From Pyropia yezoensis (lineage: Eukaryota > Rhodophyta > Bangiophyceae > Bangiales > Bangiaceae): DNA of 64,000 nt. The notes beneath the pieces are model-generated. The model saw nothing but the letters and a program-made list of their open reading frames with translations. It did no database searches and was not told where the DNA came from. The translations under genes and the position numbers were made by a program. Location: positions 13,141,420 to 13,205,419 of the forward strand of contig CM020620.1 of the NCBI GenBank assembly GCA_009829735.1. The letters run 5' to 3'. Numbering within the stretch: position 1 is the stretch's first letter; every line of letters starts with the position of its first letter. Below are positions 1 to 64,000 of the stretch, piece by piece.

Positions 1-12
1 TTTTCGTCGTCC

Positions 13-3000
13 ATGCATCGCGCCCGGAATATGGCGGCGACGCACCCCAACAGGGACCGCCTGCTGCCGCCGGCAGGGTGGCGGGAGCCGAGCAAGGCCG
101 CCGGCCAGGAGGCGACGGCTGGGGCAGAGCGAGACAATGCAGATGCCGCGGGGGGCTTCGATGGTGCTATGTCCGCGGAGGACGATGGCGACGGGCGTAG
201 CAATGTCGGGGGGGAGGACGACGACAGACCTGACATCATGACCGACGATGAGGAGGCAGGCGCGCCGGCCCTCGATTCTGACTCAGAGGACAAGGCGCCT
301 CGCAGCGGCGATGCCGCCGATGAAGATCCCCAGCAGCTGCGAAACGACGGCATGGAGCGGGGCACTTTGGCGTTCGGTGGGCTGCGGATACCGGCTCAGA
401 CTGGCAGTGTGTTTGCCCGGATCGCCGAGCTTTACGCGGCGATGCCTGAGGCGGACGAGGCCGTCCCATGTGCCGACCCTGAGCTCGTGGAGCGGCCCAC
501 CTTCTTCGACACGCCCGTCCTCCAGCAGCTTCTTTGCTTCATCGTGACGTGTGGGGGCGGGGGCCTGACCAAGTCGGGCCAGCTGATGCTGGCCAAGGTG
601 CTGCTCGCCATGGAGCCCGATCAGGACGGCCAGCTGGGTGAGGCAAACTTGCACGACAAGCTGGGTACGCTGTACAGCCTCGTCACGGCCGTGCTGGACG
701 AGGAGGGGCATGGGCTGGCTGACCGCTCGTGGCTGCAGGTTCTCCTCTCAGTGGGCCTTGGGCTGCACAACTACTTCGACCGCGACGCGCTGGACTGCGT
801 CGTTCAGGCTTTCAAGAATGCCGAAGAAGTGCAGCTTGTTGGTGAGGCCCTGCCGCCTGGTGCTGACGGCGAGCGTCGCCGCTCGAGGACGATGGACTCG
901 ATCATGTTTCTGGAAGAGCTGGCGGAAGTCCAGCGGATTCACGGCCCTGACGCTAAGATCGTCGTTTTCAGGCTGCACGCTGACGAGGCGGTCATCTCCT
1001 GAAACGGGGCATACTACGTGTACCAGATACGGATTTTCATCGTCAATGTGCGTGGCGGTAGCAGCGCGTGGGGAATCATTCGGCTCATCTCGCACATTGC
1101 CAAGGTGACTGGCAACGGCAAGAATGACGGCACACGCCAGAGGGTCAGCGAAGAGCGCAACGAGCTCTTGCAGCGGTGCTTGGCGCTTGTGCTACGCCGC
1201 TTTTTCCATGCGAGTGAGCATAGGACGCGCGTGGACCTGGATGGGCACGGGTCGTTCTTGCTGGACCCGCGTGTGGCTGGGATCGTCGTTGACCAGATGC
1301 AAGAGCGTGAGATGCTGGGCCTCATGGGTCACCAGTGTATGTTCTATTGCACCCACTGCATGGCGCGGCGGGACGACTCCTGCACGTTTCGCGGTGAAGC
1401 CGCTCTGCCTCTTCCCGTCCATTCGACGCTGGAGCAGATGACTGCTACCCTGCCTCGCATGGATGGTGGTCGCCCGCGAGTGCGGGTGGCCCTGGCAAAC
1501 AGCTGTAGTGCTCTACCTTTTGTCCCTGTGCTGGGGGCTGACCATGGCCTCGGGACGGGGTCTGCGCGCCTGTGGGACGTTGTGTCTTTTGACACTCTCC
1601 ACGTGTGTAAGCTCGGTGTCTTGCGGACTTTGACCCAGGACCTGCCGGCCATGCTTGATGCTGTTTGTGACGGCCAGCCTGCCTTGCACGGCTCGGTGCA
1701 GGACACCCTTGACGTGCTCAACTTGCGCGGGTTTGAGCTGGGGCGTCTCTGCCGATGAGTCCAAGGTACGTGTCACTCCAGCCTGCCGCCGAGTCAGCTC
1801 GTCTTTCTCTCTCCCTCTGAAGCCCTGTATCATTCTCTCCTTGTTTGACTCGAGAGCAGCGCAGTACCACGCGCGGCTCGCTGACTATTATTGCCTCCTT
1901 CCCGTCCATTGCTGTGCGTCCCGCGGTCGGTTGCATTTCTTCACCACAGGTGTCTCGCGCCGCGCACAGTGCAGCAGCCGACGATGAAGGGGCGTCAATG
2001 GCGCCATTTCGGCGTTGAGTAGCCGCATATGGTGGTGGGGCTGGTAGGCCTTGCGGGCTGGCGCGAGCCGCCGTCCCTGCAGAACTCCGCGCGCACGACA
2101 CAGGTGGCATTGGGCAGGCCCGTCAACGCAGACGGTGGGGATTCGGACGCGTCCGAGTAAGGGATCGCCGGGGGTGTGCAGCGGGAGGGGCTCCTTTTCG
2201 ACGACCCCACATACCGGGAGCTCTTCGGGCACGCCTTTGTCGAGGACGCTGTGCTACGTATGATGTGCAAGGCTGAAAAGCTGAACAATCTATTCTTCGG
2301 CGATAAGAAGGCCGACCCGGAGGTGACCACGGACGGGGAAGCCAAGGCGATAGCGCAGCTGGCCCGGGACTTGGTGGACACGATCCAGGTCCTTCTCGGG
2401 GAGAGGCACAGCACCAATCTGCATCGCCTAGCGTACCACCTGCTTGCGGGGCTGCAGAAAGTGGGGAACCTCTGGGAAGGAGACACGAGCGTGAACGAGT
2501 CGGCGCACTCATCAATCAAGGCAATGTTCCGCCGTACGAACAGGGTCGGCCGCTCGCTGATGATGCAAGTGCTGCGGGCTTTGGAGACGCAGACGGACGT
2601 GCTGCAGCCTTTTGAAGAGGAGGAGCGGGATGCTCACTGCGAGGCTGGCTTATCGGCGGTTGCCCAGGGAGTCGCTGCCGCCGCCGTGAACGCCCCCGTT
2701 GACGGCGCTGAAGAGCAGGAATACAAAGCTACGGAGCAGTTGAAGGCGTTCAAGCGCGGAGTGACCGTTTCCCTGGCGACCGTGGAAAAGCGCCCGGGAT
2801 TGGCAAGGTTGGCTGCCGCGTTGGGTGTGCCGCCCACTTCTACCGCTCTGATGGTGAACACTATTGTCAAGCGTGCTGTCTTTGAGTGTGGCGCGCCTTC
2901 TGTGCGCCAGCAGGTGCGCGACACCGTGAAGTTCCGTGGCACGCCGTGGTTCTCTTTCATCCGGTACAAGGGCGCTGATGGGCGGACGCAGTGGGGCATG

Positions 3001-3339
3001 GTAAAGGTCGTGCTACGCGCAGTGGCAGGCGCTCGTCGTTCGTGCGTGGTTGTGCCCTGTATGCGGAGGGCTGAGGCGCATCGGGCCTGCGACCTCACCG
3101 AGTTCGGCTGCCAGCGGCTCGCTTAGGACTATGCGTCCCGAGGCGACGAGTGGCCCCGTCTTGAGGCCGTTGAGCTCTCGGCTGTCCTTCGCCTGGAGCA
3201 GGTACACGTCGACTGGCAGGACCTAGTGGGGAGGCACGGCCTATTGGCCAAGCCCTCCACGCAGCCCCGGACGGCAGAGGAGCGCAGGGCGACGCGATTC
3301 TTCACGAATGCGTTTTATCCGTGGACGACACGTGCGTAG
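13..3339 (+). pseudogene. Decayed Tnp2/Plavaka-like (CACTA-type) DNA transposase
   Basis: One reading frame runs through most of 13-3339 but is broken by in-frame stops: TGA at 1000, TAG at 2020, TAA at 2158 and TAG at 3124, before a terminal TAG at 3337. Between about 1758 and 1950 the frame is also lost; a 184-nt intron with donor GTACGT at 1766 and acceptor CACAG ending at 1949 would explain part of this, but a small frameshift just upstream is still needed. Family hallmarks are visible: the HADEA motif (Asp codon 982), a Cys-x2-Cys finger near 1350-1365, DTLHVCKLGV (Asp codon 1591) and NESAH followed by K and RRTN (Glu codon 2497). These resemble the D, D and E residues of Tnp2/Plavaka transposases in the EnSpm/CACTA superfamily. 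The N-terminal ~110 residues are acidic and disordered. No start is certain because the element may begin before the window. The superfamily assignment is by motif only. Confidence 0.7.
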
Positions 3340-3989
3340 GGTTACTTCTGACCCTGTCGACCTCCGCGACAGTCGCGCTCTCTCCCTCATGGTCTGTATG
3401 AATAGGGTTGCGCACGAGTGGTCAGGCTCTCACGTTGGCTTTTTTCTCTTCGACTCCACGACTGAGGTACCCGTCTCGTTGATAGGTACGGCCCGCTCCC
3501 GTACGAGCTTTACTGTCCTTAATAACATGGTCACTTACGGCTCATTCTACAGCTTAGCAGCTGTCCTAAATCGCTGCCGCCGTCACCGTCGCCGCCACCA
3601 AGGGCCGGCATGAAGTACGCCGCAGATGCTCCGACAGCGGTTGTGTGGCGTCTACGGTGGCCGTCGGCGTGGCCGTCGCACTTCCTTCAGTGGCTGCAGA
3701 AGCGGCGGTTGGCGCCAGTGCCAATAGCACCGCCGCCACCGCCGCCGTCTATACGGCGGGTGAGCAAGGGAGACACTCAATCTCCCAAACACGCCCACCC
3801 TTCTAGAAGCTGTGTCCTCTATCGGCGTCGGCGGCCGAGGTGACGGGAGAGCCTGACCTCAACGCCCCCGTCGCCATGGTGCGGGCAAGCGCCGGACGCG
3901 GCGCCGACACTTCCACCACGCCAGCGTCGGGAGGGCACAAGGGAATGTCAACGCCGCCCGGACTCCCACCCCCTAGCGGCAGCCCCTCT
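3340..3989. other. Intergenic stretch beyond the transposase pseudogene
   Basis: I see no supported gene here. The stretch should contain the right end of the CACTA-like element, but I could not identify terminal inverted repeats. From about 3575 it becomes rich in CCGCCG and ACCGTCGCC runs, which lead into the minisatellite. Confidence 0.4.
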
Positions 3990-4980
3990 TGTCGGGTCTG
4001 TCTTGGTCACGGCAGCAGCGACCAAAGCCTTCCCCGCCGTCGCCACGATGGGGTAGTGCGCCACAAGCGCCGCAGCCACAGCCGCCGCAATGCGAGGGCG
4101 CGCGACGTCGTCGAGCGTCTGCTGTCGCCACGGCAGGCGCCAGCACCACCAGCGGCTCCGCCGCCGCCGGCGCCGCCACGGTATCTGGGTCGTCATGGGC
4201 GGGAGTTGAGGCCACACCGGGGGCGAGCGCCGCAAGCGCCGCAGCCACCGCCGCCGCAAAGCGAGAGCGCGCGACGCCGTCGAGCGTCTGCTGTCGCCAG
4301 GGCAGGCGCCAGCACCACCAGCGGCTCCGCCGCCGCCGCCGCCGCCACGGTAGGTGGGTGGGCACACGCGAGAGTTGCGGCCGCCAAGACGCCCCACACC
4401 CTGGAGGCAGCCTCGCCCGTCGGCCATGGCGATGGTGGCAGCGGGAGCGACCAACGCCATCTCAGCCGTCGCCGCGGCAGACGCCAACACCACCGGCGGC
4501 TCCGACGCCGCCGCCGCCGCCACGGTCGGTGGGCGGGCACGGGCGAGAGTTGAGCACGCCTGACGCCCCCCCTTCTGCGTCAGCCGCTCCATCGACCACG
4601 GCGATGGTGGCGGCGGGAGCGGCCAACGTCGTCGCAGTCCCCGCCGCGGTAGGCGCCTGCACTACCGGCGGCTCCGACGCCGCCGTCGCCGCCCCGACGA
4701 AGGGTGGATGAGCACGGGGGAGAGTTGAGGCCGCCCACAGACCTACTCCCCTGGTGGCAGCCTCGCCCGTCGGCCACGGCTATGGTGGCAGCAGGAGCGA
4801 CGAACGCCGTCGCAGCCATCGCCGCGGCAGACGCCAACACCACCGGCTGCTCGACGCCGCCGCCGCCGCAACGGTCGGGGGGCGGGTACGGGCGAGAGTT
4901 AAGCACGCCTGACGCCCCCTCGTCAGCGGCAGCCGCTCCATCGGCGGCGACGGGTGCAGCGGCTGGCACGACTTAAGCCG
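3990..4980. repeat. Minisatellite, about 5.5 units of alternating ~171 and ~179 bp
   Basis: A recurring core (CACCACCGGCGGCTCC with variants) starts near 4141, 4311, 4488, 4660 and 4838, so successive spacings are about 171, 178, 171 and 178 bp. A further partial unit lies upstream from about 3990, sharing the GCGTCTGCTGTCGCCA block with the first full unit. The units are (GCC)-rich and leave open Ala/Thr/Pro-rich frames on both strands. I regard these frames as a by-product of composition rather than as genes. Confidence 0.75.
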
Positions 4981-7842
4981 CCTCGATAGCCGTCACGGTG
5001 GGTGGGCAACGGCGACCGCTCGGACCGCGAAGCTGCCCGACCCCCAGCGGTGGTCTTTGCCTTCGTCCCACGTCGGACGGCTCTCCATCGATGGTTTGGC
5101 AAAAGCCGTGTCCTCACCCGGGCACTCACGGGGCTGCAGCCCGCTGGTGCCAATGCAGTCCGGACGTGGGCCCTAGATCCTAGAAGACTGAGAACTCCGC
5201 CCATGAGACGGTGCGCCTCGCCCACGATCCCGGGCTCTCATTGGCCCCTTACTTCGCGGTCTCACGACCACGTGAGACAAGAAACCGCAGCGTGCCAGGC
5301 CCCGGGGTGACGCAAACCGAGCGACTTTTCAAGGGTTTATTCATTAGCGCGCGCCCTGGCAGTCCCAGTGCGTTTTTTACGGTCTGTACGAAGACCAAAC
5401 TGTAGCGAGGAAAATCGCCAGATGGCACGTCTTCGTGACGAGGGAGAACCCGAGTGGAACAGACACGAAGACAAGCTGGACAACTGTTCCGGAGAGGAAC
5501 GAGCCGATGTGGGGGGAATCTTAGGCGATCTCAGCCGAGAGAACAACAGTGTTTCGACCAATCAGCGATTGGTAAGAGGCCCACTGTGGCTGCAGCCAAT
5601 CATCTGCTCTGGGCGATCGGGCCCCTAGAGCACGCGATTGGCTCGCCCTCACCTGCCAGCACGCGATTGGCTCCCACAGTTGTTCATGCAGTGTTGTTCT
5701 TGTCCGGATCGGCCAAAATTGGGAGAACAGCACTAATGCCTCCACACGACTATCACCCATTCGCAACAAGATCCGAGAGGCTGCCCGCTGGGGCGTATCT
5801 TCATCTCCTTGTCCACGACCACCAGGATTCACCATCCGTTGTCAACGAGCCAGTGCAACCCGGCCTGGCAGCACTCGACGGCACGACCCATCGGCCGCAC
5901 CAGGCTGCAGGGTGACCCGCGTCAGATGGTGCTCCCGTCGCTTCACAACGGCACTGCCGCAATCTCCACTGCGGTGACGCCCGGTCCGTGGAGAGAGGCG
6001 TGCGTGCGAGGTGACTTAAGGCGAAGCGCAGCCCAGGGCATCAGCGCTGTGCAACCGTGGTTGCACCCGCCCACCGCTGTGTACGGTCAGCTCAATTTCA
6101 CGTCGAGTGCGGGTTGGGTCAGCTGGTCAGGGTAGGCTCTCATGCGGCGTCCCCAGCGACCCGCTTGGATCCCTCCAGGGGATTGGCAGGCGGCCGGACC
6201 TTGGGACGGTGGAAAAGCCCAAAACGGTGAGGGGGCGGGTCAAGAATGCAGTCGCCACCATTGACGATCCATTTGGACTCCACCTTCAGCAACGCATAGG
6301 GTCGACGGCAAGCCCAACGGCTGGTAAGATTACGACGAGGGCGGTGCGGCCGTCACCGAGGGCCTCATTGTCGAGTAGATGCGCAACACACGCTTCTCGG
6401 TCAAGATGGTGCCACCACCGTCCAATGTCGCCGTCAGTGTTGCCGGCCGCACCGCTCCGCCGCCGACAGCGACCTGGACTGCGCTGCCGAAAGGAGCGTG
6501 CCCCTACCGCACCGCCGTCGGCCAGGTATGGTATATACACGTGGTGGGTGCCCCGCTGACTATTCAGCCGGACCATCAAGAGGGGTGTCCCCTCTCAGGC
6601 TGGAAAAGCCTTTCTGTCAGTACCACGCGGGTGGTGATTCGTGACCCGCCGACGCCGCGGGAACGGTGCCATGAGTCGAGGGCCGCGTCACCTTTGCCCC
6701 TGGCACGCCAAGTATGCACCGTGGGACCGACTGTCGCTCGTGGAACACAGTTCAGGACGTCAACAGAGGGGAACCAGCGAATTGGTGCACAACCACGGCC
6801 ACCGGAACGTCGTAGGATTTGGCGAGTGGATGTGGGGGCGCTGCACCGGTGCCTTCGGCGTCGAGCCAGGCGCCACACCCACCCGATCTTCCCTGTACTC
6901 ATGGGAAGAGATAGTGGCAACGTCGTCATCTCCCACGAGGACAGTCGGACACGCTCTTCGAGGCGCCCCGCCATCGCCATCGCCGTCGTCGACGCCACCT
7001 GGGTCGCCTGGCAGTCGCACTTGAGGGGGAGCTGGAAAAATGCCGAATCCTCTGCAGTGCGGTATTATTGCATGCAGACCGGCTGGTCCGACTGGCGGGG
7101 GGCGAGGAGGAAACCGCCACGGCCACCACCACAACCACCGCCGCCACCGCCCCCTCCGCCGCCGCCCAGGTCCCCTAGAGGGTGCATTCGGGGGGCGTAG
7201 ACTCACCGCCACCGCCGTTGCAGCTGACCTTCTCGCCTGCGCAGATGCCGCCGCCGCCACTGCTGCGGCCGTCGCCCGCCCTACCGTCGCTGATAACAAC
7301 ACATGACAGACTGGTTTGCGCGAGGAACAAGCACGATAAAGTCAGACGTGTTGCTGGAAATTCTAGCGGACAGCTGCGTGTGTGCGCTGTTGGTGGGTAG
7401 CGGAAGTCTGGAAGCGGTCGCCTTCCCCGTCAATGGCTTGCCACAGTACACTTTCCATACCGTACCCGGCGACGTTGACAAGCAGTTCCGGACAAGCTTG
7501 GCGTGGACCTGACCGTGCGACGTGGCACTCCCAGCTCTCTTGCATTAATTATTCCCATCTGTCGATGTCCGCGAGAGGATTTATTTTCGCCATCTCCACG
7601 CGAGATGCCGCTCAGGTCTTGGGCTATCATCGCCAAGACGAACGCGAAGCATCTCACCGAACCCCGCTACGGACCGCACTCCCCGCGTCGCGTCGTAGCC
7701 CGGTCATCCCTCCTTTGCACCTCTTGTCATCCCCACTTCTCCCTCCTGGTGCAGCCCAGCCCCTTGCCGTAACTTATCATATCCTCCTGCCGTTCGTCCT
7801 CCTTGCTGGCGCCGCGTTCTCAAGGCCCCACGTTCTGCCACC
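4981..7842. other. Gene-poor region of mixed composition
   Basis: No protein family is recognisable on either strand. Open frames exist, the longest at 6379-7200 (+), but they lack family motifs, begin in weak contexts and overlap equally long frames on the other strand. GC content is locally lower than in the flanking genes. Around 5558-5670 there is a cluster of CCAAT/ATTGG motifs. A (CCG)n-rich patch lies at 7100-7170. This could be decayed transposon or distal regulatory sequence. Confidence 0.4.
5558..5670. promoter_or_regulatory. Cluster of five CCAAT/ATTGG motifs
   Basis: CCAAT occurs at 5558 and 5596, and ATTGG (its reverse) at 5568, 5637 and 5666. Three of the ATTGG copies share the longer core GCGATTGG. 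Such spacing is typical of NF-Y-type promoters, but no gene start lies close downstream, so the function is uncertain. Confidence 0.3.
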
Positions 7843-8505
7843 ATGTCGCACTCGCGCCTGGCCTTTGCTGCGCCACCCCTGCCTACGTGCCGCCCCCGGC
7901 ACACCCCCGGGCGGGTGCTGACGGCCAGCGCTGTGCCGCCTGCAGGGTGCCCCCCCCCCCGCCATGCCGCGGGTCTGGCTGCCGCTGCGGCCACCGCTGC
8001 GGCCACCGCGGCAGCAACCGCTGCCCTGTCCGCGGCGCTCCTCTTCTGTGCCGGGGGCGTGCCGCCCGCGGTGGCCATCAGCGGCGGCGGCAATGACTAC
8101 GCGTCGAAAGAGTTCCCCGGCGCGGACTTTTCTGAAGGCTCGTACGCGGGCAAGGACTTTTCGGGCGCCAACTTTCGGCGGGCAACGTTTGCGGGGTCGG
8201 ACCTCCGGGGCGCCCGCTTCTTCAAAACCATCCTCGTTGACGCGAACTTTACGGGCGCCGACCTGTCGGGCGCGAGCATTGAAGGGGCTATCCTCCGGGG
8301 TGCCAAGCTCGGCGGCGCAATCCTCCACGACACGTACGTGAGTGACAGCGTGCTGGACGTGGCCGAGGTGGCGGGGAGCGACTGGAGCGACGTGCTCTTC
8401 CCGCTCAAGGTGGCCGAGCGGCTGTGCGCTCGCGCAGACGCCAAGGGTGTCAATGAAAAGACCGGGGTGAGCACCCGTGAGAGCCTTATGTGTGCCGATG
8501 AGTAG
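7843..8505 (+). CDS. Thylakoid-lumen pentapeptide-repeat protein
   Basis: This is a 220-aa intronless gene. Residues 1 to about 80 form a bipartite leader: a Ser/Pro/Arg-rich stroma-type transit segment, then an Ala-rich hydrophobic stretch ending in AVA, a typical lumenal processing site. From about residue 88 to 165 runs the repeat A(D/N)(F/L)xx, with repeats such as GADFS, GANFR, GSDLR, DANFT, GADLS and GAKLG; such repeats fold as a right-handed quadrilateral beta-helix. The C-terminal segment VAERLC...TGVSTRESLMC closely resembles the plant and algal thylakoid-lumen TL17-type pentapeptide proteins, including the two conserved Cys. The role in the lumen is unknown; members are often assigned to photosynthetic-complex maintenance. 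The start at 7843 is the first ATG giving a full leader. A nuclear gene for a lumenal protein implies a photosynthetic host. Confidence 0.87.
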   Translation: MSHSRLAFAAPPLPTCRPRHTPGRVLTASAVPPAGCPPPRHAAGLAAAAATAAATAAATAALSAALLFCAGGVPPAVAISGGGNDYASKEFPGADFSEGSYAGKDFSGANFRRATFAGSDLRGARFFKTILVDANFTGADLSGASIEGAILRGAKLGGAILHDTYVSDSVLDVAEVAGSDWSDVLFPLKVAERLCARADAKGVNEKTGVSTRESLMCADE

Positions 8506-8808
8506 TGGGACGGTGGGGTCCGTGAGGGGCGAGGAGCAACGATGGGGGAGGGTCAGGAGAGTGATGGAAGGGTGGCGTAGGGACGTGGGACACGGACCAA
8601 GGGACATTCGTGTCTATGGAGGGGGCGGGGGGGGTAGACCACCAGGCCCTTCGGGGGGCCCCCCGCCGCCGGCTGACCCAGGTGGACTATTGACCGCCGC
8701 CGCGACTCGTCGGCGCCTGCGAGCGCTCCTACTTGCCCGAGCCGTGCCGGCGGCTGTACCGGCAGCGGCGGTGGGACGGCGGCGTCTAGCAGCACCCCTT
8801 CCCCCCAT

Positions 8809-8814
8809 AATAAA
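8809..8814 (+). terminator. AATAAA, possible poly(A) signal of the pentapeptide gene
   Basis: AATAAA lies about 300 nt after the stop of the pentapeptide gene, within CCATAATAAATAC. It is the only match I noticed before the sequence becomes strongly GC-rich again. Use of this signal is inferred. Confidence 0.3.
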
Positions 8815-9946
8815 TACAAGATACCCGTGGACGTGCTCGGCAGACGCGGCTCCTTCATACCCTCTGGCGTGGACGTTGTTCACGGTGGGTCGTCAAAGCT
8901 GGAACACACGCCCGCATTGCCCGGCGGCACGAAGCTTGGCTCCCCTTGACAGGGAGGTGGGACAGCCGAGCGGCGGCGCGCGGTACCGTCTGTCATGACG
9001 GGCACCGCGCGGTGAACCGGGAGGGCCCGCCACGGCAGCGCCTTGCAACCTATCCCCCCCCCGCTCCCCTCTCCTCCTCTGCCATCGGCCCCTGTCAGGC
9101 CGAGCAGGACACGCGGTGGCCGGGCGGGCATGCAGCCGACTGGCCTCGCGGGCGGGGGAGAGCTGCGCGGCCGGCCCACGCGGGCGCTTGCGCGTGTCCG
9201 TCGCGACGGGCTGTCTTCCCCCGCCGCATCAGGAAGTTCCGCGCTGCCCTGCACCTTCCTTTGGTCCCTCCGCGACCATTGGACCTCGCTCGCCCCCTCG
9301 ACGGCGGAAGAGGGGAGGGGGGCAGCGGCTGTCGTGGGGCAGAGAGCGGCGCCCCTGGTGGAAGCGTTGGCTCTGGCCGGGCGACAGCGTCTGCGGACGG
9401 CGGCAGCGGCAGTGGCGCGGCTTGGGGAGCGTGTGGCACCCCCCGTGGGTCGGTGGCGGGGGAGAGGGCGAGGGAAAGGCGTCCCCGACCGGCTGCTTGT
9501 ACCACGGCCCGCAAGCGCAGATAGATTCACTGGAGCGGCGCAGCGGGGGCAGCGCCACGGCATCCGATGGTGCGAAGTCTCAGCTCCATTGGGGCACCGC
9601 CCGGCCGATACGGCGTGCGGCTGTGTGCTTCGCTGAGCAGTCGCTGGACATCTACCACCCCGCAGGACTAGAAGGGCAATTCAGTCTTGAGACGTTTTCA
9701 GGGCATTGACATTGACCTGGCGTGTATATGCTCGCCGTAGGTGCCCTGCGATGCAGCATTGAATGTCAATTGCGCTAAATATACGCTGTTGAATCGAGCA
9801 GCAGCGTGCTAGAGGCAGCGCCAGCAGAGGCAGGCCATCCTGTCACACGGGTCGCCGACAGCAAGATGACCAGAAACACGTCAAGATATGAAGAAGACAA
9901 CCGACCCGCCCACGCGCACGGGGCCTTGCACTCGCGGTTGCCCCCC
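8815..9946. other. Intergenic region between convergent genes
   Basis: The region separates the 3' ends of the pentapeptide gene (+) and the subtilase (-). Several open frames overlap on both strands at 8880-9700, all Arg/Pro/Gly-rich and without recognisable domains, as expected by chance at this GC content. From about 9690 to 9900 composition becomes AT-richer, consistent with the 3' UTR of the subtilase gene. Confidence 0.45.
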
Positions 9947-12900
9947 TCAAGTGCCACGCGCTCTCCTTATGGCGTCGAGCTCCCGTTGCAGCCGCTCGTA
10001 CCCATCGTCTTCCCCTGCATCCGCACTGCCAGCAGGCCCCCCTCCCGCACTCTGGGCGCCCCCACCACCACGGTCGCCGCCCCCCCCACGCCCACTCCCC
10101 GTCACGACCACACCCCCACCACCGCCACGTGCCGCCCCTGCCGCCTGCTCCGGCGCAGCGGCGGCCCCCGCTGGTGCACTCGGTGGTCCGGCGGGCGCAG
10201 TGCCACTGCTGGATGCCGACGCCGATGCGGCCCTGCCCGACCGCATCATTGCTTGAAAGTCCCCACTGGAGATGTTCATGGGGTTGAGCAGCGCCTCCCC
10301 ATCGACGCTGCGCGTGGGCATGTCATCCCCACCACCAGCAGCGCGGAAGCTGCTCATGGGCGCCCCGTCGGCGCCACCCGGCGAGGCCGCCGCCCCAAAC
10401 AGGGATGCCCCCGCGACAGAGCGGGTCGGCGGCGCCGGCACAGGGTCCGCAGCAGCGGCAGATGGCGGCGGCCGAGGGGGCACCACCGCAACACCCGGGG
10501 CCCCGCCTCGGCTGTCGGCCGTGGGCGGTGGTTGCCGTTCCCGTCCGCCTCCGCTTGTGCCGCCCAGGCCAGAAGGAGACACCGGCGTGATCTCGATGGG
10601 CGTCCCCAAGTCCCCAGCCCCTCTGGCCGCCATCGCGCGGGCACCTGGGCGTGACCCCGAGCCCGACGCTGGTCCAGACACGTCCAGAACCCCACTGGTC
10701 ATGGTGGCAAACGCCTCTCCACCCACCGAGTGGGTCTGCACCGGCACACCATCCGCGCGCCGGGCTTCCGCGTCGCTCATCGACGGCGTCGAGCTGGGGC
10801 CGTCGCCGCTGGTGGTGGGTCCATCCAGCGCACCCCCGCCACGGCGAAGAAAGGAGCGGCTCTTTTGGGAGGCGCCCCACCCTCGAAAAGATGAAAACTT
10901 GCCGCTGACGGGGGCGTCACGGGCTGATGAGTTGCGGAGTAGGTTGCTGGAGCTGGCTGACGAGTCGCGGCCCGCCATGCCAATGGCCGCCGCAAACGCT
11001 TCGCCCCCATACGACTGGACGTGGACGGAATCAATGTTGGGGCCGCCACCGCCGCCGCCGCCGCCTCCACCTCCACGAGAGCCAATGAAGGAGCTGTTGC
11101 CAAGGCCCCCGCCACGGGCACCGATAAAGGAACTGTTGCCAAGCCCACCGCCGCGACCGCCAGGCCCCCGCGAGGTTCCACGACTCAGGGCCGACATGAC
11201 GTTGCGGAAGGAGCGCATCATCACGTTACCACCGGCGCCTCCGCCAGCGGAGTTGACTCCGGCAAAGTCATCAAACTCGGCGGGCTCTGGCTCCTCGTCC
11301 AACGAACCGACCATCGACTCCACCTCGTCCAGCTTGTTGTGCCGCCGGTACCACACCACACCGGCGCCCACCACAATAATCGTGAACACAATGGCGCCCG
11401 CGATGATGGCAGAGAGCTGCCCCGCTGACAGCGACTTGGGATCCGGGGTAGTCTCAAAATTGGGCGCTGCCCAGTAGACATAGCCGCGGCTGTCCACCAC
11501 CCAGGCTTGCTGGACAACCTCCAAGCGGGTGCCGAGCGTGTCTTGCGTCTCATCCACCTCAGCAACAAGCGCGGTCTCCACCTTCTTGAACATCCCGCTC
11601 GCCAAGCGCTCCTCCGTAGTCACTTGATAGGTGACCAGGCTGTGACTGTCAACCGCCACGCGGCTCTGGTCGCAGGTGCTTTTGATGTTGTCGGCGCTGG
11701 TGATGAGCACCTCTGCCAGCCGCACGCGCGACCGCTCCATCACTGTCGTGTCATCACATGTCGGCGCGTCGGCCAGCTTCAGCACGAAGTAAATGAAGAT
11801 CTCATTCTCATTCGGGTTCTCTGCGGACACGGGCGGAAGCGCACGCACATACGCCAAGCGGTTGGTTGGGGTGTCGGGAGGTAGCCCCGATACGGCGCCC
11901 TGCGTGGAGATGGCGATGATAATTTCGTTCACATCGTTGGGCAGCAAGCGCTCGTTCAGGCTCAACAGTAGCACCACGATGCCTGCCACGTGAGGCGCCG
12001 CCTGGGATGTACCACTGAGTGAGTGCGTTGCGTGTGCTCCCGTATGCCACGCTGACAAAATTCCCCCACCGGGCGCATATACATGAGTGCATTCGCCGAC
12101 ATTAGTGTTGGCCGTCCGCTCGTCCGTCTTGAGTGTCGCCCCGACGGTCAGGGCACCCTTGGCCGATGCTGGCGAGTAGTCACATGAGTAGGCTCGCTCG
12201 TTGCCAGCCGCCACGACCACGGGAATACCAAACCCTACAACCTGCTCCACCCCCGCGTTGATCGCAATCGACTTGTCCGTCATGAGGGACATAACCACCA
12301 CCGCCGGGATGCGGCCTTGCCGCTGCACGTCTAGAAGTACCCACTCGAGTGCTCTCAGCACGTTGGAGGTGTCGCCCTCGTTGGCACAATCGAGCACACG
12401 GACTGCCACCAGACTGACGCCGGGCGCCACGCCAACATTCGTTCCCCCCACAATGGCTGCCACGTGCGTCCCATGGCCATTGCAATCCTCCGCCTCCTTC
12501 TTCGAGTCGACAAAGTCGTAGCCATAGAAGGCACGTGACCCGAACTCCACGTGGTCCTTACGGATGCCCGAGTCGAGGACATACACCCACCCACCCTGCC
12601 CGCCGGTTTGGCTAATGGCGTAGCTGTCGTCCAGCGGCAGCCGCCGCTGGTCAATTCGGTCCAGACCCCACGGCAGAGGTGTCGGTGTCGGCAACGCGCT
12701 CCGAACGGTGAGGACAAAGTCCCCTTCCACCGCCTTGACGCCTGAGACCACCACCCAGTAGTTGCCCGCCGAAGCCCGGTAGTCGATGGAGGAACGGGAG
12801 GAGGAAAGAGCACACGACCGGTCATTGTTGTTGAACGCGAGTGTCGAGTTGGGCACCGCTTGGGGAAAGGGGTCCGCCGAAAGCAGCGCCAACACAGAGT

Positions 12901-13165
12901 CAAAGCCCACCGCGTCGCAAGTGGTGATGTGCACATCAAGGTCCGCCCCAGCCGGCACGGAGAAAGAGAATATGGCCTGTCCACCAGTAACACGGAGGTC
13001 CCGAGGGAAAGGGTACATCTCTGTCGAGGCCCCCCGGGTATCTCCCTCTGTCCGGGAGCTCAAGGTCACCGGCTGCGCTCCACGCACGGGGGACACGCAG
13101 GTGGCACATATCAGCAGTGCAAGCGCCAGCGCCAGCAACGGCAGGTGCGACAAAAAAACGGGCAT
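9947..13165 (-). CDS. Type-I membrane subtilisin-like serine protease (S8A) with N-terminal PPC-like domain
   Basis: About 1072 aa from the ATG near 13165. This start is chosen because it opens a clean signal peptide (MPVFLSHLPLLALALA, cleaved after VRGA); the open frame extends upstream to 13453 from a non-ATG codon. Residues ~55-157 resemble a bacterial pre-peptidase C-terminal (PPC) beta-sandwich. The S8A catalytic domain follows: Asp198 in YVLDSGI, His231 in NGHGTHVA, Asn322 in AAGNE and Ser387 in SGTSQAAPHVAG, all intact and proteinase-K-like. A Cys-containing ectodomain of ~170 aa leads to a single membrane segment at ~584-606 (IIAGAIVFTIIVVGAGVVW), then basic residues and a ~465-aa Gly/Ser/Pro-rich cytoplasmic tail. 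The tail holds three degenerate repeats around SVGGEAF. No classical I9 propeptide is visible. Predicted to process extracellular or endomembrane substrates; substrate unknown. Confidence 0.9.
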   Translation of the reverse strand: MPVFLSHLPLLALALALLICATCVSPVRGAQPVTLSSRTEGDTRGASTEMYPFPRDLRVTGGQAIFSFSVPAGADLDVHITTCDAVGFDSVLALLSADPFPQAVPNSTLAFNNNDRSCALSSSRSSIDYRASAGNYWVVVSGVKAVEGDFVLTVRSALPTPTPLPWGLDRIDQRRLPLDDSYAISQTGGQGGWVYVLDSGIRKDHVEFGSRAFYGYDFVDSKKEAEDCNGHGTHVAAIVGGTNVGVAPGVSLVAVRVLDCANEGDTSNVLRALEWVLLDVQRQGRIPAVVVMSLMTDKSIAINAGVEQVVGFGIPVVVAAGNERAYSCDYSPASAKGALTVGATLKTDERTANTNVGECTHVYAPGGGILSAWHTGAHATHSLSGTSQAAPHVAGIVVLLLSLNERLLPNDVNEIIIAISTQGAVSGLPPDTPTNRLAYVRALPPVSAENPNENEIFIYFVLKLADAPTCDDTTVMERSRVRLAEVLITSADNIKSTCDQSRVAVDSHSLVTYQVTTEERLASGMFKKVETALVAEVDETQDTLGTRLEVVQQAWVVDSRGYVYWAAPNFETTPDPKSLSAGQLSAIIAGAIVFTIIVVGAGVVWYRRHNKLDEVESMVGSLDEEPEPAEFDDFAGVNSAGGGAGGNVMMRSFRNVMSALSRGTSRGPGGRGGGLGNSSFIGARGGGLGNSSFIGSRGGGGGGGGGGGPNIDSVHVQSYGGEAFAAAIGMAGRDSSASSSNLLRNSSARDAPVSGKFSSFRGWGASQKSRSFLRRGGGALDGPTTSGDGPSSTPSMSDAEARRADGVPVQTHSVGGEAFATMTSGVLDVSGPASGSGSRPGARAMAARGAGDLGTPIEITPVSPSGLGGTSGGGRERQPPPTADSRGGAPGVAVVPPRPPPSAAAADPVPAPPTRSVAGASLFGAAASPGGADGAPMSSFRAAGGGDDMPTRSVDGEALLNPMNISSGDFQAMMRSGRAASASASSSGTAPAGPPSAPAGAAAAPEQAAGAARGGGGGVVVTGSGRGGGGDRGGGGAQSAGGGPAGSADAGEDDGYERLQRELDAIRRARGT

Positions 13166-16100
13166 TGTCGCAACAGCAGCCCTGGGCGACGGCCAAGGCT
13201 GCCTCAGAACACACCCCTCGCCGCGCTGGAGCAGCCACCGCCGCCGCCATGGATTGGGAGTAACTGTCGCCAACATCGCCGCCACCCTCCCCGCAGCTCG
13301 ACCCCGTTGTGGGGCAACCGCCGCCCCTCTTAGACGCCGCAGCGGCCGGTCACATGGGAGTGGGACGACGGCAGACCCACCACCAACGTCTTCGTCACCC
13401 CACCCATCCCGACAGAGAGCGTCCATTTGCGACTCCGCCGGACAGTAATCCAACCAGACGCCCCCTCAAACACCAAGCCCGACCAGCAGAGCAGCAACAA
13501 AGATGGCGGCGGCAGGTGGGGCCCAAGCCACTAAACGCGAAGCTTGACCAAGGTCAGGAACCCCCCCGTCACCCCCTCCCACCCCCCCCCAACCCCCCGC
13601 CCCCGCCAAGCCCGCGGTCGCGGTCGCCAACGTGGAGAGCAACCACCACCGTTGGCGGCGGCGGCCACGCCCAACGTCCTCGCCCCCGCCGATTCGTTGG
13701 TCGGCACGCCAGCAACCAACACAACCACCACCACCACCTGAGGCGCCGGGGGGACAGAAGCTCGGAGTTGCCAATCTACCCACCCTCAGCCACCCTGGTC
13801 TCCGCGTGGCAACGGGCATGACCGCCCCGGCGGGGGGAGCACGGGGTGGAGGGGGTGAGCACTGCCAAATGGCGGGACACAGAGGTGACGTGCAAGGGCG
13901 GCCCACGAGGTACACAATGCGCACCATGGCGGGGCCACGCTCTGGTGTACAGCCGACAAACAACTCCGTCGCAGGGACCCCCACACCTTGGACGTCGGTA
14001 CAGGCGGAAAAAAATGCAGCTCTGCAGTCGGCGTCAGGCCAGGCAGAACCTCTCCATCGATAGGTGCAGGTGCGTGTGGCGTCGCAACAACACGTAGTCA
14101 GCCGCTACCGCACTCATTGCCAGGCTTCGATGCGGCAGCCGCCCCCACCGACCACAACGACGCAGGTCTGACAAAGGGTTGCGTACAGGAAGGCCGAGTT
14201 TCTGGCAGAGGGTGGTGACCAAGCTGCCCGTGGTGGCAGCACCTGGAGCAGTGCCTGGTCAACAGCTTGCTTGCTCCGTTGTGTGAAATATTTGGGGTCA
14301 CGACGTCAAGTACATAATTCTTCAGTGGAGTACACGTCCCATTTGTTGTTGACCTGCTGATCCACACTTGATCTCGGCGACGCCCATTGGCCGCTCTTGT
14401 ACGGCTGACCGGATCTCTTGATGCCAGGCCCTGACCCTCGCGACACCGCGCACCCTTTCTACTGCCTCCTCCACCCGCGACCGCTCCATCCCAGAGCCCT
14501 CGGTCGTTTAATTGGCCGCATGGGAGACTGTGACACCGAGATCTGCTGTGCGAGGGCCCTTTGACAAATCCAATTGCATCTCTGCTAGAACTGATTGGTC
14601 GAGGACCAACTCACTAAACCAACGGCATCACCCGTCAAGCCGCCGAGCGCACGTGGCTCCACACAACTCATTGGCGGGGTGGGCCGCGGTGGCGTATCCC
14701 GCGAGGTCGCTGTCGTTTAGCTAGTCGCAACGGCCATTGGCGAGTGGTGGGGTCGCCAGCTGGCCTCAAGCTTTGTCGCGTGCACCGGCCGCATCGCTTG
14801 TTTGGGGAGAGAGGGGGGGCGAACGCTCCCGCACACGCGCTCTGGCATCACGAGTGCTCCTGGCGGCCCTGGGGGCAGCACGCGCACGCCCACAGCAGCT
14901 CACCACGCGCACGACACGCGCGCTCTTGTGCAGCACCGCGGCCGTGCTGTGCAGACCGTCCCTGCGCGTGCCTACTCCTCCCCCCCCTCCTGCTCTGCCC
15001 GCACGGGCGTCTGAACGCCAGCGCGGCACCTGGAGTCCAGGGAAACCCGTTGCCCCGACGGTCGCTCCCCCAAATTGGACCGCCTGCGTCGGTTGATGGC
15101 GCGCACCTTTCTCTCTCTCTTCCTCGCGTCCCTTTTCTTGTGGCCACAGCCCTCCCTCCCCGGCACACGCTTGGACAGCGGCCGCGGCCACCGCCACCCT
15201 CACTTGGTTTTGTTTTTTGGTTGGCGCTGAACGGCTTTGGTGGGGGGGACTCCGGCGCGGCGCTGTCGACTCGGCGTGACACCGCCGAAGTCTATGGGCG
15301 CGCCCGTGAGAGCGGACTGGGAGCGTCGAGACGCTCATTGGGTGGGAGAGTGGTGGTGGAGGAGGGGGGGGCTATTCTCTTCCAGCGTGCTGTGCAGGCG
15401 CCCCCCCCCTTTCGTTCCCTGGCTGCGCCGCCACCGTGGCGGAGCGTCGACCTCCACCACCACCCCCTAGCAGGTGGACAGGGTGTCGGCCCCCACGCGC
15501 GCGCGCACCCTTGCCTCTTGCGCTCGGCGTGGGTCGCGCGCGGGGGAGGGGGTCTGGGTGCAGACCCGCGCCGCCAGGCGGCAGGAGCGCGGCCGCACGG
15601 CGGTGTCTGCCCCTCGCGGCCCGCCGCTCGGCGTGCTCGGGCTGTAGGAGTGCTCAAACAGACGGCTCGAGCCGACGCGCGTGGATCCCACCGGTGACGG
15701 CAGACCCCGCTCCGCGCAGGTTGGACGAAGGGGGGGGGGGGGGGGAGAGTGGGGGGGGGAGAGGGGGGGGGGAGGCCAGGCACCGCCGGCGCGAATTCCG
15801 GCCGCCAACACTTCTGGTGAGGCGTGTGCAGCGGCGAGGGAGGGGTTATCGCGCTCCCTTTGCGACTGACCGCTCTGCGTGCTGGCGCTTGCTCGGCTCT
15901 GCCCAGCTGTGGTGCCTACCCAGCTGTGTGTTGCTCGGCCGCACGTCAGCTGCGAGCTGCGGAACGGGGTGGGGGGGGAGGGGAGGAGCGTTTCGCACTG
16001 TGCGGCTGCGCCAGCTTGGTTTTCCGCTACCGCGCGGCCCTTGCCCATACTTGCGTGCCTCACCATCGTTTCTTGTCTGCTTGACGTGCGGTGACGGCGA

Positions 16101-16727
16101 CGGGGGGGGGGGGGGGGGGGGGTACGCTGCTGCTGTCCGCGGACGTCCTGCTGGTGCGGGACTTTGCTGGCGCTTGTCCTGGCAGGTGTGTGAGCTCGTA
16201 GCAGGGCACGCCGGTATTGCGTATTGCTACTTTTTTTCTTTCTTTTTCACTCTCCTACGGTCACCCCTACCTTGCGTGTGCTCAAATCCCGCTTGTTCCC
16301 GGCGCTCGCTGTAGTCGCGTTGGTCTCCTTTGCGGCCTGGCAACCTTTTGTTGGTGCCCCATTGCCCGTGCGGTGCCTGATCTCGATAAGCGGCCGTTTC
16401 GGAGCTTGTACGCCACCCTGGCGCTGGTGGTGGCAACGTGCTTGTCTGTGCGCACGGCACCAGTCGGGCGGGCTCTTGTGTTGAGTGCCGAGTACCTGGC
16501 GGGGCCTGGCGTTGCCATCTTGGCTGGAGTTGTCTGCTTTTCACCTTTGACTCAGCCGCACTCCTATGGTCTGACTAGCCAGCTGGCATACGACGGCGGG
16601 TAACGCCTAACGGCACGGGCCTTCCTCTCCGGCTCTTCATATTTCTTGCCGTCTGCGCGAGTGGGTGCAGCTTGTCGGCGCGGCGCGGTTGTGGCGTGGT
16701 GCGGCGGCGGCGACGAGCAGCTGGAAT
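13166..16727. other. Long intergenic region between subtilase (-) and KH gene (+)
   Basis: This should hold two divergent promoters. The subtilase-proximal 300 bp still reads open on the minus strand. Five ATTGG motifs cluster at 14386-14740. 14750-16100 is GC-rich with long G-runs near 15730-15775 and 16100-16121. 16200-16660 is pyrimidine-rich and probably 5' leader of the KH gene. Overlapping Arg/Pro-rich frames occur on both strands at 14740-16100 without family resemblance, and I do not call them. Confidence 0.4.
14386..14740. promoter_or_regulatory. Cluster of five ATTGG (reverse CCAAT) motifs
   Basis: ATTGG begins at 14386, 14511, 14593, 14670 and 14736, all in the same orientation. 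Regularly spaced reverse CCAAT boxes suggest NF-Y-type promoter elements. The next plus-strand coding start is about 2 kb downstream, so either a long leader or an unannotated transcript would be needed. Confidence 0.3.
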
Positions 16728-19700
16728 ATGCCACTCAACGTCCTGGCTCCTCTTGCACCCCCTCCCACCATGGCTTCTTACACGACCCCCTCCCCCGCGG
16801 CCAGTGGTGCAAGTGCAAGTGGGCCTCCGCCTCTGCCTGGTGCTGCGGTAGGGGACGTGGTGGAGGCACCTTCTCGCTCGGACGACCTGGGCGCGGCAAC
16901 CTCAGGCTCCACTGTCACCGCTGCTGCCGACGAGGGAGGGGGCGTCCAGCCGTCAAACGTCGTGATTGGGGAGCCCAAGAGGGCCACCGTCGTTGGTGGG
17001 CCTTCTGCAAGCATTCCCGGTAGTCCTGGAACGACGTCAGGTGCAGACGTGGCGACGCAGGTGGCGGCTGGGCCGCCTGGAGTCTCACCCTCTACGGCGG
17101 AAGCCGTCGCCTCCGCGGGTGTTCCTTTTGCGTCGGCCCAGGACCGCGTGCTAGTTCCCCGTGAGGCTGTGGGCTTTGTCATTGGCAAGAGCGGAGAGAC
17201 CATCAAGGAGATGATGGCGCGCACGGGCGCGCACATTGAAGTGGACCGCGGGGACGTGGACCCGGCCACCCCCACCCGTGTCTTCAACATCCTCGGCGAC
17301 GCCCGCGCATGTGCTGCGGCGCGTGCGCTCATTGGTGAGAAGGTCACTGGTGTGCTGCACAACAAGCCGACGTCGGCGGCGGGCATCCCCAATGTCTTGC
17401 TGCCAGGCACAGCCAACAGCCGAGAGCTGTGGGTACCAGGAGACCGCGTCGGTTCCATTATTGGGGCGCGTGGGCAAGTGGTGCGGCGTCTACAGGAGCA
17501 GTCAGGCGCTACCATTGTCATCCATAACGAACGGGTGAACGCGTCTGCCGAGAAACTGGTCACCATTGTCGGGGGGGTCGCCGAGCTTGACCACGCAACG
17601 ACGCTAATTGAAGACGTCATTCGCAAGCCGCGACAGCCCTCCCTGCCCGCCTATCCAGCGGCGCTCACCGGACAGGTACGTGATATACATGCTCACGCGA
17701 GACCTGTGGTGGTGGTGGCCAACCAGAGAGGTGTGGCACTTCTCTGCATTACACTTTCTTTGCTGCATGTCTGCTGCGATAGGTTGCTAGGCTTAGATAG
17801 CGTTGTGTTTGGGAAGAGACTCTTTCCGACGAGAGTTTCTCGGATGTGGAGGCCTGCTGTGCCGTCGACGTGATTCACAACTTGGTCTACGGCCAAGCTC
17901 AGCGTCTGGGTCGGGTCCGATGCTGCTGCACGGGGAGCGTGCTTCAGTTGCTGACGTCGTGGTTTTCCCCGACCTCTTTTCTTGCACCTGATGCGTGTCG
18001 TTGCGCGGTGCCTGTGTTGTCTCTGTATGGACGGCTCGATTGGGACGTGTCTTGGGAACTCGGTGCAACCTGTCGCGTTCCTTCTGTATAGAATGGGCGA
18101 CCTGCGTTCTTCTCGCCTCCCGGACCGCCAAGGACGCCGGTGGCGGGGCTATCGGACGTGAAGACAATCTACGTACCGGCTAACTGTGTGGGCATGCTCA
18201 TTGGCCGCGGCGGGGACACCATTCGTGAGCTGCAGACGAGGTCTGGCGCCAGCATTCGGGTTTTGTCGAGTCGTGACGCCGCATCGCGGACAATGGATCG
18301 GCCCATTTTTATTTCTGGGGCGCCGCAAGCTGTTGAAGCGGCGCAGGCCATTATTATGGAAGTTGTGCGGGCTTGTGCCAGCGGTCGGCCGGGGGTGGCG
18401 CTGCCCGGCACCCCTTTGACATCTTTGCTGCCTGGCGGGCCGCCGCTTTCCCCCATAATGCACTCCCCTCGAGGGGGACAAGCACCGCCGTTATTTTCAC
18501 CTCGGTTCCCGACCTTTCCTGCGGCCGGCCCTACTGGGAGCAGCATGTATATGGGGGTGGGGGGCATATCGGCGCCTCCAATGACCCCCGGCTACCCCTG
18601 GGGCTCTGCAACATCGGTCACCCTGCACATCCCGCGGGACCAGCTTGGTCCCATTGTCGGGCGTGCCGGTGAGCTGTTGCGGGACCTGCAGGCGCGCACT
18701 GGGGCGCGCATCTCAATTGCCAAGGACTCTGAGGTGGACGTGAGCTGCGTGACGCGGCCAGTGACAATTGCAGGAATGCCGTCTTGCGTTGAGGCCGCTC
18801 GCTCCCTTATTGTCGAGCGCGTCTCAGCACGAGGCGAAGGTGGGGCACCTGCCGGCGCTCCTGGTATGGGAGGCAATGCAAACACACGAGATGTCGGCGC
18901 TGGAGGAGGGGAAGGCCAAAACGTCGCGTCATCCTATGATGCGGCTGCGGCGGCCTACATGCGGAACCTCTCTATCTCCGGTGACAGCGGGTTTGGCGAC
19001 TTCGACCGAAGTGGGGATCGTGAGCTCACACGCCACCAGAGTACTACTGGGTTGGGCGTGGACGCAGGTAGCGAGGTTCCTGGTGGCGGGCCAAGGCAGC
19101 TCTACGGCTCACCCTACCTCGCACCCGGCGGAGCAATGCAGATGGTGCCGCCACCGATAGCACTTGCGTCACCGTCCCCTATGGGTGGGCCACTCGGAGG
19201 CGGTGCTGGAGCGCCCCTGTCTCCCTTCCCTTACCCGAGCGACATGGTGCCGTACGGCGAGGGTGGCGTACCGATGGGCATGTATGGCGGTGGGCAACCC
19301 GGCGCATTTGGGGACGGCGGCGGCGGCAGCGCGTCGGGTGGCGCAGCGCCGCTGCCACAGCGGCCTCCTTATGGCCCACCCGTGCCGTACGGCTCACCGC
19401 CCGTGCAGGTGCCGATGCCCACCCACCAGCAGCAAGGCCAAGTTCATCCTCAAGCTGCAGCGCAGCAGCAGGCACAGGCGCAGCAAGTACAGGCGGCCCG
19501 CGAGCAGCAGCAGCAGCAAGCCTTCCTCGCGCAGCAGCAGGCTGGGATGCTCTACTACTATGGCGGATACGGTGGCTACATTCCTCCCATGTGGACTGGT
19601 GTGGCTGCAGGACCGGTCCCACCTGATAGTGCAGCGGCTGGACCGGCCCCTACGGACGGCGTGGGCTCATCGCAGCCCGATGCGCGGCAGCGGGGCGCGA

Positions 19701-20074
19701 CTCCACCGGGATATTCGCCTATCGCACCGCCGGGTGGTGGCACGCCCCCTTTCCACTTGCAGCCACAGGTGAGCGTATCGGCTGCAACGCCTGACCCTGC
19801 GCTTCTGCCACAAGACGGGGATAGAGAGGTGGAGAGCAGCGCCACGGACCTGTACGCTAGCGTTCCTGCATCTCGGGCACCAGGTGCGCCTTCCACATCA
19901 TCCTCACGCCACCCGTCGGGCTCTCCTTCTCCTCCACCGGACGCTCTCACAACGACGTCGTTTCCTCGTCCTGTCGATCGCGTGAGCCCGCAACTGGCAC
20001 CTGGTCCGAGTGCGTCACCACCCAGAGAACTTGTTCCTGGAGTGGCGCACTCCTCTCCCAACCCGACAGCCTAG
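16728..20074 (+). CDS. Four-KH-domain RNA/ssDNA-binding protein (FUBP/PCBP-like)
   Basis: Two exons: 16728-17675 and 18092-20074, split by a 416-nt intron (donor GTACGT, acceptor TGTATAG) that keeps phase 0; total about 976 aa. An alternative ATG at 16770 has the better context (CCCACCATGGCT). Four KH domains carry the GxxG loop: GKSG (~17190) and GARG (~17465) in exon 1, GRGG (~18205) and GRAG (~18660) in exon 2. KH domains bind single-stranded RNA or DNA; four in tandem recall FUSE-binding proteins, two pairs recall PCBP/hnRNP K. The C-terminal ~400 aa are Pro/Gly-rich with a Gln-rich block near 19425-19550 (QQQQ runs) and a Tyr/Gly patch, suggesting an intrinsically disordered, condensate-prone region. 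Likely roles are mRNA stability, splicing or transcriptional regulation; the precise target is unknown. Confidence 0.9.
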
Positions 20075-20682
20075 TCGACGCGGCTGATTGAGCAGGTTTT
20101 GTTGCGGTCGACGCCATCCTCACCATACGCGCGACCAGTTCTTTTACTCGTCAGCGCGGCTCGGCGGGCTTTTGTATATTCCTGTCCTCGTTTTCTCTCT
20201 TCTATTGGCGCGCTATGTACATATCAGCCCCCTTTTTTTTTTACCATTCTGGACTTTATTCTTGTTTTCCTCTTGTGCCTCTCCTTCCGTGCCGTATCGG
20301 TTTTGCTGCCAGTGGGCACGAAGCCACACGCTGTGGCAAGCTCCGTTTTGTCGGACAGCACATGGTACGTGCTCCGTTTTGCCAAGCAGCAGCTCCTCTT
20401 CGCACGTCCCCCCTCACAGTGGCCCACCGGAAGTCTTGTGTTACGTAAACACGAACACAGCGACACGAGACCGGCACGTGGTGTTGTCTGAGGAAAACCG
20501 ACGATTCGCAGCACGAATGATACAAGAACCAGACCAGAAAGCAACATGATCGACGAAGAACAGAGCTACGTGCTCTGAATAGCGAGCCACGTCGCAGACC
20601 CGCGGAAACACACTCACGTTTCACACCCGTCTCCTTCCTCCGACGCTTGTGCCCATCGCCCAATATCCGTGCGCCTCGTCGA
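20075..20682. other. 3' UTRs between convergent KH and HINT genes
   Basis: An AT- and pyrimidine-rich stretch with a T10 run near 20228-20240 follows the KH stop, consistent with its 3' UTR. Small frames on both strands show no family motifs. The HINT stop codon lies at 20683. Confidence 0.5.
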
Positions 20683-21991
<1,309 letters not shown>

Positions 21992-24376
21992 AGGGTACGC
22001 ACCACAGGGGGCGGAGCGGGCGTACGTAGGCACGGCGGGGACGCGCGGGGGGGGGATGCTGTGGATGCACGTGGCGTGTCGGCTGGAGAAAGGGGGTGTC
22101 GCTTGGATCAACAAGGATCATCGGATGATCATCATCCCCGGGAAGCACACGGCAAGGGCAACCACGAGGAAGCTGAAAATGAATGAAATGAGACTCTGGC
22201 TTTACTGTACATTTGTGCGTCTGGAGCTATTAAAATTTCAGGGCATGAGCAGCGGCGAGGACTCGACTCGTCCCCCCGCCCCCCGGGTGGGGGACGAGTA
22301 GGGAGCCCCCGGCGCACCATGTTGAGCGCCGCCACAGCCGCACCTCAGCGTGCGCTGAGTTCACGGGCACATGGATCCCCTGCAAAGATTGCGCCGTTGC
22401 GGCGGGCGACACTGACGCTCTCAGAGCCACTCAAGTGGGAGAGGCTCTCCCGCACCGCTCTGGTGCCCCCGAACGCCGCTATCTGCTGCCGAAGGTGAAG
22501 ATGTCGGCGGGTCGCCGGCACTGGTAATGGCCAATATCGGCGCCTCTGCCTCGGGAGGCGTCGCAACATAACGGTCTGGACGTCGCTCCTGAGTCAGGTG
22601 ACCCGCCAGGAGCTGGCGGACAAGCGGGCCGTGGTGGCCACCAAGGAGAGTGAAGGGCTTCCTCGCGATGCGTCATACCAGCCGATTGATGTGGGGGAGG
22701 CGGAGGGTGAGGTCGCCTTGGCCCCGCTACACACTGACCCCACATGAACGACACCATCCAGGCCGAGTACTGTACTGAAGTCAACCGGGCAAAACGTACA
22801 CCCCGTCAAAAATACTCTGCCTAAATTCAGTCCAGCGGCCATTGAGTCAGTAATTTCCATCTCGTCATGTCTGGACAACAACGCTGTTATACCGAGTCCC
22901 CTCCACGTCAGCCGTCGGGGGACCGTCGCGGTCGTGTCAGTGCGCGCCAACTCTCCAGGGGGACACAACCCCACCGCCGCCCATCGCTCCCTCTGTCAAC
23001 GACAGTCTCTTGACTGAACGACCGTTTGTGAGTGTGCAGAGGTTGCTCTCAGTCTGGCGTCCGACGAGCCTCGCCTCGATGCCGTCGTTAGGCGGTGCAG
23101 AGCATATGCGCCTTTCGCGGAGAGGAGGCGCCTGCGCCACGCCTTCCCGTCTGCTGTCACGGAATGGGGTGCCGACGACCGCGGCCGTGTTCCCTTCCCT
23201 GGGCCAGGCGGCCCGGGAGGAGGGGATCGAATGTTGACAGCGCTGTCGCCAGCCAGCGCGCTATTTCCGGCATGTAGGCCACGAGCCCCGCCCGTCTGTC
23301 CCCCGCCACCTCGCACAGTGTTTGTGCGCCTTGGTGGGAGCGCGTGGGGGCCGCACACACCCCACACTCAGGGGGAGCGAGTGGGCTGTGAACGCCCTGC
23401 CGCACCGCACAATACACTGCGGGAGTTGGCGTCCCTCGAGGGCTTGTATCGCGGTCGCTGCCGCCACCTCCCCCCATCTCCAACGCCCCCCCCCCCCCTT
23501 CCAATCCCCCCCCGCCCAACCGGAATTGTCCCCCCCTGTCCTGCCTGCCCCCTTGTTCCTCCATTTGAGACACGCACGCCCCCCCCCCCCCCCCCCGCCC
23601 CCCCCCGACAGTCTTCCACGGGAAGCCACCCTCGCTCCTGCGCGGCGCAGTCGCCAGCCCCCTCTGCCCCTCCTCCCCCCGCACGGGGCGCGCGCGGCGC
23701 CAAGCCGGCCCCCGGCCTTGCTGCCAGACGTGCCTGCTGCCAGCAAGCTGCTGCTCCAAAGGACGGCGACCGTTCGCCACCTCCAAACCCCCCCGAGCGT
23801 GGCAGGGGTGGGCGGGCGGGCGGGGGGTCGGAGGGTCGGCGGCGGGAAGCGGCGTGTGTGTGTGGCGCAACCGGCCGCGGCGCGGGCCGCCAAGAGCGCC
23901 GCCTCCTGCGGCTCCCCGCCCCGCCTCGCACCGGCGCCGCGTTCTTTAGAGGTGTCCCCAGACGGCCGCCACCGCCGGCCGCACCGCCCGGCTCATCACC
24001 GCGCCCCGTGCGTTGGCCGCCACCCACCGTCAACGGGTGACCGCTGCGTCGCGTCGCCGTTTGCCGCTGGTGGAAGCGCTCGCGGCGGCGGCGACGGTGG
24101 CGGTGGTCGCCCCCCCCGTTCACAGACGCGCGGAGGGACATGCCTGTGGCGGCCACCGCGGGCGACAACCACCGCCCTTCATCGGCCCACCCGCGAGCCA
24201 CAGGACCAAGAGCGGGCTGCCCGTCGATCGGCTCGACCTGACCCGCAGGTGGCAGCATTCGGCCCCTCTTTTGAACTCACCGGGCGGCAAACGTCGCTCC
24301 GCGCCTCACCTCTACCCCCCCCCCCCCCCCAGCCCCTCCACGCCTTCCCCCCCTCCCCCCACCCTCTTTGTCCGTC
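21992..24376. other. Intergenic region between HINT (-) and methyltransferase-like gene (+)
   Basis: Should hold divergent promoters. An ATG at 22319 opens 60 codons beginning MLSAATAAPQRALSSR, leader-like, and a separate open stretch at 22589-22747 looks moderately protein-like, but I could not join them into a recognisable product. 23230-24370 is extremely C-rich, with runs at 23580-23605 and 24318-24332, and overlapping Pro/Arg frames on both strands that I treat as compositional. Confidence 0.35.
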
Positions 24377-25417
24377 ATGGTGGTCTTCCCCACCCCCCCA
24401 TCGACGCCACGCTCGTCGACGCGGCTGCGGTCGTCGCTGCAGGCGCTCCTTCACCGCCGCGACCTGGCCGCCGTGTGCGTCGGCGCCCTGTTGACCTGCT
24501 TCCTCTTCACCGCCTGGTCGCTGGTCACCACCGTCGCGCCCGAGGCGGCGCCCGCCGCCGGGAGCGCCCCCGGCGTGCCGGCCTCGTGGCCAACCACTGC
24601 GGGCGACCGGCTGGCTGCCGCTCCCGCCACGCCCGCTGCATCGACGGTGGCCTCTTCATCCGCGTCGGCGGCGGCGGCGGTGACCGCGGCGGCGGCGGCG
24701 GCGGCGGCGACGGCGGACGTGGCCAGCGGCGGCGGCGGTGGTGTGGCCACCGAGCCTCTGGCGGTGGCCGGCGAGACCACCCCCGATGAGGGGGGCGACG
24801 GGTCTGGCGGCCTGTGGATGACCCCCCCCGAGGCGCGGCTGATCGCGGCGGCCATGTGGCCGGGCATGCGGTACCTCGAGTACGGGAGCGGGGGGTCCAC
24901 GAAGCGCTTTGGGCGCCTCGCGTCGGTGGCGTACAGCGTGGAGCACGACGCGGACTGGTGCCGGCAGATGGAGCCGACGCTCGTCGGCACCCCCATCCGG
25001 ATGGTGTGCGTGCCCGTCGCGCGGGCGCCCGCCGGGTCGGGCGGCTGGGGCGCCCGCACCCCGTTTGACCCGGCCAACTACACGACCTTTCGGTCCTACG
25101 TGCGGGCGCCCGAGGGGCTCCCCCCCGCCGCGTACGACGTTGTGCTCATCGACGGGCGCGCGCGGGTGGCGTGTGCGCTCTACATCCTCCGCCGCCTGTC
25201 CCGGTCGTCGGTGGTCATCCTCCACGACGCCAACCGCAAGCGCTACGCCCCCGTCACAGACTATTACGAGGAGGTGGGGCGGGTGACCAGCGGCAAGGGC
25301 GCCGTCGTCCTGCGGCCGCGCAGCAAGTGGGCGGGCGTGGCGTTGTCGGAAGGGACCATCAATGGCGTTTACAAGCGGATTGACAAGATGCGGCGGGGGT
25401 GGAAGAAGGCAAAATAG
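24377..25417 (+). CDS. Membrane-anchored SAM-dependent methyltransferase-like protein
   Basis: About 346 aa, intronless, start GTCATGG at 24377. Residues ~28-48 form one hydrophobic segment (VCVGALLTCFLFTAWSLV) preceded by basic residues, giving a type-II orientation typical of Golgi enzymes. A ~90-aa Ala/Ser/Thr-rich stem follows. The C-terminal ~200 aa show class I methyltransferase features: motif I YLEYGSGGST, VEHDADWC with an acidic residue at the end of strand 2, YDVVLIDGRAR as motif IV and VVILHDANRKRY. The pattern resembles the DUF579/GXMT and Methyltransf_24 groups, which methylate sugars or small molecules, but the exact subgroup and substrate cannot be named from sequence alone. 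The gene converges with AlaRS, whose 3' end is only ~250 bp away. Confidence 0.75.
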   Translation: MVVFPTPPSTPRSSTRLRSSLQALLHRRDLAAVCVGALLTCFLFTAWSLVTTVAPEAAPAAGSAPGVPASWPTTAGDRLAAAPATPAASTVASSSASAAAAVTAAAAAAAATADVASGGGGGVATEPLAVAGETTPDEGGDGSGGLWMTPPEARLIAAAMWPGMRYLEYGSGGSTKRFGRLASVAYSVEHDADWCRQMEPTLVGTPIRMVCVPVARAPAGSGGWGARTPFDPANYTTFRSYVRAPEGLPPAAYDVVLIDGRARVACALYILRRLSRSSVVILHDANRKRYAPVTDYYEEVGRVTSGKGAVVLRPRSKWAGVALSEGTINGVYKRIDKMRRGWKKAK

Positions 25418-25666
25418 GAAAATAGGGGGGGCGACGCGGCGCGCCAAGCGCGGCGGGAATCCTGCACAGGCGCGTGGGTAAGATTACTTAAGTGTGGGCG
25501 GGGGTGCAGGCGTGTGTGGGTGAAAAAGCAGACACCGACACCGGCGCACCGCCTATCTTTTTTCCAGTCCCCCCCCCTCAAAACAGGCCCGCTCAGGCCA
25601 CCCGCCTTCCCCCCTCCCCCCCCTCCCGGCAGCCACTCCTCCCTGGGCGCCCCCCTTTCCCCCGGC

Positions 25667-28600
25667 TCATGCAAACGCCGCCTCAACCAGCTCCCGCGCA
25701 CGGCGCAGCGCCGCGTCGAGCTGCGCCACGTCACGCCCACCGGCCTGGGCGAGGGCGGGCCGCCCCCCCCCCCCCCCCCCCGTCAGCTTGGCCACCTCCG
25801 CAACAAGCTTCCCCGCGTGGACGCCGCCCCCTTTCCCGCTCTTGGCAGCCACCACCCCGGGCGCGGCGGCAACGACGAGCGCGACCTTGCCGTCGGGGGT
25901 GGCGCCGCCGAGCACCACCACCGACCGGTCGCCGAGGGAGCGGCCGAGCGACTCGGCCGCCGCCTTGAGCGCCTCGGCGCCGCCGTCGTCGACGCGCCCG
26001 ACGAGGAGGGTGCACCCGGCGGTAGCCGCGTCACCGCCCACGGGGGCGGCGGTCGGCAGCAGCGCCGCCGCGCGGGCGGCAGTGAGGTCGGCGCGGAGGC
26101 GGTCCGCCTCCTTGGCGCCCGCCCGCGCATCGTCGGCGAGCGCCGCGACGCGGGCGGGGAGCTCGTCGGCGCCACATGCCAGCGTGGCGGTCAGCGCCCG
26201 GACGGTCGCGTCGCGGGCGGCCAGGAGGGGCAGCACCGCCGTGCCCGCCACCGCCTCGAGCCGCCGTACGCCCGCGGCAATGCCCACCTCCGCCGTGATC
26301 TTGAAAGGCCCAATGTCGGCCGTGTTGGCCACGTGCGTGCCGCCACACAGCTCGGTGGAGGCGTCGCCAAACGCCACCACCCGCACCGCCGAGGCGTCGG
26401 CGTACTTTTCGCCGGCCAGTGCCACCGCGCCGGCCGCCACGGCCTCGTCCAAGTTAGTGGTGGTGACCGACGCGGGGAGGGCGGCGGCGACCCAGTCGTT
26501 GACCCTCGCCTCGACGGCGGCCACTTCGGCGGCCGTCAGCGCCCGCGGGTAGGAAATGTCAAACCGCAGGCGGTCGGCGTCCACTGCCGAGCCGGCCTGC
26601 GTGACCGTCGAGCCGTCGGGAAGCGTTGCCCGCAGGGCCGCAGCCAGGAGGTGCGTGGCGCTGTGGTGCGCCGCCGCCCGCCGGCGTGCAACGGGCGTCA
26701 CCGCCGCCGTGACCGCGTCGCCGACAGACAGGCGGCCGGCGGTCACCACACCCGTGTGGATAAAGGCGCCCGAGGCGGGCTCCCGAGTCACCGCCGTGAC
26801 GCGGACGGCAGCAGTGGCGTCGGCACCAGCGGGGCCCGCCGACAGGGTGCCCCCGTCCGCCACTTGCCCGCCACCGACGGCGTAAAAGGGGGTCGCGTCG
26901 AGGATCACCTTGACCGTCTCCCCCTCGGTGGCGGGCTCATTGAAGGCCAGCTGCTTCGCGCCGCCGCCCCCCGCGTCAGGCCGCTCCACCAGCGTGGCCA
27001 GCACAGTCGCCTCGGACGTCACCAGCGTGTCGTAGCCGTCAAAGCGGGTCGGCCCGGCGGCGGCGGCCCAGGCACGCACCGCCGCCGCGTCGTCGGCGTG
27101 CACCACGTCGGCTGCGCCCGGCCGCGCCGCCCGCGCGCGGGCCCGCTGCGCCTCCATGGCGGCTGCAAAGCCCTCCATGTCAAGGCTCAGCCCCGCATCC
27201 GCCGCAGCCTCGGCGGTCAGCTCGACGGGGAAGCCAAACGTGTCGTAGAGCTCAAACGCGTCGGCGCCCGACACGACGCCGCCGCCGCCGCCGGCCGGAG
27301 CCGCCTCTGCGGCCGCGGCGAGCGTCTCGGCCAGGCGGTCCTCCCCGCGGGAGAGGGTGGTGAGGAAGCGGCGCTCCTCCGCGGCGAGCTCGGTCAAGAC
27401 CCCCTCCAGGCGGTCCCCCACGGACGTGTAGCCCGCTTCGACGGCGAGGCCCGCGGCCACACGGAGGACGTCAGTAACAAACGGCCCGTCCACGCCAAGC
27501 AGGCGACCGTGACGGACCATCCGCCGGAGGAGGCGGCGGAGGACATAGCCGCGGCCCACATTCGACGCCCCCACCCCGTCGACGGCCAGGTGCAGCACCG
27601 CCCGAGCGTGGTCGCCCACCACCTTGAGGGAAACGGCTTGCGCGGGGGTGACGGCGCGCATGTCTGGCGGGAGGCCCGCCGCGGCGGCGGCGGCGCTCAG
27701 GATGGGCGCCAGCGCGTCGGTCTCAAAGTTGGAGTCCACCCCCTGGAGGACCCGTGCTAGGCGTTCCAAGCCTAGCCCCGTGTCAATGTTCTTGGACGCC
27801 AGGTCCGACAGGTTCCCCGCCGCGTCCCGCGAATGCTGCATAAACACAAGGTTGTAGATCTCGATGAAGCGGTTGTCGTCGGTCACGTCCACGGGCGCCG
27901 CAGACGCAGGGTCAAAGTCGTAGTAAATCTCCGAGCAGGGCCCGCACGGCCCCGTCGGCCCCGACGCCCAAAAATTGTCCTCTTCCCCCAGCCTCTGGAT
28001 ACGGGCGGCGGGCACGCCCACCACCTCAACCCACAGCCGGTACGCCTCGTCATCATCGGCAAAGACCGACACGGCAAGGCGCTCTGGCGGGATGCCGTAC
28101 ACCTCGGTCAGCAGCGTCCACGCCCACGGGATGGCGTCGGCCTTGAAGTAGTCGCCAAAGCTAAAGTTGCCGAGCATCTCAAAAAAGGTCTGGTGTCGGC
28201 TCGTCACCCCCACATTCTCAATATCGTTGGTGCGGATGCACTTTTGGGCAGACGCCACGCGGGGAACCGCCGGCGGGGGGCGCTCGCCAAGGAAGATGCG
28301 CTTAAACGGCACCATCCCAGCAATCGTCAGTAGCAGCGTCGGGTCGTCGGGGATGAGGGGCGCCGACGCCACCCGCACGTGCGCGTGGCGGGACTCATAG
28401 TAGGCCAGGAAGGCCTCCCGGATGGCCGCCGACGTCATCCGCTTGCCACCTGGGGCGGCGGTGGCGGCGGTGGGGGTGGCTGACGCCGACCTCGCCGGTG
28501 GCGTCGGCGACGGCGGAGAAGACGTTGACGGCGCGGCACCCGCCGCTGAGGAGACTAACCATGCCGGCCGGTTGTCGCCGCCGCCGCCTCCGCCCGCCGC

Positions 28601-28843
28601 CGCCGCCGCGCGGCGTCCCCACCGCGGCTGCGGCAGCTGCTGCACCGGCCGGGCCGACCACGCGGCGCCCGCCGTCCACGCACACCGGCCGACGGCGCCG
28701 AAGCGGCGCGCCGCCGCCGCCGCTGCCGCGGCCGACGCCGCGGGGGCCACAAACGCGGCAGCACGGCGGCTCGCACCACGGCTACCACCGCTGCCGCCGC
28801 CGCTGCAGCTGCCGCCGCCGCGGGCACCACCGCCGCCTTGCAT
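25667..28843 (-). CDS. AlaRS: Alanyl-tRNA synthetase, organelle-targeted
   Basis: 1058 aa from the ATG at 28843; the frame stays open to 29248 with another ATG at 29050. The chosen start opens a Gly/Ser/Arg-rich leader containing AAAFVAPAAS, a typical red-algal plastid transit pattern, of ~140 aa. The class II catalytic core follows (KCIRTNDIENVG, HQTFFEMLGNFSFGDYFK, FIEIYNLVFMQ, TGLGLERLA). The editing domain has HHSATHLL (~26650-26670) and the zinc ligands in CGGTHV (~26335-26350). The C-Ala/DHHA1 domain ends the protein with a Gly-rich GGGGGGRPALAQAGG segment. All functional motifs are present, so it should charge tRNA-Ala and edit mischarged Ser/Gly. Whether this copy serves plastid, mitochondrion or both is inference. 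Intronless. Confidence 0.95.
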   Translation of the reverse strand: MQGGGGARGGGSCSGGGSGGSRGASRRAAAFVAPAASAAAAAAAARRFGAVGRCAWTAGAAWSARPVQQLPQPRWGRRAAAAAGGGGGGDNRPAWLVSSAAGAAPSTSSPPSPTPPARSASATPTAATAAPGGKRMTSAAIREAFLAYYESRHAHVRVASAPLIPDDPTLLLTIAGMVPFKRIFLGERPPPAVPRVASAQKCIRTNDIENVGVTSRHQTFFEMLGNFSFGDYFKADAIPWAWTLLTEVYGIPPERLAVSVFADDDEAYRLWVEVVGVPAARIQRLGEEDNFWASGPTGPCGPCSEIYYDFDPASAAPVDVTDDNRFIEIYNLVFMQHSRDAAGNLSDLASKNIDTGLGLERLARVLQGVDSNFETDALAPILSAAAAAAGLPPDMRAVTPAQAVSLKVVGDHARAVLHLAVDGVGASNVGRGYVLRRLLRRMVRHGRLLGVDGPFVTDVLRVAAGLAVEAGYTSVGDRLEGVLTELAAEERRFLTTLSRGEDRLAETLAAAAEAAPAGGGGGVVSGADAFELYDTFGFPVELTAEAAADAGLSLDMEGFAAAMEAQRARARAARPGAADVVHADDAAAVRAWAAAAGPTRFDGYDTLVTSEATVLATLVERPDAGGGGAKQLAFNEPATEGETVKVILDATPFYAVGGGQVADGGTLSAGPAGADATAAVRVTAVTREPASGAFIHTGVVTAGRLSVGDAVTAAVTPVARRRAAAHHSATHLLAAALRATLPDGSTVTQAGSAVDADRLRFDISYPRALTAAEVAAVEARVNDWVAAALPASVTTTNLDEAVAAGAVALAGEKYADASAVRVVAFGDASTELCGGTHVANTADIGPFKITAEVGIAAGVRRLEAVAGTAVLPLLAARDATVRALTATLACGADELPARVAALADDARAGAKEADRLRADLTAARAAALLPTAAPVGGDAATAGCTLLVGRVDDGGAEALKAAAESLGRSLGDRSVVVLGGATPDGKVALVVAAAPGVVAAKSGKGGGVHAGKLVAEVAKLTGGGGGGRPALAQAGGRDVAQLDAALRRARELVEAAFA

Positions 28844-29652
28844 CCCGCCGCTGTTGCCGGCGGCAGAAACGCCGTCTGGTGCTGGGGGGGCCAGACGTGA
28901 GCACGCGCGCGCGCCTCGGCCACTGCGCCGTAACGTGAGGTGGGGGAGGGGGGGGTGGAAGGAACAGGAGTCGGCGCCCCCCACTTCACCGCGAAGAGAG
29001 CGGTCGAGACTCGGCCTTTCGCGCGCGGAGGAAGCCGCCCAATCTCGCATTGATCCGTGAAAAGATTTCACAGTACTGTAAAGTACAGGAACATAGCAGG
29101 GACTTTCAAGGTCTGCCGACTTTCGGCGGCAAAACCAAAGGCCTTGCCGTTCGTTTCCCGCCAACGCCCACGCCGCTCCAAGTCGTCTGCGCCGTCTCGC
29201 TTGGCCGCAGGAGCCCCTCAGTTCGCCGCGGCGGACCGCGGTCCGCACTTGTGGTGGACGGCGCTGCTGGCGGTGGGCGGTCGGTCGTCCTCTCCCCTTG
29301 GCACTGTGTCCGCCGTTGGGGAGCCGCCCCGCTGACGAGCGGCGTGGTTTGTAGCGGTGGGGGAGGGCGGTGGGGGTCGCGCTCAGCTTGTGGCAGCGTT
29401 GCCCAGCCCGGCGCCCCTCCCTCCCCTCTGTGTGTGAGCGCTGCTAGTTTGGGGTGTTCCCCTTCCGCGCTCTCTCGCGCCATTCCCATCCGTCTCTCCC
29501 CTGCAACTGTGACTTGCTCCTCCCCCTCTGTTCATATCTGTTTCTTGTTTATTCTACCCCGCCGCGAGCCTCATTGCCAGTCCGTTCGCTTCCCCCTCTT
29601 CCCTCCTCGCCCATTCTGGTTTTCTCTTTTATTTGCCGGTTCACCCCCTTGA
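28844..29652. promoter_or_regulatory. Divergent promoter region of AlaRS and WDR5
   Basis: 809 bp separate the AlaRS start (-) from the WDR5 start (+). The WDR5-proximal 250 bp are pyrimidine-rich (CTCTCTCGCG, CCCCTCTTCCCTCC), consistent with a 5' leader. No TATA box is evident. The AlaRS frame remains open across 28844-29248. Confidence 0.5.
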
Positions 29653-30975
29653 ATGGTGCGCGCCATGGATGACGATGCGGCGGTGACGGCCATGGACACG
29701 GACCCCCCATCCACTCCCGCCAATGGCCCCTACAGCCTCATTCGCACCCTGACTGGCCATACCCGCTCCGTGTCGGCGGTCCGCTTCTCCCCCGACGGCT
29801 CCCTCCTTGCGTCCGCATCGGCCGACGGCACGGTTCGCTTACACGACACTCGCACAGGTGGGCTGTACGCGGTGCTCCGCGGCCACGCCCACGGCGTGTC
29901 GGACGTGGCGTGGGCGTCTGACAGTGCGACGGTGGCGACCGGCTCGGACGACCAGACGGTGATGCTGTGGGATGTGCGTACCGCTACGCTCCTCCGCATC
30001 CTGCGGGGGCACTCCAACTACGTGTTTTGTGTGGCGTTCAACGGCGCCTCCAACCTCCTGTTGTCGGGCTCCTTCGACGAGACCATCCGGGTCTGGGACG
30101 TCCGCACGGGGGTGTGCATCAAGACGTTGCCCGCGCACTCGGACCCGGTCTCGTCGGTGGGCTTTTCCAAGGACGGCACCCTCATTGTATCCTCCTCGTA
30201 TGACGGGCTGGTGCGCCTCTGGGACGCCGACAGTGGGCAGTGCCTCAAGACTCTCGTCGGCGCTGACAACCCGCCGGTGGGGAGCGCCGTCTTCTCACCC
30301 AACGGCACGTACGTGCTTGTGGCCACGCTCGACAGCAAGGTGCGGCTGTGGGAGTACGGGTCGGCCAAGGTGGTCAAGACGTACGCGGGGGGCTGCGACG
30401 AGCGCTACTGCATGCCCGCCGTCTTTGTGCCGCCACCGCGTCGGGGGCCAGGCGCGTCTGCCGTGACGCCACACGTGGTGAGTGGCTCCGAGGCGGGCTC
30501 GCCGGTTGTGTGGGACGGGCATACCAAGGAGGTGGTGCAGCTGCTGGTCGGCCACACCGACGCGGTCCTGGCCGTGACTGCCCACCCGGTGCGGCCAGTG
30601 ATCGCAACGGGCGGCCTTGCCGATGACCGCACCGTTCGGGTGTGGGTGCACGAGGACGATGAGGGCGACGACCCGGCCGTCGCGCGCATCCTACGGGTGC
30701 CCCTGCCAGACACGTTTGATGATGCGGGGGGGGGCGGAGGGGCCGGGGGGGGTGCCGCCAGGGGCGGCCGCAACGGCGGCGGCGTTGGTGGTGGCGGTCG
30801 CAGCGGCGGCGGCGGTGGTGGTGGCGGTCGCAGCGGCGGCGGCGGTGGCGGTGGCCGCAGTGGCGGCGGCGGTGGTGGTGGCCGCAGCGGCGGCGGCGGT
30901 GGTGGCGGCGGCCGTGGCAGGGGAAGCGGCGGCCGCGGCGGCGCCGGGGGGGGCGGGATGCGAACACCCCGCTAG
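29653..30975 (+). CDS. WDR5: WDR5-like WD40 protein with Arg/Gly/Ser-rich C-terminal tail
   Basis: 440 aa, intronless; ATG at 29653, with a second ATG at 29665 in a stronger context (GCGCCATGG). Seven WD40 repeats match WDR5 closely, including the signatures SFDETIRVWDVRTG, LPAHSDPVSSVGF, SSSYDGLVRLWD, GQCLKTL, NPPVGSAVFSPNG and ERYCMPAVF. WDR5 is the central scaffold of COMPASS/SET1-MLL histone H3K4 methyltransferase complexes and presents the H3 N-terminus or the Win motif. After the propeller (ending ~residue 350) there is an ~80-residue tail of repeated GGGRSGGGGG units that canonical WDR5 lacks. It is encoded by a GGC/GGT minisatellite at ~30780-30960. The tail could bind RNA like RGG boxes; that is inference. 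Confidence 0.93.
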   Translation: MVRAMDDDAAVTAMDTDPPSTPANGPYSLIRTLTGHTRSVSAVRFSPDGSLLASASADGTVRLHDTRTGGLYAVLRGHAHGVSDVAWASDSATVATGSDDQTVMLWDVRTATLLRILRGHSNYVFCVAFNGASNLLLSGSFDETIRVWDVRTGVCIKTLPAHSDPVSSVGFSKDGTLIVSSSYDGLVRLWDADSGQCLKTLVGADNPPVGSAVFSPNGTYVLVATLDSKVRLWEYGSAKVVKTYAGGCDERYCMPAVFVPPPRRGPGASAVTPHVVSGSEAGSPVVWDGHTKEVVQLLVGHTDAVLAVTAHPVRPVIATGGLADDRTVRVWVHEDDEGDDPAVARILRVPLPDTFDDAGGGGGAGGGAARGGRNGGGVGGGGRSGGGGGGGGRSGGGGGGGRSGGGGGGGRSGGGGGGGGRGRGSGGRGGAGGGGMRTPR

Positions 30976-31994
30976 GCACCCTCCCGGCTACGCCCGATTG
31001 GCCGCAGCGGGCGGAACCGTTGGGCGGGCGCCGCTGCCGCCGCCGCCGACTTGACCCGTGGGCGGCGCCGGGGCAGGGCGGCGGCCACTTCGTCGTCGGG
31101 CCGCCCGGCCGCGCGGGCGGGACGGCCCGTCCCGGTCGCGGGTGGCTGCGGACGGCGGCGCCGGCCGCATGCATGGAGGGCGGGTAGCTCGGCCGTCGGC
31201 AGGCGGCTTGGGCTGGGTCTGCCCGGGAAGTACGTGCCCCTCGCCTCGCGTCACCCCCCCTCTCTCCCGTATACCTCTCTCGCATGACCATGCCCCCCCC
31301 CCCCTGCCCTCGCGAGCGTATGTTTTCTGTGGGTGTGTCGGCTTGTAGACCACGGCGCCGTCTGGGCTCCACATCTGCGCCGCCTCCTACTGGCTGCCGC
31401 GGTGCGCATCTCCCCTGTTGCTCTTCCGCCCCGCGGGTAGGCCGGTTGCCGAGGCCACGACGGGCAAGCATCGCCCTATGGCGGGGCGACCAATTTTGGG
31501 CGCCACACACCCCGTGGCCGACGCGGCCACGTGAAGGGAAAAGCGGAGGGGGTGACTGGGGCGGAACGGAGGGGGGTGCGGGTGGACTGGCTGTCCGCCC
31601 TGCATGTGGGTACCCTTGTGCGGTCGAGCGGGGCGCGCACAAGTGAGCGTGGTGTGGCGCGTCGTAGACTCCCCGCGCTACCAGCACCAGCCGAGGGGGT
31701 GGGTGTGGCCCAGGGGGGGGGAAGGGAACCCAAAACTCCACAATAAACACAACGAAAACACGAAGGGCACGGGCGTCGGGTGGTGGCGGCGGCAAGGGGG
31801 CGCCACCCCGCCACCGCAGCGCGGTGCGGGTTGGCATCCCCACTCAATAGCGAGGGGCTCCCACTGGCGACTCTAACAGCGAAGAAGCCGCCCCCCCTTT
31901 TTACGACGCTGGAAAGCGGGGAGCTCCCGCCTCCCCCCCTCGCCCCACGCGCGAGGCCACGTCGCGCTACGACGCTGACCACACGGGCTGGACG
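30976..31994. other. 3' region between convergent WDR5 and low-complexity genes
   Basis: No supported gene. Overlapping Arg/Pro-rich frames run on both strands. AATAAA at 31742, inside CCACAATAAACAC, could serve as a poly(A) signal for WDR5, ~770 nt after its stop. Confidence 0.45.
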
Positions 31995-32450
31995 TTACCT
32001 ATGGGCAGGCGGCGGCGGCGGCGGCGGCGGCGGAGCCGACTGCGACGGCGGTGGCGCGGCCGACGCGTCTTGCTGCGGCGTCTGCGCGGGGAGCTCTGGC
32101 GGCGGGGGAGGCCTCTGTGCAGCCGCCGCCGCCGCTGCCGCCGTCGCCGCCGCCGCCGCCGCCGCCGCCGCTGCCGCCGCCCCTGCCCCCTCCCACCCAG
32201 CAGGGGCGGCCACGGCGGCGGCACTGTCTGGCGCGGTGGCGGCAGAGGCGGCCGACGCGGCCGGCGTGGCGGCGGCGGCGGTGGCGGCGAGCGCGGCGAG
32301 CCGCTGCTGCCGGCGGCGCTCATTGCTCCGTGCCGCCGCCGCGCGGTTGCTCAGCCGCCGCTGGTAGGCGGCCGACGCCCGCTCCGCCGCGTCCACCCCC
32401 GTCCGCCGCACCCGCCCGGCTTGCACCCCGCCGTCGGGCCCGCTGCCGCT

Positions 32451-32485
<35 letters not shown>

Positions 32486-32858
32486 TGCCGCCGTTGCCGC
32501 TGCCGCTCCCGCCGCCGCCCGGCCGCAGCTGCGGCCGCGGCCGCGGCAGCAGCGGCAGCGGCAGGGGCATGGCGGGGAGTGGGTAGCCGACGCCCGCCGC
32601 AGCCGCGGCAGCCGCGGCGGCGGCGGCGGCGGCGGCAGCGGCTGCGGCCGCGTCGGCGGATGCAATGGGTACCGCGACGGGGGGGCCCAGGCGGGGCACG
32701 ATGCCCGGCGGGGCGCCCGGGAAGGCGACGCCCGCGGCAACGGGGGACCACCCCGCAAAGGGCGACGGCGGCGGCGGCGGCGGCGGCGGCGGCAGGCCCG
32801 GCCCACGGGGCGGCCGGCCGCCGCGCGCCATCGGGGCTGCCGCCGGTCCCGCCGGTGG

Positions 32859-32892
<34 letters not shown>

Positions 32893-32971
32893 CGCAGCAG
32901 CAGCGGCACGGTCGGCGCGATGGGGGCAACCGCCTGAGGCGCTGACGGCGGGGCGGCGGCGGCGGCGGCGG

Positions 32972-33002
<31 letters not shown>

Positions 33003-35445
33003 GGGCGCGGCCGCCGCCAGGCGGACCGCCGCGGAGAGCCCCCGCGCCCCCCCCAGGTTTACCTGGTACACCCGCCGCATCGACGGCTGTCGGTACAGCA
33101 CGGACGACAGCCGGTGGAGCGACTGCTGCACAATGCTGACCTTAAGGGAGTTGCGCTCGGGGGAGGCCGCCTCGGACAGCGTCGTCGACAGCACCGCCGT
33201 GTGCGTGGCGCAGGTGGGGGGATGAAAGGCGGCAGCGGCCGCCCCTGCCCCCCCCCCTCCCCCCGTGGACGTGCTCGACGAGGAGCCCGACCCAGACGAC
33301 GTGGACGGCGTCGCGGCCGCAAGGAGGGACCAGGCGGGTACGACCCCCGCCGACGCCGCCCCCTCCGCCGGAGCCCCCGACAGCGAGCCCCCGCCGTTGC
33401 TGCCATGGCCGCCGCCGCCGCCGGCACCACTGCCGCCGGCTCCACCACCAGCAGCCAGCCACCCCAGCCCCCCACCACCCCCTTGCGCGCCTCCCCCGCC
33501 GGCGCCTCCCCCTCGCGCCTCCCCATCGGCGCGACGCAGGTTGGCGGCACAGGCGAGCGTGCGCCCACGGTACGTCAACGACGTTGGCGTCGACGACCGG
33601 TGGTGTTCGTACGCCGCCGCGGCGGTGGCAGAGGCGGCGGTGGCGGCGGCGGTGGCGGTCGCGTCCCGGTCGCAGGCGGTGGTGAGGAGGTGGCCGCCCA
33701 TGATGCGGAGGACGTTCTCGCGAAAGCCCGCGAAGTCCACGGGGCTCGTCACAGGCGCCGGCTGGGGAGGGGCGGCGGCGGGGGGGCGGGAAGAGGGGGC
33801 CGCTGCCCCGCCGCCGCCGCCGCCGCCGCCGCGGCCGCCACCGCCGAAGCCGCCGCCACCGCCGCTGCCGCCGGCGCCACCGTCATCGCCATCGTCCATG
33901 GCCGTTGCCGCCTCCGCGGCCGTCGCCGCACGGGTCGACCCGCCGCCGTCGCCGCCGACGGCGGCGCGGCCGGCGGCCTCAATGGCCGCGTCCAAGACGA
34001 CCGCATCTGCGGCAGTGGTGCTGGACGCGGGGCTGCCCTCGCGTGCTTCTGCCCGCCCCCCCCCCCCCACATCCAGCGCCGCACACCCGACCGTGCAGTC
34101 CACGACGGGGTCCCCCCGCCCCCCCTCCCACGCATCCCACGGGCCGGGCCGGCGCGGCACCACGCGCGTCCAGTCGGTGCCCGCCACGCCCGCCAGCCGC
34201 TCACACACGTCCACCCGCTGGAGGACCGCCGACGGGAGGCCGCCCGACGCGGCCGTCGGGCCGGCCAGCACCATTAGCGACTGGCGACGGCCAGAGCCGG
34301 CGGTGGCGTCGGAGAAGCAGCTCGCAAACTGGCGACCGGGCGTCAGCAGCGCGCTGTTGGCCACTGGGGGGGGGGCGCCGGGCGCCGCCCCCGCGTCACC
34401 GCCTGCGCCAGCGGCGGCAGCGTTACTACCCCCGCCGGGTGCCGGCCCCGGCCCCGGCGGCGGCGCCGCTGCGGGCGGAGACGTGGCCGGCGGCGGCGTG
34501 CCCGCGGTGGCGGCGTAGGGCGGGGCGGTGACGCCCGACGCAGGCACCGGCGGGGACAGCTGCAGCAGGACGCCGGCGCCCTCGTCGAGAAGGAAGCGCG
34601 AATGGGGGGGCGGCGTGATGAGCGCGTAGGGGGGGGGGCCCTCCACGCGGGACTCGGCGTAGCCGACGGTACAGCCATTGACTGTGGAGTAGGGCACATA
34701 CTGCTCCGGTGGAGAGAAGGGGGGGGGGGGGAAGGAGGGTAGGGGAGGGGAACAACGGGCAGGCCGGACGGGCAGAAGGTGGGACGACCAGCAGTCATGG
34801 GAGGGGGGGGGTGGGTGAGTATGTAAGGCCGCGCTGAGGAAGAAGGGTAGGAAGGAAGGCGCCGCGGCACCAGCCGGAACGCGCCCCCCGCGCACGCCTA
34901 TGTCCGCCACGCCAACACGGCGCATCAGGTCCAAGGCACCGAGCGCGCACCTCCTCACAAGGTCTGGGGCGGCGGCTGCACCAACCACCCCACAAAGTAC
35001 TGCCCCGCCCCCCCCCGTAACCTCACCGACGTACCAAGCAGTGCAGCGTGACAGAACGTGAGCCTCCCCCCGCCCCCGCGCCCTCCTCCGCCTCTTCTTC
35101 GCCCTCCCCCTCCTCTGTCCGCACCACCACCGACACGGCCGTCGCCGCCTCAAACGCCTCCAGGCTGAGCGCGACGGTGGGCTCGTCGGCGCACCTACGC
35201 CCCCCGCCCTGCCCCCCCCCACCCCTGCCCCCTCCCCCACCACCATAGTCGTTGCCGTCGCCACCGTCGCCACCGTCGTCGTCAAAACCGCCGCAGCCGC
35301 CGTGGACGGAGAGGGGCGCCAGCCACGCGCGCGCCGCGTCATCGTCGAGCAGCCGCGCAATGACAGGGCAGGAGCGGTGGTCCTCGAGGGGTACCCCCGG
35401 CGGGTCTGCCGGCAGGGGGGGGGGGGATGCCGCAGCTGGCGCCAT
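31995..35445 (-). CDS. Large low-complexity protein with bZIP-like basic motif
   Basis: Two exons: 35445-35035 (137 codons, start CCCCATGGCG) and 34700-31995 (901 codons plus stop), with a 334-nt intron (donor GTACGT, acceptor GAGCAG) and phase 0; 1038 aa. Non-repetitive islands are an acidic N-terminal ~130 aa, a segment around YVPYSTVNGCTVGY, a block around DWTRVVPRR, and VDFAGFRENVLRIMGGHLLT. They are separated by poly-Ala, poly-Gly and poly-Pro. Near 32330 lies RRLSNRAAAARSNERRRQQR, close to the basic DNA-contact region of bZIP proteins (Asn-Arg-x-Ala-Ala...Arg), but no leucine heptads follow. I do not recognise the family; a transcription regulator is possible. Trinucleotide GCC/GGC repeats make the frame sensitive to assembly error. 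Confidence 0.65.
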
Positions 35446-35684
35446 GGGGAGGGGGTCGCGCGGGGAAGGAACGGGCGAAAAGGGGGGAGGGGATGGGGGA
35501 GGGGGAGGGGCAGGCGGATGGCGTGGGGTGAGAGAGACGGGGCGTGGACAGCCAGAGGAGCAGCTTCTTAGTCGGGCTCAAAAGAAACGAAATGCAGGAG
35601 ACCCCAAAGTCGTGGGACAGAAAAGGGCGCAGCCGGGCACTAGGGGAGGAGGGCGGGGCGGCGACGAGGCGGCCGACAAGCCGA

Positions 35685-35725
<41 letters not shown>

Positions 35726-36700
35726 GCGGCTGCGGCTGCGGCTGCGGCTGCGGCGGCGGGCGGCTGCGGCTGCGGCTGCGGCTGCGGCTGCGGCTGCGGC
35801 TGCGGCCACTTACGAAGACGGGACAGCACCGCACACAGCAGCCGCGTGGCGCGGCAGGGGGCCGGCGGGCCGAGCCCCAAGGCCGTCGGTAAACACCAAT
35901 CGGGCGCCGCCGCCCCACGAGCCGGGGGGGTGGTGTGGCACGCCGCCGTGACGCTGCCGCCGTCGACCGTCTGACGGGTTTAGGCTGTGGGGGAATGGGG
36001 GAAGCGCAGGCCGGCCGGCCCCGCCGCCCACGGCCGGCGGCGGGCAGGCGCGGCGGCGCGGCGGGTTCATCCCGCGCCCGCGCGCCAAGCCGCAAGGGCG
36101 CGCGCGACCGACGCGCAGGCCGCCACCGAGGGTGCGTCGTCCCCCCAGCGTCTCCCGCGAGGCTGGGTTGGCCCTCGTTCATGGTGGTTGGAGAGTATGT
36201 CGCGTGGCACCCACTGGTTGGCCGCGCATGTCACGTGGGGTCTTGATCCTGCCACATCCCACGGGGATTTCTCATCCGAGATCAAGTACAAACGTGCGTA
36301 GTGCAAAACAGTGCGCAAGAGAAGAGAGCCTTCTCGAGGAGAGCAAGGCCCGACAAGGAAGTGCCACATTACTGTTGAGCAAACTACGACAGGAAAGGGC
36401 GCGCGTACCGTGATGCACCCCAGGCGAGCGAAGCACTGGATACCGCCTGTCGTCCGAAAGGGAGCCCCCAGCAGAGCTCCCTATCGACTGCTGCAGCTTC
36501 CTCTCGCCGTTGTGCGCTGCCCCGCCGCATATGTGTGCTGCCCATCGCTCTAATGTTGTGGGCTGGCTCCCCCTGTGCCTGCGAGTCATTCCTCCTCTGT
36601 AGTAGACGCCCTCCTCTCCCTCCCCCCTACCGCCCGCAAGTACTGGCTTCTGCGGCACGGGAGGGTACCGCCCGCCACCTCGCCCCGGCGGACACCGACG
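35446..36700. other. Upstream region of the low-complexity gene, with microsatellites
   Basis: Contains the (GGC)n and (GGCTGC)n tract at 35690-35812. Otherwise no supported gene. Frames on both strands are Arg/Ala-rich. 36230-36500 is lower in GC and may be a promoter for the small ORF at 36701. Confidence 0.4.
35690..35812. repeat. Microsatellite (GGC)n followed by hexanucleotide (GGCTGC)n
   Basis: About 12 GGC units at 35692-35727 are followed by repeated GGCTGC hexamers to 35812, interrupted once by GGCGGCGGGC near 35751. Confidence 0.85.
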
Positions 36701-36994
36701 ATGGCGTCGTCTCCCGTCGGGGAGGAGGCTTTGATCTGGGCCGCTCTCGATGCGACTGACTCGGCGACTGCCGCCGGCGTGAAGCGGATGCTTGCGCGCC
36801 TCTCCGCCGCTCAGCTCCACGCCGCCTGGGTGGCCGAGTCGGAGGCCTTTATCAACGCCTCTGGAGACGCCCTCCGGGCGGTGCCACAGCCACCACCCCC
36901 CCCGGCGAGAGCTGCCACAGCGACCGCCGCAGGTAACGCGGCCACCGCCGCCATCTTGCATCACTGCCGCTCGTGGCGCAGTGGTAGTCCGTGA
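36701..36994 (+). CDS. Small hypothetical ORF, possibly first exon of a disrupted gene
   Basis: 97 codons from ATG in context CGACGATGGCG, ending just before the MITE cluster. The first ~60 residues (SPVGEEALIWAALDATDSAT...LSAAQLHAAWVAESEAF) look like real helical protein, not compositional noise. The rest is Pro/Ala-rich. A possible donor GCAG/GTAACG lies near 36932. No family recognised. It may be a gene truncated by the inverted MITE insertion immediately downstream, or the first exon of a gene whose continuation I cannot see. Confidence 0.35.
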   Translation: MASSPVGEEALIWAALDATDSATAAGVKRMLARLSAAQLHAAWVAESEAFINASGDALRAVPQPPPPPARAATATAAGNAATAAILHHCRSWRSGSP

Positions 36995-37040
36995 CTGGCG
37001 CATTCGTGTGACTTGCGGCGGACGGGGGTCCGAGTCCACT

Positions 37041-37246
37041 TGTACAGTCTTTCTCCGTTGTTGGGCACCCTTTGTGGCGACCGTAAGCCCAAGGATTGGA
37101 ACTTGATTACGCCCTCTGATTGGTCGGTGACAACGATCGAATGCTGACACATGCGTTGATCGCACCGTAGAGGTCGGTCGACCTGCATTGGTTACTAGAC
37201 ACCGTGCCCAAGAAAGGATGTCACAGCAATGGAGAAAGACTGTACA
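37041..37246 (+). mobile_element. MITE, family C, copy 1 (Tc1/mariner-like ends)
   Basis: 206 bp with 16-bp perfect inverted ends TGTACAGTCTTTCTCC and its complement. The CAGTC terminus preceded by TA recalls Tc1/mariner MITEs. No coding capacity. The copy at 37319-37522 is nearly identical in the opposite orientation. Confidence 0.75.
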
Positions 37247-37318
37247 GACTGTCACCCCCCATGACCCCCTTCCCGGGGGGGGGTCCCCCCGAGAGTGTGA
37301 CGAGATGTCATTTTCTTC

Positions 37319-37522
37319 TACAGTCTGTCTCCATTGCTGTGACATCCTTTCTTGGGCACGGTGTCTAGTAACCAATGCAGGTCGACCGACCTCTACGGTG
37401 CGATCAACGCATGTGTCAGCATTCGATCGTTGTCACCGACCAATCAGAGGGCGGAATCAAGTTCCAATCCTTGGGCTTACGGTCGCCACAAAGGGTGCCC
37501 AACAACGGAGAAAGACTGTACA
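37319..37522 (-). mobile_element. MITE, family C, copy 2, inverted relative to copy 1
   Basis: Reverse complement of copy 1 with only a few mismatches (for example ATTACG versus ATTCCG, and GGAGAAAG versus GGAGACAG at the inner end). The 72-bp spacer between copies contains C- and G-runs that could pair. Together the pair forms a near-perfect palindrome of about 480 bp. Confidence 0.75.
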
Positions 37523-37536
37523 GTGCGTATTCGGTT

Positions 37537-37584
37537 ATGTGCGGCTCGGTTATGTGACCCCTGTCACATAACCGAGCCGCACAT
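37537..37584. repeat. Perfect 22-bp inverted repeat with CCCT loop
   Basis: Arms 37537-37558 and 37563-37584 are exactly complementary (ATGTGCGGCTCGG...), separated by CCCT. It lies 14 bp beyond MITE copy 2. The motif CGGTTATGTG also occurs twice in tandem in the left arm region. Could be a terminator-like hairpin or the remnant of another inverted insertion. Confidence 0.8.
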
Positions 37585-38409
37585 CGCACGAGAGGCGTCC
37601 TCAGCTCGACCCAATGTTTCGCATCAAACATGGCCTCGTATTTCCCAGCATACAATATTGGACTGACACAGCAGGACAGCTAAATATTTGGCTGTTGTCC
37701 GACGCACATGGCACGACGCGCGGCGGCCACCCGCATCCCACCTGCCACGCACAGGTCGCGCTACCCACCCTCGTTCTTTCGTAACGCTTCCCTTTGCGCT
37801 TCGCCTCTAACCACCATCCCGATTCGGCTACCACGGTTTTCACTGCCGCCGTTCCACCTTTTCCTCATTATCAGCCTATCGCTTCGGCGGGGATCGCGGC
37901 CGAGCATGGCACTCGGCCGGGCGCGAGGCGGGGGGGAGCACCCATCGCGCGCGCCGACGGGGCCGTCGGCGGGACACCTGCAGCACGCGCCAGTACCCCG
38001 AGTTCTTGTCTCATCCGTAGCAGGCGTAGCAGCACGCTGCCCCAGCTCCCCCGCCCCGCACGTACTGTAGCGACTGCTTGCTTTGACTCCGTCGGAACAC
38101 TCGGTCGTCTGCTTGCCATCCGTCTGTATTGCCAACGTTCAAATACCCTTGATTTAAACTAATGTTTTGTACACACATGCGGTACGGTGCCGGTCGGGCG
38201 GAACATGGGCTGGAACATCGATGGGCTACTTCCTCGGACGACCCTGTCATATAATCGAGTACGCACTGTACGTCAACGGAGTGCGTGACCGCCACCGACC
38301 GCCGACCACCGGTCATGCCCGAAACACAACGCAAGCCACTTGAAAAAGGACACTGGCAACCCCCGCCGTGTGCCCACCCCCCCACGCCCCCCCCCCCCCC
38401 CACGGCGCC
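37585..38409. other. Intergenic region downstream of the LPMO-like gene
   Basis: Moderate GC, no supported gene; short frames on both strands lack family motifs. It contains the 3' flank of the LPMO-like gene, with a C-run at 38390-38402 just after its stop. Confidence 0.45.
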
Positions 38410-39383
38410 CTATTTGTTGACCGCCCACCGGTAGATGCGGCCCGGCTTGCGGCCGTCAAAGGAGGCGGGCTTGCGCCACGCCATCTTGCGGAAGCAGGGC
38501 TCCCGGCTGCACTGGCCAATCTTGCTCGACGACGACCAGCATCTGCCCCCCCGGCTGCTGCGCGAAAACGTCGGCTGGTGGGAGTTGGTCATCCGGCCGC
38601 CGCGGATGCGCACGCGGGCGCACGAGAAGTAGTCGCCCTGCTGCCAGCTGCCGCCCCACCACGAGTAGGCGAGGAAGTAGTCGCCGTCGGGGAAGACCGT
38701 CGGCATGCGCACCCACATCTGGTAGCGCTTGCCCCGCTGGTCCGTGCCGCACTCGTGGGAGGTCCGCGTGGGGCAGTTTACCATCCCCGCATCCCAGCAC
38801 GAGTAGAGGAAGGCGTTCTTGTCGTGGGCCCACCAGGCAAATCGCCGCTTGAGCGGCACCAGGCTAAGGCGCATCATGCCGCCTAGGGGGTTGACGGGAG
38901 AAGACCGTGGGGGCGGGGGCAGGGGAAAACGGGGGGCACCATGAAAGCGGCAAGCAAATGGCAGGGAGAAACGATGGCAAAAAATCGGCGCGACAGCGGT
39001 TTACCAGTCAGTACTGCGCCTCTCCCCACACGTGCAACCGACGGTGACACGCGCGTGCGGCAAAGAGAGCGGCGGGAGAGGGTGGCGCAGCCGGCAAGCA
39101 ACGTACCCGAATGGTTGTTGCGGTAGTAGACAAACTTGAACCACTGGCCGCGACGGTAGGTGGTGATCTTGTAGTTTTTCCGCACAGTGTCCCGCGGGCA
39201 CGGCCCCGGGCACCACTTGACGTTGCCATTGATGCCCCCCCGGCGGCACGCGTTTGACCAGGTGTACTCGAGCGGCACGAGCGACGACGAGTGGGCGTCC
39301 ACGGGGGTGTGCGCCCCCGAGACGGCGGCGACCACCAGCAGCAGCACCGCGGGGATGGCCCGACGGCGCCAAAGAGCCGCCAT
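38410..39383 (-). CDS. Secreted LPMO-like protein (lytic polysaccharide monooxygenase fold)
   Basis: Two exons, 39383-39107 and 38882-38410, with a 224-nt intron (donor GTACGT, acceptor CCCTAG) at phase 1; 249 aa. The N-terminus is a signal peptide (AIPAVLLLVVAAVSG). Cleavage after TPVDA would expose His31 as the mature N-terminal residue, the first ligand of a histidine brace. The second candidate His is in NNHSGGMMRLSLVP, formed exactly across the splice junction and similar to the NHxGGxxRxSLVP segment of LPMO families. YFLAYSWWGG could supply the axial aromatic. At least nine Cys suggest disulfides. LPMOs oxidatively cleave chitin, cellulose or other polysaccharides using copper. The CAZy family and substrate cannot be fixed by eye; it could also be a copper-binding LPMO relative. 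Confidence 0.75.
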
Positions 39384-40845
39384 GATGGCTAGCCTCCCGG
39401 ACGAGGCGGGGAAGAAAGTATGGGGGGGGGGCGCGGGGGGCTGGTGGGGTGGCGGGGGGGTGGGGGGGGGGGACCCGGCCCACCAATTAGTAGGTGGCAG
39501 TGGGGTGGCCGCGCTGTCCGGGGGGGAGGGGGCAGCGCCAGCGGGTGGCCAGCGCGACACGGTCCGCTGGAGACCGGGGGGTCGACGGCGGTGCCTTCCA
39601 GCAGCAGCCGCCGGCGGCTCTGCTCCGCGCATCGGCTACGGCGGTGTGCTGATATGCCCCCAGCGGGATAGAGAGGCGCGGCGACGGCCACGCGGCGACC
39701 GGCCGGGGTGGGCGCCGCCACGCGCGCTGCTGTCGCCCCGAGTGAAAGAGCTGAAAGGGGGGGCAGGCAGGCGCGCGGTTGGGCGGGAGGGGGGGGGGGG
39801 GGGGGGGTGCGGTGGAGTGGGGTGGAGTGGCAGTGCGGTGGGGGGAGCTGCAGTGGGCACGCGGCGACGCCGCGACGGCAGTCCCTGCGGGAATGGTCCC
39901 CGTGGGGTGACACCCCTCACCCCGCGCGCAACGTCTGTCCAGGGACTAGGGACGGCAAGCAGTCACGGTATGGCCGTACCGGGCAAAAGGCAGGCGGACG
40001 GCGGGCATGGTGTGTGGGCGGGTGTTGTCAGCCTCCGAGCCGTGGGCGGCAGCGCGACCACCCCGCCAGCCGCACGGACGCACCGTCGCGGCGGCCGCCG
40101 CCGCCGCCGCCCCTCCCTCCCCCCCTCCCTCCCTCCCCTCCCCGAGGGGGCCCCCTCCCCCTCCCCTTGTGCACGGCGGGCGGCGACCGCGTGGCTCCCG
40201 TGGCGCGGTGCCGCGCGTCTGCTGGGGGGGGAACAACAGAGACGGCCGGCAGGCCGTTGGGTTATGGGCTGTCATCCGCGCGGGACGGCGCCCGTCGGCG
40301 GCCAGGGACAGACGGCAGCGGGGCGGCGGGGGCAGCACGCACGGTACATACACCCGCGTGTCATGGTCAGTCTGGGCGGAGGGGCGGCACTCCTCCCCCC
40401 CCCCTGCCCCTTCGTCCGCCCATTGTGGCCGCTGCACTGCTTGCCGCCCGCGCGGGAACTCTACGCTCGGCGCTCAACAGCGCGTGCAGCCGCAGATGGA
40501 CCTTGCGCGCGCCCGCCTGCCCCCTCACCCCCTCCCTCCCCCCCCCCCCCCCCCCCCCCCCTGAACGGCAGCTACCCGAGCCGTCGCCGTCATTGGTGCG
40601 TGGACTCGACGGCTCGACGACATCTGTGGGAGGAGGACTTGGGGGGGGGGGGGGGCTTGGTGAGGGATCATCCCCACCAAAACCCCCCCCCCCATCCAGT
40701 CCCCCCCGCCATGATGGCGGTGGCACCATCATGACGATGGCGCCACGGCCGTCTCTCCTCTCCCCCTCCTGCTCGGGGGCCTCTGGGCGCTGCACGCTGT
40801 GGAACAGGGGGGTGAACCGGCAGGAGTCTGCGGCGGTGGGAGTTG

Positions 40846-40876
<31 letters not shown>

Positions 40877-42153
40877 CAGCGGTGGCAGCTTGCGGTTTGC
40901 GGTGGCGGTTTTGCAGAGACCGTCTGACGCTGCCGCCCTGATAGTGTGGCGGTACCTACGGGCGAGCGCGGCGGGGGGTATCAACGCAAGTGGGGATGCC
41001 AGAGGGAAGAGGAGAGGGCGGCGGGAGGGGAGCACTGGCGCTGGCCAGAACCGTTCCGCCTCGTGACAGGGGGTGGTCCCCTCCCGCCGTGATGGCAGCC
41101 GCGGGCGTTATGGACAGCCAAGGACAAGGGGCGGGGGGGTGTCCGGGGCCCGCAGCCCCCGCACGTGGCCGTGTCAAGCCCCGCAGGGCTGACCAGGACG
41201 CACACCCAGTTCAGGGCGTATTGGCTCATTACAAAGCCACGTGTGACAGAATTTGAATGTCTTGTAAAACATGCGTGGTCTGTGTGGCCTGTGCGCGCCG
41301 TCGGCGTGAGGGTAACCACGGGGGCTGCTCCACGAAGTCCGGGCATGCGGGCACCCTGAGCGCATCCGTTGCCGGTGCAGTCGAACCAGCTCCCAGGAAC
41401 GTCTTCCACCCGAGACAGAAGTAGGCCTCTGTGCTACACCGAACGTAAGAGGTAGCCAGCTGGCGTCAATACGGCTGAAAAGCGATATCAACCGGACCTG
41501 TACTGTCCTTGGAGCGCAAGCACGGTCGTGTGCGTCGCGTTTCTTGGACAGGTGAATGTATGAGCGGATGCGCGATGACTTGCTGATTCTTCCTGTCCCA
41601 TTGGAACCCCTGGAACCGTTGCTCACTTTTTCGCTACGAGGCCCTATTCCTCTCTCCTGCCTATGCACCTTGCCTGGGTTCGCTCTGAGGTCTCGCAGTT
41701 GGTGAAGAATTTCCAGCCGCACTCATTGTGCATGTATGCTCCCTGCGCAATCACTGAGAAGGGCGAGGGAGTCACCTGGTGTGTGCGCCGCGCGTGAATC
41801 CCTCCCGAGGTGTGGATCCATAGCGAGTCGACTCCTGCAAAACGGCCAAGTCAATCGGTCGCGGCAGTGAAAGGTCTGGAGCCGTTTGAATCATTCATCC
41901 CGGAAACTCTCTAAAGTGGGGCACCAGCAACGTCAAGTGTCCATGAATTGAAGCAGGGCGCCCCCACTCGAGCAATCTGGCGGGGTGCATCAAGCCACGT
42001 TTCCGACTTCGGAGCTTCTTCAGTGTTCCTGCTGGTATTCTGTGCTGTCACCAATCAGTGGGCTCAGACCCCTCAGATGTTCACCGGCCGCCAATGGAGC
42101 CCTGGCAATCCTTCGAGAACCTCTATGACCGCTCAGAGGGGGTCTTATACTGT
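39384..42153. other. Gene-poor region, GC-rich then mixed
   Basis: 39384-41100 is very GC-rich with G-runs (39788-39806) and C-runs (40541-40561), and long overlapping Arg/Pro frames on both strands without domains. 41200-42150 has ordinary composition and no recognisable gene. The first ~300 bp should contain the LPMO-like promoter. Confidence 0.4.
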
Positions 42154-42270
42154 AGTGCGTCCCGTAAAAAGTGGACGTGCACGTGTCGTGATCATGTCAA
42201 AAATCGGCCACTGGACCAATCAAACCCGCACTGCACAACCTGTGCACGTCCACTTTTTGCGGGATGCACA
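42154..42270. mobile_element. MITE subfamily A, copy 1
   Basis: 117 bp with ~27-bp inverted ends beginning AGTGCGTCCCGTAAAAAGTG and ending with its near complement. The core contains ACCAATCAAACCCGCACTGCAC, shared in reverse by copy 2 at 48714. Too short to code. Confidence 0.8.
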
Positions 42271-42815
42271 ATAACTGGGCGTGGACGGGCCGCCTGCCGC
42301 AGCGCCGCCGCGGGATTGGTCGAGGGAAAGGGGGCGTAGTCACGGATCACTGCATTTCCGTATACCTAGCCAGCGGGCTATGAGTTTTGCGCGCGCCTGC
42401 AACGGCGCGTGTGCCACAGCGGCAGCGGAGGGTGGACAGGACGATGGCGGCGGGGCGTGCCGGACCTGGTTTGTGCGGGTCGGCGACCGGCGCCCGATGC
42501 GGGGTGGGTGGACGCACCGTCGAGGTACTGTATGTATAGGAGGGGGGGGGGGTGGGGGAGGCCCCTCCGCCCCGCACCCACCCACCTCCCCCCCATCTCG
42601 GCCGCTGCGGGGGAGCGTCGCGCAACCAGAGGGGAGTACCACAGGCCCCTTGAGAAGCACAAGAGGGCAAGGAGGAAGAGGGGGGGGGCGTCACCCACAG
42701 GGGAAGGAAAAACAAGCCAATGCCCCCAACGTTTTCTTTGTCAACGCGCACACTACAGTACATACAGGCCACGGGGGCGCCTAGAGCCGCCCCCGCGGCG
42801 GTCATAGCCAGCTGC
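42271..42815. other. 3' flank of the Myb gene
   Basis: No supported gene. Overlapping frames at 42340-42810 on both strands look compositional. A G-rich patch lies at 42540-42560. Confidence 0.4.
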
Positions 42816-45801
42816 TCACGACGTTGCGGACGGGGGGCCGGCCGAGCCACTGACGCCGCCGCCACCGCCCCCACCAGAGGAGGCGACGCTGAGGCCCGAG
42901 GAAACGGAATGCACCCGCCGAAGGCGCGCCTTGGTCAGGTTCCGCCACTTGTCCTGAGGGCGCCAACACGGGAGAGGGACCACCGGCGCCAGAGAGGGGA
43001 CGAGGGGGAGGGGACGGACGGCGGCAGAAACTCAAGTCAGTGTCAAGGAGCACGCACACAGGCGCCGGCCACTCTACCGTACGCGTAAGGCCGCAGCCTG
43101 TGCAAAAACCAGCGGCAGCCCAAACGGGCAACTCTGCGCAGCCCCCCACCCTCAGTCGCAAGGTCATGCACGCGACAGGGGCGGACCATGACGAGGCCAA
43201 TCTCGGGACCTCTCGGCACCCATTCCCCCTCACTGCACGTAAGACGCCCCCCGCCTGCCCGCTCGCCCCTCGCCCCTCCCCCACGCACCTTGAGGCACAC
43301 GGGCGTGCGCTTTGGGTGAAAGTCTGGGTACGCGCCGAGGATCTTTTTCCAGCTCCCAGCCCCGTACTCGAGCACCCCCGCCGACAGCGCCGCCTCCTCG
43401 GCACGGGAGAAGCGGGTGTAGCCCTCGCGGCGGGACGGGCGGGTGGCGGGGGAGGGGCTGCCACCCACTGGAGCAGCAGCGGCGGTGGGGGAGGGCAGCC
43501 CGGGGGACAGCCCCGCGCCAGGCACCAGCACCGACGGCTGTAGGCGTGGGGGGCCCGCCGCAAATGTGTAATTACCTGCCGAGTTGCATACCACATGGGC
43601 GAAAGCGGGGGAAGGCGGGGAAAAGCGCGAAGATGGGGGAGTAGGAGATGAAGGGAGGACAACGCCAACACGGCAGCAGAGGCAGAACAATCAAGCACGG
43701 GCAGGGTGCGGTGGGGATGCGGGGAGTGTCCATGAAGCGTGTGAGTTCGCGTCCGAGCCAAGGAGACGGGGCAAACGCCCCTCCAACACAAGGTTGCTCC
43801 AACACAAGGTTAACAGCGGTCCCCACCAACCGGGCACCCGAAGCAGCACCATGACCCAAACCCAGCCATAGCATCCATCACACGACCGCCCTAGAGGACT
43901 AGGGCGCCTCCCAATAAGCCCCACTCGGCCCATATCTACGTACCAGGCAGCGACGATGGCTGGCACGGCCACCCAGCGTCGGCGGCGAGCCCGCCCGACG
44001 GCGGAAGCAGGGACGTTGGGGTGACAATGGACGACAGCCCGCCAGTGCCCACCCCCCCCAGCATGCCACACCCCGACTCGAACGACGGCGTCGCGTACAT
44101 GGGCGATGGGAAGCCGTAGGCGGGCGACGGCGACGCGTACACCGGGGCGCCCCCATACCCGCCGCCGCCAAAGCCGCCACCACCGACGCCCCCCGCATGG
44201 TGGTACACACCCCCCGCGTACGCAACGCCCCACGCGCCGCCGCCGCCGCCGCCGCTGCCACCCCCATACGCGTCAGCCATGCCAGAGACGTCGGTCGCGG
44301 CGGCGGCGGCGGTGGCGCCGCTGCCGCCACCGTCGGGCAGCCACACCCCCACCGCCGAGGAGCGCTGCGGGGTGCCGCCGCCGCCGCCGCCACCCGGCCT
44401 GCACGCCAGCAGCGAGCGGGCGCCACTGCCCAAGCCCAGCGACGGCTCGCTACCACCGTCACCGCCGCCGCCGATGCCACCCCCGCTGCCCCCGCACCCG
44501 CCACCGCCCGACATCCAGCTCGCGTCGGCACTCGCAGGGGAGTGGCCACCGCCACTGCCCGCGGCGCTGCGGGCGCCCTCCCCCTCCTCATCCCCCATCA
44601 TGCACTCGCCGTCGCCCACACAGTCGCCGGTGGCCACGCCCGGCACGGCAATCGGGGCCGAACAGGGGCGGCCGCCATAACCGCCGCCGCCGCCGCCAAG
44701 ACCACCACCAACGCTCTCACCACTACCAAACCGCGGCGCGCCGCCGCTCCCCCCCCCAAAGGAAATGGAAGGTGGCGGGTACGGGCTGAGGTGGGCAGAG
44801 GATGGGTGCGGTGCGACGGCGGGGGCGTGGCCAGTAGGCCACCCCCCCCCGCCCCCCCCCGTGTGCGCGGCCGCCGCCACTGACGCGTAGGCCGCGGCGG
44901 CGGTGGCCTCTGCGTGCGCCGCCGCGGCGGCGCCGACATCCGAGTAGACGCTAACGCCCCCGAGGCTGACCCCCACCGGCGGCGGCGCGCGCCGACGGGG
45001 GGCGCCGCCGCCCCCTGCGGCAGTAGCGGTGGGGAGGGCGTACCAAAACGTCGCGGGGGGGGTGGAGCATGCGCCGCCGCCGCCGCCACTACCGCCATTC
45101 GGGACGGGGGGGGGAAAGGCCAGCCCGCCACTGGCTGGACCGCCACCGCCCCAACCGCCCCGCACCACCGGATGAGGTGCGTGTGGAGCCGGGGGCGCAG
45201 AGGGTGGGGGCGCCCCCACGCGCGGCGCCGCCGCGGCCGCCGCGGCGCTGACGGGTAGCCCGCCGTGGTGAGCGTCTGGCAGGCGGGGGTGGTGCGCCGG
45301 CCCGCCGCGCGTCGCCGACAGCGGCGACAGCGCCGGCAGGCGCGGCAGCGCCGGGGGTGGCGGAGAAGGTGGTGGCCACCCCCCATCGTGGGTCAACGTT
45401 GGCACGCTCGTCGGGTGGGCGGCCGCCCCCCCAACGCGCTCCCCCCCCGACGCGCCGGCCACCGCCCGCGGCGGCGGCGGCGGTGGCGGCGGCGGCGGCG
45501 GCATCTGCCGAGACCGGTCGGCGCCTGCATGGCAGCCGCCGCTGTCGCCGCTGTCGCCGTCAACGACGGCGCCGCCGCCAAGGATACCCGTCGGCGTTGC
45601 CGCGTCGGGCGCCACCCCGCAGCCGCCGCCCTGTCCCGCCTCGTCCCGCGACGCCAGCACCGCCGCCGCCGCGCACAGGATGTCGAGGCTGGCGCTGGCG
45701 CTCCCGCGGCTACCGCCACTACCACCACCGCCACCGACGCTGCCACCGCCGCCGCCGCTGCCGCGGAAGCGGCGGCGGGAGCTCGCCGGCAGCCGCGCCA
45801 T
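42816..45801 (-). CDS. Telobox-type single-Myb protein (TRF/TRFL-like)
   Basis: Three exons: 45801-43944, 43575-43289 and 42953-42816. Introns have donor GTACGT with acceptor GGCAG, and donor GTGCGT with acceptor CCTCAG. Phases join, giving 760 aa. The ~620-residue N-terminal part is Gly/Ala/Pro-rich with few islands (LDILCAAAAVLASRDEA). The Myb domain sits near the C-terminus: FSRAEEAALSAGVLEYGAGSWKKIL, then after RTPVCLK the last intron, then DKWRNLTKARLRR. The LKDKWRNL block is the telobox signature of telomere-repeat-binding Myb proteins (TRF, TRFL, TRB). Probable role: sequence-specific binding to telomeric or telobox promoter DNA. No TRF-homology dimerisation domain is recognisable. The ~60-codon GC-rich tail ends PSATS. 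Confidence 0.8.
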
Positions 45802-47160
45802 GCTTCTCCCTGCCCCTCCCAACCTCTCCCACCACTACCTGCCACAGTACGCACCCTCGCTCTCGTACAAGTTGAGACAGAAAAAACCAACGGTCCCAAG
45901 ACCCAACCAAAGAATAGGGGAGACAACGACTAGCACGCAACGGCCCCCGACAGAGGCCGTCGGGTGGTGCGCGGTCGGGCCCGGGGGGTGCAACAGATAG
46001 AGAAAAGGAGGGGAGAGAGAGCGAGGGGGGGAGACGGAGGGGGGAAGGAGGGAGGCAGACGGGGGGAGTAAAGGTACACACCTACCAGGAGAGCACGGCA
46101 AAGATTATATGAGAGTGGTTGGTAGACCGGGGGCGGGGCTCGGCTGGTTCGGGCTGGGGGGTGGCAACAAATGGTGCGGTGTCCTCAGGTGGCGAGGGGG
46201 GGGTGGAGGGGACCGTCGCCGGCGGCGACGCCAGGCGCCTGCGCCCAAAAGGCGCCTGAGACGGTGACGCGCCACCGCCGCGCGGGTGGCCGCAGGCGCC
46301 GCGCCGCGCCGCGCCTCGCCGCGCCGGCGCCACGAGTGGGCGCGCGGGGGGGGGAGGAACCAGGGCAGCGGCCAGTGGCACGCCCCGGGGGGCGTGGCGA
46401 GGGGGGGGGGAGGGGGTGGGGGGGGCCTGCCGGGGGCGCCGTCGGTGGCCTCGGCAGCACCACCGCCAGCGTCTCGGCGGCGCGCGACCCCCCCTCCCCG
46501 CCGTCCTCCCTCGGACGGGGCCGCCGGTCAGCCACCAGCGCCCCACACGGGCGGGGTGGCGGTGTCGCCTCCCACCGGGAGCCCTCAGGGTTTCGCCGCC
46601 CTTGCCACCCCCCGCCGCCAGTCGCGCGGCGGGTGCATCCGCCGCCCCCCGCCCCGTCACGTGCCGACGGGGCGCACACTCCCTCGCCTCCAGTATGTAC
46701 GGTATTTCCAGAGAGAGGAGGAGGGGTTGTCGCTGGATGGAAGGAGAGATGATGACTTCTTGGAGAGAGCTGCTGGCCGCACACCGCCCCGCCCCCCCCC
46801 CCCCCCCCCCCCCACCCCCCCCCCCTCGCCGCCCACACCTCTCCACACCACGTCATCCGTGGCCCGGGACAGGGACCCCTTGCCCCCGCCCCCCCCCCCC
46901 CCCACCGGCGCAGGGGGTGGAACGGCGGCGGCGGCGGCGGCGGCGGGGTGGGCGGCGGCAAGCAGCGGGCGGGGGTCGGGCGCGTTGCGCAAGCGCCGTC
47001 GGCGGGCCACGGCGGGGTGCGGGTGGGGCGGTGGCGGCGGTTAAGGGCTCTCGCCATTGAGGGGGGGGGGGGGGGGGGTGTCGGCTGTGGCTGGGCGCGG
47101 AGGCGCACGCTGGCGAGCGCGAGAGCATCGGCTCGGGAGGTGGGGCCACAGCCAGAGTTG
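45802..47160. other. Upstream region of the Myb gene, homopolymer-rich
   Basis: Contains a G-rich/GA-rich stretch at 45990-46070, C-runs at 46796-46830 and 46888-46902, and a G-run at 47059-47078. Overlapping Arg/Pro frames on both strands are compositional. The Myb promoter is expected here. Confidence 0.4.
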
Positions 47161-47161
47161 G

Positions 47162-48320
47162 AAAAATGCATGCATTTCGATAAAATGCATGCATTTTTGA
47201 TTCGCATTTGATTAAAGCATGCGTTAATTAATACAACTTCATTAATCAGCGATGGGTCAGTTTTTTGCACCTTTTTTGATTGTAAACTAAATACATGAGA
47301 AATTGTACGTCTCCCACACTGCGCCACCGTGAACAAGCGTGGTTGGGCGCCAACTAAGCAGTCGCAGTACAACAATAGAGCGCCAGTGACGTCCTCTTTG
47401 CGCGTCCTCTACCCCTCCTCCTTCCCAACGAGCCACGAGAATAGCTTTGGGGGCATGCTGTTTTCGATTGTCGGGTCGGCTGGCAGCTTTCGTGACGCTT
47501 TACCACTGAGGTCGACAGAGTTGGCCAGGATCTTCTTCCGGTGCCGGTGCACCTTACGCGTTGGGGGCTGAGCATGACATGACTGCGGCCGTCGAAGAGG
47601 CGGCGCCTCGGCGCACCGCCGCGTCTCGGTAAGCGAGCGCAAAGCCCATGGCGCTCACGACAGCCAAGAAGGCCAGCGCCACCCCAAGCTATCCCGGCAT
47701 CCAGGTCAGGGCTGTGGCGACCGCACGAGCCGCACCGGGTGTGAGGGGGGCGACCACTGTCGCGAGCGTCCGCAGGGCTGTCGTTGTGGCCGTAGCCGCA
47801 GCCGCCAACTAGTCGGCGTCGGTCGACGCGACGGCGGTCGCGGCTGGCGCGGCATTGGCTGCTGCCGGCCATCCAGCGACGGCGCTCCCACCACCACCAC
47901 GCCCACCATTGGCGCCCGCCGCGACCGCGTCAGCGTCGGTGGCAAGGAGGGCCAGGCTGGCCGCTGCTTCGGCCCCCCCCTCCCTCACCACCGCGACCGC
48001 CGCGTGCGACACCGCCGACGGCACTACCACCAGCGCCGCCAGCGCAGCCGCCCCCGCCCCCGTCGTCGCTTGGAGCCGCCGGGCGATGGTGGCCAGGGCG
48101 GCCACCAGCGTAGTGCAGTGAGTGACGGTGGTATTGCGAATCGTAGCGGCAGGGGCGTGTACTCGGCGGCTTTACATTGCAACAATAGAGGACTCACTTA
48201 CAAGGTTTTTGGTGTACTTACTTCTGATAAATGCTGTATGATTAATGCAACGGTCGGTTCCGGGGTTGATTAATTTATCCTTTAATCTATGCTTTAATCA
48301 AAAATCAAAATGCATACATT
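47162..48320. mobile_element. Non-autonomous element with AT-rich imperfect inverted ends
   Basis: Left end 47162-47225 (AATGCATGCATTTTTGATT..., then TTGATTAAAGCATG and AATTAAT) matches the reverse complement of the right end at about 48255-48320 over ~55 bp with mismatches. The ends are strikingly AT-rich in a GC-rich genome, while the interior is GC-rich. Interior frames at 47809-48121 are Ala-rich on both strands and not recognisable, so the element seems to have no transposase of its own. Superfamily unknown. Confidence 0.6.
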
Positions 48321-48534
48321 AAACTCGTGACAACCATGGCCACAGCCCGTTGGAGAGTCCATTCGCGATCCTTGGGGCGGGCGGGGCCAGCGCGAGCGGC
48401 TTTGGGTCCCACCCGCTTGGGTGTCGTCCGGTCTGTCACACGTGGATGGCGGCGAAGCCGGTGCGCCCTAGAATGGACTTCACAAGGCGTCAACCGCTTT
48501 CAGTACATACGGTACCCACATGCACAGCACTACT

Positions 48535-48648
48535 GTGCTTCCTGTAAATGTGGATGTTGAAGGGACGTGAGAGGTGGGATCCACTGGTCCAGACAGCGAT
48601 TTTCATCACCTTCACGTACCGTCAACATCCAATTTTTAGAGGAAGCAC
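48535..48648. mobile_element. MITE subfamily B, copy 1
   Basis: 114 bp with inverted ends beginning GTGCTTCCTGTAAA and continuing GGATGTTGA. The ends are related to those of subfamily A (GTGC-TCC-GTAAAAA-TGGA). No coding capacity. Confidence 0.8.
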
Positions 48649-48713
48649 TATAGAGTCCCTTCTGGTCGGGGGGTTGAGCAGAGCTCCGCCCCACCCGCCC
48701 CCCCGCGCTATTG

Positions 48714-48827
48714 TGCGTCCCGTCAAAAGTGAACGTGCACGGGTCGTGCAGTGTGGGTTTGATTGGTCCAGTGGCCGATGTTTGACATGATCACGACACG
48801 AGCACGTTCACTTTTTACGGGACGCAC
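48714..48827. mobile_element. MITE subfamily A, copy 2
   Basis: 114 bp, ends GTGCGTCCCGTCAAAAGTG and TTACGGGACGCAC. The interior is the reverse of the copy at 42154. Only 65 bp from the subfamily B copy 1. Confidence 0.8.
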
Positions 48828-49493
48828 TAGCACGTGGTGGTAGAATGTTAACCAATGCTTTCAATGTTGACCGGGCCCGGATTGCGTACGGTGACCCCGT
48901 GGAGGCCGATTGTCTTGACACAGCGTTCTCCTTGCTTTCCTCCACGTTGTGCAACACACGCACTATCTATGCTACAACCATCAGCTTCTCGCAGATGACG
49001 AAGAACAGAGTCTTCACCTCGCGTACAAAAAACTGTGTCCTGCGAGCGTGTGCTTCTTGCCTTCCGCGTCTGTTTCATGCACAGAAGTATCCTTTTTCAG
49101 GGGCTGAGAAGGTCCCCCAGTCACTCAACGATGAGAAGGGTATTTCCAAAGCTTTCTCCTCCGCGTATAATTGGTGCTGCGCTGGATTACTCCCATGTCA
49201 CTGGCGTACAACTGGTCGACATTGCCGCTTTCACATTCAGCACCTTCTCGTGCGTGTGTCTCGGCCAGAGCAACAACACCGAGGAAAAAAAAAGCGTTGT
49301 GATGCTCACAGCGAGGGCGTTTTTATGGTGTTTTTTGATTCTCACAGCGACAAGGTCGACGACGGCAGGTGACGTATTGGTCAACATTCCGCCAGCACGT
49401 GCTATAAGGTTGCGCGGCGCGCTCCCTCATTGGACCATGCCAGTTTCATCGCCCCAAGGCATGGCGCGTTTCATCTCTGTTGTATCTGATATA
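48828..49493. other. Moderate-GC stretch between MITEs
   Basis: A 175-codon open frame from 48845 (+) has unbiased amino-acid composition but no recognisable domain. It is more AT-rich than the host genes and is surrounded by mobile elements, so it is probably a transposon remnant. I do not call a gene. Confidence 0.35.
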
Positions 49494-49608
49494 GTGCTTC
49501 CTGTAAAAAATGGATGTTGACGGTACGTGAAGGTGACGAAATTCGCTGTCTGAACCAATGGATCCCTCACCTCACGTCCCTTCAACATCCACTTTTTACA
49601 GGAAGCAC
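49494..49608. mobile_element. MITE subfamily B, copy 2
   Basis: 115 bp with clean inverted ends GTGCTTCCTGTAAAAAATGG and the near complement ending TTTTTACAGGAAGCAC. Flanked by ATA and AGTAT, compatible with a TA target duplication. The arms are about 30 bp. Confidence 0.85.
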
Positions 49609-50130
49609 AGTATCCCAGGCCAGCCAGCGCTCAGAGATCATCACTCCGTAAGATCCCATGAATCCTTTGTTGCGTGAAGGAATCGGCCGCTGCAGCTTTC
49701 ACCAGATCTTGGTGAATACAGCCAGTGAAACGAACTCGGGGCCTATACCAGTCGAACTCACACGCCCCAGAGGACGGCTTCAGACACAGCATTTTCAGAC
49801 ACAGACACCAGACACGACACCAGATACCAACAGACAGCCCACCAATAGCACCAGACACTGGCCCGAGCTTCGGTGTCTGAACATTGAGATATGGGCCCGG
49901 AAACAACGATACCGTATCCGACGGGAGAGACTCGAGCTCAGCAGAGCCAGGCATCCAATAGTGACAATGCTCGACAGCAAGCAGATTTGGCATGGAAAGA
50001 GACAAAAACCAGTCAACCATCCACAGCAGGGCACGTACCCGTTGGTAGGCGAAGGGCATCCCTCCAAAACATAGAGCGGGTATAAAGGGGCACCCCCAAG
50101 AACGGGCAGAATACTCCACGGAGCGTGCTG
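49609..50130. other. Left flank of the 104-bp repeat array
   Basis: Contains a run of CAGACAC/CCAGACAC repeats at about 49788-49865, possibly subterminal repeats of the KDZ element, and a TATAAA at 50081-50086 (GCGGGTATAAAGGGG) just before the array. No supported gene. Confidence 0.45.
50081..50086 (+). promoter_or_regulatory. TATA box-like sequence before the repeat array
   Basis: TATAAAGG in a clear context, ~50 bp before the first repeat unit and 1.3 kb before the transposase ATG. Whether it is used is unknown. Confidence 0.3.
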
Positions 50131-51110
50131 CCATTGGGTGGCGCATGCTTTTTGACGAAGCATTTCACCACATTTTAGGATCCAACCTACAATGGGCCGG
50201 AATTGGAGCGAGTATGTGCCCGGGGCACGCTCCCATTGGATGGCAGGCGGCATCTTTCCAAACATTGAGAGCATACTTGAGGCGCTCTCCTCTGCTGCCC
50301 TGCAATACGCGGGGGGATACTGGCGAAGAGCGCCCAGCGATTGGACGGCCCACGGTTTCGGTCAAAACATTTCGCTCAGTTTTGGGGGTGCTCCGCACAG
50401 CCGCGGCGGATTGACTGGGGGATCTCTGTCCGCTGCGCGATGCCATTGGGTGGCGTGTGCTTTTCTACGAAACATTTGGCGACTGTTTTGGGCGCCAGCT
50501 GTCGCCGCGCCGGATTTTGGGCGGGCACTGGCCAGGGACGCGCTGCGATTGGTTAGCTAACAGTCTCGTTTGAAACATTGGGCGCGCATTTCGGGCGCTC
50601 CCCTCCGCTCCTTCGGAATGCGCGGGGGTTTACTGCCCAGGCGCGCCCAGCGATTGGGTGGCGCATGGTTTCGGTGAAAAGATTTCGCGCGGTTTTTGGG
50701 TGCTCCGCTCCGCGGCGGCGGATTGAGTGGGAGATACCTGTCCGCTGCGCGATGCCATTGGGTGGCGTGTGCTTTTCTACGAAACGTTCGGCGACTGTTT
50801 TGGGCGCCAGCTGTCGCCGCGCCGGATTTTGGGCGGGCACTGGCCAGGGACGCGCTGCGATTGGTTAGCTAACAGTCTCGTTTGAAACATTGGGCGCGCA
50901 TTTCGGGCGCTCCCCTCCGCTGCTTCGGAATGCGCGGGGGCTTACTGGTCAGGCGCGCCCAGCTATTGGATGGCACATGGTTTTGGTCAAATTGTTTTGC
51001 GCGGTTTTTGGGTGCCCCGCTCTGCGATGGCGGGATACCTGTTCGCTGCGCGATGCCATTGGGTGTCTTGTACGTTTCGACGAAAAATGTGGCTCTCGAT
51101 TGCATGCGTT
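50110..51110 (+). repeat. Ten ~104-bp units arranged as a 312-bp higher-order repeat
   Basis: ATTGG recurs at 50133, 50235, 50340, 50445, 50548, 50653, 50757, 50860, 50965 and 51058, all in one orientation, with spacings 102-105 except the last (93). Every third unit is most similar: pairs 312-313 bp apart (50445/50757, 50548/50860) are nearly identical over more than 100 bp. A typical unit reads ATTGGGTGGC, ~15 bp, TTT(T/C)nnnGAAA, a short gap, and TTTTGGGnGC. Located directly upstream of the KDZ transposase start, it may be subterminal transposase-binding repeats, a promoter array, or both. Confidence 0.9.
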
Positions 51111-51398
51111 TGATATTTGCATTGTCGTCGGAATTAAGGAGGCTCACTACTGCCGGACCTCTGTGGAAGCGAAAATTCAATGCCGTCAGCTCCGTCCTGT
51201 CCCCGACCAGCTCTACCACCCCTTCCACCCCTGCCGAATCGTGTTCCGGGAGCTTCGCTGGCCGGTTGGTGGTCGGCGTTTCCGCCGCGAGTGACCCCGT
51301 TGCTCCGTCTCGCGCCCCCGCGCCCCCCCCTCCCACTTTTCCCAGCACCCCTCTTCTCGCTTTCCTGATTCTTGGTATGCGTTGGTGGCGAGGACGTC

Positions 51399-54300
51399 AT
51401 GGCCGCCCACTTGTCATCGGAGGAGCCGCTACCCGACGACGACGAGCTCACGGACGAAGAGCTATCTGGTGACGAGGGTCCGTTCTTCCACGCGCCGGTC
51501 GTATTTTCTGTCCCTGGACAGCGCTCCAGCGTCCAGGCAGTCACCGAGCGCCTTCTCCGATCGTCGCAGTCGGGCTTGGGAGAGGTGCTTCATGGGTACA
51601 CGGCGGGATCTCTTGGCGTTGCAGCTCATCCCGGCTGGATGGCGCCCGCCGCTGACGACTTGCTGGGTGATCCAACTGGCGGCCAAGACACCGAACGCAG
51701 GACTGCCAACAACGATCTTCATCGTCCAGCGCGACTGGCGGCAGCAGCAGCACGACCGCGGCGCCCGCACGTAGCAGCTGACGCGGGGGACGTGGTGGGC
51801 GACGTGGGAGACGCGGCAGATGACGAGTATGCGCCTCCGCCGACCCCCCCGGTGTCAGTGATAACCCTGCTGACGGACCCTGCAAGACCCAGCCGTGCGC
51901 ACACCCCTGCCTACAGCATGGCGGTGGCGCTGACGGCCTCCGTTCGGCGCGCATGTGGGCTACCTACGAGCACTCCTGTCAGGCAAGTTGCGTCGCCCTT
52001 CCGAGCGACCATTGTTGGAGACCCGGGATCTCGATGTCGGGCCATTGCCTTGAGGTTTGGTGGCGTGAAGCGAGACGCTGTCCTTTGGGTCTCCAACCGT
52101 GGTGGGCTGATGTGCTCTTGCTTTCATGGGACCCAGAACGCCCTGTTCCTGTCCGCTTCCTCCCGCAGTGGCGACTGTTCGCACACAGCTCTGCTGCGGA
52201 AGAGCATCTCCGACTCGGGCGTGGCGTTGTCCAAGTTCGTGAAGCGGATGCGCTTGGGGGACGCCCCCGCGGACTTTGCGGTGAGCAACCGATACGGGGC
52301 ATCTGTTGTCTGGACGGTCCTGTACCATTCGGTGTATTCCCTGGTATCGTTTACCGCGGGTAACGTGGCGTCCTGCGTGGCTCCCGGGTGTCGCCGCTTC
52401 CGCAACCGGTGTGGCCACGTGAAGCTGACCCGACCTCTGCAGGCCGCGTACAAGGCATCAGCTAATGCCGTCTCTCAAGGACAGGCGGGGGCAGCAGCGT
52501 CCAGAACAAGCGCTGCCGCAATGGATGTTGCACCCTTTCTCGTTTCCGCCGAGGAGGATGAGGGAATTGAGAAGATGCCCCCGAGCACTGCGCGTGCTAA
52601 TACAGACGCTGGCGAGGCGAGAGTGGCCAAGCGTGCTTCTCGCAACCTGCTCCCATGTTCTGGAGAAGTAGCTGACGGCGCCGTCTGGGCGCGGACGGCG
52701 GGCTGGCATGCGCTTCGTTCCAGTCGAGCCCCATCGGGTGACGAGCACGAGCCTGACAACGTACGCCAGATGCGGCAACTGTTTAACGCATCCTCCTTGC
52801 TCGGCCATGTCCGAGATCCAGCAGAAGTTCTCGTTGACGCGCAGTGCGGCAGTTGCGGTCGGCGACGTGAGCAACGGCACGAGATTTTGAGAGAGCCAGC
52901 GATCTTGTACACGCACCACCCAACTGCCCCTGCACTGCCAGTAAGTACTGCTATTCTCTTTGCTGTGTGTTTTCTCTGTGCTTCGTTCTCTTATGTGCTT
53001 GTCCCATGCATGCCACCAGAGCCGTCCTAACACCGCTGTCTCTCTGCTCTCAGCGTGGCTCGTGACTGCTTGGTCGTCGCGTCTTGTATAGGTGGTGGTC
53101 GGGAGCTGGATGTGCGACCGGGACGGGTGCAAGAGATCAGTGGAGTACGACGGCGCGCATGACTCCCTGTTCAACCTGCGCCGGCGGAACAAGCACCGTC
53201 AATGGGTCATCTTTACCCGCGCTTTGTTGGACTCACTCTTCTCCTTCATCATTACTGCGCGGACCACTTACACGGCAGCGACCAGGCACCTCTCCGCGAA
53301 CGTGCAGTGCTTCTCTTTTCGAAGGCAGGACGTTGTTAAGATTGGGACTGCCATGCTCCGCAGCTTCCTCATTCCCCCCGGGACCTCCATTTGTTCGATA
53401 GGCGGCCCCAACCCAGACTTTATCATCATTGATGGGCAGGCGCTGGGATGCATCGACCCGGACGACGTGTGCCCGGACCGGGATGAGGAGGAGTGCCCCG
53501 TCCTGGACATACCCGCTACGAAGCTGTGCGTGGTGGAGGACGTGGGACTGCGCGCCGCTATCATCAAGGTTGTTCGGACGTCCACGGCGCTGACCAACGC
53601 GCAAGTGGCTGTCCTCCGCAAGTGGCACGAGAAGATGCTGACGCGCCAACAGGCGACTGTGGAGGGCGGCGCGGCGTACCTTTTCTTCAAGTTCTTCCCT
53701 TTGGGTGATGAGCTGCCACCGGCTCAACCGCCTCCAGGCGACCAAGCCGCTCATGGTCAGCCTCGGCCACAGTCTGGTCAAGCTGCCGCTGGCGCCGATC
53801 CCGATTCGTCTGTCAGCCGCAAGCGCAAGGCGGTGGGCTCAAGCCGTGGGCTAGAGAGCGCCCTCCGCCTCGACGCAGATGGGGAATTGACCCTGGGCGG
53901 CAAGGGGCCACCGGCAACCAAGGCGGTCGAGACATGGCGTGATCGCACTGGGCTCTGTGCCCCGAACTTCCGTGCCTTTCCACGGGATGACGATGGCGCG
54001 TGGCTGTCAATTGTGCCGTTCTTGCAGGCATTTCTGGCAGAGACGGTCTCGGGGATGTTCCATGGGCATGACGAGCGGGCGATCCGTCTCGTTGCGCACA
54101 CTTTGCGGTTGAAGGGGGCCGGCGCGTGGCGCGAGCTGACCAAGCCCCTCGAAGGAGTGGGTTTTGTGGCCAGCTTCATGGGGCGCTTCGCACCTAACAT
54201 TGACGCGGACCCGCTGTTCCGGATGGCGCTCGGCCAAGTGCTGCTGCCGGCTGTCAGTGTGGAGACGATCATCGACGACATGTTCGCCAAGGCTGCGAAC

Positions 54301-55493
54301 AGCGCCGACGCGCGGGAGCGCGGCTGGGTCAACTCCGAGTACTGCAAGCTGTGGGGAGGAACGCCGACCCCGGGTGACTACCTGCGATGGCGCGCGTTGC
54401 GCGCCCGCATTAGCGACAACAACCTGGATGACCCCTTCACGAGCTACGAGCACTTTGCGGGACTGAGCCGTGTGCGCCCTGGCATCAAGGACTCCGAGGC
54501 GGCTAAGCGGCGTGTTGGCTACAGAGGCAAGGATCGCCACGCAGCCGACATGGAGGGAGAAGGGGACGCCTGCAACAAGGCATTTTCGATCAAGTGTGGC
54601 CTGACGCAAGAGGTCTTCAAAATGTCGTCTGTCCGCACGTGATTGCCCTGGGCTTTCGGTGTCTCTTTCGCGCGGAGAGCGTTGAGGAAGCCCTTTCGAT
54701 CATTTTGGAGAGGTTTCCCAAGCTACCGAAGGTGGTCTTCTACGATGTTGCGTGCAAGCTCGATAAGAACGCACTGCGCCGCGTCTGACCCATTCTGCGC
54801 GCGCACAAGGTGCAGTTCATCCACGACAGGCCCCACTCCATAACCCACAGCTGCTCCCCCGTTTACATACCTGATGAGAGCTTGGGCGCGACGGCGGGTG
54901 TCGCGACACAGGCAGCAGAAGTTTCACATTCGATTGCTGTTGTCAACCGAACCAGCCTGGCCTACATGGCCCCGGCGACTTACATGATACATAAGATGAC
55001 GCAGGTAGCGTTGATGAACGTGCGCAAGCTGCACCGACTTTCTCAAGCAAGCACGAAGGCGGAGAACGATCACATCTCCCTCAGCCCTTTCTACCATCTT
55101 CGTCTTTCGCGTGCGTGCCAGCGTGGTGTGGATTGCAGCTGTTACTCGACGGTGACGGACGGCGGGCCGGGGCCGGCCTCGCGGACTTTGACCAGCAAGA
55201 TTGGCAGCGTCAGGGCAGTGGACAACATCGCGAAGAATGAGTCCGATCTCGTCTTCAGACCACCTGTAGATGGTGATGAGCGGTTGTGCCGTGCGAGCGT
55301 CGTGGCGCCCGACCATGCGGGCAGCGGAACGACTGGTGAGTCGGGTGAGCTGAATGGCGGGGCAGGGAGACGGCCTACCGGCGTGTCGAGCGACAGTATT
55401 GATGTCAATCCAAGCGATCGGGTACCGCTGCGGCGGGGTGACGGCTCTTCTGTGGTAGGTGACGTTGATCGCGTGAGGCAAGTCGGCAGTTAG
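51399..55493 (+). pseudogene. KDZ-class (Zisupton-like) transposase, interrupted
   Basis: Exon 1 is 51399-52940 and a 151-nt intron (donor GTAAGT, acceptor TATAG) leads to 53092, phase 0. The acidic N-terminus precedes a SWIM-type zinc finger (CSC...DCSH, ~52110-52190) and a C-x4-C-x6-CGHV motif (~52375-52420). The KDZ-associated cysteine/DG region follows (PDFIIIDGQALG, ~53415). Catalytic residues are DACNKAF (Asp 54565), YDVACKL (Asp 54744) and QAAEVSHS (Glu 54918). The frame shifts by one base near 54610, upstream of VVCPHVIALGF, and is stopped by TGA at 54786 and TAG at 55491. Without that TAG the frame continues into the Ulp1 domain after two codons. Assigned to the KDZ superfamily by motif order; probably no longer makes a full protein. 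Confidence 0.8.
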
Positions 55494-55499
55494 ATCTTC

Positions 55500-56567
55500 A
55501 TGGGCGACGTGGCGACGGGAGTGCTGGGCGACCGACGTGGTGATGAGGACGAAGGAGGAACGGCCAGGCCGGGCGACGGAGCGGCTAACGTTGACGAATT
55601 GGAGGCGGGCGGCTTGTGCCGACGCTCCAGTGGCCTCGAACAAGGATCTCTGCGTGCACTCGACGATGCGGCTCGTGGTGCACGTTTTGCGCCTCTGTCT
55701 GCGGCTCCCCTACCTGCCGACTTCGTCGCCTTCGTAGAAGCTCTGGGGATGGATGGCTCCTTCTCTGGTCCCGTCCGCCCGCTCAACAAGGCAAGGATAT
55801 CCCTGATGGCGTGCGACTTTCACGTCCTGTTCAACGATCGATGGTTGACAGACAACGTTTTGAACTCCTACGCAGACCTGATCAATCACCGTGACGGGCT
55901 AGCGGGTGCACAGCGTCGCGGCGGGGCGCACATCTTGGGCGCCCAGGTGACGTCCGATGCTCCATTGGCTTCTTGTGCTTTGTCAACCATTCCGCGCTCG
56001 TTCAGGTTCAGCACGTTTTTCTACTCCCGACTGTCTGCCAAAGCAGGCATCTACGACTACGCTGGCGTGCGCAACTGGACCACGAAGAGAGACGTGTCCA
56101 TCCACGACATGGACGTACTGCTGGTCCCCGTGCTGGTGGGGTCGTGCCACTGGGTGCTCGCAGCAATCAACGTGCGCGACAGGTACTTCATGTATTACGA
56201 CCCCTATTTGCTCGCAGACGACGGCGGCATCATTTTGACATTGCGCCGCTGGCTCACGGATGAGGCGCTGGACAAGCTAGGCAGTGCGATTGTGGACCTG
56301 TGGGACGTGGAGAACTGGCCGCTGGTGAGCTCGGCCGATCTTCCCATCAAGACCGACTCTTCCAGCTGTGGCGTCTTATCCCTCGTCGTCGCGGACTGCC
56401 TGGCAGTGGGTCTTCCAGCGACGATTACGCAGCGGGATGTCCCTGTGCTACGCCGACGCCTTGCGATGGCCTTGTTCCTGGACGATCTGACCGCCAATGA
56501 CGACGACGTTCCGCTCGACCGGCAGATATTCGCAGGTGCCTCGGCGCCCGGAGCAGCCGACCAGTAA
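55500..56567 (+). CDS. Ulp1/C48-type SUMO-protease domain of the KDZ element
   Basis: 355 codons from ATG at 55500, open and in the same frame as the upstream transposase, from which it is separated only by TAG at 55491 and two codons; an ancestral fusion is likely. The Ulp1 fold is recognisable: WLTDNVLNSYADLI (the WLxDxxI segment), catalytic His in SCHWVLAAINV, Asp in YYDPYL and Cys in SSSCGVLSL. The usual Q-x-x-x-x-D before CG is replaced by K-T-D-S-S-S, so the oxyanion Gln is not at its usual position. Ulp1-type proteases remove SUMO. Many KDZ/Zisupton and Mutator-type transposons encode one, perhaps to counter SUMO-dependent silencing; that role is a hypothesis. Confidence 0.82.
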   Translation: MGDVATGVLGDRRGDEDEGGTARPGDGAANVDELEAGGLCRRSSGLEQGSLRALDDAARGARFAPLSAAPLPADFVAFVEALGMDGSFSGPVRPLNKARISLMACDFHVLFNDRWLTDNVLNSYADLINHRDGLAGAQRRGGAHILGAQVTSDAPLASCALSTIPRSFRFSTFFYSRLSAKAGIYDYAGVRNWTTKRDVSIHDMDVLLVPVLVGSCHWVLAAINVRDRYFMYYDPYLLADDGGIILTLRRWLTDEALDKLGSAIVDLWDVENWPLVSSADLPIKTDSSSCGVLSLVVADCLAVGLPATITQRDVPVLRRRLAMALFLDDLTANDDDVPLDRQIFAGASAPGAADQ

Positions 56568-56639
56568 TCTCATCACTCTGGCGATTTGGATGCGTCGGTG
56601 CCGCGCCACGCCAGGTGCTTGCTGGAGGTGTTGGCGGTA

Positions 56640-57390
56640 AGAGCACAGTGTCAGACAGTGGGTGCTCGGCGGGCTGCTTGTGTGGTGTGCGGCGGTCCTT
56701 GCCACTGGGAAGATTGCAGCCTGTTGGCGTTCGAGGGAGGCAATGGTTGTGGGCGCTGCTAAGGTGCCCTGGTGTTGCGCCAGGGAGTGGCTGTCTAGCT
56801 CACGGGGGGGGACTGGGGCGAGGGTGTTGGCCAGCTGCCGGCAGATGGAGGGTTGTTAGTGTAGGGCGTGGTGCAAACTCTATAATCTTGTTGCAAAACC
56901 TCCCAGCGTAGCGAGTCGCATCCGCTGTGGAAGGGCAGTGTGCAGGTTGTCCGAGTCGCGAGTACACAGAGGGGGTAGTCATCGCGCACCAGCTACAATA
57001 GGTGTGGAAAGGCCTTGGCAGCAGCGGCTGGCGTTGTAGGAAGGTGGCATCCTGTCGGCTTTTAAGAGAGGAAATGGTTGTGGGCGTTGCATAGGGGCCC
57101 TGGTGTTGCGCCAGTGAGTGGCTGTATGCCTGACGTGGAGGTCCTGGGCCCAGAGGGGGTGGCCATCTGCCGGCAAAAAGAGGGTTGTTCGTATGAGCGT
57201 GGTGCAAAGTATGTTTGTATCTGTGCGCCTTGTGCACCAGGCCGCACTCGTCGGTAGACGGATAGTGTGCGGGATATCCGAGTTGCGAGCACAAACGGGG
57301 TGCTGTGATCGCGTAGCAAGCGCAATAGATGCAGAAGAGCACAGGCAGCAGCGATTCGCGACGCTGGGCTATGGACGCCTGGAGCCAAAG
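56640..57390. repeat. Imperfect tandem duplication, unit ~328 bp
   Basis: The block ATGGTTGTGGGCG...CCCTGGTGTTGCGCCAG...GTGGCTGT occurs at about 56742 and 57070. It is followed in both by GGCCA-CTGCCGGCA, GAGGGTTGTT, GCGTGGTGCAAA and a CGAGT-GCGAG segment. Similarity is roughly three quarters by eye. It follows the Ulp1 stop and may belong to the transposon. Confidence 0.7.
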
Positions 57391-59127
57391 CACCTGCGCA
57401 GATTGTACCAGGCTGGTGCAGCGAGTACAGTCTCACGACCTCTGTTTCTTTTCACACCCCATGTCATGCGCGGCGGGAGGCTGAAAGTCCATGAGCCGTA
57501 CGAAAACGTGCGGGGAGGAGGGTGCGACGCGCGTGCACAGCACCACGCACGACTGGAAGTGTGGAGAGATGTCACTTTCAGGTGTGACAACGGGGAGGTA
57601 AGAGGGAAATGGGGATAAGTGACCGGATTGGAAAGGAGCGTGCTGGAGAGAGACGCCCCAGGCATGTGTCAGAGCCCATACCACCAATGAATAGCTCGGC
57701 CCTTTTTGAGAGTGTGCCCGTGTCCTGTGTCCCTCGACCCACGCAGGCTCCTTGGCGCAGCTTCTTCTGCTGTGCACAGGGGACAAGCTTCACACAGATA
57801 AGGACACCGCACTGTCGGAAGCACATGGGCCCGGAAGGTGACTGCCGTGCTGGGGCAGCGGAAGGGCCAGGCAGAATAGACCGGCGTGCGGGTGGATGGC
57901 GGTGAGGCCGAGGGTCGCATCGATAGAAGAACTGGGCGATATGGGTGCGCTCGTGGTGGGCACGTCCACGTGTACAGGCATTGGCTGGGTGGGCACCGGG
58001 TTCTTCCGAGGTCAACTCGGCTTAGCTCATTCACCACACGCCCTCCCCAGTCGTCCCCTTCGATGACCGGGCAACACCGGTTCATCGCGCCCCCCTTTCG
58101 ACCGTACTGTCGTAGAGGCTGCCATTGACAAAGGCTGGTGGTGTGGGGCCGCGGTGTATGCAGTGGTCTTCGCATGCTGCGCGGCGTGGTCGCGTGTCCT
58201 CGTCGCACAAGGAGCATCCCTTAGCCATCACACCAAGCCCTCTTCCCCCCAGCCGATGCTCACCCCACCTGAGCACCCACCCCCGTTCTCTTACCGTCAG
58301 CCCTGTGCGTGCGCCAGCGATGACCAGGACGAGCTGCTCGTCGATCCACGAAGTGAAGTGGGATCACACACCGTGTACATGGCTTGATAAACCGACAATG
58401 AGATAATTCTTCACGAGGGCCTCACTTGTGCTTTCAATCTCGCAAGTGCGGTCCTGTGGCGCGGTGCTGCAGCCTATGAATGGCGTCTCTCGGCTACCAG
58501 ATACTGCATCTGGACCGCTCGCGCATCTAACTGCGTCACCGATGTACTGAGACTATGTTTCGCATGTACGCTTCAAAAAGCATTGTTTTCATGCCTCGCG
58601 AGACCTCGTTCCTTGACCGCATTTTGAAAACTGGCGCGAATCAATTCATGAAGTAGCCCCTTTCGTCATGGAAACGATGTGTTGACAAAACCGCTCGTTC
58701 TCCTCTCAGCTCACCCCGCGCGCGCTTCGCCTATGTACCTGTGGCCGTTTTGCTCCGTCCGTCGTGAAGCGGTTTGAACCGGTGATGCCTGGGCTCCCGC
58801 CACACCCCGACCGCAACGGACTCTCGTGTGCCATGATGTACTGCTTCGTTGGCGCCATGCGCCTGAGCCTTTCTCGCATTGAAGGTTTCATCTGTTGCTC
58901 TTGCTCGAGGGTCCCGCCCTTTCGGTACGTTTGCGCGGGCAGTGCCGTTGACGCGTCGGCCGTGTCGTGCCACGTGCACGTGTGTCTCGGACCGCCCACC
59001 CGACGACAGACGCGCAACCCCGGTGGCGGGCTCGTGTGTGCGTTGCGCATGTGGTTGTGTGAATTGGAGTCATGCAGCTGTGCGCGCGTCGGTGCTGCGC
59101 TGGGTGGTGTGGGTGACGGTCTTCGCC
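57391..59127. other. Region between repeat and helicase ORF
   Basis: No recognisable domain. The helicase frame is open from 58879 but has no ATG before 59128. A second frame at 58764-59204 is Cys-rich and could be a frameshifted N-terminal extension of the helicase protein. 57430-58700 has minus-strand frames without family motifs. Confidence 0.35.
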
Positions 59128-61899
59128 ATGGCCATGGCGCCGGTCGGCCGGCCTGTGATGGCTTTGGTCACATCTGGTGTTTCCCGTATGGTGAGGGCCT
59201 CTGACGAATCCACGATGGTCGCGCAGATGCTCTCTCTTCCCACGCCGGGCCTGATGGTGTCGTGCTCCTTCATGACAGTTGCGGACGCTATGTGTTGGCT
59301 GACAAATCCTCTCCCGGCTGAAGTCGTTCAAGCTGCGGAGCAGAGCGGTGTGCTGGGGCCTGTGGTCACATCCTGTGTTGACGGAGGCTGGCTGGCTGTC
59401 GTCACACAAGGCCCATGCTCCTGCTTCCACATTGACAGCACCAACACAAGCGCGGCGGTCATGCTGATGAATGGGGCGACGTCGCCGATATGTGCTCTCG
59501 GTCATTTCGCGAGTGCTGACGCGGCACATGCTTGGCTCTCTGGAACGGCATCTTGCGAGCTTTTGACACTGTTGTGGGAGTCAACTGGGCTGGGCAAAGT
59601 CTCTACTGCCCCTCGTCTCCTTGCCGTCACGTCGACGCATCCTGGTGGCGGACGTGGGCCCCATCCTCATGCTCGTCTGTCGGTGCCTAGTCGGCGTGCT
59701 GATCAGCCGCAGGTTGATCAGGCAGCTTCTGCAAGCGCATTGCTGTTGGGATACAGCCAGCACGGTGATGCTCGTCTCGTTGAGGGAGGCCCTTCCACGG
59801 TGCCGACATCATTAGAGCTTGTCAGCGCACGGCCCGCTGCTCACGCGTGCATGTCACAGTGTGATGTTCTTGACGATGCGGAGGTGGAGCTTGTTCCGGC
59901 GCGCTCTCCCTTTGCTGTTTGGTCAGCGCGTGCTGCAATGACCGAGCACGTTGTCGACGTTCACGTTCGACCTGCGCGGAGCAGCTCGAGCCCTGGCAAG
60001 CACGACTCTGGCCACCAAGCAGCAGCTGCACGTGGGCAGGGTGGCGGGGCAAGCCTCAAGCGGGGCGTTCGGCCCGACTGGTCAACGGGATCTCGGGCGC
60101 TAAGGTTGATTCCTAGCTATCCGGTAGACCTCGGCACCAGGACTGAGCGGACCAGTGGGGCGGTGAGTGGGCTGTTCTCATCGGCTGTGCTCTGCGCTCC
60201 CTCCGGCCACGCGGCCGCTCGAGTCACTGCAAGCGAGGCCCTTGTAGCACGCCCAAGCGCGGGCGCAGCCGACGGGGTCCCGACCGCGAAGCGGGTCCGC
60301 CTCGCGAATGAAGGGGGAGCTGCGAGTGCTCTGAACCCTGCTGGTGGCTTTCGCAACGACGGCCCGACCAACTTCTCGCGTGCGGACATCTCCCGTATGA
60401 TGGCTGCCACCAAGCGAGCATGGGAGGAGGCTGACGCCGCCGCGGAGCGACAAGGAATACATTTGCGTACAGTGGCCACACGCAAGGAATGCGCGCTCGG
60501 TCGACTGGCTGCCACTGGTGAGTGGGGGGATCTATTCCGACTGATGGTCCAGAGGAACCGGAGCACGTTCATCACGGGCGGCCCTGGTGTCGGGAAGTCG
60601 ACGTTTCTCAAGGGCTTCCACAAGAAGCTGAAGGAGAAGTGGGCCCTCGACGGTGAGATCATCATCGTGGCACCGACTGGCAGCTCCGCGAAGACTGCGA
60701 ATGGCCAGACGTATCATTCATTATTTGGCTTCCCGCGCGACTACCGAGCTCCAGCGGGTGAGCCCCACGTCGAGGCTGCTCGCCTGCTCAGGCAGGAGCG
60801 ATTCCGCCCCATCCGCAGGCGTCTCGCACTGGTGCGCGTCTTGCTCATGGACGAGGTGTCGATGGTCCCGGCGGACCGGTTTGGCGTTATGATCGAGCTG
60901 TTATGTCAGTCGAGGCCCGCGACGAGCCCCCACTGTGTCGTGTACACGTTTGGGGACTTTTTGCAGCTGGGCCCGCTCACAGGCTCTCTGACTTTCCATT
61001 CAGCGGCTTGGCGGTCGTTGTTTGGCGCTTCGATGCTGGAGCTCACCCGTGTGCACCGGCAGTCCGACGCCGGCTTTGTTCAAGCCATCATCGACGCTCG
61101 TCACGGACGGTGCTCTACGGCTGTCATGACCCTGATGAACGACTGTGCAGCTTCGTACGAGCGCTACATGGACCTGCGTTGCAACGTGCTCCACCTCATG
61201 CCTCGACATGGCGACGTGCAAAAGCACAACGCGGACTGCCTGAAGGCGCTCTGCGGCGACGAGCCGCCGCTTGAGTTTCACGCGGTGGATACCATCGAGC
61301 AAGACGACGACCGCGACCAGAGTCGTCCCGCCGTTGACCTGCGGCGCATCACCGAGCACTCGCGCAATGCCGCACTGGTCGACTGTGTGGCTCCCCGCTG
61401 TGTGTTGCACTGCCTGCGGGCCAGGGTAATGCTCACGAATAACCAGTACCTGGCGCTGGGATTGTACCACGGCAGCATTGGGACGGTGTCTTTCTACGAG
61501 GAGGACGGCACCCCAGTAGTCCGCTTCGAGCATCACACGCTTCCTCCCGGCGTCAATCGCGGCGTGCACGGGGTGCACGATGCTGGCGCAGATTGGCTGG
61601 AGGTTGAGTGCCCGCCGGTGACATTTGAGGCGCGGATGTTGGCTCACCCTGGGGCTGTTGCGGTACGTCGTCAAGTGCCTTTCGTCTTGGGATGGGGCAT
61701 CACTGTGCACCGGTCACAGAGCCTCTCTTTGTCGGAGGCGGTTCTTGACATAGGGCAAGCGTTTGGGGCCGGCATGGTTAACGCTGCTATCAGCCGCGTT
61801 GGTGATAAGAAGCGTATGCATGTCAAGTCCTTCACAGGCAGCCGTTTGGTTGCCGACCCCATTGCAGTCAAGTTCTACAGGGAGGGATCGCGTCTTTGA
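59128..61899 (+). CDS. PIF1-family helicase, transposon-associated
   Basis: 923 aa from the first in-frame ATG (GCCATGGCC). The N-terminal ~450 aa are unrecognised, with a Cys-containing region ~40-150 and a disordered linker. The SF1B helicase core is complete: Walker A GGPGVGKST (~484-492), APTGSSAKTANGQTYHSLFG (motif Ia), LLMDEVSMV (Walker B, ~570), FGDFLQLGPL (PIF1 signature), TRVHRQSD (motif IV region), then GWGITVHRSQSLSLSEAVLDIG and NAAISRV (motifs V/VI). PIF1 helicases unwind DNA 5'-3'. The helicase follows the KDZ/Ulp1 genes on the same strand and is bordered by direct repeats, so it may belong to the same element. No Rep/HUH domain is present, so it is not a typical Helitron. It could instead be a separate element or a host copy. 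Confidence 0.88.
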   Translation: MAMAPVGRPVMALVTSGVSRMVRASDESTMVAQMLSLPTPGLMVSCSFMTVADAMCWLTNPLPAEVVQAAEQSGVLGPVVTSCVDGGWLAVVTQGPCSCFHIDSTNTSAAVMLMNGATSPICALGHFASADAAHAWLSGTASCELLTLLWESTGLGKVSTAPRLLAVTSTHPGGGRGPHPHARLSVPSRRADQPQVDQAASASALLLGYSQHGDARLVEGGPSTVPTSLELVSARPAAHACMSQCDVLDDAEVELVPARSPFAVWSARAAMTEHVVDVHVRPARSSSSPGKHDSGHQAAAARGQGGGASLKRGVRPDWSTGSRALRLIPSYPVDLGTRTERTSGAVSGLFSSAVLCAPSGHAAARVTASEALVARPSAGAADGVPTAKRVRLANEGGAASALNPAGGFRNDGPTNFSRADISRMMAATKRAWEEADAAAERQGIHLRTVATRKECALGRLAATGEWGDLFRLMVQRNRSTFITGGPGVGKSTFLKGFHKKLKEKWALDGEIIIVAPTGSSAKTANGQTYHSLFGFPRDYRAPAGEPHVEAARLLRQERFRPIRRRLALVRVLLMDEVSMVPADRFGVMIELLCQSRPATSPHCVVYTFGDFLQLGPLTGSLTFHSAAWRSLFGASMLELTRVHRQSDAGFVQAIIDARHGRCSTAVMTLMNDCAASYERYMDLRCNVLHLMPRHGDVQKHNADCLKALCGDEPPLEFHAVDTIEQDDDRDQSRPAVDLRRITEHSRNAALVDCVAPRCVLHCLRARVMLTNNQYLALGLYHGSIGTVSFYEEDGTPVVRFEHHTLPPGVNRGVHGVHDAGADWLEVECPPVTFEARMLAHPGAVAVRRQVPFVLGWGITVHRSQSLSLSEAVLDIGQAFGAGMVNAAISRVGDKKRMHVKSFTGSRLVADPIAVKFYREGSRL

Positions 61900-61904
61900 T
61901 ATGT

Positions 61905-62145
61905 TTTGTTCTTCTGCGTCTCCTGTCGTCGGGAGCCTGATGGCTAGGATCCCTTTTGAAGCGCAGCGTTGACAAGCATGGAAGACAGGCAACCTCTTTT
62001 TTTTTAACCAATCGTACGCACAGACACACACACATCACACGCTGAGCACTCCCGTAGCCTAAGGAAGGATAACTTCTGATATTATATCTGTCTTGTCGTC
62101 GGGAGCCTCATGGCCAGGATCCGTGTTGAAGTGCAGCGTTGACAA
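61905..62145. repeat. Two direct repeats of ~65 bp after the helicase
   Basis: CTGTCGTCGGGAGCCTGATGG...GGATCC...TTGAAG(C/T)GCAGCGTTGACAAG occurs at about 61920-61976 and again at 62091-62145, roughly 170 bp apart. This is typical of subterminal repeats at a transposon end. AATAAA at 62181 could end the helicase transcript. Confidence 0.75.
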
Positions 62146-62871
62146 GGGTGCATCACAGGTAACGGCGTTTGTGCCTAATCAAATAAAGTCACACTCAGAA
62201 CACGCTACGGTCCCTGCTATGGAGTTCCCGCTGCTGGAGCACCGCTTGAGGGAACAGGCCCAGTAAGGTGATGTTTCTCACGCTGTGGCAGTATTGACCC
62301 CCAGGTAGGGGGGCAACACGTGCCATGCAAGGGGCGGCAGGCCACTAGCCTGATCCGTTCCTCCCCCTGCATTTGGGTCCATATTCCGTAAGTTTGGGAT
62401 AGTTAGCTTAGTAGTAAATCCAACTTGGATTTGAGGGTTTTCTGCATTTATCGTCTTGAATTTTCGTGTGGCCCGGTGGGCAGGTGCTGGGGTGGGAAAT
62501 TCTGAGTGGCGAAATTCTGAGTGGACCCTGGGGGGATAAGGGGAGGGACAGCGGGGCTTGGCCCTGCGTCCCCGTCCCGACCAAGAAACTGTTGGACCAC
62601 ACACCATCCTCTTGTTTGTCAGTGGGGGGTTTGCCCCACAACAGGGACAGAGTGTGTGCGACTTGCACTTCTTCCGGTTCCCCCGACACGGGAGGCAGCC
62701 CTTGTACACCGCCCCAACTTGGGTGTCGTGTGTGCAAGTGGTTTTTGCCACTTTTAGTGGAGCAGCAGGGGACAGAGGTAAACTTTACTTCCGGGTGCAC
62801 CCGGGTGTAGGGGGCCCTCTGTCTCAGAGAAACGGTGGACTTGGACCGTGTCGTACGGATCGTCAGCCAAC
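62146..62871. other. Probable LTR/leader of a retrotransposon
   Basis: From about 62284 (TGTGGCAGTATTGACC) to the gag ATG there are no plus-strand genes. A possible LTR begins with TG at 62284, but its CA end and the primer-binding site are not certain. A tandem GAAATTCTGAGTGG duplication lies at 62498-62524. A second LTR would be outside the window. Confidence 0.4.
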
Positions 62872-64000
62872 ATGGCTAGCTCGGATCCCCCGTCGTCCGG
62901 GGAGTACACGGGTGACGCACGTACTTCAGTGCCTTTGAATACTGGTGAGACACAGGTGGGTTTACCTGGGGTCGCAGAGGGACTAGAGGTCCCTCAAGCC
63001 AGCAGGACTGGAAGTACGGGCGGGCAACAGGCCACCCCGACTCAGTCGGGAGTTCACTCGGGTGACACTTCTGATGTGGGTGGGCCGAAGTCTGGCCACC
63101 GTGTGGTATACTCAACGGGAACGTCCCAAGGGGTGAGGACTGTCCCCGCGGGCTCCACTCGGGTTGGAGCCAACTTTGGCTTGGAGCCGTCGCCAACTAG
63201 GCTTTCGGAGGACGGCGGACCTCCGTTGGTCGGCGATGGGCTCGCGCCCATGCCCCCGGTTGAGACCCCTGAGGAACGTGGTTACCCCTCAGGTGGACTC
63301 CCGGAGGCGGACCGAGACTCAACTGGAGTCGTCAATCCACTCCTCGCGGAAACTGTCCGTCGGGAGGCGACCAATGTGTTGCGGCAGACTTTGCCGGACC
63401 TGGTGGTCACGATGACGAATACTATTCTGAATCAAATTGTGGCGAGTTTGCCAGATGGCCTTAATGTCCAGACCGGATTGGGGCTTTCGAGCCCGCAGGC
63501 GCAGGGGGAATCTCCCCTGACGCCTATTCCGGGTTGCCCCGAACAGGGGGGGACCCCTGTGACTCCCAACGTGGGAGTCGCACCATTCTCGGTGGGGCGT
63601 ACGCCCTTCACGGGGGAGTTCCCCTCGGAAACGCCGGCGGCTACACCAAGCTCGCCGTACCAGACTACAGGCGCTGAGGGTCAACTTACCCCAGTGCCAC
63701 AGCGGCTGTTCCCTCAACGTGAGGTGCCGCCCAAGATCCAGGTAGCCAACCCGGTCTACCAGGGGATCTTTGACTGCGCGACCTACGCCCTCCAAAACAA
63801 GTCCGTGGTGCATGGTCCTGTCCAGGCCCGAGCCATGGGTCGTGCCAAGAAGAATGCACTTCATTCATTTGGGCACAAAGCGGAGTGGGATGGAACTCCC
63901 CCCCTCCGTGTCTTTGAGTTCCTACGTCGTTTCACAAAAGCCTGTGACGACAATGCCATAAGTGAAGGCATGGCTTTTTACATGCTACAGGAGTTTACGA
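62872..64000 (+). CDS. Gag-like polyprotein of an LTR retrotransposon (3' end beyond window)
   Basis: An uninterrupted frame starts at ATG 62872 (CCAACATGGCTAGC) and is still open at 64000, so 376 residues are visible. The first ~270 residues are Pro/Ser/Thr/Gly-rich and disordered, with a short helical island (AETVRREATNVLRQTLPDLV). From ~63880 onward, AEWDGTPPLRVFEFLRRF and AFYMLQEF match the start of retrotransposon Gag capsid domains (W-x-G...FL..F). Protease, reverse transcriptase and integrase would lie beyond the window, so Ty3 versus Ty1 type cannot be told. Moderate GC, lower than the host genes. Confidence 0.7.
   Translation, partial: MASSDPPSSGEYTGDARTSVPLNTGETQVGLPGVAEGLEVPQASRTGSTGGQQATPTQSGVHSGDTSDVGGPKSGHRVVYSTGTSQGVRTVPAGSTRVGANFGLEPSPTRLSEDGGPPLVGDGLAPMPPVETPEERGYPSGGLPEADRDSTGVVNPLLAETVRREATNVLRQTLPDLVVTMTNTILNQIVASLPDGLNVQTGLGLSSPQAQGESPLTPIPGCPEQGGTPVTPNVGVAPFSVGRTPFTGEFPSETPAATPSSPYQTTGAEGQLTPVPQRLFPQREVPPKIQVANPVYQGIFDCATYALQNKSVVHGPVQARAMGRAKKNALHSFGHKAEWDGTPPLRVFEFLRRFTKACDDNAISEGMAFYMLQEFT

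Follow-up and report, generated by a model that had tools for sequence, protein, structure and literature searches.

The final part of the 64,000-nt stretch of Pyropia yezoensis DNA analyzed here (the window) is very probably a copy of a giant KDZ (Zisupton-like) DNA transposon with terminal inverted repeats (TIRs), whose gene set comprises a transposase fused to a Ulp1 protease, a PIF1-type superfamily 1 (SF1) helicase and a third gene convergent with it, ORF3. The element has defined ends flanked by 8-bp target-site duplications (TSDs), and its genes recur together and diverge together across the genome. It is of a known kind, KDZ/Zisupton-type, and forms no new category; what is new, as far as the matches listed in the open-access literature go, is the presence of PIF1 and ORF3 in the gene set. 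The window corresponds to C3:13141420-13205419 in an assembly of 107.5 Mb that consists of 11 contigs, the three large ones measuring 43.6, 34.3 and 29.4 Mb, and the accessible part of the genome report describes about half of the genome as repeats, with 65% GC (PMC7423979).

Extent, ends and copies of the element

A preliminary description of the window had placed the element at 50081..62145, as a cassette bounded by repeat arrays. Its true extent is larger: it begins at 49673, ends about 10.6 kb beyond the window and takes in a third gene and a nested retrotransposon. The arrays sit inside it. The 5′ end was located with the 5′ TIR of a second copy (C2:31475843-31492026, 16,184 bp): the alignment starts with the first base of that TIR at window position 49673 and scores 49, as against 30 at the next best place in the window, and none of 500 shuffled queries reached 49 over positions 48301-51400 (best shuffle, 40). 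At C3:13216018, downstream of the window, a sequence resembling the 3′ end of the C2 copy is directly followed by the same eight bases that precede the 5′ end. The window's element is C3:13191092-13216018, that is, 24,927 bp, or about 16.1 kb minus the nested retrotransposon.

Features of the element and of its short derivatives (window positions unless a contig is named)
Feature	Position	Strand	Basis
Left TSD, CTTTGTTG	49665..49672	.	8 identical bases directly outside both predicted ends
5′ TIR, begins CGTGAAGG	49673..49731	+	Alignment to 5′ TIR of the C2 copy
Subterminal tandem array, 312-bp unit x 2.4, 105-bp substructure, inside the element	50281..51033	+	
KDZ transposase, exon 1, SWIM-like CxC..CxH pattern and CGHV motif	51399..52940	+	Translation
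KDZ transposase core, broken	53092..55493	+	Translation; open-frame relatives
Ulp1 (Peptidase_C48) domain	55494..56567	+	Profile and PDB searches
Two-copy repeat, 331 bp apart, spacer between KDZ-Ulp1 and PIF1	56708..57153	+	
PIF1-type SF1 helicase, 923 aa, open	59128..61899	+	Pfam, PDB, alignment
Two-copy repeat, 170 bp apart, past the PIF1 stop and before the retrotransposon	61898..62170	+	
Nested LTR retrotransposon	62284..64000, continuing to C3:13212500	+	LTR pair and 5-bp TSD
Right TSD, copy of CTTTGTTG	C3:13216019-13216026 (outside the window)		
Short derivatives	C1:26010417-26012657, C2:815365-818437, C2:8841829-8844999, C3:15236926-15240051		

We distinguish family A, with at least 50% identity to the window KDZ, from the more distant family B (33-39%). 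TIRs and TSDs were checked in family A and its short derivatives, where five of the six end pairs examined have a perfect 8-bp TSD. Aligning copy ends to find terminal repeats and target duplications, as had been proposed, yielded in two copies, those of the window and of C2, related imperfect TIRs of about 60 bp, with CG..TC termini, and for each copy its own perfect 8-bp TSD, the two differing from each other. The 3′ end of the C2 copy is matched by an inverted counterpart upstream of the KDZ gene, and GTGGAGGG stands outside both ends as the TSD. In both copies one TIR/TSD pair encloses KDZ and PIF1 together, which supports what had previously been only inferred, namely that the helicase is part of the same element. 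Copies ending between 56.6 and 58.9 kb had been named beforehand as evidence against this, and none was seen.

Searches with end patterns returned 28 matches for the 3′ pattern (reversed control, 6) and 9 for the 5′ pattern (control, 0). They include four pairs of ends with a spacing of 2.2-3.2 kb, the short derivatives of the table, three of which have a perfect 8-bp TSD (CCCTGCAG, GCGGCCGG and GACTGGGC); in the fourth (C1:26010417-26012657) the flanks do not match, and the 3′ end abuts an apparent inverted second 3′ end. The remaining matches are a 5′ end upstream of a copy at C2:16.69 Mb, 3′ ends near other copies, and partnerless ends.

The copies at C3 24.75 Mb and C2 31.48 Mb are 99% identical, and their matches stop at the same 3′ point. 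All three genes are open in the C3:24.75-Mb copy (KDZ-Ulp1, 1096 aa; PIF1, 972 aa; ORF3, 965 aa); its 5′ end was looked for and not found, and upstream of its KDZ gene there is a repeat that other loci also have. Neither of the two copies with both ends has every gene open, KDZ being broken in the window and the PIF1 and ORF3 frames being interrupted in C2. Fragmentary copies are numerous, and the helicase matches at C1:6.64 Mb and C1:38.24 Mb are split into separate pieces. At the C2 locus, an 8.2-kb tandem duplication (C2:31466550-31474215 and 31474716-31482378, 99.7% identical; L070, L020, L026, L071 and L019) covers the PIF1-ORF3 end of a copy plus its flank.

The LTR retrotransposon nested in the window's element (C3:13203703-13212500; left LTR, 62284-62752) has LTRs that differ at 8 of 469 bases and is flanked on both sides by the 5-bp duplication CACGC. 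It is younger than its host element, and its insertion point is within the end of ORF3 or adjoins it. A genome search with the LTR of about 470 bp gave 1487 first-look candidates, 40 of which were scored.

As regards the internal repeats, the higher-order array noted in the preliminary description was recovered near the 5′ end, where the C2 copy carries a different array (about 157 bp). A repeat of about 328 bp had also been described; the repeat exists, as two copies 331 bp apart that are 79% alike over 115 nt. The supposed direct repeats of about 65 bp downstream of the helicase are likewise real and differ in length, being a 103-nt repeat with copies 76% alike. Tandem arrays whose unit lengths are unlike those of the window lie beside or inside other copies (C3:24746365-24747373, C2:31464500-31466415 and C2:31490525-31491613). 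Outside the element, a MITE-like inverted repeat at window 48531-49612, with 107-nt arms that are 91% complementary and with further inner inverted repeats, stops about 60 bp before the 5′ end.

Predicted genes

The first exon of the KDZ gene carries a CxC...CxH pattern, spotted by eye, which we take to be SWIM-like. The putative intron that follows has GTAAGT at 52941 and AG at 53090-53091, also read by eye from the sequence, and the C2 copy has GTATGT at the position equivalent to GTAAGT. In the window, the KDZ reading frame breaks off near 54.63 kb, and stops follow at 54786-54788 and 55491-55493. The downstream frame matches Peptidase_C48 in Pfam (E 4.5e-24) and SENP1 in the PDB (E 3e-20). 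Four loci elsewhere have KDZ and Ulp1 together in a single open frame of 1096-1155 aa, and in open copies Ulp1 is the C-terminal part of the KDZ protein. The in-frame Ulp1 domain of the preliminary description is thus right as to the domain, and wrong for the window copy as to the frame, which is lost and interrupted by the two stops. Because its transposase is broken, the window copy would need one supplied in trans to move, if it can move at all.

Taken by themselves, the KDZ pieces of the window have no Pfam match at E<1. The piece at 53092-54639 is 51-71% identical to its seven next best places in the genome, and among five KDZ-type frames of relatives scanned against PF18758 (KDZ), three match with E-values of 2.4e-4, 3.9e-4 and 6.2e-4 and do not reach the curated cut-off (26.6 bits); a more distant family-B frame matches above it (E 2.9e-7, 30.9 bits). 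The most distant of the five, L065, has no PF18758 match. One relative also matches PF18717 (CxC4) at E 0.034, under the cut-off of that model, and blocks reading YDVACK, LDRxH and QAAEVxHS, candidate sites of the DDE catalytic acids, are common to three family-A proteins and one family-B protein. The predicted membership of the window gene in the KDZ class, as first proposed, is thereby upheld through homologous frames that match PF18758, rather than through the window copy alone.

The helicase frame spans 58867-61899, with the start methionine chosen at 59128. It matches PIF1 (PF05970; E 2.5e-7) and AAA_30 (E 1.6e-10) in Pfam and PIF1 in the PDB (E 1e-23), and the conserved SF1 helicase motifs, Walker A and B included, are common to it and nine relatives in a 10-row alignment. 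We assign the predicted protein to the PIF1 helicases (SF1B); the earlier call of a complete PIF1 helicase agrees with its open frame and its Pfam and PDB matches. Its N-terminus has a conserved stretch of about 160 aa, and this part gave no match in Pfam and PDB matches at E 0.13-0.46 at best; a single-sequence AlphaFold model of it was set aside (pLDDT 37). In six comparisons of the window helicase with relatives (NG86), dN was 0.23-0.49 and dS 1.6-2.3, dS being near saturation; one close pair gave omega of 0.31 and 0.49 in two parts. In the substitution analysis as a whole, four dS values were undefined. Judged from these substitution rates, the predicted helicase is under protein-level constraint.

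PIF1-type genes are numerous in this genome, with 70 matches in a Pfam PIF1 search, which itself missed the window's own helicase, so that absence from its list means little. Frames with PIF1 domains of about 500-2040 aa lie away from KDZ (L007, L008, C1:23543639, C1:39508261 and C2:20888340), several of them paired 6-14 kb apart; the 1021 aa read at L007 match PIF1/AAA models only. In a prokaryote collection we found 244 PIF1 relatives, the best 80 at 23-30% identity. A PIF1 profile found 22 viral loci with helicases (21-34% identity) in a viral collection in which the window PIF1 alone had no match. In a tree of 35 helicases, six family-A and five family-B PIF1 proteins form one clade (support 95/96), apart from six other PIF1 proteins of the same genome and from 18 bacterial or viral helicases. 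Some rows of this tree are long-branched. Its outgroups, 18 of 102 loci (the 22 viral ones plus the best 80 of the 244 prokaryotic relatives), are bacterial and viral, all its eukaryotic PIF1 proteins come from this one genome, and two of eight other PIF1 loci of the same genome (L006 and L008) were dropped for short coverage.

ORF3 is a long frame between PIF1 and the 3′ end, on the strand opposite to PIF1. In the window's element it falls beyond the window, and it ends at or close to the nested retrotransposon. At the thresholds used, it has no match in Pfam, PHROGs, NCBIfam or the PDB.

Joint occurrence and co-divergence of the genes

The genome search found 37 KDZ clusters in all, 14 of which have a PIF1 relative within 20 kb, as against a mean of 0.585 and a maximum of 6 in 2000 random draws. 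PIF1 paralogues that are never adjacent to KDZ genes, a pattern that the preliminary description had said would speak against a single element, were thus not what we saw. In family A, 10 of 13 clusters (two of the 13 being fragments) have PIF1 within 15 kb, and in all of these KDZ and the nearest PIF1 share a strand. Family B comprises nine clusters: four lie within 20 kb of PIF1, all divergent from it, four further ones are 27-67 kb away, and one is without PIF1. The remaining 15 of the 37 are weaker matches or belong to a third KDZ-like family, whose kinship to KDZ rests on matches of 27-35%, L065 having no KDZ Pfam match. At none of seven two-part loci of this third family is there a PIF1 relative within 200 kb, and each has a Ulp1 match. 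KDZ and PIF1 therefore co-occur repeatedly, as in 10 of the 13 close clusters, and not always, as had been asked, given partial copies and the third family.

Seen from the helicase, no KDZ lies 25 kb away or closer at 7 of the 19 PIF1 loci of family A and at 6 of the 10 of family B. The closest relative of the window KDZ (C2:20140497, 71%) has no PIF1 within 650 kb. Its match halts at window position 55073, where the sequence passes into a repeat that other loci also contain; since it stops before 56.6-58.9 kb, this is not the kind of ending that had been named beforehand as contrary evidence. The third family itself (L065 at C3:970807, L066, L067, L068 and others) combines a KDZ-like N-part and Ulp1 in one frame, of 1136 aa in L065, with a KDZ-core match on the opposite strand, 11-19 kb away.

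A genome search with the first 623 aa of ORF3 gave 23 clusters. A PIF1 relative is no more than 20 kb from 21 of them (2000 random draws: mean 0.355, maximum 3); the 23 are not all independent, some being mutual duplicates (C2:31.47 Mb and C1:6.67 Mb). ORF3 is convergent with PIF1 in 20 of the 21, the exception being a weak match (E 1e-5) on the same strand at C2:14145902.

Pairwise identities of KDZ and PIF1 are tightly correlated over 10 chosen loci, six of family A and four of family B (Mantel r 0.97, reached in 0 of 5000 permutations). The input was a 316-aa KDZ stretch, and in two of the B loci KDZ and PIF1 are 45-67 kb apart. Within family A the correlation holds (r 0.92, 6 loci, 26 of 5000 permutations), and within family B it is not significant (r 0.98, 4 loci, 410 of 5000). 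Taken together with the joint occurrence, these results support KDZ, Ulp1 and PIF1 forming one element.

Whether PIF1 and ORF3 take part in transposition is a separate matter. They could be passengers: accessory genes that a KDZ element picked up together on one occasion and that are loosely useful to it, for instance against host silencing, outside the transposition machinery. We hold this to be a serious possibility, if somewhat improbable. Accessory genes are known from KDZ elements in the available parts of two reports (PMC12477816; PMC12730594), and a third KDZ-like family that has Ulp1 and lacks nearby PIF1 at all seven two-part loci suggests that PIF1 may be dispensable. On the other hand, a pair of passengers does not readily account for a helicase present in both families at about 30% identity with co-divergence, retained although the gene arrangement changed (co-oriented in A, divergent in the four nearby loci of B) and constrained at the protein level.

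An endogenous DNA virus or Polinton-like element in place of a transposon is very improbable. The large size, the helicase and the presence of several genes would fit, as would a match of the helicase to a Dda-like family in PHROGs (E 1e-29) and the identities of 21-34% to viral contigs; yet polymerase, capsid and integrase are absent among the 15 frames scanned with Pfam, a KDZ transposase is present, and short derivatives share the same ends and TSDs. Least credible of all is a chance neighborhood of an old KDZ copy and an unrelated PIF1, cellular or from a Helitron, which the sheer number of PIF1-type genes might encourage and which, unless the ends are misassigned, is refuted by the end pairs, a single TIR/TSD pair enclosing both genes, besides a co-occurrence far above random placement and a PIF1 clade distinct from six others of the same genome.

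Relation to known elements and a possible role for the helicase

Zisupton and Dileera produce 8-bp TSDs, whereas fungal Kyakuja elements have 7-bp TSDs, CA..TG termini and no TIRs, according to the accessible part of PMC12730594. By the same partial source, the element described here is like Zisupton and Dileera in its KDZ domain and 8-bp TSDs, and like Zisupton in its TIRs; it is unlike both in having PIF1 and ORF3 as shared genes. Its TIRs and 8-bp TSDs (five of six end pairs) are those of the Zisupton type, and the 8-bp TSDs, the TIRs and the CG..TC ends rule out the Kyakuja type.

Helitrons have a PIF1-like helicase and a HUH Rep nuclease and insert without target duplication, and Ginger DNA transposons carry Ulp1. 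Unlike a Helitron, the element combines a KDZ transposase with TIRs and 8-bp TSDs, and we rejected a Helitron assignment on these TSDs and on finding no Rep match in the scanned frames. The accessible text of PMC12730594 describes the Helitron as a transposon with its own helicase. The Ginger transposase is Gypsy-integrase-like and not KDZ, in a paper whose available text uses 'Ulp1' 21 times (PMC2836005).

Giant KDZ elements reach 30.3 kb in Ectocarpus, and one of 31.7 kb in Chlamydomonas is active (PMC12477816, accessible part). Those of Ectocarpus resemble the present element in large size, extra genes, nested insertions and an often broken transposase, and their accessory genes are mostly of unknown function; the main text of that report, as far as accessible, differs in that it contains neither 'PIF1' nor 'Ulp1', and 'helicase' only in a reference (PMC12477816). 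The KDZ1 element of Cryptococcus neoformans likewise has KDZ, TIRs and an 8-bp TSD, and differs in its size of about 11 kb, its 241-bp TIRs and its CxC1 domain, with 'helicase' absent from the accessible main text (PMC12810828). Among the matches listed in the open-access literature, we found no report of KDZ/Zisupton elements with PIF1, Ulp1, helicase or red algae; two papers mention both Zisupton and PIF1, in unrelated places of the text available.

Returning to the reading of one KDZ transposon that carries its own helicase, the TIRs, the 8-bp stagger and the short derivatives with the same ends lead us to infer cut-and-paste movement by a trans-acting transposase. The transposase would recognize the inverted repeats of about 60 bp, excise the element and reinsert it at a staggered 8-bp cut. 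The Ulp1 domain may remove SUMO from the transposase, or from silencing or repair proteins at the ends. For the helicase, we propose a role in transposition in which PIF1 would unwind the element's ends or the DNA of the donor gap, and such unwinding may make synapsis, repair or copying feasible for a very long element that is rich in repeats and homopolymers. That KDZ and PIF1 co-diverge, as seen in a comparison of sequences, argues for such a working partnership rather than for a passenger. The absence of PIF1 from the third family suggests that it is not needed by all KDZ-like elements.

A bolder proposal, which we consider unlikely, is that this is a DDE-type cut-and-paste lineage with a dedicated PIF1 in its machinery, ORF3 being a loader or partner, and that TIR transposition is here helicase-assisted or partly replicative. 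If it were true, it would link the mobility of giant elements to unwinding or repair synthesis driven by the helicase.

Independently of this proposal, a lineage whose SUMO protease and helicase co-diverge with the transposase across two families offers a testable case of self-supplied DNA unwinding and SUMO editing by a TIR transposon. For the repeats of this crop seaweed, the TIR, the 8-bp TSD and the three genes provide annotation criteria.

G-quadruplexes were considered as targets of PIF1, and counts of G4 motifs in the 5′ and 3′ subterminal regions fell within the window background, one array excepted: it has 8 motifs in 1.93 kb, as many as the richest of 2000 background samples (1.73 kb each), which is only suggestive of G4 targeting. 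The 3′ subterminal stretch of three copies contains a C/G run of 22-29 nt. Elsewhere in the window, a large GC-rich tandem repeat (175/350 bp) lies at 4293-4943.
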